Assembly: GCA_016342495.1 (NCBI GenBank)
Contig: JAEIOG010000034.1
Location: 1-46,013, forward strand
Reading direction: 5' to 3'
Source of the DNA: Phycisphaerae bacterium
Lineage (GTDB): Bacteria; Planctomycetota; Phycisphaerae; Sedimentisphaerales; SM23-30
Length of the DNA: 46,013 nucleotides
The notes beneath the pieces were generated by a model. That model did not search any database, was not told where the DNA came from, and saw nothing but the letters and a program-made list of their open reading frames with translations. How positions within the stretch are numbered: position 1 is the stretch's first letter; every line of letters begins with the position of its first letter. Shown here in pieces: positions 1 to 46,013 of this stretch. Both the position numbers and the translations under genes were made by a program.

Positions 1-182
1 ATCATAATAAATATATCCTCGCCCTCAAGTCTAATTAATGACAAGGAATTGTCTCACCCATTCTGGCACAGAGGGGAGAGACGCGATGTGCTCACTCCGA
101 TCGTCGAAGCCATATCTGCCTGAGACAGACCATGTACCTGTCGCAAAAACTTAACGAACTGTCCTATTGTCATTGATTCCAT
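1..182 (-). pseudogene. XRE-family HTH regulator, interrupted by in-frame UGA, runs off left edge
   Basis: Reading from ATG 182 (or ATG 173), the frame gives 42 codons that look like the first helices of a Cro/CI-type helix-turn-helix: 'KFLRQVHGLSQADMA' followed by 'TIGVSTSRLS' and 'QNG'. The frame then hits TGA at 54-56. Beyond this stop the same frame continues with 'SLSLIRLE', which matches where XRE domains continue with a Pro-Ser-Leu-x-Leu-Ile-type helix. The stop therefore appears to be a nonsense mutation inside a once longer HTH domain, not a natural end. ATG 173 overlaps the stop of the preceding small ORF as ATGA, suggesting coupled translation. The rest of the gene lies outside the window. 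The family is clear from the motif; its targets are unknown. A sequencing or assembly error at the TGA is the main alternative. Confidence 0.6.
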
Positions 183-268
183 TTTATTGACTTTCCCTGA
201 TATTGATCATTACCAACCAAAGAGCCAAAAATTGCGTCAAGAAATGATTTGGAATGTTCTACAAACAT
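170..268 (-). CDS. 32-codon ORF with very strong Shine-Dalgarno, coupled to the XRE gene
   Basis: ATG at 268 is preceded by GGAGGAGG at near-ideal spacing, the strongest ribosome binding site seen in this part of the window. The ORF encodes 32 residues starting MFVEHSKSFLDAIFGSL and ends with TGA that overlaps the ATG at 173 of the XRE frame as ATGA. A plausible promoter (389-417) and a leader hairpin (318-350) lie upstream, so this can be read as the first cistron of a two-gene unit. I do not recognise the peptide. It has no clear membrane segment or signal peptide. It may be a leader peptide whose main role is to load ribosomes for the regulator, or the remnant of a longer gene. Confidence 0.4.
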   Translation of the reverse strand: MFVEHSKSFLDAIFGSLVGNDQYQGKSIKWNQ

Positions 269-317
269 GAAACCTCCTCCATATTAATAATTTTTTTTAG
301 AATTAACCTCTCAAAAC

Positions 318-350
318 TGGTCGTGGGAATTATTCAGCTACCCACGACCA
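318..350 (-). promoter_or_regulatory. 10-bp perfect stem-loop in leader of small ORF/XRE unit
   Basis: The arms tggtcgtggg (318-327) and cccacgacca (341-350) are exact reverse complements separated by 13 nt. The structure lies between the putative promoter and the start of the 32-codon ORF, so it would be in the 5' leader. No clean T-run follows on either strand, so an operator or a leader structure fits better than a terminator. Confidence 0.45.
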
Positions 351-388
351 ATTTACAAGGAAGAGGTTTGTACGATATCATATTTATA

Positions 389-417
389 ATTATGAAAAAT
401 TAAGCACAACGAATCAA
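389..417 (-). promoter_or_regulatory. Putative sigma70-like promoter for small ORF/XRE unit
   Basis: On the minus strand TTGATT (412-417) is followed after 17 bp by CATAAT (389-394). Both hexamers are near consensus and the spacing is ideal. Transcription would start near 382 and give a leader of about 110 nt that includes the 318-350 hairpin. This is inferred from sequence only. Confidence 0.4.
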
Positions 418-673
418 GTACAAAAATTCATAAAATATATTTTCAAACATAATCATTAATTTTCCCCCTGTAGCTTTGCGCAACATCCTGTAACATTCTG
501 CATCAGTAATTTTTTTTATTTTTTTTGGACCGTAAATAATTTAAATCTGATTTTTATTGATTTCTTTCCTATATGGCCCATCAATACACTACCCTTTTAC
601 AGAAATCATCTTCAAAACTTTTGCCGTAATGAAGAAAAAATTTCATATAATTGAAAGCGACTAAATTTAAAAC

Positions 674-710
674 AAAAAAAAACCGCAAGTTTTTACGCTT
701 GCGGTTTTTA
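674..710 (-). terminator. Rho-independent terminator after the sugar kinase
   Basis: The stem accgcaag (682-689)/cttgcggt (698-705) has an 8-nt loop and is flanked by A-runs on the left and T-runs on the right. On the minus strand it is followed by an uninterrupted T-tract, so it should end transcription from the kinase gene. The T-run on the other side makes it potentially bidirectional. Confidence 0.85.
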
Positions 711-734
711 TCGATATAGTTGTTTTATAATTAG

Positions 735-1853
735 CTATGCTGTCATATTTTTGCGGGCATATTTTATTACTAATTCTTGCATTTTCTTCTCTTGAGCTTC
801 GATTGACTCAACCAGCTTAAACTGGGTTCGACATCGGTCAAGATTGTGTCCTAGGCGATGAACCTTGAAATATTTATCGCCAGTAAGATAATCTGTTAAA
901 AAACGGGTACCTATCATCAAGGTTATCATCTTGCCGCCCAAAACCAGGTTATCAATCTCGGTATCATTAAGAAAGCCACCGGCACCATCGAGAAAACCAC
1001 GTAAAACCGCGTCAAAGCGGTCCATTTCCATATTCACCTTGGATAAATCCTGTTCATCTTCAGCAGCAGAACTGGTAGCAGTGCGGATAATATCGCCAAA
1101 GTCATAAAGACTCAAACCTGGCATGACCGTATCCAGATCAATAGCACACAAGCCCTTGCCTGTATCTGCGTCCAATAGAACATTATTGATTTTAGTATCA
1201 TTATGAGTAATGCGAACTGGTATTTTGCCCTGGGCGACCAGCTTAGGTAAAACATCGAAAATATAAGCATGGCTTTGCAAAAACTCAATTTCTGCTTTGG
1301 CAGAATCTGCCCGGCCTGCAATATCAGCTCGTAATGCTTCCAGAAAAGCCTGGTAGCGTTTGGGGCCATTGTGAAAATCAGGAATGGTATCATGCAAAGG
1401 CCCGCCGGGTAAATCTACCAGCATCGCCTGAAAATTACCAAATTCTTTGGCGGATTCATAGGCCTGATCCAAATTTTCAACCACATCAACGGTTAAAGAA
1501 TGGTCGATGTGCAAAACTAGACGCCAATAATTGCCATCAGTGTCAATGTGCAAGCTCTCCCCTTCATCGCTTTTCAATACAGTCAAAACCTTACGAAAAA
1601 TATCAGTATCGCCTCGGTCTTGAAGTTTTTCGCGAATATGACCGGTAACTCGAATATAATTGACCATTAAAGCCAGCGGATCAGTAAAGACATCATGATT
1701 GATCCGCTGCAGCACATATTTGGTAATCTGGCCATCCAAACCAGCTTTAACCAGAAAAGTATCATTGATATGGCCACTGCCAAAAGGTTTGGCTTGTACC
1801 AGTTGGCCATGCTGACTGAAATGTCTAAAAACTTCTTCTACATACTTATCCAT
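735..1853 (-). CDS. NahK-like sugar 1-kinase (APH-fold phosphotransferase)
   Basis: Cytoplasmic kinase of the aminoglycoside phosphotransferase fold, closest in motif style to N-acetylhexosamine 1-kinase, which phosphorylates GlcNAc or GalNAc at the anomeric position in salvage pathways. The catalytic loop HNDTKINN is at about residues 217-224 and the metal-binding IDLDT at 238-242; a nucleotide-binding segment near 'GSGHINDTF' is at 25-33. Length (372 aa) is close to NahK (about 360). The ATG at 1853 is chosen because GGAGG lies 7-8 nt upstream; a longer frame to 1883 has no such site. It is followed by a strong terminator and has no partner nucleotidyltransferase nearby. It may supply sugar-1-phosphates for the EPS locus or for use of scavenged amino sugars. 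Substrate is inferred; homoserine- or choline-kinase-like activity is less likely given the HNDTK context. Confidence 0.75.
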   Translation of the reverse strand: MDKYVEEVFRHFSQHGQLVQAKPFGSGHINDTFLVKAGLDGQITKYVLQRINHDVFTDPLALMVNYIRVTGHIREKLQDRGDTDIFRKVLTVLKSDEGESLHIDTDGNYWRLVLHIDHSLTVDVVENLDQAYESAKEFGNFQAMLVDLPGGPLHDTIPDFHNGPKRYQAFLEALRADIAGRADSAKAEIEFLQSHAYIFDVLPKLVAQGKIPVRITHNDTKINNVLLDADTGKGLCAIDLDTVMPGLSLYDFGDIIRTATSSAAEDEQDLSKVNMEMDRFDAVLRGFLDGAGGFLNDTEIDNLVLGGKMITLMIGTRFLTDYLTGDKYFKVHRLGHNLDRCRTQFKLVESIEAQEKKMQELVIKYARKNMTA

Positions 1854-1922
1854 AACATTTCCTCCGGTCCCCCTCAGAACCATATTTTAATAAATCAATG
1901 ATGCTATACATATTGTCGCTGA

Positions 1923-2294
1923 TCAATGTTTTTTTCTAATAAAAACTAATACTGATGCTGCTCCGATAAAATCAGCACTCCAGTCGTCTATACCGGGTGA
2001 GCGATTGACAAATTGCTGGGTATATTCATCGATTGCCCCAAAAATTGCAAGAGCAAAAAGAATGCTAATTTTGAGCTTGAACACATCAGTAATCGCAAAG
2101 GAAACGAAAATCAGCCAGGCCAAAATGGCATATGCCCCCATGTGCAATAGCTTATCCCAGGTTATTATCGTCAGCATGCTTTCGGTCATCATCTTTTTGG
2201 GGATATGGGTGGCAATAACAAGGGCTATAGCAAAAGCAATCGTAAGCCAACGAAGGTTTATGGTTATTTTATCTTGCTTTGATTTATCTATCAT
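1923..2294 (-). CDS. VanZ-family small membrane protein
   Basis: A 123-residue protein with four hydrophobic segments: about 15-30, 48-68, 75-90 and 107-120. The 'WDKLLHMGAYAILAWL' motif (about 46-61) and the later 'GAIDEYTQQFVNRSPGIDDWSAD' region (about 86-108; glutamine-rich loop then Gly-Ile-Asp-Asp-Trp) are characteristic of VanZ-like proteins. These are integral membrane proteins of unclear general function; the founding member gives low-level teicoplanin resistance. Genes of this family often lie at the ends of Planctomycetota and Bacteroidota exopolysaccharide loci, which fits here. No regulator or resistance genes surround it, so a resistance role is not supported. Confidence 0.8.
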   Translation of the reverse strand: MIDKSKQDKITINLRWLTIAFAIALVIATHIPKKMMTESMLTIITWDKLLHMGAYAILAWLIFVSFAITDVFKLKISILFALAIFGAIDEYTQQFVNRSPGIDDWSADFIGAASVLVFIRKKH

Positions 2295-2316
2295 AATATT
2301 GCAATACTCTGGTCTG

Positions 2317-2409
2317 CTATTGTATGATTAGCCAGGCATCAATCCCAAAACGATAGTCATTGGCTTAGGCATCTTCAATTTTGCCGGTGAAGAAAACCAT
2401 AATTACTGC
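2317..2409 (-). pseudogene. 3' remnant of a WxcM/RmlC-like sugar cupin gene
   Basis: The minus-strand frame reads MVFFTGKIEDA, then TAA, then ANDYRFGIDAWLI. This aligns almost residue by residue with the C-terminus of the intact cupin gene at 8412-8840 (MVFSTGKIADASNDDYRFAL DTWPI). The nucleotide sequences are also visibly alike. Only about 27 codons survive, an in-frame stop interrupts them, and the 5' side ends at the stop of the LRR gene. It has no start signal. This is a gene relic, showing that a second copy of this sugar-modifying gene existed at the distal end of the locus before a deletion or the insertion of the LRR gene. Confidence 0.75.
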
Positions 2410-3413
2410 CTCAGCCAGAGCCCTGCCAGTATCATCAGGTCTTCCAGGTCAACTTTGCCATCACCGCTCATATCGGCGCCATCGCAAAAGTTATTATCCT
2501 GACTGCAATCATCCCGGGCGAAGTTTGCGCTGACAACTGCAAAGTCAGCCAGATCGCCATAGCAGTCTGCCGTTAAGACATTGGCATTGGCATCATAGCT
2601 AAATACCGTTAAGCCGGGGTTAGCCTCCTGAATCACAGCGATCTGGAAGCAATAAAAAATACTGTTTAACTGATTGCCATTGATATAGAAACTGGTCAAA
2701 GCGTTAAGATTGCCAAATTCCTCCGGCAGTGAGTTTAACTTATTGCCATAGAGGCTCAATTCGGCTAAACTCACCAGATCGCCGAAGGCTTTGGGCAAAG
2801 CGACAAGCTGATTATTGCCAAGATCCAGCCAGTTCAGGTTTACCAGTTGGCCAAAAGCATCCGGGAGAGTCTCCAGTTCGTTATTCAGCAGGTACAGCCC
2901 GGTCAGACTGGTTAGAGCACCTATTTCCTCGGGTAAAGCCGACAGTTCATTGCTCTTAAGTCCCAGCCAGGTAAGATTAGTAAGATTGCCGATTTCCGCC
3001 GGCAGAGTGCTAAGCTGATTATTATCGAGATACAGCCCGGTCAAAGCGGTAAGATTGCCGATTTCCGCCGGGATACTGCTCAAAGCATTGTACATAAGCG
3101 ATAGACGGGTCAAACTGGTAAGGTTACCAAGTTCAGCGGGAACACTGGCTAGCTGATTATACCGGACAGAAAGCTCAGTTAAGTTGCTGGCATAGCCAAT
3201 ACCGGTCAAATCGGATATATTTCGAAAATCAGCATTCAAGCTGGTCAACATACCCATATCATCTTCGGTAGGATCATCGATACCCAGACGAATTTCGATT
3301 ATACTTTTCAAGTTGGCATCGGGGAAATAGACCGGGTCACTGCCAGCAGCGATGCCATCAGCAACTATAAAAAGATAGGAAAATATAAAAAATATATAAA
3401 CTGCCTTTATCAT
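2403..3413 (-). CDS. Secreted leucine-rich-repeat protein with dockerin-like C-terminus
   Basis: A signal peptide (about residues 1-22, MIKAVYIFFIFSYLFIVADG) is followed by a short cap region and eight 23-residue leucine-rich repeats of the type 'LTxLxLxxNQLxxLPAEIGNL' (about 70-255). The C-terminus (about 285-336) has a degenerate first half and a clear second calcium loop 'DMSGDGKVDLEDLMILAG', a dockerin type I-like module. The protein should be exported and may bind proteins or polysaccharide at the surface. Start ATG 3413 is preferred: it is preceded by AGGAA, and the longer frame begins with GTG. The repeats are also similar at DNA level, so repeat number may vary by recombination. It sits beside the truncated cupin relic at its 3' end. 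No cohesin partner is visible in the window. Confidence 0.8.
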   Translation of the reverse strand: MIKAVYIFFIFSYLFIVADGIAAGSDPVYFPDANLKSIIEIRLGIDDPTEDDMGMLTSLNADFRNISDLTGIGYASNLTELSVRYNQLASVPAELGNLTSLTRLSLMYNALSSIPAEIGNLTALTGLYLDNNQLSTLPAEIGNLTNLTWLGLKSNELSALPEEIGALTSLTGLYLLNNELETLPDAFGQLVNLNWLDLGNNQLVALPKAFGDLVSLAELSLYGNKLNSLPEEFGNLNALTSFYINGNQLNSIFYCFQIAVIQEANPGLTVFSYDANANVLTADCYGDLADFAVVSANFARDDCSQDNNFCDGADMSGDGKVDLEDLMILAGLWLRQ

Positions 3414-3434
3414 GGAAGAAATTCCTAGCGTCAC

Positions 3435-3859
3435 TAATAATATCGGGCATTATACCCAAAGGGTATGAATTTATCTGGCAGAGCCAATGCTAAAACTTTA
3501 CAACATATGAACTTATAGGTAAACAAAACGGACAAACTCAATTGTTATGAGTATATATTAATATTTTCCACTTAATACCCAGAAGATATCAATATATCAG
3601 CATATTTTCGGGCTTACCGGGTAAAACACCTTAACTATGCGACTCCAAATTATGGGGAGTATTATAGATTAAGAACTAAAGACTAAATCTTAGACAGGAT
3701 TAACAAGATTGGCAGGATTTTTCTCAATCATAAAAAAAACTATTAAATCCGTCGCTGGCAAGCGACTCTTATCTGTGGCCACGAGGTGGCTTTTAGAATC
3801 GGCAATGCCGGTCTTTGGATGATAATATTTGCGATGCTTACGACTTTAGCGTTAAATTA
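3435..3859. other. Intergenic region at distal end of the EPS cluster
   Basis: AT-rich spacer between WecB and the LRR gene. It carries a 'ttaagaactaaagactaaa' type tract (about 3668-3690), related in style to tracts near 18.95 and 21.13 kb, followed by 'caggattaacaagattggca', and the hairpins listed as a terminator candidate. No gene is supported. Confidence 0.5.
3731..3782 (-). terminator. Possible terminator of the EPS operon
   Basis: Two hairpins, gccac-gag-gtggc (about 3778-3790) and gtcgct-ggca-agcgac (3751-3766), are followed on the minus strand, after about 11 nt, by a run of eight T. They lie 70-130 nt after the WecB stop. The gap between stem and T-run is longer than usual, so confidence is limited. 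Confidence 0.35.
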
Positions 3860-4978
3860 TTATGCCCGCTCTCCGATTTGCTCAGCCATAATCTCGACTA
3901 TCCGCTCGGCGGCATTGCCATCCCACAATGGCGGAATCTGCGACTGGCGGAAGGTGCCATCTTTTAAGCGGCTGTAAGCATCGAGAATATCTTGGGTTTC
4001 GGTGCCGACGATCTGATTGGAACCGATATCTGAAGTGATGGGTCTTTCGGTATTTTCCCGCAAGGTCAGGCAAGGAATCTTCAAGACGGTGGTTTCTTCC
4101 TGAATGCCGCCGGAATCGGTCAACACTAGCTTGGCATTACTGGTGAGCTTGAGAAAATCAAAATATCCCACCGGCTCCAGCAGATGCAGATTGGCCATAG
4201 CTTCTACTTTATCGCCCAAGGCTGTCCCGGCGATATTCTTACGCGTACGCGGATGCACGGGGAAGATAATTGGCATATCATTTTGTATCACTTCCAGTGC
4301 ATCGAGAATGCGGCCAAAGACCACCGGATCATCGACATTACTGGGCCGATGCATAGTCAGCACCGCATAGCCCGCCCCACAATCAATGCCAAAGGCCTTA
4401 TTAAGCTGCTGATGAATATCGGATTCTTTAGCCTTTTGAAGATTCTTCAGTAGCGTATCAATCATCACATGGCCGACCATAAATATCTTATCATCACTTA
4501 CCCCTTCGGCCCGCAGATTATCCACCCCGCTGGCCTCGGTGCAGAACAGCATATCAGCAATCGAATCGGTCAGCAGCCGATTAATTTCTTCGGGCATCGC
4601 CCGATCGCCGCTACGGAGCCCAGCTTCTACATGGATCAGCTTAATACCGAGCTTGACCGCCACCAGCCCACAGGCGATGGTACTATTGACATCGCCCACC
4701 ACCAGCACCGCATCGGGCTTATGGGCCAGACAAACCGGCTCAAAAGCCTTCATTATCTCGGCGGTCTGCACGGCATGGCTAGCTGAGCCGATCTCCAGAT
4801 TGATATCCGGGGCGGGGATCCCCAGCTGCCGAAAGAACAGATCGCTCATTTTTTCATCATAATGCTGGCCGGTATGCACCAGCAAAGCTTCGATATTATC
4901 ATATTTTTCATAAGCGGCCATCAGCGGCGCTATTTTCATAAAATTCGGGCGAGCCCCGACAATATTAATGATCTTCAA
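3860..4978 (-). CDS. wecB: UDP-N-acetylglucosamine 2-epimerase (non-hydrolysing)
   Basis: Converts UDP-GlcNAc to UDP-ManNAc in the cytoplasm, providing a donor for surface polysaccharide. Length (372 aa) and motifs match the family: N-terminal 'VGARPNFMK' (about 7-15), 'VHTGQHYDEKMSDLFF' (34-49), 'GDVNST' (94-99), the catalytic-site stretch 'HVEAGLRSGDRAMPEEINR' (about 116-134), 'MHRPSNVDDP' (about 209-218) and 'TDSGGIQEE' (about 287-295) near the C-terminus. Its start overlaps the end of the deacetylase gene by 14 nt, which suggests translational coupling. It is the last gene of the EPS block. A second, diverged family member at 8858-9976 belongs to the FucNAc set, so this one is the likely general ManNAc epimerase. 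No ManNAc dehydrogenase (WecC) is adjacent, though the Ugd-type enzyme upstream is a related family. Confidence 0.92.
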   Translation of the reverse strand: MKIINIVGARPNFMKIAPLMAAYEKYDNIEALLVHTGQHYDEKMSDLFFRQLGIPAPDINLEIGSASHAVQTAEIMKAFEPVCLAHKPDAVLVVGDVNSTIACGLVAVKLGIKLIHVEAGLRSGDRAMPEEINRLLTDSIADMLFCTEASGVDNLRAEGVSDDKIFMVGHVMIDTLLKNLQKAKESDIHQQLNKAFGIDCGAGYAVLTMHRPSNVDDPVVFGRILDALEVIQNDMPIIFPVHPRTRKNIAGTALGDKVEAMANLHLLEPVGYFDFLKLTSNAKLVLTDSGGIQEETTVLKIPCLTLRENTERPITSDIGSNQIVGTETQDILDAYSRLKDGTFRQSQIPPLWDGNAAERIVEIMAEQIGERA

Positions 4979-5969
4979 GTTTCACTTCCTTTTTAACTTT
5001 CTTGTCAGGATTATATTCGATGATTTCGGGGCGCAACGGTTTTGGCATAGCCACTTTTTTGTTTGCGGCTTTGCCAGTGGTCATATCGACTACGGGTATA
5101 TTATTGACCGTTTCGCTATAGAACGCACGGACAAAATCTTCGATCAGCTCATGCATGGTACAGAATGAATAATTCTTGCATAGCCATTGCAGCTTGGGCA
5201 TAGTCGATTTAAGATTAATATAAGATTTGAATCTTCGCGCTAAACTCAGCGGTAAACGAGGGTGCTGCGGGTCCACCTCACGCGGATGGACATAGACAAT
5301 CAGCGGCTCATTACGGCGATGTAATTGCCTTATCCCCCAGCGGATCAATCGCTGCGGTGCCAGCCGCAGATAGCCGCCGCCAAACAGGCTTAACCGCCGT
5401 CCCATAATATCTACCATCGACATCGGCACTTCCGGCAGCATACCGCTATCGGTCTTAATATAATAAGAACCCAGCGGGGAATCGGCAATACCACCATGGC
5501 CACGGGACGAGGGAAATACACTGGAATCATATTCATAGCCCGCACTTTTTATCACATCAAAGGCCCAGGCCGCCTTATCGGTAATGCCAAAGCCCGGCGC
5601 CCGAAAGCCGCGGATAGCCTGGCCGGTTATATCTTCCAGTATCGCCTTGGCCCGGCGAATATCTTCCGCAAAGGCCCTATGCCCGGCCTGATATGCCAGA
5701 ATATGACCATAACCATGACTAGCTATTTCATGGCCTTGTTCTTGACAACGCTTTACCAGCTGCGGCATCCGCTCGGCCTGCCAGCCCAGCCAGAAAAAAG
5801 TGGCCTTGGTTCCACTTTCAGCCAGCATCGTCAAAATCTTGTCCATACTCGCTTCAGCTCGCAGCGGCAAATCACCCCAGGTGTCAATCTTGGGTACCGC
5901 TGGCGAATCGAGGATATGAAACCAGTCTTCGACATCGATAGAGAGTATGTTGTTGATATTATTTTGCAT
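4965..5969 (-). CDS. Polysaccharide deacetylase, XrtA/PEP-CTERM-associated type
   Basis: NodB-type metal-dependent deacetylase, expected to remove N-acetyl groups from a surface polysaccharide. The N-terminal 'NILSIDVEDWFHI' supplies the catalytic and metal aspartates, 'HEIASHGYGH' the metal histidines, and 'RAPGFG' motif 3; later 'GGGYLRLAP' and 'VYVHPREVDPQHPR' are typical of the subgroup often found in exosortase-linked EPS loci. A basic C-terminal tail (about 295-334) extends beyond the domain. ATG 5969 is chosen because TTGGA precedes it and the catalytic domain begins at once; the longer frame to 6047 lies within the preceding gene. It has no signal peptide, so it may act on cytoplasmic or lipid-linked intermediates. 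It overlaps the upstream ATP-grasp gene by 11 nt and wecB by 14 nt. No exosortase is present in this window. Confidence 0.88.
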   Translation of the reverse strand: MQNNINNILSIDVEDWFHILDSPAVPKIDTWGDLPLRAEASMDKILTMLAESGTKATFFWLGWQAERMPQLVKRCQEQGHEIASHGYGHILAYQAGHRAFAEDIRRAKAILEDITGQAIRGFRAPGFGITDKAAWAFDVIKSAGYEYDSSVFPSSRGHGGIADSPLGSYYIKTDSGMLPEVPMSMVDIMGRRLSLFGGGYLRLAPQRLIRWGIRQLHRRNEPLIVYVHPREVDPQHPRLPLSLARRFKSYINLKSTMPKLQWLCKNYSFCTMHELIEDFVRAFYSETVNNIPVVDMTTGKAANKKVAMPKPLRPEIIEYNPDKKVKKEVKLEDH

Positions 5970-7149
5970 TTTTTCCAAATCTACAATAGTGCTTAAAACC
6001 TTTAACAAACATTTCGCCAAAATAAGCAAAAAAAGGTTTAATATCATCCTTAGCCCAGATACACCAGGTTTTAGGGCCGGAATAGCTCCTGATAGCTGAA
6101 AATAATGACCATTGTTTACTTTGTAATATAGCGGGAAAATCCCTGCTTGTCAGAGCCCAAGTTACTTCTTTTGTTTCTTTTTCGACTTGCGGAATAGGCT
6201 GGTTACTAAGATCAAGAAAGCTATAATATATCGTATCATGGCCAGCAGCCTCGACAATACCATACCAGCGACCAAGACGAGGATTTATTTCTATAATTTT
6301 AAATTTATTATCTCTATGATCCAGCTTATATTCAATATCACAAAGCCCTTGGTATCCTATTTTCTGCATAAACTGATTAGACAAAGCCACCAATTCAGGT
6401 TTATTGGCAGTTCTCATCATAGTAGTTGTGCCAAAGCCAACCGGATATTGGCGAATTTTATTGCCAACAAATATACCATATGGCACACTATTTCTATCAT
6501 AATATGCCGCCACAACGAAAATATCCGTTTCAGGACCATCCAGAATTTCCTGTATGATAAATTGATTAAGCCCCTCACAATAATCATCACCTACTGCCAG
6601 CAATTCCGCCGATGTTCTACAAACAATGCCTTTAACCAGACCATGTTTCATTGCCCATTTATGATAATATTTAGGTTTAACGATACATGGATATTTAATA
6701 CTACTGGCAATATAATTCAGTTCTTCCACCGATTTAGGTAAAAATGCAATCGGGGCCGGTAATTCATATTTTATGCAGGCATTATAAAATTTTCCTTTGT
6801 CCAGAAATAATTCTGCAATTTGCTGATTAAGCTTACTGAAGCTAAAATATTGCGAGAGAAGTTCATAATTATCACCAATAAAAGCCACACATTCATCACC
6901 AGTTGGATATAATATCAACTTATTATCATTATGATTGTCGCGGCCAAACTCGACAAGCAAATCCAGCATTTTTTCAGGCTCGCATCTGGGATCTGCTATA
7001 CCAATAGCCTTACAATATCTTGACGACAAAGCCAATTCACATTTAGCAAGACCAATCCCATAAACAGGAATACCCTTCCTGCCAAGTGCACGCACCAAAG
7101 CCAGAGAAGTTGGTCCCATACCTAAAACTATTGCAGAATATTTATTCAT
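5959..7149 (-). CDS. ATP-grasp carboxylate-amine ligase-like protein
   Basis: The N-terminus 'AIVLGMGPTSLALVRALGRK' is the Rossmann-like start seen in ATP-grasp proteins of polysaccharide loci. The central part contains the ATP-binding 'YPCIVKPKYYHKW' and 'FIIQEILDGPETD', and the late 'GLCDIEYKLD' and 'KIIEINPRLGRWYG' provide the metal-binding acidic and Asn residues expected of the fold. Such enzymes form amide or peptide bonds through acyl-phosphates. The substrate here is unknown. Position between a GT4 and a deacetylase suggests acylation or aminoacylation of a sugar or a peptide-like decoration; this is inference. ATG 7149 is preferred because the longer frame starts with TTG inside the preceding gene. 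Length with this start is 396 aa, normal for the group. Confidence 0.75.
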   Translation of the reverse strand: MNKYSAIVLGMGPTSLALVRALGRKGIPVYGIGLAKCELALSSRYCKAIGIADPRCEPEKMLDLLVEFGRDNHNDNKLILYPTGDECVAFIGDNYELLSQYFSFSKLNQQIAELFLDKGKFYNACIKYELPAPIAFLPKSVEELNYIASSIKYPCIVKPKYYHKWAMKHGLVKGIVCRTSAELLAVGDDYCEGLNQFIIQEILDGPETDIFVVAAYYDRNSVPYGIFVGNKIRQYPVGFGTTTMMRTANKPELVALSNQFMQKIGYQGLCDIEYKLDHRDNKFKIIEINPRLGRWYGIVEAAGHDTIYYSFLDLSNQPIPQVEKETKEVTWALTSRDFPAILQSKQWSLFSAIRSYSGPKTWCIWAKDDIKPFFAYFGEMFVKGFKHYCRFGKNAK

Positions 7150-7192
7150 AATATCAAAATCTAAACACTTTCCATTCAGCGATAAATTCTCA

Positions 7193-8380
7193 TTAATTTT
7201 CCACAATATAATCAACAATATTTTTCACATCAAACTCATCTTGGAGCAAATTTTTAGCATTTTTTCTTATCTCTGCTCTCATCTTATCATTATTTACAAG
7301 TTTAACTATATTATCAGCAAATGATTCTTCATCAACAGTTGAGCAAACATAACCAACATTGTATTTTTCAATCAATACTTTCAAGTCATTTTCTGGCCTG
7401 TTAATTGTTACTACCATTGGCAAACCGCATTCTAAATATGTCAACAATTTCCCAGGTATATTACTTGTCTTCAACTTTGGACTCAGAGTTATTATGCCTG
7501 CATCAAATTCACAAAGCATTTCCAGATAATCTTCTTGCGACAATGATGGATACACGCTGACATTTGTAATCTTCATAGATTCAACCATCAACCGTATTCT
7601 TTCGAATTGTGAGCCACCACCAACCAAAACAAAATGCAAATTATTGTGTGATAGCAATCTTTGAGCAATATTCAAAATAGAATCTACATCATGGCCTTTG
7701 CAAAAATTACCACCATATACAAAAACCATTTTATCTTGTAGCCCCCATTTCTTACGATACTTACCATCTGTTAATATATGCTTATTGTCTAATTTCTTCC
7801 AGTTTCTTAATAATCGCAAATTCGTATAACGCCCTTTTGTAAGCTCTTTGAAATATTCAATGCTTCCATAAGATTCCAAGCCTATCGTATCAGCAACACG
7901 ATACTGAACATTGGCCATCTTATCAAAAAAATAATAGGCAATACCTTTACGGAGATAGCCCAGATCAATAGCATTTTGTGGGAATATATCACGCAAAATC
8001 AAATAGCTACGGCAACCCCAAAGTTTTTTCAAACGAGCAACTAATGGACCCCAGAAAATACAAGGTGAATAAGAAACAATCAAGTCAAACTTTTTGGATA
8101 CCCAGTACCGCTTAGCACGAAACCCAAAAATTGGCGAAAATAAAACCTCATTAATTCCCCTCCTAATATGCCCAACACCTTTTGTCTTTCCTGTCCGTAT
8201 TCTAACAATCTCAACGCCATCCGATTCTTCCACCTTATAACTACCAATAACCGAACTATCGGGAACAGCAACAGCCACCTCATGTCCCTGACTGCTCATC
8301 TCTATTGCCAAATCTGAAATCATTGCAGCAGCTGAAGTTTTTGTTGGTAAATAGCAATCTGCTAATAATAAAATACGCAT
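7193..8380 (-). CDS. GT4 glycosyltransferase, WbuB-like
   Basis: A GT-B fold retaining transferase. The N-terminus 'MRILLLADCYLPTKTSAAAM' and the acceptor-domain block 'YLILRDIFPQNAIDLGYL' (about 125-145) resemble WbuB/WcaI-type enzymes that transfer L-FucNAc in O-antigen and capsule assembly. The C-terminal domain has 'FVYGGNFCKGHDVDSIL' (about 215-231) and the donor-site region 'NIPGKLLTYLECGLPMVV', with the Glu of the EX7E-like motif. It lies directly downstream of the FnlABC-cupin genes, which supports L-FucNAc as the donor sugar. GGAG is found about 10 nt before the start. Base composition is distinctly more AT-rich than ugd or wecB. Specificity is inferred from context and needs biochemical proof. 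Confidence 0.8.
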   Translation of the reverse strand: MRILLLADCYLPTKTSAAAMISDLAIEMSSQGHEVAVAVPDSSVIGSYKVEESDGVEIVRIRTGKTKGVGHIRRGINEVLFSPIFGFRAKRYWVSKKFDLIVSYSPCIFWGPLVARLKKLWGCRSYLILRDIFPQNAIDLGYLRKGIAYYFFDKMANVQYRVADTIGLESYGSIEYFKELTKGRYTNLRLLRNWKKLDNKHILTDGKYRKKWGLQDKMVFVYGGNFCKGHDVDSILNIAQRLLSHNNLHFVLVGGGSQFERIRLMVESMKITNVSVYPSLSQEDYLEMLCEFDAGIITLSPKLKTSNIPGKLLTYLECGLPMVVTINRPENDLKVLIEKYNVGYVCSTVDEESFADNIVKLVNNDKMRAEIRKNAKNLLQDEFDVKNIVDYIVEN

Positions 8381-8411
8381 ATATTCTCACTCCCCAAATT
8401 ATAAACTTTAA

Positions 8412-8840
8412 TTAAATCGGCCAGGTATCAAGTGCAAAACGATAATCATCATTACTGGCATCTGCAATCTTACCTGTCGAAAATACCATCAAAATCGCAT
8501 CCTCGCTCAAGCTCATAATGGCATTGGCATAGCCAGCGGGTATATGCAATACCGCGGGCTTGCGATCCGAGAGAATAAATGTTTCAACAGATAAATTACT
8601 GGCTGGCAGCTCCCATTCATCGGGCTTGACCACCGCTATTTTGCAGGTGCCCTGAATGGCCCAGAACCATTTTTGCTCGATCTTATGGCCAACCCAGCCG
8701 CGTTTTTGTCCGGCCCGATGCGAACGCACTATATAGCTGCGCTGTACCCCGGCAAAATCAAAGCCATTAACAAAACTGAGAATACCGCGCTCATCAATAT
8801 GTATGCCGCCTTCTATCAGACGGGGTTGGGCTGCTACCAT
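8412..8840 (-). CDS. WxcM/RmlC-like sugar cupin (sugar epimerase family)
   Basis: A 142-residue single-domain cupin. 'IEGGIHIDERGILSFVNGFD' at the N-terminus and 'RSHRAGQKRGWVGHKIEQKWFWAIQGTCKIAVV' (about 40-72, split motif HRxGxxRGxxxH) match the small sugar epimerase/isomerase family in polysaccharide loci, some of which isomerise dTDP-keto sugars. ATG 8840 is preferred because AGAGGA lies 7 nt before it, even though the frame extends to 8870 over the end of the FnlC-like gene. In FnlABC loci a cupin (WbuC) often accompanies the set; whether this one is functionally the same is unknown. A truncated second copy persists at 2317-2409, marking past duplication or rearrangement. Confidence 0.75.
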   Translation of the reverse strand: MVAAQPRLIEGGIHIDERGILSFVNGFDFAGVQRSYIVRSHRAGQKRGWVGHKIEQKWFWAIQGTCKIAVVKPDEWELPASNLSVETFILSDRKPAVLHIPAGYANAIMSLSEDAILMVFSTGKIADASNDDYRFALDTWPI

Positions 8841-8857
8841 TATTATATCCTCTGTCA

Positions 8858-9976
8858 TTATTTCTGCCATACCACACGATTAATATAATTGGTATAGCTT
8901 AAGATAATACGCACTACCTTTTCCGATACATTGGGCACATTATAATCATTAATAATACTTAAATTCCTGCTAAGGCCACGAGCCTGCTTTTCCAGAATTC
9001 CCAGTGCTTCCATCACGCGTTCCAACTCCAGTCCGGTCATCATAACCGCGCCTTCTTCCATACCCTCGGGCCGCTCATGGGCATTACGAATATTCAAGGC
9101 CGGAAAGTTCAGAATGGATGATTCTTCGGTAATGGTGCCACTATCCGAAAGCGAAGCTATCGAATGCATTTGCAATTTCACATAATCACATAGCCCCATA
9201 GGTTTTAACAGTTCAACTTCCTTGGCCAGACTGACTCCCATAGCATCAATTTTTTTGCGAGTGCGTGGATGCGTCGAAACAATAATCCGCTTGCGATATT
9301 TGGCAGCGATAGCATTTAGCACATTAATAAATTTACTAAACTGTTCAGGAAAATCAATATTTTCTTCCCGATGGGCACTGACTACAAAATAATCCTGATC
9401 CTGCAAGCCCAGACGGCCCAATATATCGGACTTTTCTATCTTAGGCAGATAATAATGCAATACTTCATACATCGGACTGCCGGTTTTAATTACCCGATCT
9501 GGTGATAGCCCCTCCCGCAATAAATATTCGCGGGAAATGCTGCTATAAGGCATATTGATATCGCTGATATGATCAACTATCTTACGATTGATTTCTTCTG
9601 GCACACGCTGATCGAAACAGCGATTACCGGCTTCCATATGAAAGACTGGTATTTTACGGCGTTTAGCCGACAATGCCGATAAGCAGCTATTGGTATCACC
9701 TAAAATCAATACCGCATCGGGCTGTATCTCTGCCAGTACTTTATCAGACTTGGCAATGACCTGGCCGATAGTTTCAGCGGCATTTTCACCGGCGGCCTTA
9801 AGAAAATAGTCCGGCCGCCGCAGCTCCAGGTCTTCAAAGAATACTTCATTAAGTTCATAATCATAATTCTGGCCGGTATGGACGATTATATGCTCCACAT
9901 ACATATCCAAAGCCGCCATTACCCGCGATAAGCGGATAATTTCCGGGCGCGTACCGACAATAGTTGCTACTTTCAT
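8858..9976 (-). CDS. fnlC: UDP-L-FucNAc-forming 2-epimerase (FnlC/WbjD/CapG type)
   Basis: A homolog of UDP-GlcNAc 2-epimerase that, in FnlABC/WbjBCD/CapEFG systems, catalyses the final C2 epimerisation giving UDP-N-acetyl-L-fucosamine. The N-terminal '[18 protein letters not shown]', '[19 protein letters not shown]', 'ILGDTNS', '[19 protein letters not shown]' and '[11 protein letters not shown]' are signature differences from WecB (for example Gly-Asn-Arg-Cys-Phe-Asp in place of Gly-Leu-Arg-Ser-Gly-Asp) and match the WbjD subgroup. Length after start correction is 372 aa. ATG 9976 has AAGGA at 8 nt. It follows fnlB by 68 nt and precedes the cupin by 17 nt, an operon arrangement. Confidence 0.88.
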
Positions 9977-10044
9977 TAATATTTTCCTTTTTAACAAAAT
10001 CAAAGGATATTTATCTTATATTATAAAATATAATTGCCAATAAA

Positions 10045-11163
10045 TCAAATTTCAACCGGTTCAAAAAAGGTATCCGGGTCATCGGGGTTGAAATGTTCGT
10101 TTATCCAGAAAAGGGTTACCAGCTCGGTATTGCCGATATTGGTGATATTATGGGTATAATAAATTGGCATTTCAACCCAGGCCGGTTGGCTGCCAGAAAC
10201 TTTATATTCGATTACTTTATCGGTGCCGATACGGCGGAGTTTTATGCTGGCATCACCACTGATAACACAGAATTTTTCATTTTTTCTGACATGATAATGA
10301 TTGCCGCGCGTTATGCCGGGTTTTGTAGTAGAAAAAGAAACCTGGCCACCCTTTTCGAGTTTGAATACTTCGATAAAGCAGCCCCGGTCATCGCTATTTA
10401 ACTTAAGATTGCGCTGCCAATCGGCGGCATCCATATAAGTAATAAAGCAATTATACAAATCTCTTTCGAAATCATTATTAACCGCCGGCACCATACCTTC
10501 TTTGGCATAGCCCGCCTGGAATTTTTGCAATAGAGCCAATACTTCTGACACTTTAATTTCGACACGAGGCTGAATATATTCTATAGCATATCCTTTTTTC
10601 TGTTGTTTAATCAGGCTGAAAATATCTTCGACCAGATCATTAATATAAATCATAGTCATTTGGCCATCATTTTGAATCGTAGGTTCTTCACCATGAGTGA
10701 CCTGATAACAGAATGTGGCAACTACAGAATTATAGAAAGGCCTGCCGTTATCACCAAACACATTAGGCACCACCATAGAAACAGCGGCAGCATCATTATC
10801 GCCAACCCACTGTTCCAGCAGCTCCATGGCACGCTTCTTGCCGCGGCCATATTCATTATCTCTTTCGATTTGGGTCGAAGAAGAAAAAAGAATAAAAGGT
10901 TTATTGCCTGCCTGATCGCAAAAATCCAGCAGTTTTTGCATCAGCTCGATATTTTTATTATAAATAACCTCTGGCTCATCACGATTAACGCCAGCTAAAT
11001 GCACAATCACATCGGCCTGGCCGGCAAAATCGATAAACTGCTGTGGATTATCATAAAAACTATCTTCAAAGGGTAAAACTTCTATATCTTTTTCTCGGCT
11101 AAGCCGATCACGCAAATGCGAGCCAACAAAACCCGCCAAGCCGGTTATGCCTATTTTCATCAT
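10045..11163 (-). CDS. fnlB: Bifunctional reductase/epimerase FnlB/WbjC/CapF
   Basis: Second enzyme of UDP-L-FucNAc synthesis. The N-terminal SDR domain (about 1-245) opens with the NAD(P)-binding 'ITGLAGFVGSHLRDRL' and the active region has 'FSSSTQIERDNEYGRGKKR', with the Tyr-x3-Lys pair. The C-terminal cupin (about 255-372) includes 'TTKPGITRGNHYHVRKNEKF', whose histidines bind metal in CapF and support C3 epimerisation, and 'WVEMPIYYTHNITNIG'. The cupin/SDR fusion is diagnostic for this enzyme. AGGAG lies 8 nt before ATG 11163. Only 3 nt separate it from the end of fnlA, so the two are surely co-translated. The length of 372 aa is standard. Confidence 0.93.
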   Translation of the reverse strand: MMKIGITGLAGFVGSHLRDRLSREKDIEVLPFEDSFYDNPQQFIDFAGQADVIVHLAGVNRDEPEVIYNKNIELMQKLLDFCDQAGNKPFILFSSSTQIERDNEYGRGKKRAMELLEQWVGDNDAAAVSMVVPNVFGDNGRPFYNSVVATFCYQVTHGEEPTIQNDGQMTMIYINDLVEDIFSLIKQQKKGYAIEYIQPRVEIKVSEVLALLQKFQAGYAKEGMVPAVNNDFERDLYNCFITYMDAADWQRNLKLNSDDRGCFIEVFKLEKGGQVSFSTTKPGITRGNHYHVRKNEKFCVISGDASIKLRRIGTDKVIEYKVSGSQPAWVEMPIYYTHNITNIGNTELVTLFWINEHFNPDDPDTFFEPVEI

Positions 11164-11166
11164 ATT

Positions 11167-12195
11167 TTATTCTCCTGTCTTAGCTGCTGTTTGCAGGGCA
11201 TTCCGCACAATATCCAGCTTCAATAGCAACTCGGCCATAGCATCGACATCGAGCTGCTCGGTATTATGCGAATGATAATCCTCTACTATAGAAAGCTTCT
11301 CCTCACCTTCGGTAAAATAGCAATTATAATTCAAATCACGCACATCGGCCGGTACCCGGAAATAGCCGCCCATATCCTCGGCCTTGGCCATCTCCTCACG
11401 GTTCAGCAGGGTTTCATAGAGTTTTTCGCCATGGCGGGTACCGATAACCTTAATGGGATTATCGGCCTTGAACAGCTTCTTTAAGGCCAGGCACAGGGTC
11501 TCGATAGTAGCGGCCGGGGCCTTCTGCACAAAAATATCGCCGGGATTACCATTTTCAAAGGCATATAAGACCAGATCCACCGCATCGGCGATAGTCATCA
11601 TAAAGCGGGTCATGGCTGGGTCGGTAACGGTCAGCGGCTGCCCGGCGAGTATCTGCTGGATGAACAGCGGTATCACCGAACCGCGTGAGGCCATGACATT
11701 GCCATAGCGGGTACCACAGAATATGGTTTTTGCATCGCCATACATCCGCGCTTTAGCCGTCATCAGCTTTTCCATCATAGCCTTGGATATCCCCATAGCA
11801 TTAATGGGATAAACCGCCTTGTCGGTACTGAGCACAATCACATTCTTGACATCACAGGCCAGCGCCGCATTCATGACATTTTCCGCACCTAAGCCATTAG
11901 TCCGCAAGGCCTCAATCGGGAAAAACTCACAACTGGGCACCTGCTTAAGTGCCGCGGCATGAAAAACATAGTCCACACCCGCCATCGCTGGCAGAATACT
12001 ATTATAATCACGCACATCGCCAATATAAAACTTTACCTTAGGATTCTGCAAACTATTACGCATATCCTCTTGCTTTTTCTCATCGCGACTAAAAATGCGT
12101 ATTTGCTCAATATCGGTATCCAGAAAACGCTGCAATACCGCATTGCCAAAGGTACCGGTACCACCGGTTATTAATAGGGTCTTGTCTTTGAACAT
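11167..12195 (-). CDS. fnlA: UDP-GlcNAc 4,6-dehydratase/5-epimerase FnlA/WbjB/CapE
   Basis: First enzyme of the UDP-L-FucNAc branch: an inverting SDR dehydratase acting on UDP-GlcNAc. NAD-binding 'LITGGTGTFGNAVLQRFL' is at the N-terminus; 'HAAALKQVPSCEFFPIEAL' and 'VLSTDKAVYPINAMGISKAM' carry the catalytic Asp-Lys and the Met-x3-Lys variant of the usual Tyr-x3-Lys, typical of the CapE/FlaA1 group. 'RYGNVMASRGSVIPLF' follows. The corrected start ATG 12195 has AAAGGA 5 nt upstream; the longer frame begins in the spacer. Length is 342 aa, normal for the family. The upstream gene is an unrelated AT-rich GT4 65 nt away, a possible boundary between cassettes. Confidence 0.93.
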   Translation of the reverse strand: MFKDKTLLITGGTGTFGNAVLQRFLDTDIEQIRIFSRDEKKQEDMRNSLQNPKVKFYIGDVRDYNSILPAMAGVDYVFHAAALKQVPSCEFFPIEALRTNGLGAENVMNAALACDVKNVIVLSTDKAVYPINAMGISKAMMEKLMTAKARMYGDAKTIFCGTRYGNVMASRGSVIPLFIQQILAGQPLTVTDPAMTRFMMTIADAVDLVLYAFENGNPGDIFVQKAPAATIETLCLALKKLFKADNPIKVIGTRHGEKLYETLLNREEMAKAEDMGGYFRVPADVRDLNYNCYFTEGEEKLSIVEDYHSHNTEQLDVDAMAELLLKLDIVRNALQTAAKTGE

Positions 12196-12260
12196 AATTA
12201 TCCTTTGATATAAATAATATAACACAGCGACCACTAAGTGCTAACTTAAATATACACTGC

Positions 12261-13409
12261 TTATTTTTTTAATAATCGTTTGAACATTTCAATATTTTCA
12301 GTAACAATATTATTGCTGACTGCAAATTTATGAGCAAAATTCAATGCCCTGACTTTAATATCATAAAATTCGTCTGGGCTTTTTTCGGCAAGACTATCAA
12401 TAATTTCCGCAAAACCCTTATGGTCAGTAGAATCTCTAAGCCACCCACATTCTTCATCCTGCATTTGTTGCCAGGGTGTATTTTTACCTGTTAAAACCGG
12501 AAGCCCGGCTCTCAATGCTTCATGGATAACATGGCCAAAATTCTCATGATGCGTAGGGAAAAACAGGCAATCATATTGGCTCAATTCATCAACCACATAC
12601 TTAGATTCTAACTCGCCTTTGTATTCTACTTTGATATTATTTGGCAATTGATTAATTATATTAAGGCATTTCTGCCAATAGTCGCTATCTTGCTGTACAC
12701 CATAAATACTAAATTCAACGTGAGTGGAGACATACTTAAGGGATTCCAAAGCACCATCGAGATTTTTTATCCGAGAAATTCGGGAAATAAACACTAATTT
12801 GATTTGACCATTTTGCTTTGAAGCTATTGGTTTTTTTACAATATTCACCCCAGGCACATTAGGTACGATGCATACTTGAACCTTACTGCCCATACTTTGC
12901 CGGACATAATCAGCTTCTTGCTGCGAAGAACATTGAAACACCACCTTTTCAGCAAAACCAAATAATTTATAAAATAGAAACAAAAATGGTTTTTTCTTAT
13001 ACGCTTTAGACCGTATAGGCTTATCGCCCAGAGATCCTCGCACGGCCTGTATTACGGGAAGGCGCGGCCCTGCCCAGAAATTTGCAATTAAAGGATATAT
13101 AGTCCAGCATTTACACCAAACACTATTTAGATACATAGCATCAAATTTATCCTCTGACAATGTATGCCTAATTGTTTTAAGATTCTGCTGTTCTGGCGAA
13201 AGATAGCGAACCTTGGCTTTGCCAACCTGAACCCATTGATTATATACAATATCAGGATAAGCTTTTGTATCGCCCAAATCCCTGTCGGGTGCTACTATAT
13301 AAAATTCAAATTCGTCAGAGCATGCCTCAACAAGATTGACTATTGACTGCAAAGGCCCACCCGCTTTGTAGCCTGGCAGATATGCAAGTATGAAAACAAT
13401 AACTTTCAT
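12261..13409 (-). CDS. GT4 glycosyltransferase
   Basis: A GT-B glycosyltransferase of 382 aa. N-terminus 'MKVIVFILAYLPGYKAGGPLQSIVNL' is the acceptor-domain start with the conserved Gly-Gly-Pro loop. The C-terminal domain carries 'LVFISRISRIKNLDGALESL' (about 230-249) and the donor-binding 'FFPTHHENFGHVIHEALRAGLPVL', which contains the EX7E motif of GT4. It should add one sugar of the repeat unit at the cytoplasmic face. Its ATG overlaps the stop of the CapK-like gene as ATGA, indicating coupled translation; GAGGAA precedes the start. Base composition is strongly AT-rich, like the three genes upstream of it. Donor sugar cannot be predicted. Confidence 0.85.
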   Translation of the reverse strand: MKVIVFILAYLPGYKAGGPLQSIVNLVEACSDEFEFYIVAPDRDLGDTKAYPDIVYNQWVQVGKAKVRYLSPEQQNLKTIRHTLSEDKFDAMYLNSVWCKCWTIYPLIANFWAGPRLPVIQAVRGSLGDKPIRSKAYKKKPFLFLFYKLFGFAEKVVFQCSSQQEADYVRQSMGSKVQVCIVPNVPGVNIVKKPIASKQNGQIKLVFISRISRIKNLDGALESLKYVSTHVEFSIYGVQQDSDYWQKCLNIINQLPNNIKVEYKGELESKYVVDELSQYDCLFFPTHHENFGHVIHEALRAGLPVLTGKNTPWQQMQDEECGWLRDSTDHKGFAEIIDSLAEKSPDEFYDIKVRALNFAHKFAVSNNIVTENIEMFKRLLKK

Positions 13410-14815
13410 ATATTTTTCCTCTGAACCATCAAATCAAGATAAGGTTTAGCTTGATTTGATGGTATTATAATTTTAAATTTACCCGAATTATCATTTTGCA
13501 ATTTTCCGATATAACCAATTTCTAAAGTAACATCAGAAGGCAGTAGTTGTTTGCACGTATTTAAAAAAGTTTCCCTATCCTTTATTGGCCATGTAGTAAC
13601 ACCAATTAACTCACAAAATAATAATAAGTCGCCAGTATCTCTTTCAATAACCTTGAATCTCTTGATATGCTCCTGACCTTTGAAAGCAGGACCAAAACCC
13701 AAAAAATTAATTTCCTTGCCACTCGGTGATTTAAGAATATCATTTTTTCTTCCTTGCAAATCAGATAATATGCCAAAATTCAGCCCACATTGGCACTTAA
13801 TTTTACTGTAAGCCCCTATATCACCATGTCGATACCTAATCATAGGATAGTTCAATGACATCAAATTAGTAACTACAATTTCGCCTGTTTGACCCATATC
13901 AAGCTTGTTATCACCATCAAAAACTTCCATAATATATAAATCATCTGAAACATGGAATTGTCCTTCTGGGCAAGTATGCGCCATCACACCAAATTCTGCA
14001 CTGCCATATTCTGACATCAGGGAACATCTAAATGCATTTTTAACAACTTCCTTCTGGGCATCATATAACATTTCTGAAGTATAAAAAACCACCTTAGGCC
14101 AATCAGGGCCTAATACAATATTATTATCTACAATATATTTAGCCACAGAATATAAAGAATTTGCATAACCGAACACAAACTTTGGCTTTATCTTCAATAA
14201 TAATTGAACAGCTTCTGCCAAATCACTATCATTGTTAAATTTAGGTGAAATAACATACCTGCCTAACAACCAATCTGAAATAGATCTGGTAATAAATTTT
14301 TTGCTATAAGATTTCTTCAAAAAAGAGTAACTTCCATTCCCCCAAATCTTGTATTGTATATCACCCGGGTAAATTCCAGACCACATTCGTCCTCTATAAC
14401 CTGAAAGGTACATATATTTGATTGCATTTTTATCAATATGGTATTTAAATCTATCTCCTGTGGAGCCGCTTGTATACCCTATACTAGGCGATATCTTATT
14501 AGTGAATGGCATTAAATCTTTAGAATTGTTTCTATATGTCTCTTTATCCATTAAGGGTAATAAATATAATAATTCCCACGGATCCTCATGATTTGGATCA
14601 ACATCCATACTATTCAGCAATTTAGAATAAAAAGGAATATTATCCTTCACATAACATAGAAGATTTTTTAATTTAGAAGTCTGTAGATGGTATAATTCAT
14701 CACAACTTAAATATTGATTATTAACCAGATCAGGTAATACCCTGGATATTTTATCCCCCTTAAATAATGACTTCAAAGGCATTCCAACATTTTTTGCAAT
14801 CAATTCTTGAAACAT
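13406..14815 (-). CDS. CapK/PaaK-like adenylate-forming enzyme
   Basis: A member of the AMP-forming synthetase superfamily related to phenylacetate-CoA ligase and the CapK proteins of capsule loci. The P-loop 'IGYTSGSTGDRFKYHI' (about 114-129), the adenine-binding 'LMSEYGSAEFGVMAHTC' (about 260-276) and 'TGEIVVTNL' with 'PMIRYRHGDIG' (about 305-330) are all present. Length 469 aa is typical. Enzymes of this type activate a carboxylic acid as acyl-AMP; in polysaccharide loci they probably help attach acyl or amino-acid groups to sugars, but their reaction is rarely proven. It is translationally coupled to the downstream GT4 (ATGA) and follows Wzy by 21 nt. It may cooperate with the ATP-grasp protein and deacetylase of the same locus. 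Confidence 0.8.
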   Translation of the reverse strand: MFQELIAKNVGMPLKSLFKGDKISRVLPDLVNNQYLSCDELYHLQTSKLKNLLCYVKDNIPFYSKLLNSMDVDPNHEDPWELLYLLPLMDKETYRNNSKDLMPFTNKISPSIGYTSGSTGDRFKYHIDKNAIKYMYLSGYRGRMWSGIYPGDIQYKIWGNGSYSFLKKSYSKKFITRSISDWLLGRYVISPKFNNDSDLAEAVQLLLKIKPKFVFGYANSLYSVAKYIVDNNIVLGPDWPKVVFYTSEMLYDAQKEVVKNAFRCSLMSEYGSAEFGVMAHTCPEGQFHVSDDLYIMEVFDGDNKLDMGQTGEIVVTNLMSLNYPMIRYRHGDIGAYSKIKCQCGLNFGILSDLQGRKNDILKSPSGKEINFLGFGPAFKGQEHIKRFKVIERDTGDLLLFCELIGVTTWPIKDRETFLNTCKQLLPSDVTLEIGYIGKLQNDNSGKFKIIIPSNQAKPYLDLMVQRKNI

Positions 14816-14836
14816 AAATACACCATAAAATAATAA

Positions 14837-16156
14837 TCAATTTGTTGTTTCTTTTATACCCAATAAACAACAATACCAAAACAAAGCCCCTATACTATTC
14901 ACCCCATACATAAAACATTCGGTCAAATTAATAAAAATTACTATTAAGAAAGCAGCAATTTTAATATAAACAAAAGGGCCTTTTATCTTATATACAATTT
15001 TGACAAATAAGAATAAAATAGCTATTGTGCCCATCAATCCAACTGTTTCTAGATTAGCCAGCAAAAAATTCCCTTTTTCTGTTGGCGCAGAAATCGGTAT
15101 ATTAGTGCCAGGTAACATTGTAACTTCAAAATCTTTAATGCCACTTGGACTGCCAAAACCTATGCCCCAAATAGGGTCGGAAGCGAAATTATCCCAAGAT
15201 GCACCCATTAATCCCTGCCGAGAAGAAGTTAGTGTACCAATATCTTTATGATAAACCACACCACGACTTTCTTTGAACAAGAAGGATGTTATTTTGTCAT
15301 AAAATATAGAATAGGTAAAAAGACTACCTATTAAAATTATCATCAAAATTTTAAGCGATAATTTTCTCCGCTGTTCTAGATCGAACACAAAACTAAATAG
15401 TAAAAGTGTTAAAAAAGAAACATAAAACCATACAACAGCCGTCCTACAGTTAGTTAAAACAATTAAATAAGCAGAAATTATAAAAAGAAACATAAACGAA
15501 CGGCTCAATGTTTTTTTATAGTAAATATAAATAGATAAAAAAATCAAACAAAATATTGAAACAATTACTCCAAATGTAATCGGATGTACTGAAATACCCT
15601 GAAAACTTCTACCATTTAACAAATACGCGTATTGTGTCCAAAAGAAAAGGCATAAAGTTGAAAGTATCACAAACGCTGCCCAATAATTATATAAATATTT
15701 AAGATTAGAATAAAAGTTAGTTTTCTGCAAACCACAATATAAAGAATAGAATAAACATATAAAAGAAATTAATTTAAGTGAACTAATAGCAAGGAATTCT
15801 GAATTTTTAAACGAAGAGAGTAAAAATAAACCACACATAAATGCAAATACAATACCAATTTGCCCAATTTTACAGTTTCGCTTTGTTAACTGAATTATGG
15901 CTAATATAAAATAAATAATTACAAGTAAAACATTAATAATAGTTTTCATTGATACTGAGCTTACACTATTGGTATTCAAAATAATATTAACTAGCAATAA
16001 AGCTGGTACTATATTTTTGAAGTCCTTTATGCCCAGATATGCCAAAACAACATAAACCAAAAGTAACCCAGCATTGCCACCAAAAAAGACCAAAGCAATG
16101 CCACCTATCGACCAGGTCAATATTCTCCAATCTAAACATATTTCATTACTATTCAA
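14837..16156 (-). CDS. wzy: O-antigen polymerase Wzy-like membrane protein
   Basis: A 439-residue polytopic inner-membrane protein with about ten to twelve hydrophobic segments and a long periplasmic loop after the middle of the chain. That loop contains 'TSSRQGLMGASWDNFASDPIWGIGFGSPSG' features (an Arg followed by a GIGFG-type motif) seen in Wzy/O-antigen ligase proteins, and 'LTNCRTAVVWFY' provides the conserved Arg before it. It should polymerise flipped repeat units in the periplasm. The gene overlaps wzx by 8 nt. Codon use is very AT-rich. A second Wzy_C/ligase-like protein is encoded at 23218-25758; being next to Wzx and the GTs, this one is the better candidate for the polymerase. Confidence 0.8.
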   Translation of the reverse strand: MNSNEICLDWRILTWSIGGIALVFFGGNAGLLLVYVVLAYLGIKDFKNIVPALLLVNIILNTNSVSSVSMKTIINVLLVIIYFILAIIQLTKRNCKIGQIGIVFAFMCGLFLLSSFKNSEFLAISSLKLISFICLFYSLYCGLQKTNFYSNLKYLYNYWAAFVILSTLCLFFWTQYAYLLNGRSFQGISVHPITFGVIVSIFCLIFLSIYIYYKKTLSRSFMFLFIISAYLIVLTNCRTAVVWFYVSFLTLLLFSFVFDLEQRRKLSLKILMIILIGSLFTYSIFYDKITSFLFKESRGVVYHKDIGTLTSSRQGLMGASWDNFASDPIWGIGFGSPSGIKDFEVTMLPGTNIPISAPTEKGNFLLANLETVGLMGTIAILFLFVKIVYKIKGPFVYIKIAAFLIVIFINLTECFMYGVNSIGALFWYCCLLGIKETTN

Positions 16157-17507
16157 GTGGCACTTCCTTCATGATCGATAGCTTATACAACAAGATAAAT
16201 TGTATACATAATCTTAAAATAACGGCTATCAAGAATGCGATAATGATACCAGTAGCGCCATTGCCATTCATTATGAAATAATGTGACAATACGACTAAAA
16301 TAGCTACTTCTACAAACGCTGTCCAAAAATTTAACCAAACCCTATTTCTACTTATAAAAACTTTTGCATTAACTGATACCAAAGAATCAAATATGATAAC
16401 CACACAAAAAAGTAAAAGAGGGGCTAACATTTGTTCATAACCAGCACCATATAAGTTGACAATAAATGGCGACAAGAAATATATTATAAGTACAACAAAA
16501 CTGGTAATAAAAAAATTAAATAAAATATTTAACTTATATAACTTATAAAATTTCCCATTGCGTTTGTTAGCGAGTGAACTAAACATAGGCAATAACACAA
16601 AAGAAATATTCATGGGGATAAAAAAAACAAAGGTTTTCCACTGGTTTGCAATATCAAATATAGCCACACTGGCACTACCGTTATTTCGAGACAATAATCC
16701 TATACAAATCAGCATGCCAACATTTATAAGTATTGTAGTAAGAGCAATAGGCAAACTAGAATTAAATATAACAGAAATTTCATCAAAAGACTTAACATAT
16801 ATCGGTTTGATAATGTTGATTCTACATTTTCGTTTTACGACAAAATATGCTAGCATTGAATAAAACAAATAATAACTACATAATCCTAAAACGCCACCAC
16901 TAACTCCAAATTTATCGCCAAAATAAACTGACAAAAATAACATAACTGAAGAAACTATTCTAACTAAAGTTTGCGACCTGAAAGACTCTGAACCAGCCAG
17001 CAAGCCCATATTAACTTCAGCTATCGCAATAAAAGGCAAAATAAAGGCGATTAACTTAAATTCACTAATAATACCCGGAGCTTCATAGAACCTATTAGCA
17101 AAATACGAAGATCCAAGAAATAAAACTATCCCAGCAACAATACCAACAAAAAAAGAAAACAGCCTACAAAGCCCTATTATTTTACATAATTTCACATTGT
17201 CATTGCCTTTATATTGTGCATAACATTTAGTTACAGTCAATGATAAGCCCATATTTGAAAACACCAAAAAACTAAGCAGTGTTGTTCTAATAATCCCAAA
17301 TTCTCCATATGACTCCTTTCCCAAAACTCTAGCTAAAAGGATAAAACATATTAAAAATAATAGTCTTGATAAGACAGAACCTATTAAGACCCAAAACACC
17401 CCTCCAACAAATCTTGAGCCAATATCCGATGCCTCTATTCTATCGTAAAAAGGATGTAAAGCTTTGGGGCTGCATTTATAGATTATTTTGGTTAATTGTA
17501 AGGGCAT
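16149..17507 (-). CDS. wzx: Oligosaccharide flippase Wzx-like (MOP superfamily)
   Basis: A 452-residue protein with about 12-14 hydrophobic segments over its whole length. An N-terminal 'GSRFVGGVFWVLIGSVLSRLLF' region and 'ARVLGKESYGEFGIIRT' (about 60-76) are the hallmark of polysaccharide transporters of the PST/Wzx group. It moves undecaprenyl-linked repeat units across the inner membrane. The Shine-Dalgarno is weak. The gene overlaps wzy by 8 nt and is separated from ugd by 92 nt, where base composition changes abruptly from GC-richer to AT-rich. It is probably the start of a variable cassette (12.26-17.5 kb) containing wzx, wzy, capK-like and GT4. Confidence 0.9.
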   Translation of the reverse strand: MPLQLTKIIYKCSPKALHPFYDRIEASDIGSRFVGGVFWVLIGSVLSRLLFLICFILLARVLGKESYGEFGIIRTTLLSFLVFSNMGLSLTVTKCYAQYKGNDNVKLCKIIGLCRLFSFFVGIVAGIVLFLGSSYFANRFYEAPGIISEFKLIAFILPFIAIAEVNMGLLAGSESFRSQTLVRIVSSVMLFLSVYFGDKFGVSGGVLGLCSYYLFYSMLAYFVVKRKCRINIIKPIYVKSFDEISVIFNSSLPIALTTILINVGMLICIGLLSRNNGSASVAIFDIANQWKTFVFFIPMNISFVLLPMFSSLANKRNGKFYKLYKLNILFNFFITSFVVLIIYFLSPFIVNLYGAGYEQMLAPLLLFCVVIIFDSLVSVNAKVFISRNRVWLNFWTAFVEVAILVVLSHYFIMNGNGATGIIIAFLIAVILRLCIQFILLYKLSIMKEVPLE

Positions 17508-17599
17508 AAAATATTTTTCTTAGGATCAGTTTAAAATTTATAGACTTCCACCCTGTGGGATTAAGACCAAATGGTTAAGGCATTATCTAAGCGATAGCT

Positions 17600-18898
17600 T
17601 TAACCCCGTCCCACCGAATGATATTCCAAGCCCTGCTTGGCCACGAAGCCGGGGTCATAGAGATTGCGGCCATCGAAGATGATAGGGTTTTTGAGTTTGG
17701 CCTTGATATCATCGAAGGCCGGGCTGCGGAACTCCTGCCAGTCTGTCATTATTATCAGGCCAGCGCAACCTTCGAGTATCTCATAGGCATTGCTGCCCAT
17801 CTGAACAGCGCCTTTGATATCGGCGGCGGCGGTTTGCATAGCCTCGGGGTCGTAGGCTCGCACCTTAATACCGGCGGCCAGGAATTTATTAATACAGCGG
17901 ATCGCCGGCGATTCACGCACATCATCGGTACGGGCCTTAAAGGCCAGGCCCCAGACGGCCAGCGTAATATCGCCCTTATCCTTATAATAGTCCAGCACCT
18001 TATCGGCAAAGCGATCCTGCTGATGATAATTAGCGGCCTGCACGGCCTTGGCCAGTGTCATTTCACAGTCATTTTGATCGCCAATATAGCTCAAAGCCCG
18101 CACATCCTTAGGAAAACAGCTGCCGCCATAGCCCAAGCCAGCGAATAAAAAGGCATTACCAATGCGGCTATCGCTGCCGATGCCCTGGCGTACCATTTCG
18201 ATATCAGCACCGAGCTTTTCACATAAACCGCTCAGCTCATTCATAAAGGTAATACGCGTAGCGAGCATAGTATTAGCGGCATATTTAGCCATTTCGGCAC
18301 TGGCCGGGTCCATAAAAATAATACGGCTCTTTTTCATCATAAAAGGCCCATAGACCTGTTTCATAATCTCCATGACCGCCGGGTTGGTAGTGCCGATAAT
18401 TACCCGGTCGGGTTTCATAAAGTCATCCACCGCCGAGCCTTCCTTGAGGAATTCCGGGTTGGAGACATAGTCAAAGGGTTTTTCGGTGATACTGCTTATC
18501 AGCTCGGAAACCTGCTGATGGGTGCCCACCGGCACGGTGCTCTTGGTAACAATAATACGATAGCCATCCATAGTCTCGGCGATCTGCCGGGCCACGGCCA
18601 GTACTGCGGAGATATCGGCCGAGCCATCGGCGGCACTGGGGGTACCTACGCCAATAAAAATCAAAAGCGAACCGGCTACGCCCTCGGTCAGGTCGGTAGT
18701 GAAGACCAGCCGCCCGGCCTGGACATTGCGTTTGACAATTTCGGTCAGGCCCGGCTCATAAATAGGTATCTTGCCATTATTAAGGTCATCGATCTTGGCC
18801 TGATCGCGGTCAACACAAATAATATGATTACCGCCCTCGGCCAGACAGGCCGCCGCTACCAGGCCAACATAGCCTACGCCTACTACTGCTATTTTCAT
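17600..18898 (-). CDS. ugd: UDP-glucose 6-dehydrogenase
   Basis: Oxidises UDP-glucose to UDP-glucuronate with two NAD+. The N-terminal 'VVGVGYVGLVAAACLAEGG' is the dinucleotide fold; 'TKSTVPVGT', 'VSNPEFLKEGSAVDDFMKPD' and 'GYGGSCFPKD' (catalytic Cys near residue 260) are complete, and the C-terminal 'WGLAFKARTDDVRESPA' supports the family. Length 432 aa is standard. AGAGGA lies 7 nt before ATG 18898. It gives an acidic sugar donor to the EPS. Its GC content is clearly higher than that of the wzx-GT4 cassette downstream. A UDP-ManNAc dehydrogenase (WecC) is related, but the motif set favours UDP-glucose. Confidence 0.93.
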   Translation of the reverse strand: MKIAVVGVGYVGLVAAACLAEGGNHIICVDRDQAKIDDLNNGKIPIYEPGLTEIVKRNVQAGRLVFTTDLTEGVAGSLLIFIGVGTPSAADGSADISAVLAVARQIAETMDGYRIIVTKSTVPVGTHQQVSELISSITEKPFDYVSNPEFLKEGSAVDDFMKPDRVIIGTTNPAVMEIMKQVYGPFMMKKSRIIFMDPASAEMAKYAANTMLATRITFMNELSGLCEKLGADIEMVRQGIGSDSRIGNAFLFAGLGYGGSCFPKDVRALSYIGDQNDCEMTLAKAVQAANYHQQDRFADKVLDYYKDKGDITLAVWGLAFKARTDDVRESPAIRCINKFLAAGIKVRAYDPEAMQTAAADIKGAVQMGSNAYEILEGCAGLIIMTDWQEFRSPAFDDIKAKLKNPIIFDGRNLYDPGFVAKQGLEYHSVGRG

Positions 18899-19438
18899 AT
18901 TCTATCCTCTTTTTGGCCCCCGGAGGGGGGAATTCAGCTTTAAGTTATAAGCTTTAAGTCATTCGCTATAAGTCATTAGTTTTTAGTTTTTAGTCTGATT
19001 ACTAATCGCTAAGGACTAATTGCTTATTCTCACTTCTCTTTCGCACCTTCAAACTTTCGCACCTTCGCGCGATAATTTCCTTCGTGCACTGCGTGTACTT
19101 TGTGGTTAAAACTCTGCCTGCCCCGCCGCCGCGCTGAAGCTTGTCGGCGGAATACAAAGCGGTGCCGCCGCGCCCTTGCGGGCTTGTTGTCGCCGCACTC
19201 CAAAGGGCTCTCGCCCATCGTCAGGTAGCTCGAGCGTCTCGCTTTAGAATAGGCATTAGGCAGCAGTTTCGGGGTTAAAATAGGCTTGAAAAAAGTTATA
19301 AAAAATTTCAAGAATTTTTGAGTTTTTTTGAAATCCGGTGAGTTATAGGACACAGATAACACGGATAAAGCTGACCAACACAGATAATATTTTAGGCGAA
19401 TGGCAGGCAAGCTTTAAGCTACTAGTTATTGCCTGCTT
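18899..19438. other. Intergenic region with simple repeats and a GC-rich island
   Basis: Between the WecA-like gene and ugd. Next to ugd lies a short GC hairpin (ccccc/ggggg, about 18917-18930) and then a low-complexity tract of 'ctttaagt', 'ataagtcatt' and 'tttttagt' units (about 18940-19010). A GC-rich block (about 19110-19250) and 'gacacagataacacggataaagc' (about 19349-19371) follow; the latter resembles intergenic repeat text seen widely in such genomes. A 126-codon minus-strand ORF (19030-19410) crosses this region but looks spurious. Confidence 0.5.
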
Positions 19439-21019
19439 TTACCCAGGAATATCGGGAAAATCTGGCTTAGAGCTGCTCCGATAAGGCGGTCTGGAAACTT
19501 CATGCTCGGGAAAGGAAATTATCCACGAATGCTCACTTGGTCGGGCAGCTACGGGCAAATCGGCAATGCTGTATTCATCCAGCAGCCGCGTAAATAAGCC
19601 CATCCGATGACCACAATATTCCATGACATCATCGACGGGCATGCCTACCTCAACTTTTACCACCGCACCATCACGTCTCTGACGAACGGGGAAATAGGCC
19701 TGGATAATATTAGCCATCGGGCATTTGATATCAATCTTGTCATCAGCTTCATATTGTTCATTTTGCCAATGGCGATTATGACTTTGGCCGTCCCGATCAA
19801 TATAGCGGATCGCCAGGTAAATGAAATCCAACTCATCACCAGCGACACAAACCGCCTGCCACCAGCTGTCAAAATCTGTTGCATTACGCATATGCAAAAT
19901 TGAAGTTTCATAACTACGCTGATGGTTTTTTTTCTGTTTCTTAATTTGTAAATTACTTCTGACCCGGGTTAAGGTATGCCGCAACCGCACCGCGCCGACG
20001 GTCCGAAAAAATAGCACCAGCAATAATAAAATCGCAACAAAAATTATGACGGTACTGGCATCCTGAGTCATCATCATAAATAAACCCAAAGCTGTAGCCA
20101 GCATGGTCACCGCATAAATAACCAGCACTACATGACGATGCTTCAGACCAATATCCAGTAGCCGATGATGCACATGGCCCCGGTCAGCACTGAACATACT
20201 GCGACGTTCCAGTAGCCGTCGCAACATACTGAATAACATATCAAAAATCGGCACCCCTAAGGCAATAAATGGCAAAGCCAGGCCCACTATGGTAGTTGAC
20301 TTAGATGCACACATCACCGAAGAAGTCGCCAGGATAAAACCCAGAAATAAACTGCCGCAATCGCCCATGAAGATCCGGGCTGGATTAAAATTAAACAGTA
20401 AAAAGCCACTCAAACTGCCCAGCATAGCCAGCATTATCACCGCCATTACCGGCTGGCCCATATAAATCGATAAAACCGCAATCGTCCCGCAAACAATCGA
20501 AGAGATACCAGCTGCCAGGCCATCTAAACCATCAATTAAATTAACGGCATTGGTAACCCCGGCGATCCACAAAATCGTTATCGGCCAGGACCACCAGCCA
20601 AAATCGATACTGAACCAGCTGCCTACACTTAACTGATCAATGCGAATACCAAAATAACAAACTACTACCGCAGCAACTATCTGAGCTAAAAATTTGGTGC
20701 GAGCTCGAATACCAACTAAATCATCAATAAAACCCACCATAAAAATAAAAGCACCAGCAGATAATAATACCATCATATTAGTTGCAATAGTCAAAAACAT
20801 ATGGCCAATCGGGTCATCAAAAATCAACATAGGCACAGCAACTGACATCATGGCCAAAAAGATCGCCAGCCCACCTAATCGCGGAATCGATTTGGTATGG
20901 ACGCTACGGGCGTTTGGAGCATCATTGACACCCAATGACCGGGCAGCAAAAATCACTAGCGGCGTAAAAATCGTCGATAGCAAAAGTGCTAATGCATATG
21001 TAAAAATATAAGTCTTCAT
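19439..21019 (-). CDS. wecA: WecA/TagO-type undecaprenyl-phosphate sugar-1-phosphate transferase with C-terminal extension
   Basis: Initiating enzyme of the MraY/WecA family: transfers GlcNAc-1-P (or a similar sugar-1-P) to undecaprenyl phosphate. About eleven membrane segments cover residues 1-340. Family motifs are present: 'NARSVHTKSIPRLGGLAIFL' (about 38-57), 'GFIDDLVGIRARTK', 'NAVNLIDGLDGLAAGIS', 'FNPARIFMGDCGSLFLGF' and the 'GHVHHRLLD' cytosolic histidine loop. The chain then continues about 175 residues beyond the usual end (about 350-526) into a soluble, Trp- and Asp-rich region without a recognised family, starting around 'KKQKKNHQRSYE'. ATG 21019 is used; a TTG four codons upstream (21031) has AAGGA close by and could be the true start. 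It is isolated by long spacers on both sides, so may have its own promoter. Confidence 0.88.
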   Translation of the reverse strand: MKTYIFTYALALLLSTIFTPLVIFAARSLGVNDAPNARSVHTKSIPRLGGLAIFLAMMSVAVPMLIFDDPIGHMFLTIATNMMVLLSAGAFIFMVGFIDDLVGIRARTKFLAQIVAAVVVCYFGIRIDQLSVGSWFSIDFGWWSWPITILWIAGVTNAVNLIDGLDGLAAGISSIVCGTIAVLSIYMGQPVMAVIMLAMLGSLSGFLLFNFNPARIFMGDCGSLFLGFILATSSVMCASKSTTIVGLALPFIALGVPIFDMLFSMLRRLLERRSMFSADRGHVHHRLLDIGLKHRHVVLVIYAVTMLATALGLFMMMTQDASTVIIFVAILLLLVLFFRTVGAVRLRHTLTRVRSNLQIKKQKKNHQRSYETSILHMRNATDFDSWWQAVCVAGDELDFIYLAIRYIDRDGQSHNRHWQNEQYEADDKIDIKCPMANIIQAYFPVRQRRDGAVVKVEVGMPVDDVMEYCGHRMGLFTRLLDEYSIADLPVAARPSEHSWIISFPEHEVSRPPYRSSSKPDFPDIPG

Positions 21020-21031
21020 TGCTGTGCGCAA

Positions 21032-21891
21032 GGCATCCTTGTTGTTGTTGGTTGGGTAATTTCCGCTTCCGTTGGTCGCTCGTTCTGTTCGCTTCGTGCT
21101 TGAGAATAGTTGTTAGTTGTTAGTCGTTGGTTATTAGAATTAGAATTAGAATTAGACTAAGAACTAATCATTTTTTACCTTTAACTTTTTATTTTTAACC
21201 TCGCATCGCATCGCGATGCGCACACTCCGTCCCCGTCGGTTGCGCCAACGAGGAAAAAATCCTGTTCTCAGCAGGTCATCAACGATATGGTTGATTCTTA
21301 TTCACCGGTCAGCAAGGGTTAAAAAAACCGCCCTGCTTAGCTGACCAGTATTTACGATTGCCTCTCGGGCAATAATAAATGCAAATACTTCCCCACATAA
21401 ATATCTCTTAAAAGGAAAGCTCAGCTTTATCTAAACTGTCTGAGAAATTCACCCAATTAAATAAAACTTTATAAAAATAATATATATTATATCTTATAAA
21501 ATGGCAAGACCAAAATCATATACAATGGGACATGAATAAAAATAATCAAGCTCCAGTTGACGTTTATACGGATTATGCGGAAAAATACAGATGACTAACT
21601 AAGACAACAAAATATATAAAACATTTAATTAACATAAAATAAATTCCACCCTAACGATTTCTACATAAAAGCAGAAATACTAAAGCTGCCTTTAACAAAA
21701 CCAGTCAAAATAACAAGTGCAGTTTAATTGAGAGCAAACTGCCAAACCGCATAATTGTTATAGATGCCACATCTTAACAAAACCTAATAGCTAAAATCTG
21801 CCACAAAAATAGCAACATTAATATATAATTAAAAACAAATTGGCTGCCCAAACTCAATTGGGCAGCTAATTTATAATCTAAACTAACAAGA
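21032..21891. other. 860-bp intergenic region with repeats, palindrome and terminator
   Basis: Upstream of wecA the spacer holds 'tagttgttagttgttagt' and four 'ttagaa' units (about 21105-21160), a 14-bp perfect palindrome cgcatcgcgatgcg (21207-21220) in a GC-rich block, then AT-rich sequence to about 21840 where the terminator of the toroid gene lies. I see no supported gene. The promoter for wecA is probably in this region but no convincing -35/-10 pair stood out. Confidence 0.5.
21841..21868 (-). terminator. Rho-independent terminator after the toroid/dockerin gene
   Basis: The stem ggctgcccaa/ttgggcagc around 21843-21866 has a short AT-rich loop. On the minus strand it is followed by CAATTTGTTTTTAATT, a T-rich tract. 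It sits about 25 nt after the stop of the gene ending at 21892, so it should separate the export block from wecA. Confidence 0.7.
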
Positions 21892-23082
21892 CTAATTTGC
21901 CTCTACCAGCCAATAACTGCTCAAAGCAGCAAAATCAGCTAGATTGACCTTACCATCTTTATTGATGTCAGTACCGGCACAATTAAGTGAACTTGCACAA
22001 TTTGCAGCCAACCAGTAATTGGTCATACGATCCAAATCGGCTAGATTTACAACATCATCACGATTTGCATCAGCTAAAATTGGCAATACCGCCAAGGTCT
22101 CAGCGGCCCAGACATATTCGGTTTGACCATTATTGAAAATACTGTACTGCACAGAGCCATCATTTTCAATACCAGCAGTTAATTTATCCTGAACTGATTT
22201 GAGACGAATTTCCGTAACTGAACCAGCTGATTTTTTTTGCAAGGCAGCAAAGCCCTTAGTTGCAAAAACTGAATCTTCAGTATAGCCGGCGATATCCTGA
22301 ATAAAGCCGCCATTACCATGATCAAAACGCCAGTAAGCACTACCAGCAAAAGTCCCACTTAATACAATATGGCCTTTAAGTAAACCTTCTAATTGATTTA
22401 GTTTAACACCGGTCCAATATGAACCAGAAGGAGCACTTGGATCGACATAAGTATCATCCATCAGACCAGTTTGCACCAAAGCCCAGACTGCAAGACCAAG
22501 GGAACCAACTGGATAACCAGACTGACCATCTTGTATACGTGATAAAACTTCAATCAATCTAACCCGCCAGACATAACGATCAGAGGCATCAACATAAAAT
22601 GCCGCTACTGTGTGATGAGCAATAAAAAACAATGCATCGGATGGATCTTCCTGATCTTCTTCAATCAGATCAATATAACCATCTGTGCCATATTCACTGT
22701 TCTTTACAGCGGCATAAAATACCCCAAGAGCAGTTCGCCATTGATTGATACCAGGATTGGTTGAAACTTCACTTAAGCGAGTCAGAGCATAGGCCTCATC
22801 GCCAAGGAAATTACCGCCAGCGATACTTAAGATAAAATTACCCGCTAACTGCGCTGACGCAAGATATGCCGTGTTACCAGTAATCTGATATGCACGAGTC
22901 ATACCTGGTACAACTGAACCGGTAAAATCAGCTGAACCAGGCCAACTGCCATTAGCATTTTGATTATCCAGAAGATAATCTGCTACAGTCTCCACTGCAA
23001 TTTCAGGGTTTACTGCAAAAGCTGATGTTCCCAATACCAATGTCATTAAGACAACCACATAAATTCTTACCAACTTCTTCAT
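21892..23082 (-). CDS. Secreted alpha/alpha-toroid protein with two dockerin-like repeats
   Basis: A signal peptide (about 1-23, cleavage after 'GTSAFA') is followed by about 300 residues of helical repeats, including 'ADYLLDNQNANGSWPGSADF' near the N-terminus. Gly-Ser-Trp turns of this kind mark terpene-cyclase/prenyltransferase-like alpha/alpha toroids, also seen in polysaccharide lyases and pectate lyase-like proteins. The C-terminus (about 335-396) has two full calcium loops: 'DANRDDVVNLADLDRM' and 'DINKDGKVNLADFAALSSYWL'. Its location inside an EPS export block suggests an extracytoplasmic role on the polymer, perhaps binding or cutting it; no catalytic residues are identified. Tandem leader hairpins precede the gene and a terminator follows, so it is likely transcribed alone. 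AAAGGAG precedes the ATG. Confidence 0.7.
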   Translation of the reverse strand: MKKLVRIYVVVLMTLVLGTSAFAVNPEIAVETVADYLLDNQNANGSWPGSADFTGSVVPGMTRAYQITGNTAYLASAQLAGNFILSIAGGNFLGDEAYALTRLSEVSTNPGINQWRTALGVFYAAVKNSEYGTDGYIDLIEEDQEDPSDALFFIAHHTVAAFYVDASDRYVWRVRLIEVLSRIQDGQSGYPVGSLGLAVWALVQTGLMDDTYVDPSAPSGSYWTGVKLNQLEGLLKGHIVLSGTFAGSAYWRFDHGNGGFIQDIAGYTEDSVFATKGFAALQKKSAGSVTEIRLKSVQDKLTAGIENDGSVQYSIFNNGQTEYVWAAETLAVLPILADANRDDVVNLADLDRMTNYWLAANCASSLNCAGTDINKDGKVNLADFAALSSYWLVEAN

Positions 23083-23097
23083 TCCAAATCTCCTTTA

Positions 23098-23139
23098 GCC
23101 TCAATCGAGGCAGTACAGGTCTCTAACCATTTAAAGACC
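23098..23139 (-). promoter_or_regulatory. Tandem hairpins in 5' leader of the toroid/dockerin gene
   Basis: In the minus-strand RNA a 9-bp stem with one G-U pair and an AUGG loop (23118-23139) is followed after 6 nt by GCCUC-GAUU-GAGGC (23098-23111), directly before the AAAGGAG ribosome binding site. Such a pair could control translation or protect the mRNA. It does not match a riboswitch consensus that I know. Confidence 0.4.
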
Positions 23140-23217
23140 AACAACATGTTTTTCTCTACAATCATTAATCTATATGAAATGTCTACCATACACAGCAAAC
23201 ATAAAATTCCTTAAATT

Positions 23218-25758
23218 CTATATTTCAGTTTTTGTTCCATTTAGTTGTTTTTCAACTAATTTATCCAACAATTTTTTAGCCTCTGGCATTTCTGATCTCT
23301 GCCGCAGACAAATCTTTACTTCTTTGATAGCATCTTCCAGCTGATCAATTTTCTCTAAACATTTAGCACGGGCCAACCGCCAGCTAACCTGAGAATATTC
23401 CAAATCCAAAGCTTTTTTGAAAAAAGCGGCCGCCTGAGCATATTCTTCTTTGCGGACATTTAGATAGGCTAATGACGCAAATACATTAGCAGAGGCATCC
23501 TGGCTGGCTTTTTCCTTAAGAATAGTTTCTATTTCGCTGCGAACCTGTGAAACCAGCTCATGCTTATCATCATCAGTGCTGAGAATATCTGCAACCATGG
23601 AAAGCCATCCGGTATGATCACCTGCCAGCTGAACCGCCAGATCCGGCCTTTGATATTGCAGAATATATAATTCAAACAGCTCGGGTGCAAAATTTCCATC
23701 CAGGCTAAGAACCCGCTGAGCCTTGGCAAACGACTGCTCAATATTCCCTTCTTCACCATCAAGTAATAAGGCCATAAAACCTGCAACAGGATCGCAAGGT
23801 GAAAGTGCATATCCTTTACGAATATTATTGACACCTTCTTTATCACCTAAAATGAAATATTCCAATTGACCTGCCATAGAATAGCTGGGACCAAATGTCG
23901 GACATAAAACATGAAGTTTATGAAACTCTTCAACGATTTTTTCTGTAAAATCAATGGTATCTGGGGTCATCAACAGCTGACCATTTTCATCTGCCACCCG
24001 TGAGATTGAATGCCAACGATAAACATTTAGCCAATGGCCATAATGCACATTTTTCGGATCAGCTTTAGCTGCCATTTCAGCAATACTAATAAGCTCTGCG
24101 TAATCTTCATTATCAGCCAGCCACTGCTTTGTTTCCATTTTCTTTTCCAGCTTCAAGGCCTGATCAAAATAACCTTGACCAATCCGGGCCGCATTAGCAT
24201 CCTTTAAAGCCCAGGACCAGATACCTATAACTGCCAATAGCAATAAGAAATTGACCAGCATTCTGCCAGAACCTGTTTTACTAACTAAAATTTTATCGCT
24301 ATTTGTTTTACGGGCCATATGGCCAATACTAACAATCATACCACCAAACAATGCTGTCAAACAGCCGATAGCAGGTAAATGTTGACCAAAATCGCTTAAG
24401 CTCTGAATCATTACAGCTAAAATCCCAAAGCCCAAACCGAAAACTGCAGAATTAATTGCCAGATAATTATGTGACCTGCCAAAACGTTTAATTGCCCGGA
24501 AATAATTCACCCAGATAATTAAAATAGTCATTAGCAATGCCGCTAAGCCAATTCCACCGGCTTCTTCGGCGGTCTGGGCATATTCATTTTCAGCATGGCC
24601 AGCTAATGCTGCAATTGTTGAACGATCAAACATCGGATAAACAACATCATGGGTCCCCATGCCAGTGCCAAAAACTGGGAATTTCATCCAGGCAACAGAA
24701 ATATCTTTGATTATTTGCATACGTCCGCCTTCAGCTTTATCAGATTCCCTTAGAGTAGCCAGCCGTTCATAGACAGCATCAAAACCCACATAAAGCACAC
24801 AAGTAAAGGCCAATAACGTCATTACCGTAATAACCCAGGTTCTGCCTTCCATTCCACGTTTAAAAGCCATCTTTACCGAAGTAAAACTTCCAGCAATCAA
24901 TAACGCTATCATGCCACCCCGGGTCAATGACAAAAATATGGATGCCATCCCCAGAATAATTATAATAAGTGCAAACCAGACCACCCTTAATCCAGGTGAG
25001 CCAAGCATAGCAATAACTTCTGCAATATCAATGTTTCTTTCATGCCTTAAGGCCCTGCTGAGTTTAACCAAAACCAATGCCAATGCTGCGCCAATCGAAA
25101 GATTCATATACTGGCCAAAATTGCTATGATTTAAGAAAGTACCAGAATTTGCCTTACCATTGGACGGGAAAAGCCACAAAATCTTATCGGTTTCAGTTAA
25201 AACCTGCATTATCGCTATCAAGGCGATAACGCCTGCAATAAAAGTTATCCCCGTCAGCAATCGTTCAATCTGGCGTGAACTGCGATAGACATTTACTACA
25301 ATGACAAACAATGTTGAAACCGCTAAAATCAGACGTAAATTATCCGCAGTCCCATACTCATAAAAACTCAAAGTCATTTTATCGAGCTGTTCTTCAGGGA
25401 TATGGTCTTGCAAAAGTTCTACCTTGGTTTCATAGGTATTACTAGAAACACTTTCTACCATATCTGAAGGTAATTCTACCAACTGAAAAGCTGTCAGCAA
25501 AATAAAAATACCTATCGGCACATAAGCCCAGGTCCATATAAAACGAGTATTTGCAACAAAAAGATATTTTGCAACAAAAACCACAGCCATCAATCCGGTC
25601 ATACCAACAACAACCATCTTACTCCAGGCAGAAACTACCCCCAGAGCCAGAGGCATAAAACCGAGCAATATTATCATCAGCCATTCGATTGTTAAATCAA
25701 ATCGATTGGGCATCTGCTCGGTATATTCCAATTGATTGTTATTAATATTTTTACTCAT
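23218..25758 (-). CDS. O-antigen ligase/polymerase (Wzy_C) family protein fused to TPR region
   Basis: An 846-residue membrane protein. About twelve hydrophobic segments fill residues 25-510; the Wzy_C signature lies in 'SLTRGGMIALLIAGSF' (about 278-293) and the periplasmic loop 'VFGTGMGTHDVVYPMFD' followed by 'GHAENEYAQTAEEAGGIGLAAL', with the conserved Arg and His. From about 530 to 840 the protein is soluble and ends in TPR-like helices ('ASLAYLNVRKEEYAQAAAFFKKALDLE'). WaaL-TPR fusions occur in exopolysaccharide loci of Planctomycetota and XrtA systems. It may ligate polymer to an acceptor or polymerise it, while the TPR part binds export proteins. It lies 36 nt downstream of the phosphatase gene, so is co-transcribed with wza-wzc. 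Confidence 0.8.
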   Translation of the reverse strand: MSKNINNNQLEYTEQMPNRFDLTIEWLMIILLGFMPLALGVVSAWSKMVVVGMTGLMAVVFVAKYLFVANTRFIWTWAYVPIGIFILLTAFQLVELPSDMVESVSSNTYETKVELLQDHIPEEQLDKMTLSFYEYGTADNLRLILAVSTLFVIVVNVYRSSRQIERLLTGITFIAGVIALIAIMQVLTETDKILWLFPSNGKANSGTFLNHSNFGQYMNLSIGAALALVLVKLSRALRHERNIDIAEVIAMLGSPGLRVVWFALIIIILGMASIFLSLTRGGMIALLIAGSFTSVKMAFKRGMEGRTWVITVMTLLAFTCVLYVGFDAVYERLATLRESDKAEGGRMQIIKDISVAWMKFPVFGTGMGTHDVVYPMFDRSTIAALAGHAENEYAQTAEEAGGIGLAALLMTILIIWVNYFRAIKRFGRSHNYLAINSAVFGLGFGILAVMIQSLSDFGQHLPAIGCLTALFGGMIVSIGHMARKTNSDKILVSKTGSGRMLVNFLLLLAVIGIWSWALKDANAARIGQGYFDQALKLEKKMETKQWLADNEDYAELISIAEMAAKADPKNVHYGHWLNVYRWHSISRVADENGQLLMTPDTIDFTEKIVEEFHKLHVLCPTFGPSYSMAGQLEYFILGDKEGVNNIRKGYALSPCDPVAGFMALLLDGEEGNIEQSFAKAQRVLSLDGNFAPELFELYILQYQRPDLAVQLAGDHTGWLSMVADILSTDDDKHELVSQVRSEIETILKEKASQDASANVFASLAYLNVRKEEYAQAAAFFKKALDLEYSQVSWRLARAKCLEKIDQLEDAIKEVKICLRQRSEMPEAKKLLDKLVEKQLNGTKTEI

Positions 25759-25794
25759 AACATATTATTTCACATCTGACATAAATCAAATTTA

Positions 25795-26577
25795 TCAGAC
25801 TTCAGTAATTATCTCCAAAGGTTTAGATGCACAAAACTCAATTGCCTTATTCTGGCCTATTCTCAAACTTATCTCGCTAAAAGCCTCTCTCATTCTCGGT
25901 GATCGCCTTCTAATATCATGAACATCTCCAGCGACGATTATATTTTCATAGTTCTGCAGGAAAAACCAACCTGCTTTTTTGGCACTTTCGCCAAAATCGC
26001 CTAAAAGCGACCCAGCTGTAATCTGCAGGATTGAACCATTTTCCACCCATTTATCCATAAGGCCTGGCTTTGTAGCAAGGGTCAAATGGCGTTCAGGATG
26101 GGTAATTACAGATGTAATACCTTTGTCCTGTAATTGATTAACTATTATGCTAATATCTACAAAAGCCTCATGCGGAAGTTCTAACAGAATATATTTTCCC
26201 CGATCGGCAACTGTCATAATCAGGTCATCTTCGAGCATTTGTACAAGTCTTTCATCCACTCGTACATCAGCGCCCGGCAGAACTTCCAAATCAATTTTTA
26301 ATTCTTTAAGTTTTTTATTCAGATGATTTACTGCACTACGAATATCATCAGCGGTATTATTTTCATAACGCCCTAACTGATGTGGACTAGCGACAACCTT
26401 ATTTATACCATCAGCTACCAAAGCCTGACATATCCCAATCGAACTGTCCATACCGACAGGACCATCATCCATATTTGCCAGACAATGACAATGAACATCG
26501 GTCATCTGAACAGCCAGAGGCTTACGCAAAAACTCTACCGAGCTTTGCAGTTGTTTTGTTCTAAATAATCTTCGCAT
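25795..26577 (-). CDS. CpsB/YwqE-type PHP-domain tyrosine phosphatase
   Basis: A 260-residue PHP-fold metal-dependent phosphatase that removes phosphate from the tyrosine cluster of the polysaccharide co-polymerase kinase. Metal-site motifs are visible: 'TDVHCHCLANMDDGP' (about 26-40), 'ASPHQ' (about 63-67), 'LPGADVRVDERL', 'THPERH' (about 158-163) and 'VAGDVHDIRRRSPRM'. YwqE/CpsB proteins carry the same string of His and Asp residues. It is directly downstream of the Wzc-like kinase (about 90 nt), the expected enzyme-substrate pair. AAGAAG precedes the start. It acts in the cytoplasm to cycle Wzc phosphorylation and so control EPS chain length or export. Confidence 0.9.
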   Translation of the reverse strand: MRRLFRTKQLQSSVEFLRKPLAVQMTDVHCHCLANMDDGPVGMDSSIGICQALVADGINKVVASPHQLGRYENNTADDIRSAVNHLNKKLKELKIDLEVLPGADVRVDERLVQMLEDDLIMTVADRGKYILLELPHEAFVDISIIVNQLQDKGITSVITHPERHLTLATKPGLMDKWVENGSILQITAGSLLGDFGESAKKAGWFFLQNYENIIVAGDVHDIRRRSPRMREAFSEISLRIGQNKAIEFCASKPLEIITEV

Positions 26578-26666
26578 ATCTTCTTAAAGTAATGCCTCAA
26601 AAAATATCAAATTCTAATATTGACTTAAATCAATTACTATAACTGATTTTCACAATTTCAATTTAT

Positions 26667-28841
26667 CTAAACCTTAGCAGCTCCGGATCCATTAATCTTA
26701 TGGCCATAACCATAACCATAACCATAACCATAACCGCTGTAATATCCATACTTACCTTTACCGGGTTTAACATCATTTACGATAGCACCCAGCAAATGGG
26801 CTCCAACGCTGACTAAACCTTCGCGAGCCTGTTGTGAAGCCTTCTGGGTTGATTTATTGGCTCGAACAACCAAAATTGTCACATCACACATCGCCGCTAA
26901 TATCCGTGAATCGGTAACTGCCATTACCGGTGGGGAATCAATGACAATACGATCATATTTTTCGCTAAGTTGCCTGATAGTTTCAGCGAAAGCGTCGCTA
27001 CTCAATAATTCTGATGGATTTACTGGTATCGGTCCACAGCTGATAAAGCTAAGTTTATCCTGAGTTGTTGGACGAATAACATTTTCCAGTTTTTCCTGCC
27101 CTGCCAGCACACTTGACAAACCAGGTTCCTGATCAGCATCAAATATCGCATGTTGGGTAGGTTTACGAAAATCACAATCCAGCACAATAGTTTTTTGACC
27201 TGCCTGAGCCATAGTTGCTGCCAGATTGCTAACCAGGGTTGATTTACCTTCACCTGGTGCTGGCGATGTAACAACAATAGTCTTAGCATTACCTTCAGGT
27301 ACGCCAAAATAAACCGCTGTTCTAACAGTTTTATATGCTTCAGCTGTCTGGCTCATTGGCTCTTGAACTACAATATTGCCACGTTGGACAACTGTCTTTT
27401 TACCCTTTTTCATACTTGGAATAACACCTAATACCGGCACTCCAAGAACAGCTGCTACTTCTTCACTGGATCTTAGACAATGATCCATCCAGTCACGCAC
27501 CAAAGCCCCCCCCACGCCAAGCATCATCCCCAAAACCATCGCCATCGCCAATAAACGACTACGCTGAGGTTTGATCGGATTTTCACCTGCACGGGCAAAT
27601 TCCAATGGTTTGATATTCAATGCACCAGTATCTTCGGTAACTTTTAATTCTTTGATACGGCTGTCTAAGATATCACAAAGATTTTCAGTTCTTTTTAATT
27701 CTGATTCTATAATAGCCAACTCAGCTGCTTTGGTGTTAAGCTCTTGAGCCAAATCACGCTGGGCATGAACCTGAGTAGCGAATTCTTTTTCCTGCTGAAT
27801 TGCAGCCTGCCAATTCTGATGCAATACTTCCAAATAAGCCAAACCGCGTTCATCTTCGATTTTCTCGAGTTTGGTTTGAACCTGAACCAATTTTGTATCG
27901 ATGGTCTTGATACCAGGATGGGTAGGATTTATTTTCCTAAGCAAATCAGTTCTATGCATTTCAAGCTGATTCTTTTCAGTTTGAAGCTGAGTTTCTTCCT
28001 GATTCATCGAAATATAAACGTTGGATCGTTGGCTTTCGATAAGCTGTTTGAGTTTTTCAGGGTCATTGCTCATAGTCTTGGCGGCTTCATGTAGACCTTT
28101 AGCTTTGATCGTTACGATTGTTGCTTCGGTATGAGCGGTCATAAGACGATTCAAATTTTCGATCAGGACATTATTGCCACGGCCATCTTCTAAGGACAAC
28201 TCTTTATTATCAACTTTAAAATTCAAAACCGCCTGATAGCTATCATTCAGCTCTTTATCACGCTTAGTTTTTTCAGTGGTAAGAATTTCCAGAACCTTTG
28301 AAGCAGTGCCCTTTTGAGTATCGGAAAAATCATTTTGATATTCTTCCACAACTTTATTAACAATCACCGCTGCTTCTTCGGGATAAGGAGATTCAAATGT
28401 GACGCTGATAATATCATCCTTTTTTCCTACGTCAACCCTAATAGCCTTTCGCAGATAAGCTACTCGATTGTCAATATTTAAGAATGTGTCGTAGCGAGTT
28501 ATTTCACTGTCACTGACAACTTTTTCCAAGATCTGCGGTCTAGTCAGCAAGCTTGCCTGAGTATACAGGTAATTTTTGCTTTGAGTCATGACCCCTTCCA
28601 TTTCGGTCATAATCTTTGGGCCGCGCTGTTCTACATAAATCCGGGCGGTACTGGAATAAATCGGTGTAGCCTTGGAAATATAAATAATCGCACCAGCAAC
28701 ACAAACTATCACCGACAACAGCACCAACCAATGATTACGCCAAATGATAGTCAACAGGCTATCACCTTGAATTTCACCAGCGAATTGCTCAGAGCCAGCT
28801 TCCATATCTTGATTTATTTCATTATTATGTCTGATATTCAT
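26667..28841 (-). CDS. wzc: Wzc-like polysaccharide co-polymerase with BY-kinase domain
   Basis: A 724-residue inner-membrane co-polymerase fused to a bacterial tyrosine kinase. First membrane segment about 35-55, Wzz domain to about 200, long coiled-coil periplasmic region (about 200-420), and second membrane segment about 425-445. The kinase has Walker A 'GEGKST' (530-535), Walker A' 'VLDCDFRKP' (about 553-561) and Walker B 'IVIDSPP' (about 632-638). The tail has eight tyrosines in a Tyr-Gly repeat (about 698-712), the autophosphorylation cluster. It lies 9 nt after wza and is paired with a PHP phosphatase downstream. The tail is encoded by a hexanucleotide repeat. It probably controls chain length and, with Wza, forms the export channel. 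Confidence 0.95.
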   Translation of the reverse strand: MNIRHNNEINQDMEAGSEQFAGEIQGDSLLTIIWRNHWLVLLSVIVCVAGAIIYISKATPIYSSTARIYVEQRGPKIMTEMEGVMTQSKNYLYTQASLLTRPQILEKVVSDSEITRYDTFLNIDNRVAYLRKAIRVDVGKKDDIISVTFESPYPEEAAVIVNKVVEEYQNDFSDTQKGTASKVLEILTTEKTKRDKELNDSYQAVLNFKVDNKELSLEDGRGNNVLIENLNRLMTAHTEATIVTIKAKGLHEAAKTMSNDPEKLKQLIESQRSNVYISMNQEETQLQTEKNQLEMHRTDLLRKINPTHPGIKTIDTKLVQVQTKLEKIEDERGLAYLEVLHQNWQAAIQQEKEFATQVHAQRDLAQELNTKAAELAIIESELKRTENLCDILDSRIKELKVTEDTGALNIKPLEFARAGENPIKPQRSRLLAMAMVLGMMLGVGGALVRDWMDHCLRSSEEVAAVLGVPVLGVIPSMKKGKKTVVQRGNIVVQEPMSQTAEAYKTVRTAVYFGVPEGNAKTIVVTSPAPGEGKSTLVSNLAATMAQAGQKTIVLDCDFRKPTQHAIFDADQEPGLSSVLAGQEKLENVIRPTTQDKLSFISCGPIPVNPSELLSSDAFAETIRQLSEKYDRIVIDSPPVMAVTDSRILAAMCDVTILVVRANKSTQKASQQAREGLVSVGAHLLGAIVNDVKPGKGKYGYYSGYGYGYGYGYGHKINGSGAAKV
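26704..26733 (-). repeat. Hexanucleotide repeat encoding the Tyr-Gly tail of Wzc
   Basis: Five perfect copies of ccataa (plus strand) encode Gly-Tyr pairs on the minus strand. Changes of copy number by slippage would keep the frame and change the number of phosphorylatable tyrosines by one each. Confidence 0.9.
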
Positions 28842-28850
28842 GTATTTGAT

Positions 28851-29975
28851 CTATTCTCGCGTTGTTGTATCTCTTCCCTGCAAATAACGATATTGCACAC
28901 CCGAAGCCATACCAAAATTGAATTTAAATACCTCGGCAAACATTAACCGGGATTTAGTCCGACTAGTCTGCTCCAGTGAAACTACATCACCAGGCCTTAT
29001 TTTCACAGTGGAAGCATTAGCAATACCTTCGCCATCAAGCTTAAAGGTTGCATCAATAATTTCACCTGCCTCATTCATACGGTAAACCCTGATATACTGT
29101 GGATCTGCTACATCATTTACCCCACCGGCAAAAGCAATAGCTTGAAATACATTATATTGGCTTTCAGATGGATAAGGAAAAGCTCCCGGACGCCTAACCA
29201 GACCTATAACGGTAAATACCTCCGGCGTCAAAGGCTCCACCTCCACAATGTCACCTTTGGCTAAGGCAATATCGGCAAAAGGAATACTAAAACCCTTAAC
29301 AGGTAATATCAAAGGTTCCTGGCCGCCTTGAGCATTAGTTTTTTTTATAGTAATGGCACTGGCACCATCGCCAACAATTCCGCCAGCTTTCATCAAAAGT
29401 GCAATCAGTGACATTTCATCATTGCGAAGCCTATAAGTTCCTGCTGCATTAACTGCACCAATAATTGATACGCTTTGGGTATGATATTCAGCGACCTGAG
29501 CGATAATCGATGGACGATCCGGAACATATTTGGGATAATAAGCTTTTATTATCAGCTGTTCAATCTCATCTAAATCTTTTCCCGCAACTTTTATCTGACC
29601 AACGATAGGCAAGGTGATTTCACCTTGTTTACTGACACGACATGAATAATTAGTTATTTCATCTAAGTATTGAGGACTAACAGAAGTCAATACTGATGGT
29701 AAATGTAAAGTGAGCACATCGCCAATGACTACCCGATAAATATCATCAGCAACTTGCGCCTGCAATAATGCATCCCGATCCAGTACAGGCATTACAGGTC
29801 CAGCGTCTAGAAATTTGCGGTACTGTTCTGAGTCCACTAATTTCGGACTTTTGCAACCTGTAAGCAAAACTAAAGTAAACAAAACCATAAGCACAAAACT
29901 AGCGCTTACAGTTGAATTAATCTTCAACTGATTCACAAACTTCTTCTTTCTTAGGCGTTGCCGGCACACTTCCAT
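28851..29975 (-). CDS. wza: Wza-type outer-membrane polysaccharide export lipoprotein
   Basis: An OPX family export protein. A hydrophobic signal segment ends in the lipobox 'LLTGC' (Cys 41 from the ATG at 29975). The PES domain follows with 'YRVVIGDVLTLHLPSVL' and 'CRVSKQGEITLPIVGQIKVAG' (about 85-150), then SLBB repeats ('VSIIGAVNAAGTYRL' and 'FTVIGLVRRPGAFPYP', about 170-290). Length 374 aa is typical. It forms the periplasm-spanning or outer-membrane channel for the polymer, together with Wzc. Start choice is open: ATG 29975 has a poor Shine-Dalgarno and lies in a hairpin loop, while a GTG at 29936 would give a more usual 27-residue lipoprotein signal peptide. Confidence 0.92.
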   Translation of the reverse strand: MEVCRQRLRKKKFVNQLKINSTVSASFVLMVLFTLVLLTGCKSPKLVDSEQYRKFLDAGPVMPVLDRDALLQAQVADDIYRVVIGDVLTLHLPSVLTSVSPQYLDEITNYSCRVSKQGEITLPIVGQIKVAGKDLDEIEQLIIKAYYPKYVPDRPSIIAQVAEYHTQSVSIIGAVNAAGTYRLRNDEMSLIALLMKAGGIVGDGASAITIKKTNAQGGQEPLILPVKGFSIPFADIALAKGDIVEVEPLTPEVFTVIGLVRRPGAFPYPSESQYNVFQAIAFAGGVNDVADPQYIRVYRMNEAGEIIDATFKLDGEGIANASTVKIRPGDVVSLEQTSRTKSRLMFAEVFKFNFGMASGVQYRYLQGRDTTTRE

Positions 29976-29987
29976 TTATCCGGCAAC
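29957..29987 (-). promoter_or_regulatory. 8-bp perfect hairpin around the annotated wza start
   Basis: gttgccgg (29957-29964) and ccggcaac (29980-29987) are exact reverse complements with a 15-nt loop that contains the ATG at 29975. It could hide this start, or be a leader structure if the GTG at 29936 is the real start. No T-run follows. Confidence 0.45.
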
Positions 29988-30092
29988 CTGTTTATTTATC
30001 TAAGCCAACTCCCTCTGACCAAAAACTTAATAAAAATTCGCAGCACTGCACATCACAACTACACCAAACATACATTATTGGCACAAATGCAA

Positions 30093-30476
30093 TTAAAACA
30101 ATGTCGGCCTGGATGGACTTCGCAATACCGGTCTGTAGTTAACTACAATCGGCGTATAGCTAGCTGTCCGAATTATTTCGTCGTCAAACTGACGAGTCAG
30201 AAATGTTGCTTCACCTGGGGCTGCAGAATATACTGGTGTATATGCTGTAGACTTGCTTGCAATTATAGGACTACCACTAGCTGAGATTGGCTCTGAGACT
30301 TCAGTCGCCTTCTCTTCCTTTGTTGCAGTAGTTGTTGTGAAGGGATTAAAACGCAGATAGCTAGCTGCTTTCTGGTCAGTTACCTGTGCTCTGCGGACAT
30401 TAAATCTTGCCGCATCAGCACGCTGGGTTATCCCAACTAAAGTGAACACTATCAAAATGATCATCAATTTCTTCAT
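30093..30476 (-). CDS. Small secreted protein, first gene of the EPS operon
   Basis: A 127-residue protein that I do not recognise. A clear Sec signal peptide (MKKLMIILIVFTLVGITQRADA, cleavage near residue 22) is followed by a low-complexity mature part of about 105 residues rich in Thr, Ser, Ala and Pro, with 'NPFTTTTATKEEKATEV' in the middle and a basic end 'RPVLRSPSRPTLF'. No cysteine is present in the mature part, so it is not a lipoprotein. GAGG precedes the ATG. A sigma70-like promoter lies about 90 nt upstream, so this is the promoter-proximal gene, 117 nt before wza. It could be a matrix or export-accessory protein. Homologs may be confined to related bacteria; this is a guess. Confidence 0.65.
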   Translation of the reverse strand: MKKLMIILIVFTLVGITQRADAARFNVRRAQVTDQKAASYLRFNPFTTTTATKEEKATEVSEPISASGSPIIASKSTAYTPVYSAAPGEATFLTRQFDDEIIRTASYTPIVVNYRPVLRSPSRPTLF

Positions 30477-30572
30477 AAAGAACCTCTTTCCTTTTACAAA
30501 ACTATTCTAAAAACTATACTTAACTAATACTCTATCGACAGAAAAACACTTTTAATTCACTATACTCAATCA

Positions 30573-30601
30573 AATATACACATATACTCGCGGTTAGTCA
30601 A
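30573..30601 (-). promoter_or_regulatory. Sigma70-like promoter of the EPS operon
   Basis: On the minus strand TTGACT (30596-30601) and TATATT (30573-30578) are separated by exactly 17 bp. Each differs from consensus by one base. The start would be near 30566, giving a leader of about 90 nt before the signal-peptide protein gene. It is the best promoter seen in the window. Confidence 0.65.
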
Positions 30602-30690
30602 CAAAAATACTGGAGAAACTAGTACCCACCCTAGTAATTTATACTTCTGAATAGTCCCCAATTTTCCCAAGCTAACGCAAAAATTAAAGC

Positions 30691-30729
30691 AAAGTTTACT
30701 TTTAAGCATATTATAACAAAGTTAACTTT
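30691..30729. promoter_or_regulatory. Pair of 12-bp palindromes upstream of the EPS promoter
   Basis: aaagttaacttt (30718-30729) is a perfect palindrome and aaagtttacttt (30691-30702) differs from it by one base. Their centres are 27 bp apart, about 90-130 bp upstream of the -35 box. Two like sites upstream of a promoter suggest binding sites for a dimeric activator or repressor of EPS genes. Confidence 0.45.
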
Positions 30730-30778
30730 AAACCTGCAACATCTATTTATGTAAAAAAAAATTAAAATTATAAAAAAA

Positions 30779-31969
30779 TCATCCTATTCTCTTTGCCAGT
30801 TTTGCTGCCAATGTCATATCCTGCTCAACATAAATAAGAGTTGTAGAGATACTAGAATGCCCCAACATCGCAGAAGCCGTTTTAATATCAAACTCCCGCT
30901 CTGCACGGGTTGCTGCAGTATGTCTAAGCTGGTATGGAGTCCACGGCTTATCAATTTTCCCATCATCCATTGCCTGAAGTACCCCATACCTTATTGCTTT
31001 GCGGTAAGTATCTGACATATAAGATTCCCGTAATCTTTCATAGCCGCCGGTCATTTTCTTCTTAACGGCCTTAATTGACTCAACAGGCTTAAACATATAA
31101 TCCTGAGGATCTCTATTCATATAAGGTTTTAATAACCTCTGGGCCTCTGGCCCCAAATATATCTCACGTTTTTTTCCTAAATATGCGGTTTTATGCTTAT
31201 GGTCACCAGTTTTTTTGTCTGTAGGCCTGTAAATCCATACTCCATCAAATCCTTCACAGGATTTTTCAATGTCAATTGGCCTCATAATAACCAGTTCACC
31301 GGGGCGCATTCCAGTTAGCAGCTGGACCTGCACCATTGTCGATATAACCGGTGATACATATTGCAGTGTTGCCTGAACATCTTCGACAGGGACCGGCCTT
31401 ACCGGTTCATGATCAATAGCCTTAGTTCTGCCTTTTTTTAAGGCTTCAACAGTGCGTAATGATTCATATACTGAAGATGGCACCATCTCTTCACTTACGG
31501 CCCACTTGAACATCCTGCGTATTACATTAACCCTGCGATTTATCTCTCTTCTGCAAAGTCTACCACAATCAACCATTTGCTGACGTACACGCTTTAACTT
31601 TCTGGGCCCAAAGTCGCAGGCATTATTCAATGCAAATTCACTTTTAATCAAAGCTCTCATGGACAGTTCAACATTACTAGCTTCACTGGAGGTTTCAGCC
31701 GGATAATATCCCTTGGCAAATTCAATATATATTTTCGCCAGAGTTTTCAAATTGCCTTCAAAAACATTACCTAATTCCTGCCTTTTTAATTCGTTGTCCC
31801 ACACAACCTGTGCCAGATATTTTGCAGTTTCCAGATCAGTGGTGGCAAACACAGCCCCTTCTGGTAATAAAGCACGCGTTACATATTTAACTGTGCCGGG
31901 TAGTTTGTATTTATAGTAGTACCGCTCACCCCTCTTTAATAAAAACCCTCTGTAAGTGAACTTCTTCAA
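30779..31969 (-). CDS. Tyrosine recombinase/integrase
   Basis: A 396-residue site-specific recombinase of the phage integrase family. The N-terminal SAM-like core-binding part spans about 70-160, and the catalytic domain has Arg 222 ('LTGMRPGELV'), Arg 349 ('YQLRHTAATR'), His 371 ('LGHSS') and the nucleophile Tyr 380 ('TTLIYVEQ'). The usual first His of the HxxR box is Tyr here (YQLR, residue 346), a substitution tolerated in some members. It lies about 210 bp from a tRNA-Thr 3' fragment, the expected position for an island integrase. Transcription runs away from the att site towards the EPS locus, whose first gene is about 300 bp further on in the same direction. Confidence 0.9.
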   Translation of the reverse strand: MKKFTYRGFLLKRGERYYYKYKLPGTVKYVTRALLPEGAVFATTDLETAKYLAQVVWDNELKRQELGNVFEGNLKTLAKIYIEFAKGYYPAETSSEASNVELSMRALIKSEFALNNACDFGPRKLKRVRQQMVDCGRLCRREINRRVNVIRRMFKWAVSEEMVPSSVYESLRTVEALKKGRTKAIDHEPVRPVPVEDVQATLQYVSPVISTMVQVQLLTGMRPGELVIMRPIDIEKSCEGFDGVWIYRPTDKKTGDHKHKTAYLGKKREIYLGPEAQRLLKPYMNRDPQDYMFKPVESIKAVKKKMTGGYERLRESYMSDTYRKAIRYGVLQAMDDGKIDKPWTPYQLRHTAATRAEREFDIKTASAMLGHSSISTTLIYVEQDMTLAAKLAKRIG

Positions 31970-32081
31970 TGTTTTGCTCCTTTCAAAAATCTCATATTCA
32001 TAAGTATGAACTATTTTTTTGTCTGAAACCTATGAATCAGAAAAAATTATTGGATTTTTTCCAAAAATTCGCAAAACACCT

Positions 32082-32099
32082 TGTCACATTCATGTCACA
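32082..32099. repeat. Direct repeats TGTCACA, possible integrase arm sites
   Basis: tgtcaca at 32082-32088 and again at 32093-32099, 11 bp apart (one helical turn), lie between the integrase start and the tRNA fragment. Arm-type recombinase sites often have this form. The assignment is a guess from position. Confidence 0.3.
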
Positions 32100-32179
32100 A
32101 TTATCTCAAAAAAATCACCACATTTCATAAAACCTTTGTTAGCAAGCAGTTATGGCAGCCCGGAAACCTACTTTCGGTT

Positions 32180-32221
32180 TTTGTAAGCGGATGGTTGCGG
32201 GTTCGAGTCCCATCACTGGCT
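32180..32221 (+). tRNA. 3' half of a tRNA-Thr(UGU) gene, probable attachment site
   Basis: From the anticodon loop TTTGTAA (32180-32186, anticodon TGT) the sequence keeps exact tRNA spacing: anticodon-stem strand gcgga, 5-nt variable loop tggtt, T-arm gcggg-TTCGAGT-cccat, acceptor strand cactggc and discriminator T. The 5' half is missing: the bases before the anticodon loop do not pair with the 3' strand, and no D-arm is found. The T-stem has one C-A mismatch. This is what a tyrosine recombinase leaves at the far end after integrating at the anticodon loop of a tRNA gene. CCA is not encoded. It is a tRNA fragment, not a functional gene. Confidence 0.7.
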
Positions 32222-32224
32222 TTT

Positions 32225-32262
32225 ATAAACCTGTTTTTATTGACAAAAACGGGTTTTTTTTG
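32225..32262 (+). terminator. Rho-independent terminator behind the tRNA fragment
   Basis: A stem aaacctgttttt/aaaaacgggttt with one wobble pair and a short loop is followed by a T-run. It lies just after the acceptor end of the tRNA fragment, where a native tRNA terminator is expected. This indicates that the DNA to the right is the original chromosomal flank. Confidence 0.8.
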
Positions 32263-32352
32263 TCATTTTTGGTAGAAAAGATGCATTCTCGAGCACTTTA
32301 GCGTCCCTTAATATGGACAAAATCAACTTAAATTCGGCTAAATCTTATGATT

Positions 32353-33606
32353 TCACTCCAGCCAACTACCGCAAAATATGGCTAAATCATTAATGTCAAT
32401 CACATCATCATCAATTAAATCCCATTTTTCAACATAATACTGCTGGTCTGGTGTACAGAGCCAACTACTGGCCAGCTGAGCAAAGCCTGGTAAATCATAA
32501 TGTAGCTCTTCATCAATATTATAAGTTTCAATAAATTGAATTTCATTAAAACCAGATGTTTGATTGTTGACATAATGGGCAGAATTAATCACAAGTTTCA
32601 AAGCTTTTACATCACCAGTTGACAATGCAAAAGATTGCGAATAGTCATATTCAGTACTGTTGGCAATTGGGTTAAGCTGGCCAGTTAATACATTGTAAAA
32701 AGTAATACCATTGGTACTTGCTAATATATCAAAATCCTTGATAGCGGCATTGCCCTGGCCAGTCCACCATGAATCCAGATTCCAGAGTCGCACTGCGGCA
32801 ATATCCTTGGGCTCATCAAATTCAAAAGTCAGCGATACCTGACCATTATCAAAATAGCCCACCCAGCCATTATTACCATCGCCAGCACTTGGATCAGTCC
32901 AGGTATGAGCCCCATAGCCATCGGTTATAAATCCCCCGCCATTGATCACATTGACCGGGTCATAGCCATTGACTGTAGAAGAAGCTGTAACCGTAATATC
33001 GTCAGAAGCAATATTTTGCCCTTTACCGGTATATTGCCCTTGAAAAACCACTTCCGACAAACCAACAATTATCGCCTTCTCAGGATCTTCATAGCTGTCA
33101 ATAATATCAATTTTCACAAAACGTGCCTTAGCACCGGTAAGGTCAAAATTTGTCGCACAACGATTATCGCGTGGTGCACTTTGATCTTCTGGTATTCCCG
33201 GTGCCTTGTTGGCGGTCCTGATGCCACCAAAAGCCTGATAATTTACCCCATCATTTGACAATAATATCTGGAAATTATGCACACCATTTTCGGTTGAATC
33301 TATTTGTGACCATTTATCATTAAAGTTATAAATTCTCATTAATGAAATGTCACATATTTGGCCCAAATCACATTCCAACCATGCATCACTTATAGGCAAA
33401 TAGTGCTGCGCAAGCCACATCTTTTGTACTGGGAAACTTTCATGGGATTCGCTGTTTACAACCCCGCTGCCATTAACAGCGTACCTTTCCAGTACATTTC
33501 CGTTAGCCCTGCTTGATGCCCGTACCTGCACAGTAGGTAAAACATCAGCTTTGAGCCACGCACTCATCAGCAAAACAAACATGATAGCACAAATAAACTT
33601 TTTCAT
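32353..33606 (-). CDS. Secreted protein with two discoidin-like domains and dockerin-like end
   Basis: A signal peptide (about 1-20) is followed by two F5/8 type C-like beta-sandwich domains: about 25-190 ('AWLECDLGQICDISLMRIYNF' and 'ARFVKIDIIDSY') and about 200-355 ('VSLTFEFDEPKDIAAVRLWNL' and 'VKALKLVINSAHYV'). The C-terminus (about 365-417) is a degenerate dockerin-like module, 'DLPGFAQLASSWL' then 'DLIDDDVIDINDLAIFCGSWL'. No catalytic domain is visible, so it is probably a carbohydrate- or surface-binding protein. It lies directly to the right of the tRNA-derived att site, on the presumed chromosomal side. No start alternatives are needed; the ATG 33606 lies just before the hydrophobic segment and has GGAG upstream. 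Confidence 0.75.
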   Translation of the reverse strand: MKKFICAIMFVLLMSAWLKADVLPTVQVRASSRANGNVLERYAVNGSGVVNSESHESFPVQKMWLAQHYLPISDAWLECDLGQICDISLMRIYNFNDKWSQIDSTENGVHNFQILLSNDGVNYQAFGGIRTANKAPGIPEDQSAPRDNRCATNFDLTGAKARFVKIDIIDSYEDPEKAIIVGLSEVVFQGQYTGKGQNIASDDITVTASSTVNGYDPVNVINGGGFITDGYGAHTWTDPSAGDGNNGWVGYFDNGQVSLTFEFDEPKDIAAVRLWNLDSWWTGQGNAAIKDFDILASTNGITFYNVLTGQLNPIANSTEYDYSQSFALSTGDVKALKLVINSAHYVNNQTSGFNEIQFIETYNIDEELHYDLPGFAQLASSWLCTPDQQYYVEKWDLIDDDVIDINDLAIFCGSWLE

Positions 33607-34413
33607 TTCCAGCTCCTAAGTTAATCTATGCCCCCCTAAAATAGCTTAAAACGCAATACTTAGCTATCATTATATCCATTAACCATTAAAAATTCAATAA
33701 AAAATAGATAACTAAATGCTAAGGGTGAGCGAGTTTATTTGGTGGCAAACCTAAAGCCATATCCAATATCAACTTAGCAAATGACTCGTGCTTAAAATTG
33801 GTCTTCCGGGCTTGTAACCAACAATAGCCATAAAAAAAATCTGGTTTGATCAGTGATAATCAATCACAAATTGACAATTTCAAAACAAACAATTAAAAAC
33901 CAATTGCATCAAAACAGGCCTTGCCAGCTAAAAAATCCACAAATCCATTAAAACAATCGTTGGCTATTGCCCAATCAAATCCGCGAAAATCCGCCAGATC
34001 CGTCAAAATCCGTGTGCTATTCTTATATTTTTACCCTGCCACTAAAAAATCTCACTCACATGCTAAGGTGCTAAGGGTGTGTAAATAATATTTTAGATAG
34101 GATTAACAGGCGTTATTAATTAGCCAATAAATATGGTAGCGGCAGCGCCCAGCTAAAAAACGCAAATTGGATGCCAGCATCCAAACCTCCTGCCCCCTTT
34201 GATATTGGAGCCAGAGGACTGATTTTTAGCATATTATCGACTTTTGGCGTGGCCATCAAATTGTGGTTTAACGCTAAAATTGTTTTAATCATCATGGAAT
34301 ATGGCATAATGCCTCAGCACGGCGTTGCCGCTTCGTGCTGTTTTGCTACTTATAGCTAAATCTTACATAATATGCTTAAATACCGCCCCCAAACTCCCAT
34401 CCAATCATCAAAT
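33607..34413. other. 807-bp intergenic region containing left arm of inverted repeat
   Basis: Holds the 230-bp repeat arm (33829-34058). On both sides lie short 'atgctaaggg(t)' units (33716-33727 and 34060-34079) and 'taggattaacagg' (about 34097-34110), similar to 'caggattaacaag' near 3697. The rest (34115-34380) has a short minus-strand ORF that I regard as spurious. Confidence 0.5.
33829..34058 (+). repeat. 230-bp inverted repeat, left arm
   Basis: Matches the reverse complement of 41271-41500 over 230 nt without gaps and with six mismatches by my count (about 97% identity). Similarity stops sharply at both ends. It includes spaced 'atccg' units (about 33979-34012), a 'ttgat/atcaa' short hairpin near its outer end and no ORF. 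The two arms bracket 7.2 kb. No transposase, terminal inverted repeat or target duplication was recognised at its edges. Confidence 0.92.
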
Positions 34414-35115
34414 CTATAATATAGCAGCATCCAAAAACGCCTGGACAATTTTCCGGTCAAACTCCTCATTCATCTTCTTTTCCGGGTGCCATTGTACCGC
34501 CAACAAGAATGGATAATCTTTCATTTCAACCGCTTCTATCACCCCATCATCGGTCTGGCCAACAACTTCCAAATCTCCACCAATGCCAGCAACTCCTTGA
34601 TGATGGGCACTCATGACATTTATCACATCAACAGCGACAGCTGCCGCTAGCCTGCTGTCTGGAGTCAGCTTCACATAGTGGTTAACCACCCTGGGTCCCT
34701 GACCATGGTCCACACCCGATACATCTTCGGGCAAATGCTGGTACAACTTGCCGCCCTCCGCTACGCAAATCATCTGCAAACCCAGACAAATCCCCATAAT
34801 CGGCAAACGCCGGTCCTTGGCCATCTGATAAAGCTTAAACTCAAACTTCATCCGCCGCGGATGCAATAACTCTGCATGTTCGCTTAAAGGCTCACCCCAA
34901 AGCTGTGAATCCAGGTCCAGCCCACCAGTAAACAAAACTCCATCGACCATATCCAGAACCGCCCCAACAGCTTCGGCATCATCAACCGGCAAAATCGGCA
35001 CCACAACGGCACCCATCTCGGTTAAGAAATCAAAATAGCCGCTATCGAGATAAGCCCGCTGAACGCCTTCATCGCTCAGGCGGTAGTTCATACTCACGCC
35101 AATTTTAACTGTCAT
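34414..35115 (-). CDS. Class I glutamine amidotransferase, gamma-glutamyl-GABA hydrolase (PuuD) family
   Basis: A 233-residue peptidase C26-type hydrolase. The nucleophile elbow 'MGICLGLQM' contains Cys 110, and 'QWHPE' supplies His 210 and Glu 212, a complete triad. An oxyanion-type 'LFTGGLDLD' lies at 61-69. PuuD-like enzymes release GABA or other amines from gamma-glutamyl conjugates. The start ATG 35115 is preferred: GAGGG lies 7 nt upstream, and the longer frame begins with TTG in the terminator. It is downstream of the PQQ-like array but behind a terminator, so it may be transcribed separately or by readthrough. Its functional link to its neighbours is not apparent. Confidence 0.85.
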   Translation of the reverse strand: MTVKIGVSMNYRLSDEGVQRAYLDSGYFDFLTEMGAVVVPILPVDDAEAVGAVLDMVDGVLFTGGLDLDSQLWGEPLSEHAELLHPRRMKFEFKLYQMAKDRRLPIMGICLGLQMICVAEGGKLYQHLPEDVSGVDHGQGPRVVNHYVKLTPDSRLAAAVAVDVINVMSAHHQGVAGIGGDLEVVGQTDDGVIEAVEMKDYPFLLAVQWHPEKKMNEEFDRKIVQAFLDAAIL

Positions 35116-35127
35116 ATAAACACCCTC

Positions 35128-35169
35128 TAAAACAAATAAAGGCGTAAGCGCCAAAAAACACTTACGCCT
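35128..35169 (-). terminator. Rho-independent terminator after the PQQ-like gene array
   Basis: The 9-bp perfect stem aggcgtaag (35140-35148)/cttacgcct (35161-35169) is followed on the minus strand by TTTATTTGTTTT. It lies 45 nt after the stop of the last PQQ-like gene and before the amidotransferase ribosome binding site. Confidence 0.75.
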
Positions 35170-35213
35170 GTTATCTTATAAAATTAAATGAGCAAAGCGA
35201 ATGCCGTAATTGT

Positions 35214-36467
35214 TCACTTCTTAATATCATAGGCCATCAGAACATCGCCGTGTCTTATGTATAGCACGCCATCACTGATAGCTGGATGGGCCCAGAATTC
35301 TTTATCGCCTTTTTCAACTGTAAATGAGCTGATAATTTTGAAACCATCAGGGGTGGCTTTGACTAAGGCCATATTGCCTTTCTTTTCTTCCCAGCAATAA
35401 AGCATATCATTAGCAGCGATGATCGAGCCTTTATAGCCCAGCCATTTCTCTTCATACATTTTCTTGCCGGTTTTGAAATCCAGACAAATCCAGCTGCCCG
35501 ATGAATTATTTTCCCAGTTGGACCCATAGATATAGCCATCAATCAAGACCACCCCACCATGATGAACATCCAGGAGTTTGTCATCCCAGACTTTGGTAAT
35601 ACTCTTGCCGTCTTTGGCAATCTTGAACATTGCACCGCCACAATCATAGCCTGCGGTAATGTAAAAACAGCCATCCTGATAAATCGGGGTTACAGGATTG
35701 ATCCCGCCGCTTCTGCCGCCAGGTCTTGGAGGATTTTTTTCTTTCCATAGCAGTTGGCCATTGTCAGCGTCAATACCAACAAAGCTTTCGTTGAGCATCG
35801 AAATAACGATATTCATATCGCCATGCTTAGCTATGACCGGGGCGCAATAAGCGGAAACTTCACTTACGCCTTTACTGGTCCATAATGTTTTGCCAGTCAT
35901 TTTATCCAAAGCGACAATCGAAGCATCAGCACCGCCGGGACTGCAAATGACCTTATCTTTATAAAGCAAAACTGATTCAGATAAACCCCAACGATTAACA
36001 TTACCTTTGAATTTCTTGAGAGTATCGACAGTCCATTTTTCGTCACCGGTTTTGGCATCATAGCATTTTACCAGGCCATAACCACTGATAATATACAAAC
36101 GATTTTCTTCGATTACTGGCGTTGTACGAGCAGCTGGGAATGAACCTTTCCATTCGGGGCCATAGTTCTTTTTCCATTTAAAATTACCTTTGGTATCATA
36201 AGCAAACAAGTAGCCTTCTTTGCTCCTATCCATACCGGTGGTATAAACCATGCCATCAGCTATCGAAGCGGATGAGTAACCCATTCCCAAGTCACTGACC
36301 GACCATAATTCCTTAGGACCGGCTTGCGGCCACTTTTCCATGAGACCATTTTCGGCAGTTATGCCAGTCCGGTCTGCATTTCTGAAGCCGGGCCAATCGG
36401 CTCCCATAGCCAAACCACTCATTAAACCAACCAAAACTGCAAAACCGGCTATTTTTTTAATATCCAT
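35214..36467 (-). CDS. PQQ-like beta-propeller secreted protein, paralog 1
   Basis: A 417-residue exported beta-propeller. A signal peptide (about 1-23, 'GLMSGLAMGA') precedes 'DWPGFRNADRTG', the standard start of planctomycetal PQQ-like repeat proteins. Repeated blades follow, with motifs such as 'LFAYDTKGNFKWKKNYG', 'CYDAKTGDEKWTVD' and 'ALDKMTGKTLWTS' (Asp-x-Thr-Gly-x-x-x-Trp). The family is often annotated as alcohol dehydrogenase or BamB-like, but the catalytic residues of PQQ dehydrogenases are not evident. ATG 36467 has AAGGA 7 nt upstream. It is the last of three paralogs with the same orientation and closely similar length, and is preceded by a weak hairpin attenuator. Function is unknown. 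Confidence 0.8.
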   Translation of the reverse strand: MDIKKIAGFAVLVGLMSGLAMGADWPGFRNADRTGITAENGLMEKWPQAGPKELWSVSDLGMGYSSASIADGMVYTTGMDRSKEGYLFAYDTKGNFKWKKNYGPEWKGSFPAARTTPVIEENRLYIISGYGLVKCYDAKTGDEKWTVDTLKKFKGNVNRWGLSESVLLYKDKVICSPGGADASIVALDKMTGKTLWTSKGVSEVSAYCAPVIAKHGDMNIVISMLNESFVGIDADNGQLLWKEKNPPRPGGRSGGINPVTPIYQDGCFYITAGYDCGGAMFKIAKDGKSITKVWDDKLLDVHHGGVVLIDGYIYGSNWENNSSGSWICLDFKTGKKMYEEKWLGYKGSIIAANDMLYCWEEKKGNMALVKATPDGFKIISSFTVEKGDKEFWAHPAISDGVLYIRHGDVLMAYDIKK

Positions 36468-36488
36468 TTTTCTATCCTTACAGGTAAG

Positions 36489-36531
36489 ATGGGCTGTGCC
36501 CATGCTGATAAAAACTGTCGCTCAGAGACAG
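36489..36531 (-). terminator. Intercistronic hairpins between PQQ-like genes 2 and 1
   Basis: On the minus strand ctgtc/gacag (36515-36531) is followed by TTTTTATC, then a 6-bp hairpin atgggc-tgt-gcccat (36489-36503) before the ribosome binding site of paralog 1. The first could be a weak terminator or attenuator lowering expression of the last copy. A similar tgtcgc/gcgaca hairpin (37828-37842) lies between paralogs 3 and 2. Confidence 0.4.
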
Positions 36532-36540
36532 CAGAACTTT

Positions 36541-37797
36541 TCATTTCTTAATGTCATATGCCATCAAGACATCGCCATGTCTGACATACATAACTGCATC
36601 GCTAATAGCAGGATGGGCCCAAAATTCTTTATCGCCTTTTTCAATCTTAAACGAACTGATTATATCAAAACCCTTAGGCGTAGCGTTTACCAGTGCCAAA
36701 TTGCCTTTCTTTTCATCCCAGCAATAAAGCTTGCCGTTGGCGGCAATAGTAGAGCCTTGAGCACCAAGACCTTTGTCGGCATACATAACTTTGCCGGTCA
36801 TAAAATCGACACACATCCATTTGCCACTGTTAGCGGCATGACTGGAGGCATAAAGATAACCATCAATATAAACTACACCGCCATGATGGACATCCAGTTC
36901 GGCATCATCCCAAATCTGTTTGACTCCTTTACCATCTTTGGCAATCTGGAACATTGCCCCGCCACATTTATAACCACTGGTAATATAAAAATATCCATTA
37001 TGGTAGACCGGGCTGACCGGATTAATGTTGCCATAGGCACTGCCAGGCTTTTTAGGATTTTTTTCTTTCCACAATACTTCGCCACTATCGGCATCAACAC
37101 CAACAAAACTATTTTCAAGCATAGTAATAACAATATTTCTGTTGGCATATTTGACCACTATTGGCGAACAATAAGCACTCTTTTCACTAAGACCTTTTGT
37201 AGTCCATTTGGTCTGACCAGTCATTTTATCTAAAGCTACTAATGATGCATCATCGCCACCGGGACTGCAAATAACTTTATCGCCAGCAATCAAAATGGAT
37301 TCTGATATGCCCCAGGTGATATTTTTGCCTTTGAATGTGCCTAAAGTATCGACACTCCACTTGGGATCTCCGGTTTTGGCATCAAAACATTTAGCCACAC
37401 CATAGCCAGTCATAATATAAAGTCGATCATTTTCAATCACCGGCGTAGTCCGAGCCCCTTTATAAGAGCCTTTCCAGCCGGGGCCATAGCTTTTCTTCCA
37501 GATTGGTTTTCCCTTGAGGTCATAGGCAAAAATGAAACCTTCTTTGGTTTCAGGGTCAACTCCGGTAGTGTAAACTACACCTTTGGCAATTGCGGCTGAT
37601 GAATAACCTAAACCAAGGCCAGTAACTGACCATAATTCTTTTGGTCCACCTTCAGGCCATTTATCCATTAGATTCTTTTCACTGGATTGGCCGGTTCGGT
37701 CGGCATTTCTAAAGCCTGGCCAATCGGCCCCCATAGCCAAACTACTCATCAAAATAACCGAAACTACAACCGTAGCCATTTTCTTAATAATCATCAT
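36541..37797 (-). CDS. PQQ-like beta-propeller secreted protein, paralog 2
   Basis: The 418-residue second copy of the propeller. Signal peptide (about 1-24, ending 'SSLAMGA'), then 'DWPGFRNADRTGQSSEKNL'. Blades include 'FAYDLKGKPIWKKSYG', 'CFDAKTGDPKWSVDTLG' and 'ALDKMTGQTKWTTKG'. Most positions agree with paralog 1 by eye, so the duplication is moderately old but the fold and length are kept. ATG 37797 (followed by a second ATG) has AAGGA 7 nt upstream; the longer frame to 37848 runs into the intercistronic hairpin and is rejected. It lies 73 nt from paralog 1 and 68 nt from paralog 3, so the three form an operon. Confidence 0.8.
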   Translation of the reverse strand: MMIIKKMATVVVSVILMSSLAMGADWPGFRNADRTGQSSEKNLMDKWPEGGPKELWSVTGLGLGYSSAAIAKGVVYTTGVDPETKEGFIFAYDLKGKPIWKKSYGPGWKGSYKGARTTPVIENDRLYIMTGYGVAKCFDAKTGDPKWSVDTLGTFKGKNITWGISESILIAGDKVICSPGGDDASLVALDKMTGQTKWTTKGLSEKSAYCSPIVVKYANRNIVITMLENSFVGVDADSGEVLWKEKNPKKPGSAYGNINPVSPVYHNGYFYITSGYKCGGAMFQIAKDGKGVKQIWDDAELDVHHGGVVYIDGYLYASSHAANSGKWMCVDFMTGKVMYADKGLGAQGSTIAANGKLYCWDEKKGNLALVNATPKGFDIISSFKIEKGDKEFWAHPAISDAVMYVRHGDVLMAYDIKK

Positions 37798-37865
37798 CTC
37801 AATATCCTTTTTCAGGTTGAATAAATTTGTCGCAAAGCGACACCACACTGTTCACTTTTAATTTT

Positions 37866-39125
37866 TTACTTCTTCTTTATATCATAGGCCATCATAACAT
37901 CGCCATGTCTTAAATACAAAACTCCATCACTGATAGATGGATGCGCCCAATATTCTTTATCGCCTTTTTCGACTCTAAATGTACTGACAATTTGAAATTT
38001 CTTCGGGTTAGCTTTAACCAGGGCAATATTGCCTTTGGTTTCTTCCCAGCAATAAAGCATCTCACCGGCGGCGATAATTGAACCTTTATAGCCGAGCCAT
38101 TTTTCATCATACATGACTTTACCGGTCTTGAAATCCAGGCAAACCCAACTGCCTTTGGAATTGCCATCCCAGCTGGCCCCATAGATATAGCCATCAATCA
38201 AAACTACCCCGCCATGATGAACATCAAGGGTTTTATCTTCCCAGACCTTGCTGATGCTATTGCCGTCGGGAGCTATTTTATACATCACTCCGCCTTTGCC
38301 ATAACCCGAAGTAGAGTATAAAAAACCATCTTTATAGACCGGACAAACCGGGTTGTTATCTGCGCCAAAACCGGCATCGGGTTCGGGAACCTTACTTTGC
38401 CATAATAGTTTTCCAGTATTTGCATCAATTCCAACCAGATTAGACTGCATCATATTGACAATAATATCACGATTACCATGTCTGATTACTATTGGAGAAC
38501 AATAGCCAGCGGTCTGGATCGCATCTTTGCAAACCCAAGCGAGTTTTCCGGTCATTTTATCTAAGGCAATAACACTTGCATCATCGCCACAGGGACAGCA
38601 AATCACATTATCCTTATAAATCAAAACAGATTCAGATATGCCCCAGGTAAGTTTCTTAGTCTTAAATTCACTACCGGCATCATAACTCCATTTTTGATCA
38701 CCGGTTTTGGCATCAAAACACTTCACAACCGCATAACCGGAAATAACATAAACCCGGTCATTTTCAATCGTCGGGGTGGTTCGGGCTCCCTTAAATGAGC
38801 CTTTCCATTCCGGGCCATAGCTTTTTTTCCATTTGGGCTTGCCTTGCAAGTCAAAAGCGAACAGAAACCCTTCCTTGCTGACTGGATCCAGCCCGGTAGT
38901 ATAGACCATGCCATTGGCTATCGCAGCTGAAGAATAGCCAATTCCCAGGCCTTGAACTGTCCATAACTCTTTTGGGCCGCCTGGGGGCCATTGTTCCAGT
39001 AAATTGTTTTCTCTGGAGATTCCCAGCCGGTCAGCACCGCGAAACCCGCCCCAATCAGCAGCATAAACAAAGCTGCCAGCGAATAAAGCCAGTAAAACAT
39101 AAATCCGAATAGCTATTCTGTACAT
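37866..39125 (-). CDS. PQQ-like beta-propeller secreted protein, paralog 3
   Basis: The first gene of the array, 419 residues. A signal peptide ('YVLLALFAGSFVYAA', cleavage about 22) leads to 'DWGGFRGADRLGISRENN', a variant of the start of the other two. Blades include 'FAFDLQGKPKWKKSYG', 'CFDAKTGDQKWSYD' and 'ALDKMTGKLAWVC'. It carries 'CCPCGDDASV' where the others have 'CSPGG(A/D)DAS', so an extra Cys may pair or bind metal. AAAGGA lies 7 nt upstream of ATG 39125. It is divergent from the GH109-type gene with a 395-bp shared control region. The function of these proteins, perhaps scaffolds or sugar-acid binding, is not known. Confidence 0.8.
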   Translation of the reverse strand: MYRIAIRIYVLLALFAGSFVYAADWGGFRGADRLGISRENNLLEQWPPGGPKELWTVQGLGIGYSSAAIANGMVYTTGLDPVSKEGFLFAFDLQGKPKWKKSYGPEWKGSFKGARTTPTIENDRVYVISGYAVVKCFDAKTGDQKWSYDAGSEFKTKKLTWGISESVLIYKDNVICCPCGDDASVIALDKMTGKLAWVCKDAIQTAGYCSPIVIRHGNRDIIVNMMQSNLVGIDANTGKLLWQSKVPEPDAGFGADNNPVCPVYKDGFLYSTSGYGKGGVMYKIAPDGNSISKVWEDKTLDVHHGGVVLIDGYIYGASWDGNSKGSWVCLDFKTGKVMYDEKWLGYKGSIIAAGEMLYCWEETKGNIALVKANPKKFQIVSTFRVEKGDKEYWAHPSISDGVLYLRHGDVMMAYDIKKK

Positions 39126-39520
39126 AAAAATTCCTTTGCTGCGATAAACGATAACAGTTATCTGCGTAATACTGTCAGGTTGAAAATTAAAAAGAGTTAA
39201 ATAAGGTCAAAAACCCTGTATTCTTGCTAAAAAAACTAGCTATTACTATAGAATCGCCGCAAGAAGAAAACTTACACACTTTTGAGTAAACCGCAAATTT
39301 CCATTTTATATTGTATTTAAACCTGGGCCATCGTCAAGCAAATTTAATCAGAAAGCTGGCTATAAGTGGCCGACCACCTTTTCACCAGTAAAAACACCCA
39401 TTGATATATCCTAGATAATGTTTAAAATAATCTAATAGCAATGCAGAAGAAATAAATGATTAATATGCTATAATACCTGCTTAAATTGATACTTTTATAT
39501 ATATTTAAAGGAAAAACAAA
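39126..39520. other. Divergent control region between PQQ-like array and GH109-type gene
   Basis: 395-bp AT-rich spacer. Near the left end is gataac-a-gttatc (39150-39162), a possible operator close to the start of paralog 3. At the right end is an extended -10 promoter for the GH109-type gene. No gene is supported. Confidence 0.5.
39466..39474 (+). promoter_or_regulatory. Extended -10 promoter for GH109-type gene
   Basis: TGCTATAAT has both the TGn extension and a consensus -10 hexamer (39469-39474). No good -35 is present at 17 bp, as is usual for extended -10 promoters. The start would be near 39481, about 40 nt before the ATG. Confidence 0.5.
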
Positions 39521-41215
39521 ATGACCAGTTCAATCTCCAATCAGACCGATCAGATCAACAGACGCAATTTTCTTAAAACCAATGCCGCAGTAATTGCCGG
39601 GGTGGCACTTGCCAGTTTCGGTACTAACACCGCCCAGGCAGCTGATGCCAAAGTCATAAGATTTGGCTTTGTTGGTCTGGGGGGCCGGGGCCGGGGCGTG
39701 ATGAGCAATTTGCTTTCCATCAAAGGAACCACCGTAACGGCCGTCTGCGATATTGACCCTAACGCATTGGCCGCGGCCAAAAGGATTGTCACCAGCAAAG
39801 GCCATAAAGAACCCGCTGGCTATACCGGCGATAGCGATTATAAAAAACTAATGGAACGGGAAGATGTAGATGCGGTCATCATAGCTACCCCCTGGGATTT
39901 ACATACTCCGATGTCGGTTTACAGTATGAAAGCCGGCAAGCCCGTGGGCTGCGAAGTGCCGATTGCCTATACGCTGGAAGAATGCTGGGAACTGATTAAA
40001 ACCTGGGAAGAAACCGGCACCCCTTGTATGCAAATGGAAAACTGGAGTTTTCGTCCCGACAATCTGGCGGTTTTAAATATGATCAGGCTCGGTATGCTCG
40101 GCAGAATGACTCATGGCCATTGTGCTTATTCCCATGACTGTACCGACCACTGGTATTTCGACAGTTCCACCGGCAATCCCAGATGGGGCGCTCAATTCCT
40201 TATCGATCACAATCGCGCTCAATATCCTACCCATCAGCAAGGGCCTATGATCAGCTGGATGGATATCAATTGTGGTGATTATTATGATACCATCACCTCA
40301 ACGGCTACTGACTGCAAAAGCGTTTATGACTATTTCGAGCGCCGCTTCCCCGGTCATCCGGCTTCGAAAATCAAATACAAGCAAGGCGACATCGTCACCT
40401 CGGTAGTTAGAACCAAACAGGGTAAAACTATAGTCATCAATTATGATATGCATTCGCCCCGGCCTTATGATAATCGCTGGACCGTGCAGGGAACCGCCGG
40501 CATCTACAATGAACAGCGTGATGCGGTTTATCTCACCGGGATCAGTCCGCAATATCATCAATGGGAAAGCTTCAAACCTTATCATGAAAAATATCAGCAT
40601 CCCTGGGCCAGAGAATCCTTTGGTGGTCATGGCGGCGCAGATGGCATCATGCTGACCCAGATGGTAAAGGCCCTGCAAAATAAAACTCAGTTCCCGCTGA
40701 GCCTCTATGATGGGGTGCTGATGGCTGCCGTTGGCCCGCTTTCAGAAATGTCTATCGCCAAAGGCAGTGCCCCTGTCAAGGTGCCAGATTTCACCCGCGG
40801 TAAATGGAAAACCCGCAAACCTGATTTTGCGGTTGTTGACCTGACCGAATATAAAAACAAAGCCGATATGAAGCTGGAACAAATTGGCCAGTGGTATAGC
40901 GGCAAGATAACTGAAAAATACGCCCCGATGGATTTTGATATTACTGACAAAATAGATAAAAGCGGTAAATGTATGGTAAAATTCCAATACACCCATGGCA
41001 GCCATCAGCTCGCCATTGAAAAAGTTCAGCTTATCTGTGCTGGCCAGGTGCTTGCCACCGATACCCACCGGGGCATAACCGGAATCAATAACCAGAATAA
41101 TTATTATGAGCTGGATGCCAGTAAAGTAATCCAAGGCAAATCCTGCCTGATCCGGGCCTTTGTCCAAAGCGAAGGCGGCACTGACTCCAATGGCAAAATC
41201 TATCTCATAAAATAA
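39521..41215 (+). CDS. Gfo/Idh/MocA family protein, GH109-type, Tat-exported, with C-terminal sandwich domain
   Basis: A 564-residue protein. A twin-arginine signal ('NRRNFLKTNAAVIAGVALAS', about 13-32) is followed by the NAD-binding 'FGFVGLGGRGRGVMSNLL' (about 48-65), 'DAVIIATPWDLHTPM' and 'GCEVPIAYTLEECWELI', which are typical of GH109 alpha-N-acetylgalactosaminidases and related exported oxidoreductases. 'YPTHQQGPMISWMDINCGD' and 'GGHGGADGIML' match the C-terminal half of that family. About 105 further residues (about 460-564) form a beta-rich domain of unknown role, perhaps carbohydrate-binding. AAAGGA lies 8 nt before the ATG. Members use bound NAD in a redox-assisted hydrolysis; the substrate here is not known. 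Confidence 0.82.
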   Translation: MTSSISNQTDQINRRNFLKTNAAVIAGVALASFGTNTAQAADAKVIRFGFVGLGGRGRGVMSNLLSIKGTTVTAVCDIDPNALAAAKRIVTSKGHKEPAGYTGDSDYKKLMEREDVDAVIIATPWDLHTPMSVYSMKAGKPVGCEVPIAYTLEECWELIKTWEETGTPCMQMENWSFRPDNLAVLNMIRLGMLGRMTHGHCAYSHDCTDHWYFDSSTGNPRWGAQFLIDHNRAQYPTHQQGPMISWMDINCGDYYDTITSTATDCKSVYDYFERRFPGHPASKIKYKQGDIVTSVVRTKQGKTIVINYDMHSPRPYDNRWTVQGTAGIYNEQRDAVYLTGISPQYHQWESFKPYHEKYQHPWARESFGGHGGADGIMLTQMVKALQNKTQFPLSLYDGVLMAAVGPLSEMSIAKGSAPVKVPDFTRGKWKTRKPDFAVVDLTEYKNKADMKLEQIGQWYSGKITEKYAPMDFDITDKIDKSGKCMVKFQYTHGSHQLAIEKVQLICAGQVLATDTHRGITGINNQNNYYELDASKVIQGKSCLIRAFVQSEGGTDSNGKIYLIK

Positions 41216-41228
41216 AATCCCATACCGT

Positions 41229-41262
41229 CTGTTGCGGCCAGCTGCTTGACTGGCGGCAACAG
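41229..41262 (+). terminator. Hairpin downstream of the GH109-type gene
   Basis: The 13-bp stem ctgttgcggccag (41229-41241)/ctggcggcaacag (41250-41262) has one mismatch and an 8-nt loop, 14 nt after the stop. The T-run (attttttag) comes only 15-18 nt later, inside the repeat arm, so it is an imperfect terminator or an mRNA-end stabiliser. Confidence 0.45.
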
Positions 41263-41270
41263 GCTAATGG

Positions 41271-41500
41271 TGAGTAAGATTTTTTAGTGGCAGGGTAAAA
41301 ATATAAGAATAGCACACGGATTTTGACGGATCTGGCGGATTTTCGCAGATTTGATTGGGCAATAGTCAACGATTGTTTTAATGGATTTGTGGATTTTTTA
41401 GCTGGCAAGGCCTGTTTTGATGCAATTGGTTTTTAATTGTTTGTTTTGAAATTGTGAATTTGGGATTGATTATCACTGATCAAACCAGATTATTTTTATG
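41271..41500 (-). repeat. 230-bp inverted repeat, right arm
   Basis: The reverse complement of 33829-34058 with six mismatches and no gaps by my reading. It begins 9 nt after the terminator-like hairpin of the GH109-type gene and ends 37 nt before the next start codon. Any promoter of the plus-strand genes beginning at 41538 must lie in or before this arm. Confidence 0.92.
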
Positions 41501-41537
41501 AAGCGATAAAAAGTTTTGTGTATGGAAGGGTAAGTTT

Positions 41538-43070
41538 ATGGGATGTTTTGTGTTAAGAGGGCTTATCAGGTCATTAATGATGTTAATGGTATTAAGTTTT
41601 TTTTATGGTATCAGTTTTTCAGAAACGAAAGCTTCGCCTAAAGACTCCGATGTTTTCAAGAGAGGATTTAAGTCGTACAATATCGATTTTAACTGGGGAC
41701 CGGGCGGTCCCAATGAATTTGCCGAGGCCGGCTTATGGGCCGATTCCGACCCGAATGAACACATACAGTGGTATAAGAGTACGGGGGTAAATGTTGTTCA
41801 GACCTTTGCGGTTTCCTGTAATGGTTATGCGTGGTACAAAAATGGAATCGTTCCGGAACAACCGGGATTGAAACATGATTTCCTGACAGAGATGGTAAAA
41901 CTCGGCCACAAAGAGAACATGCTGGTTATGGGTTATTTTTGTATTGCGGGCAATGTCCGCTGGGGGCAGTTGTACCCGGATGAGAGTTACGGTCTTGTTC
42001 CGACAGACGGACATATTCCGCTAACCAAGAAATATAACAAATTTCTTGCAGATTCTATCAAGGATGCGATTACAAAGACTGGTATGGATGGCTTTATGAT
42101 AGACTGGGTTTGGCATGGTCCAATCCACGAAACAAAAATAAAATGGCTTGACTGTGAGATTCAGATGTGGTCTGAGTTGATGGATGGACCGTTTCCGGGC
42201 AAGGATAAAGTTACAAAAGCCCAGGAGCTTGAATTTGCCCGGAGAAGTGTGGACCGATGTTGGGAAAGTATAAAGCATGCAACTAAATCAACGGATCCTG
42301 ATTGTATTATCTGGTTTAACGCCTGGAATCTCAACCACCCGCAGATTGTTAACTCCCGGATGCTCAAAGAAGCAGATTGGCTCATGAACGAGGATGGTTC
42401 AATTGAAACACTTAATAAATTACGAAAAGAACTCGGCAGAGGAAAACTGATCAATTGCCTGGCTGCGTGGAACGGTGCCGACCCAGAAACTGTTGTGCCC
42501 GCTACTCTTGAGGCTGGCGCCGGCCTATATGGATTTACCAAGCCTGTTAAAGGCAATTTGATGCCGGGTATTGATGAATATTATCTTGCCACGGATTTTG
42601 ATGAGCTATCTGCAGATGATGCGAATATTGCGATGCTAGCCCGTGCCTACCGTGGGCTTGAGTTTCCTGTACGAACCAAGGCGCTTTCGGAAAAAAAACC
42701 GGTTACAGTAAGCAGCACATGGGCTGAATATCCCGGCTTTGATGCAGCAAGGGTAAACGATGGTGACCATACTACACGTTGGGGTTCGTTAAAGGACGTC
42801 AAATCTGCCTGGGTCGAAATAGACCTCGAAAAACAAATGGATGTCAATAAGGTCAAGATTTACGAACTGGCTGACCGTGTGCGGGAATTTGCCATCGAGT
42901 ATCGCACTGATCCGGTAGAACTATGGAAGACGGCAGCCACTGGCACGACGATCGGTAACAAACTTGTTGTAAGCTTCAGAACGGTACGGGGGCGTTATTT
43001 TCGTCTGAATATGATAAGTGCGACAGCAGAGCCAACCATTTGGGAGTTTAAGCTTTTTGGGGAAAACTAA
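41538..43070 (+). CDS. Secreted TIM-barrel glycosidase-like protein with C-terminal discoidin domain
   Basis: A 510-residue protein. A signal peptide (about 1-30) leads into a barrel-like region (about 45-380): 'GVNVVQTFAVSCNGYAWY', 'MLVMGYFCIAGNVRWGQLYP', 'MDGFMIDWVWHGP' (an Asp in a strand-end position like the nucleophile of GH29-type barrels) and 'DCIIWFNAWNLNHPQI'. Family assignment is tentative; alpha-L-fucosidase-like (GH29) is one possibility, another is an uncharacterised barrel family. The last 125 residues (about 385-510) are an F5/8 type C domain ('DAARVNDGDHTTRWGS' and 'GRYFRLNMISATAEPTIWEF'), which should bind carbohydrate. AGGG lies 7 nt before the ATG. It is followed 56 nt later by the double GH43 gene, likely as one operon. 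Confidence 0.65.
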   Translation: MGCFVLRGLIRSLMMLMVLSFFYGISFSETKASPKDSDVFKRGFKSYNIDFNWGPGGPNEFAEAGLWADSDPNEHIQWYKSTGVNVVQTFAVSCNGYAWYKNGIVPEQPGLKHDFLTEMVKLGHKENMLVMGYFCIAGNVRWGQLYPDESYGLVPTDGHIPLTKKYNKFLADSIKDAITKTGMDGFMIDWVWHGPIHETKIKWLDCEIQMWSELMDGPFPGKDKVTKAQELEFARRSVDRCWESIKHATKSTDPDCIIWFNAWNLNHPQIVNSRMLKEADWLMNEDGSIETLNKLRKELGRGKLINCLAAWNGADPETVVPATLEAGAGLYGFTKPVKGNLMPGIDEYYLATDFDELSADDANIAMLARAYRGLEFPVRTKALSEKKPVTVSSTWAEYPGFDAARVNDGDHTTRWGSLKDVKSAWVEIDLEKQMDVNKVKIYELADRVREFAIEYRTDPVELWKTAATGTTIGNKLVVSFRTVRGRYFRLNMISATAEPTIWEFKLFGEN

Positions 43071-43126
43071 AATTTCATTGCGTGGTGTAAATAGATTTTT
43101 TTAACAATGCTATAAAGGAATGGCCA

Positions 43127-45739
43127 ATGCAAAAAAAACACCTGTTAATATTGATTGCACTATTTATGAGCATAATAACTTTTGGATCGCAATCTAATGA
43201 CACTGATCAGTCGATCACGCTTTCTTATGCAAACCCTGTCTGGGATGGCTACTTTGCCGACCCGCATGTTACCTTTGCCAACGGATATTATTATGCTTAC
43301 GGAACGGGACAAGTTGAAGATGGTAAACAGTTTCCAGTTTTGCGATCCAGAGATTTCACCTCCTGGGAATTTGTCGGCGGGGCATTAGAACCCTTAAAGG
43401 AACCGGCGATGAACGATTATTGGGCTCCCGAAGTTGCCGAACATAATGGAAAGTATTATTTGTATTATTCCGGTGACATGAAACAGCGAGTCGCAGTTGC
43501 AGATTGTCCCCAGGGACCTTTTGTTGATACCGGCAAGTTGATGTTTCCCGAGCTGGAGTTTTCCATTGACGGCCATCCCTTTAAAGATCCTGTCAGCGGT
43601 AAATGGTATTTGTTTTTTGCAAAGGACTTTTTTGATAAGCGTCCCGGTACCGCTTTGGCAGTTGTCGAACTGGCCGATGATATGATTTCGGTCAAAAGCC
43701 CTGTCTATACCGTAATACGAGCTTTTTCTGATTGGCAAATATATCAGCGTAACAGGCACTGGTATGATAAAGACTGGCCCGCATGGCACACCCTTGAAGG
43801 TGCTGCAGTTGTTTATCGAGATGGAAAATATTATTGTTTCTATTCGGGCGGCAATTGGCAGACTCCCGGATATGGCGTTGGTTGCGGCGTTTCAGATACT
43901 ATTACCGGCCCGTATGTTGATCAATGGAGCAATGATGGTGCTTCGGTGTTGAGTACCATTGAGGATAAACTTATTGGCCCTGGGCATAATTCAGTGATCC
44001 TTGGCCCGGACAAGAAAACATATTTCATTGTTTACCATTCTTGGAACACACAGCGAACTGCCAGGCAGATGTGTATCGATCCAATCGTATGGACAGCTGA
44101 CGGCCCTAAAGCCTATAAGCCGTCAAGAGGCAAAAAGCAAGTTACAATCCCGCTTGCAGAATCTGCAAATACTGATTACAAAAATGAAATAGAATCCCAT
44201 GCTTTTGATGCAACTTTTGTTAATCCAGTTTACGAAGGTGCCGATCCATTTATTTATAAACACTCTGATGGTTTATATTATTTCTGTCAGTCTGAAGGGG
44301 ATAAGGGTATAGCGGTCTGGAAATCTGACAAGCTTACCGATAAAGGTGTTAAGAAAGTAGTTTGGCACGCCCCTAAAACCGGCTGGAATACATCTGATGT
44401 GTGGGCCCCAGAGATCCATTTTATAAATGGTAAGTGGTATATCTATTACGCCGCCGATGACGGAAATAATATAAACCATCTTTCCGGCGTATTACAAAGC
44501 ACAACAAATGTCCCCCAGGGAGATTATATTGATAAGGGAATACTGTATACCGGAGACGACATTGATACGAAAGATGATAACCGTTGGGCTATTGATGCAA
44601 CCCCGTTGGAAATGAACGGTAAACTGTATTTGATATGGTCTGGCTGGAAAGATATGCATGACCGACAGTCGCTCTATATCGCAGAAATGAAAAATCCATG
44701 GACCATCAAAACCAACCGAGTTAAGCTCGCAGACAATGACGATTATACATGGGAAAAGATATCTGATAACCCTGATCAAAAAGGCTTGCATGAAGGGCCA
44801 CAGATATTGAAGAACAATGGCAAGGTTTATGTGATTTATTCCTGTAGCGGTTCATGGGAGACTACATATAAACTTGCTCAGCTCTCAATTGATGATAATG
44901 CTGACCCGATGAATTCTAAAAATTGGGTTAAGAAGGCTACGCCTGTATTTACAGGCACTAAAACCGTTCATGGAGTCGGGCATGCATCATTTACAACCTC
45001 TCCAGATGGCAAAGAGAACTGGATTGTTTATCATTCAAAAATTTCAACCAGGCCTGGCTGGGAAAGAAATGTACGAATGCAAAAGTTTGGTTTCAACGCT
45101 GATGGGTCGCCCGATTTTGGTCAGGCAATTGACGCCGGAGTACCCCTTAAAAAACCTTCCGGCGAAAAATCAGCTATAAGCGGAAAGTATTTCAAGGATA
45201 CTTTTGATAATGACAGCTGGCAAAACTGGTGTTATTATGGACATAACAGGTTTGTTGATGCAATAGAGGGCAAGTTTATCCTGGGTATCAATCCCGGCTG
45301 GGGAATAGCCAATAACTATCGCTCAGGTGAAAAGGCTATCATTCGTGATTTTGTATGGGACGATTTTACGATTCAAGCAAAGGTCAAGGTTGTCAAAGGC
45401 AATCGTGATGCCGGTTTGATATTCAGAGTTCGCCATCCGTCCGTTGGCTACGATGCCTTAAAAGGATATTTTGCTGGGATTATCCCCAATAGCAAAAAAG
45501 CGGTTCTGGGAAAAATGGATGGAGCTAGTTGGCATGAATTGGCATTAAAAGGCTATCCTTGTCAGGAAAATATTTGGTATGATATAAAAGTCATTGCCGA
45601 TAAAGATTTGATAAAGATGTTTGTAAATGGAACATTAGTAATCGAAGCCAGAGACAATAGCTTCACAAAAGGTTTTGCCGGCATTCGCGTTGTCGACACT
45701 CATGCTGAATTTGATGATGTGATAATTTCAGCAAAATAA
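43127..45739 (+). CDS. Double GH43 glycosidase with C-terminal LamG/DUF1080-like domain
   Basis: An 870-residue secreted protein with a signal peptide (about 1-22). Two five-bladed GH43-type domains follow. Domain 1 (about 30-345) has the base Asp in 'GYFADPHVTF', 'NDYWAPEVAEHNGKYYLYYS', the pKa Asp in 'SIDGHPFKDP' and the acid Glu in 'TLEGAAVVY'. Domain 2 (about 360-665) has 'YEGADPFIYK', 'SDVWAPEIHFINGKWYIYYA', 'AIDATPLEMNGKLYLIW' and 'LHEGPQILKN'. So both triads look intact. The end (about 690-870) is a concanavalin-like sandwich ('KDTFDNDSWQNW' to 'GIRVVDTHAEFDDVIIS'). GH43 enzymes cut arabino- or xylo-linked chains; two domains may give two specificities. It is probably co-expressed with the preceding barrel/discoidin protein. 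Confidence 0.85.
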   Translation: MQKKHLLILIALFMSIITFGSQSNDTDQSITLSYANPVWDGYFADPHVTFANGYYYAYGTGQVEDGKQFPVLRSRDFTSWEFVGGALEPLKEPAMNDYWAPEVAEHNGKYYLYYSGDMKQRVAVADCPQGPFVDTGKLMFPELEFSIDGHPFKDPVSGKWYLFFAKDFFDKRPGTALAVVELADDMISVKSPVYTVIRAFSDWQIYQRNRHWYDKDWPAWHTLEGAAVVYRDGKYYCFYSGGNWQTPGYGVGCGVSDTITGPYVDQWSNDGASVLSTIEDKLIGPGHNSVILGPDKKTYFIVYHSWNTQRTARQMCIDPIVWTADGPKAYKPSRGKKQVTIPLAESANTDYKNEIESHAFDATFVNPVYEGADPFIYKHSDGLYYFCQSEGDKGIAVWKSDKLTDKGVKKVVWHAPKTGWNTSDVWAPEIHFINGKWYIYYAADDGNNINHLSGVLQSTTNVPQGDYIDKGILYTGDDIDTKDDNRWAIDATPLEMNGKLYLIWSGWKDMHDRQSLYIAEMKNPWTIKTNRVKLADNDDYTWEKISDNPDQKGLHEGPQILKNNGKVYVIYSCSGSWETTYKLAQLSIDDNADPMNSKNWVKKATPVFTGTKTVHGVGHASFTTSPDGKENWIVYHSKISTRPGWERNVRMQKFGFNADGSPDFGQAIDAGVPLKKPSGEKSAISGKYFKDTFDNDSWQNWCYYGHNRFVDAIEGKFILGINPGWGIANNYRSGEKAIIRDFVWDDFTIQAKVKVVKGNRDAGLIFRVRHPSVGYDALKGYFAGIIPNSKKAVLGKMDGASWHELALKGYPCQENIWYDIKVIADKDLIKMFVNGTLVIEARDNSFTKGFAGIRVVDTHAEFDDVIISAK

Positions 45740-46013
45740 AAACAACCAAAATGTTATCCGTCGAACCGTTAAAGCGGCGATTACCTTTGCCTTTTGCAAA
45801 CATCCATGCGAACTTAAATTTTATTGCTGTTCTAGATGATTTTTAACATTTCTTTTAGTATTCGTCTTCTAAGCATATACTGTTTTTTTACATACAAATT
45901 TGTGCGAGGACGAGATAGCAGAAAACTTATCTGTACATAGGGCTTGCTCAAAAACGCAATAAATGGTTCAGGAAATATTTATTTGTATGATTTTCATTGT
46001 ATTGGCATGGCGT
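45740..46013. other. Right-edge intergenic sequence
   Basis: 274 bp after the GH43 gene with no ORF, RNA or clear terminator that I can support. Confidence 0.5.

Follow-up and report, generated by a model that had tools for sequence, protein, structure and literature searches.

The whole EPS biosynthesis and export locus of this uncultured planctomycete very likely lies inside a single, phage-derived genomic island integrated at a tRNA-Thr(UGU) gene, and the EPS genes were probably brought in as cargo rather than being a permanent component of the chromosome. The window, that is, the whole stretch of 46,013 nucleotides analysed here, is the entire contig C198 of a draft genome of 5.42 Mb in 221 contigs. 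The element runs from position 23065 of another contig, C10, across a multicopy IS to position 32179 of the window (about 9.25 kb on C10 and 32.1 kb in the window, ~41.4 kb in total without the IS). Within the window we distinguish the following features:

1-75: right end of the multicopy IS (75-77 bp common to many contig ends), where the contig breaks
76-182, minus strand: N-terminal half of a cI/XRE-like repressor interrupted by the IS, the C-terminal half being on C10 (32108-32317)
735-1883, minus strand: APH-family protein
1923-2294, minus strand: VanZ-family protein
2403-3434, minus strand: leucine-rich-repeat (LRR) protein
3860-29975, minus strand: EPS biosynthesis/export locus, ~26 kb
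30093-30476, minus strand: 127-aa protein without a Pfam match, the first ORF on the EPS side
30779-31969, minus strand: tyrosine integrase of 396 aa (Pfam Phage_integrase, E 2.9e-13; PHROG integrase, E 4e-38)
32081-32105, plus strand: twin arm-type site, TTGTCACATTCATGTCACAATTATC, 18 bp of which recur unchanged next to the intact tRNA of C10
32180-32222, plus strand: displaced 3' half of tRNA-Thr(UGU), from the anticodon loop to the 3' end (putative attR), 98% identical over 43 nt to the genome's own tRNA-Thr(UGU)
32227-32261, plus strand: terminator-like hairpin and T run after the displaced half

An earlier note on this DNA had proposed that a tyrosine recombinase next to a tRNA-Thr(UGU) fragment marks the end of an element extending leftwards and carrying the whole EPS locus. 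Recombinase and fragment are both borne out, and the interval between the intact tRNA and the fragment holds the EPS locus entirely. The intact tRNA-Thr(UGU) is on C10 (23034-23106, plus strand), with tRNA-Glu(CTC) upstream; this Glu-Thr neighbourhood is also found in the relatives G009 and G008 and, more loosely, in G002, so the C10 copy is most likely the native tRNA locus. Comparison with this gene confirms that the fragment starts exactly where the anticodon loop does, the two having the same first base, and the sole mismatch is at position 32192. A 38-mer from the tRNA-Thr 3' half, allowing up to three mismatches, occurs at only two places in the 5.4-Mb genome, in the window and at C10:23068-23105 (one difference), while the reversed pattern used as a control occurs nowhere; therefore the match is not due to chance. 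That the intact tRNA lies outside the window also held, since ARAGORN reports none there; Rfam likewise gives no match, as expected for half a tRNA. The hairpin and T run, already read as a retained terminator, presumably represent the original terminator of the host tRNA.

Both ends also carry paired TGTCAC sites 11-12 bp apart, and an exact 18-bp match, ATTCATGTCACAATTATC, is shared by window positions 32088-32105 and the C10 sequence right of the tRNA (equalled in 0 of 200 shuffles). Arm sites at both ends are the signature that would be expected of attL and attR if one attP had been split in two.

The suggestion that an intact tRNA-Thr(UGU) should be sought left of the window leads to C10, which appears to adjoin the window on its left with a single IS in between. 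C10 finishes with 75-77 bp from one end of a multicopy IS, and the window opens with 75 bp from its other end; this IS is present in about 20 copies, breaks the assembly of this genome and is known here from its ends alone, its interior being absent from the contigs examined. Among the ends collected in the genome (18 left, 21 right), 12 of the 18 left ends find a 3-bp match among the right ends, against an average of 5.8 for displaced flanks and with only 4 of 513 displacements reaching 12, so duplications of 3 bp are probably produced when this IS inserts. GAG stands at the end of C10 and again at the start of the window flank, and is seen at none of the other collected left ends. Because three matching bases would arise by chance in 1 of 64 cases and are weak evidence on their own, it is the repressor that bears most of the weight: joined with a single GAG, the flanks form a continuous frame of 105 aa in which residues 7-69 match HTH_19 (E 1.3e-10), whereas the separate halves give E 3e-4 and no match. 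Phage cI-like repressors align over the junction residue, and none of the other 17 joins continues the domain, leaving C10 as the sole fit among 18 candidate partners. C10 and C198 are thus very probably neighbours with one IS copy between them, an adjacency inferred in a draft assembly and not read. The resulting order and orientation is C10(+)-IS-C198(+), with both tRNA sequences on the plus strand.

The phage derivation of the rest of the element is an addition to the earlier reading. The 9.2 kb of C10 to the right of the intact tRNA hold leftward genes of phage type, namely DUF3846, MgsA_C-like, DUF7192, CobS-like AAA, TAGT glycosyltransferase and ParB-like genes. An IMG/VR phage (G061, IMGVR_UViG_3300048587_001107) carries most of these early genes together with a homologue of the window integrase; it differs from the element in having late genes and lacking EPS genes. 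The closest prophage found is an intact one of 48 kb in a genome of the same family (G001:C8, 21.2-69.3 kb), which sits at tRNA-Pro(CGG) between 45-bp repeats that reproduce the 5' half of tRNA-Pro as far as the anticodon loop. It has an integrase about 40% identical to ours at one end, followed by the same early genes and then portal and capsid. The likeness extends to ParB-like, TAGT, MgsA_C-like, AAA and DUF7192 genes, to the crossover in the anticodon loop and to twin arm sites of TGTAGG type, spaced 12 bp apart, with one pair close to the integrase and another at the far end. The G001 prophage differs in possessing helicases, primase, portal and capsid, the element here being without late genes, and in leaving a tRNA 5' half at its far end rather than a 3' half. 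No EPS homologue was seen in the G001 prophage. In both phages the integrase and early genes lie on one strand, and this joint occurrence of relatives of the C10 genes and of the window integrase places them in the same phage family. The 5' half at the far end of the G001 prophage (L083-L085) is the rarer configuration in Islander (PMC4383910). With the AAA protein as query, no relatives turned up among viral contigs. Within the phage part, 7.8 tandem copies of a 35-bp unit (L027, 9810-10082), followed by further small repeats up to 12107, are a possible replication or partition site.

The integrase appears to be intact, with all of the catalytic residues (R222, K260, R349, H350, H371 and Y380) present and its start codon on the side facing the tRNA-Thr piece; with these residues kept, excision would be possible, as a prediction. 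Its homologues are found mainly in Sedimentisphaerales and other Planctomycetota. Among 80 of them in GTDB, an intact tRNA on the same strand, of many kinds, lies just 5' of the integrase homologue in 54, a tRNA on the opposite strand adjoins it in two, and EPS homologues occur within 10 kb downstream in none. The genome encodes two more integrases of this family, beside tRNA-Pro(CGG)/tRNA-Cys genes and beside tRNA-Thr(CGU) (L004 on C178 and L005 on C196), which are probably further tRNA islands. In another genus, a broken integrase of the same family (L203, G002:C272, 14106-15079 in the contig) lies directly 3' of tRNA-Thr(UGU), so the same target was used there too.

The EPS locus is predicted to encode a slime-like surface polysaccharide, with genes for sugar epimerases, a deacetylase, glycosyltransferases, a Wzx-like flippase, a UDP-sugar dehydrogenase and a WecA-like transferase, as well as Wzy-like proteins, a Cps4B-like phosphatase, a Wzc-type kinase and a Wza-type export protein. 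The APH, VanZ and LRR genes separate it from the repressor. On the other side, the EPS promoter had been placed about 200 bp past the integrase stop; this holds as an approximation, the first ORF on the EPS side starting 303 bp away (30476 vs 30779). The DNA at the integrase-EPS and repressor-APH junctions is unique in the genome, so misassembly driven by repeats is unlikely there, and at the edges of the EPS block a search for repeats, direct or inverted, yielded only short A/T-rich matches. The EPS core (Wza, Wzc, phosphatase, Wzy-like and WecA-like) is found in about ten relatives, in conserved order and varied surroundings, and never beside a homologue of the window integrase; therefore the EPS genes are no inherent part of the element. 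No conserved chromosomal home for them was found in these relatives, where the neighbours mostly differ. Since Wzc-like genes exist elsewhere in the genome (C20, C135 and C186), the locus in the window is probably an extra one.

Features of a temperate prophage (integrase, att sites and arm sites) are thus present in the element, while terminase, portal, capsid and tail genes are absent from its C10 and window parts and an intact repressor is wanting, the repressor-like gene being split by the IS. Nor were relaxase or type IV secretion genes for conjugation found among its Pfam-annotated ORFs, in a scan that covered the larger ORFs of the C10 and window parts. With a broken repressor and no packaging genes found, the element is probably a cryptic, prophage-derived island with EPS cargo, although the integrase could conceivably still excise it. 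In the mechanism we propose, the attP of the element bore the 3' half of a tRNA-Thr, and the tyrosine integrase would have recombined it with the tRNA-Thr gene of the host, crossing over at the anticodon loop. On C10 (attL), the tRNA would have been rebuilt from the host's 5' half and the 3' half supplied by the element, while the original 3' half of the host gene, together with its terminator, would have been displaced to the other end as attR (32180-32261). Between the two lie, in order, an arm site, early phage genes, the IS-split repressor, the APH/VanZ/LRR genes, the EPS locus and the integrase. The two att sites, their common arm sites, the contig adjacency across the IS, the family of the integrase and the kinship with phages are evident from the sequence; the EPS genes would have entered between integrase and repressor, carried by a prophage whose late genes were lost as well.

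Other histories could be imagined for the same arrangement. One is a tandem insertion at tRNA-Thr of two elements with shared att specificity, a prophage (the C10 part) and an EPS island that brought a second integrase, later fused by deletion of the middle att site and the late genes; the EPS genes would still be cargo. Such tandem arrays at tRNAs are known (Islander, PMC4383910), and the early genes here do lack the late genes that come next in G001 and G061. Yet there is no third tRNA core in either C10 or C198, and the two ends have matching arm sites, as one attP would give, so we consider this unlikely. It is likewise unlikely that the element is a phage satellite, its late genes swapped for the EPS locus, and packaged by a related helper. 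A second prophage on contig C204 (45.2 kb; L129-L131), with its own integrase, primase, terminase, portal and capsid and with late genes related to those of the G001 prophage, is a candidate helper only. If the satellite reading were true, a complete surface-polysaccharide pathway of ~26 kb would move between planctomycetes by transduction. C204 holds the sole match to the related portal, a match considered as the missing late gene of our element and rejected, C204 being a separate prophage with its own integrase, terminase and capsid. The host genes next to the C204 prophage share 58-61% identity with those on the left side of the G001 prophage, and one gene at the border of the C204 prophage matches PADLOC PDC-S01.

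The EPS genes might instead be resident host DNA, trapped between the att sites by a rearrangement, or the window might be chimeric, the integrase and tRNA half adjoining the EPS locus by accident. The draft genome with its many IS copies would allow for this, the EPS core is widespread in the bacterial order without an integrase, and its linkage to this integrase family is seen here alone. However, recombination between IS copies would destroy both the matching target duplication, which thus disfavours it, and the split repressor frame; the junctions have no second genomic copy that could drive misassembly; and the tRNA copies at both att sites are oriented as in a simple insertion. We regard this as very improbable. 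That the integrase and tRNA half are just a small relic, unrelated to either the EPS locus or the C10 phage genes, is scarcely credible: solo integrase relics do exist beside tRNAs, such as the broken one at tRNA-Thr in G002:C272, but this integrase is intact, and the common arm site, the phage kinship of both contigs and their adjacency speak against it.

Comparison with relatives, all of other genera, brought no empty site to light. A tRNA-Thr pattern search of 58 relatives yielded no site within three mismatches, and a DNA search of relatives from other genera found diverged tRNA-Thr loci without the genes of the window's right flank beside them. More distant relatives have the tRNA-Thr without the element.

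The single phage-derived island we favour resembles those defined in Islander by an intact tRNA, a displaced fragment and an integrase, most of which have a 3' fragment and about half of which are at the anticodon site (PMC4383910). Here too, an intact tRNA and its cognate fragment share a replicon, as judged from the contig join; the 3' fragment lies downstream in the same orientation, a tyrosine integrase lies in between, and the size falls within 2-200 kb. The differences are that its ends are on two contigs joined by inference, that it carries a complete EPS cargo and that packaging genes are missing. SPI-7 of Salmonella Typhi, with the viaB locus for the Vi capsule, is likewise a mosaic island combining a polysaccharide locus with phage parts, but it spans 134 kb, has pilus, transfer and plasmid-replication-like regions, and involves unrelated genes and an unrelated host (PMC6357384). 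Capsule-carrying ICEs of gut Bacteroidetes are also integrating elements that bear a locus for polysaccharide biosynthesis as cargo (PMC6907783); they possess conjugative machinery, whereas none was found here and the backbone is phage-like. Tycheposons, tRNA-linked cargo elements, have been reported from Prochlorococcus and Methylophilaceae (PMC10872708). Polysaccharide loci on integrating elements are therefore already known, and what is notable here is the phage backbone and the host phylum; our literature search on EPS islands in Planctomycetes found nothing relevant.

In summary, the integrase family described here targets many tRNA genes in Planctomycetota, a phylum in which mobile elements have, to our knowledge, received little study. 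The att sites of the element give a testable excision site. Phage adsorption, grazing and attachment are affected by the type of surface polysaccharide, and an entire EPS locus enclosed by the att sites of a phage-derived planctomycete element suggests a path along which such loci could be exchanged.
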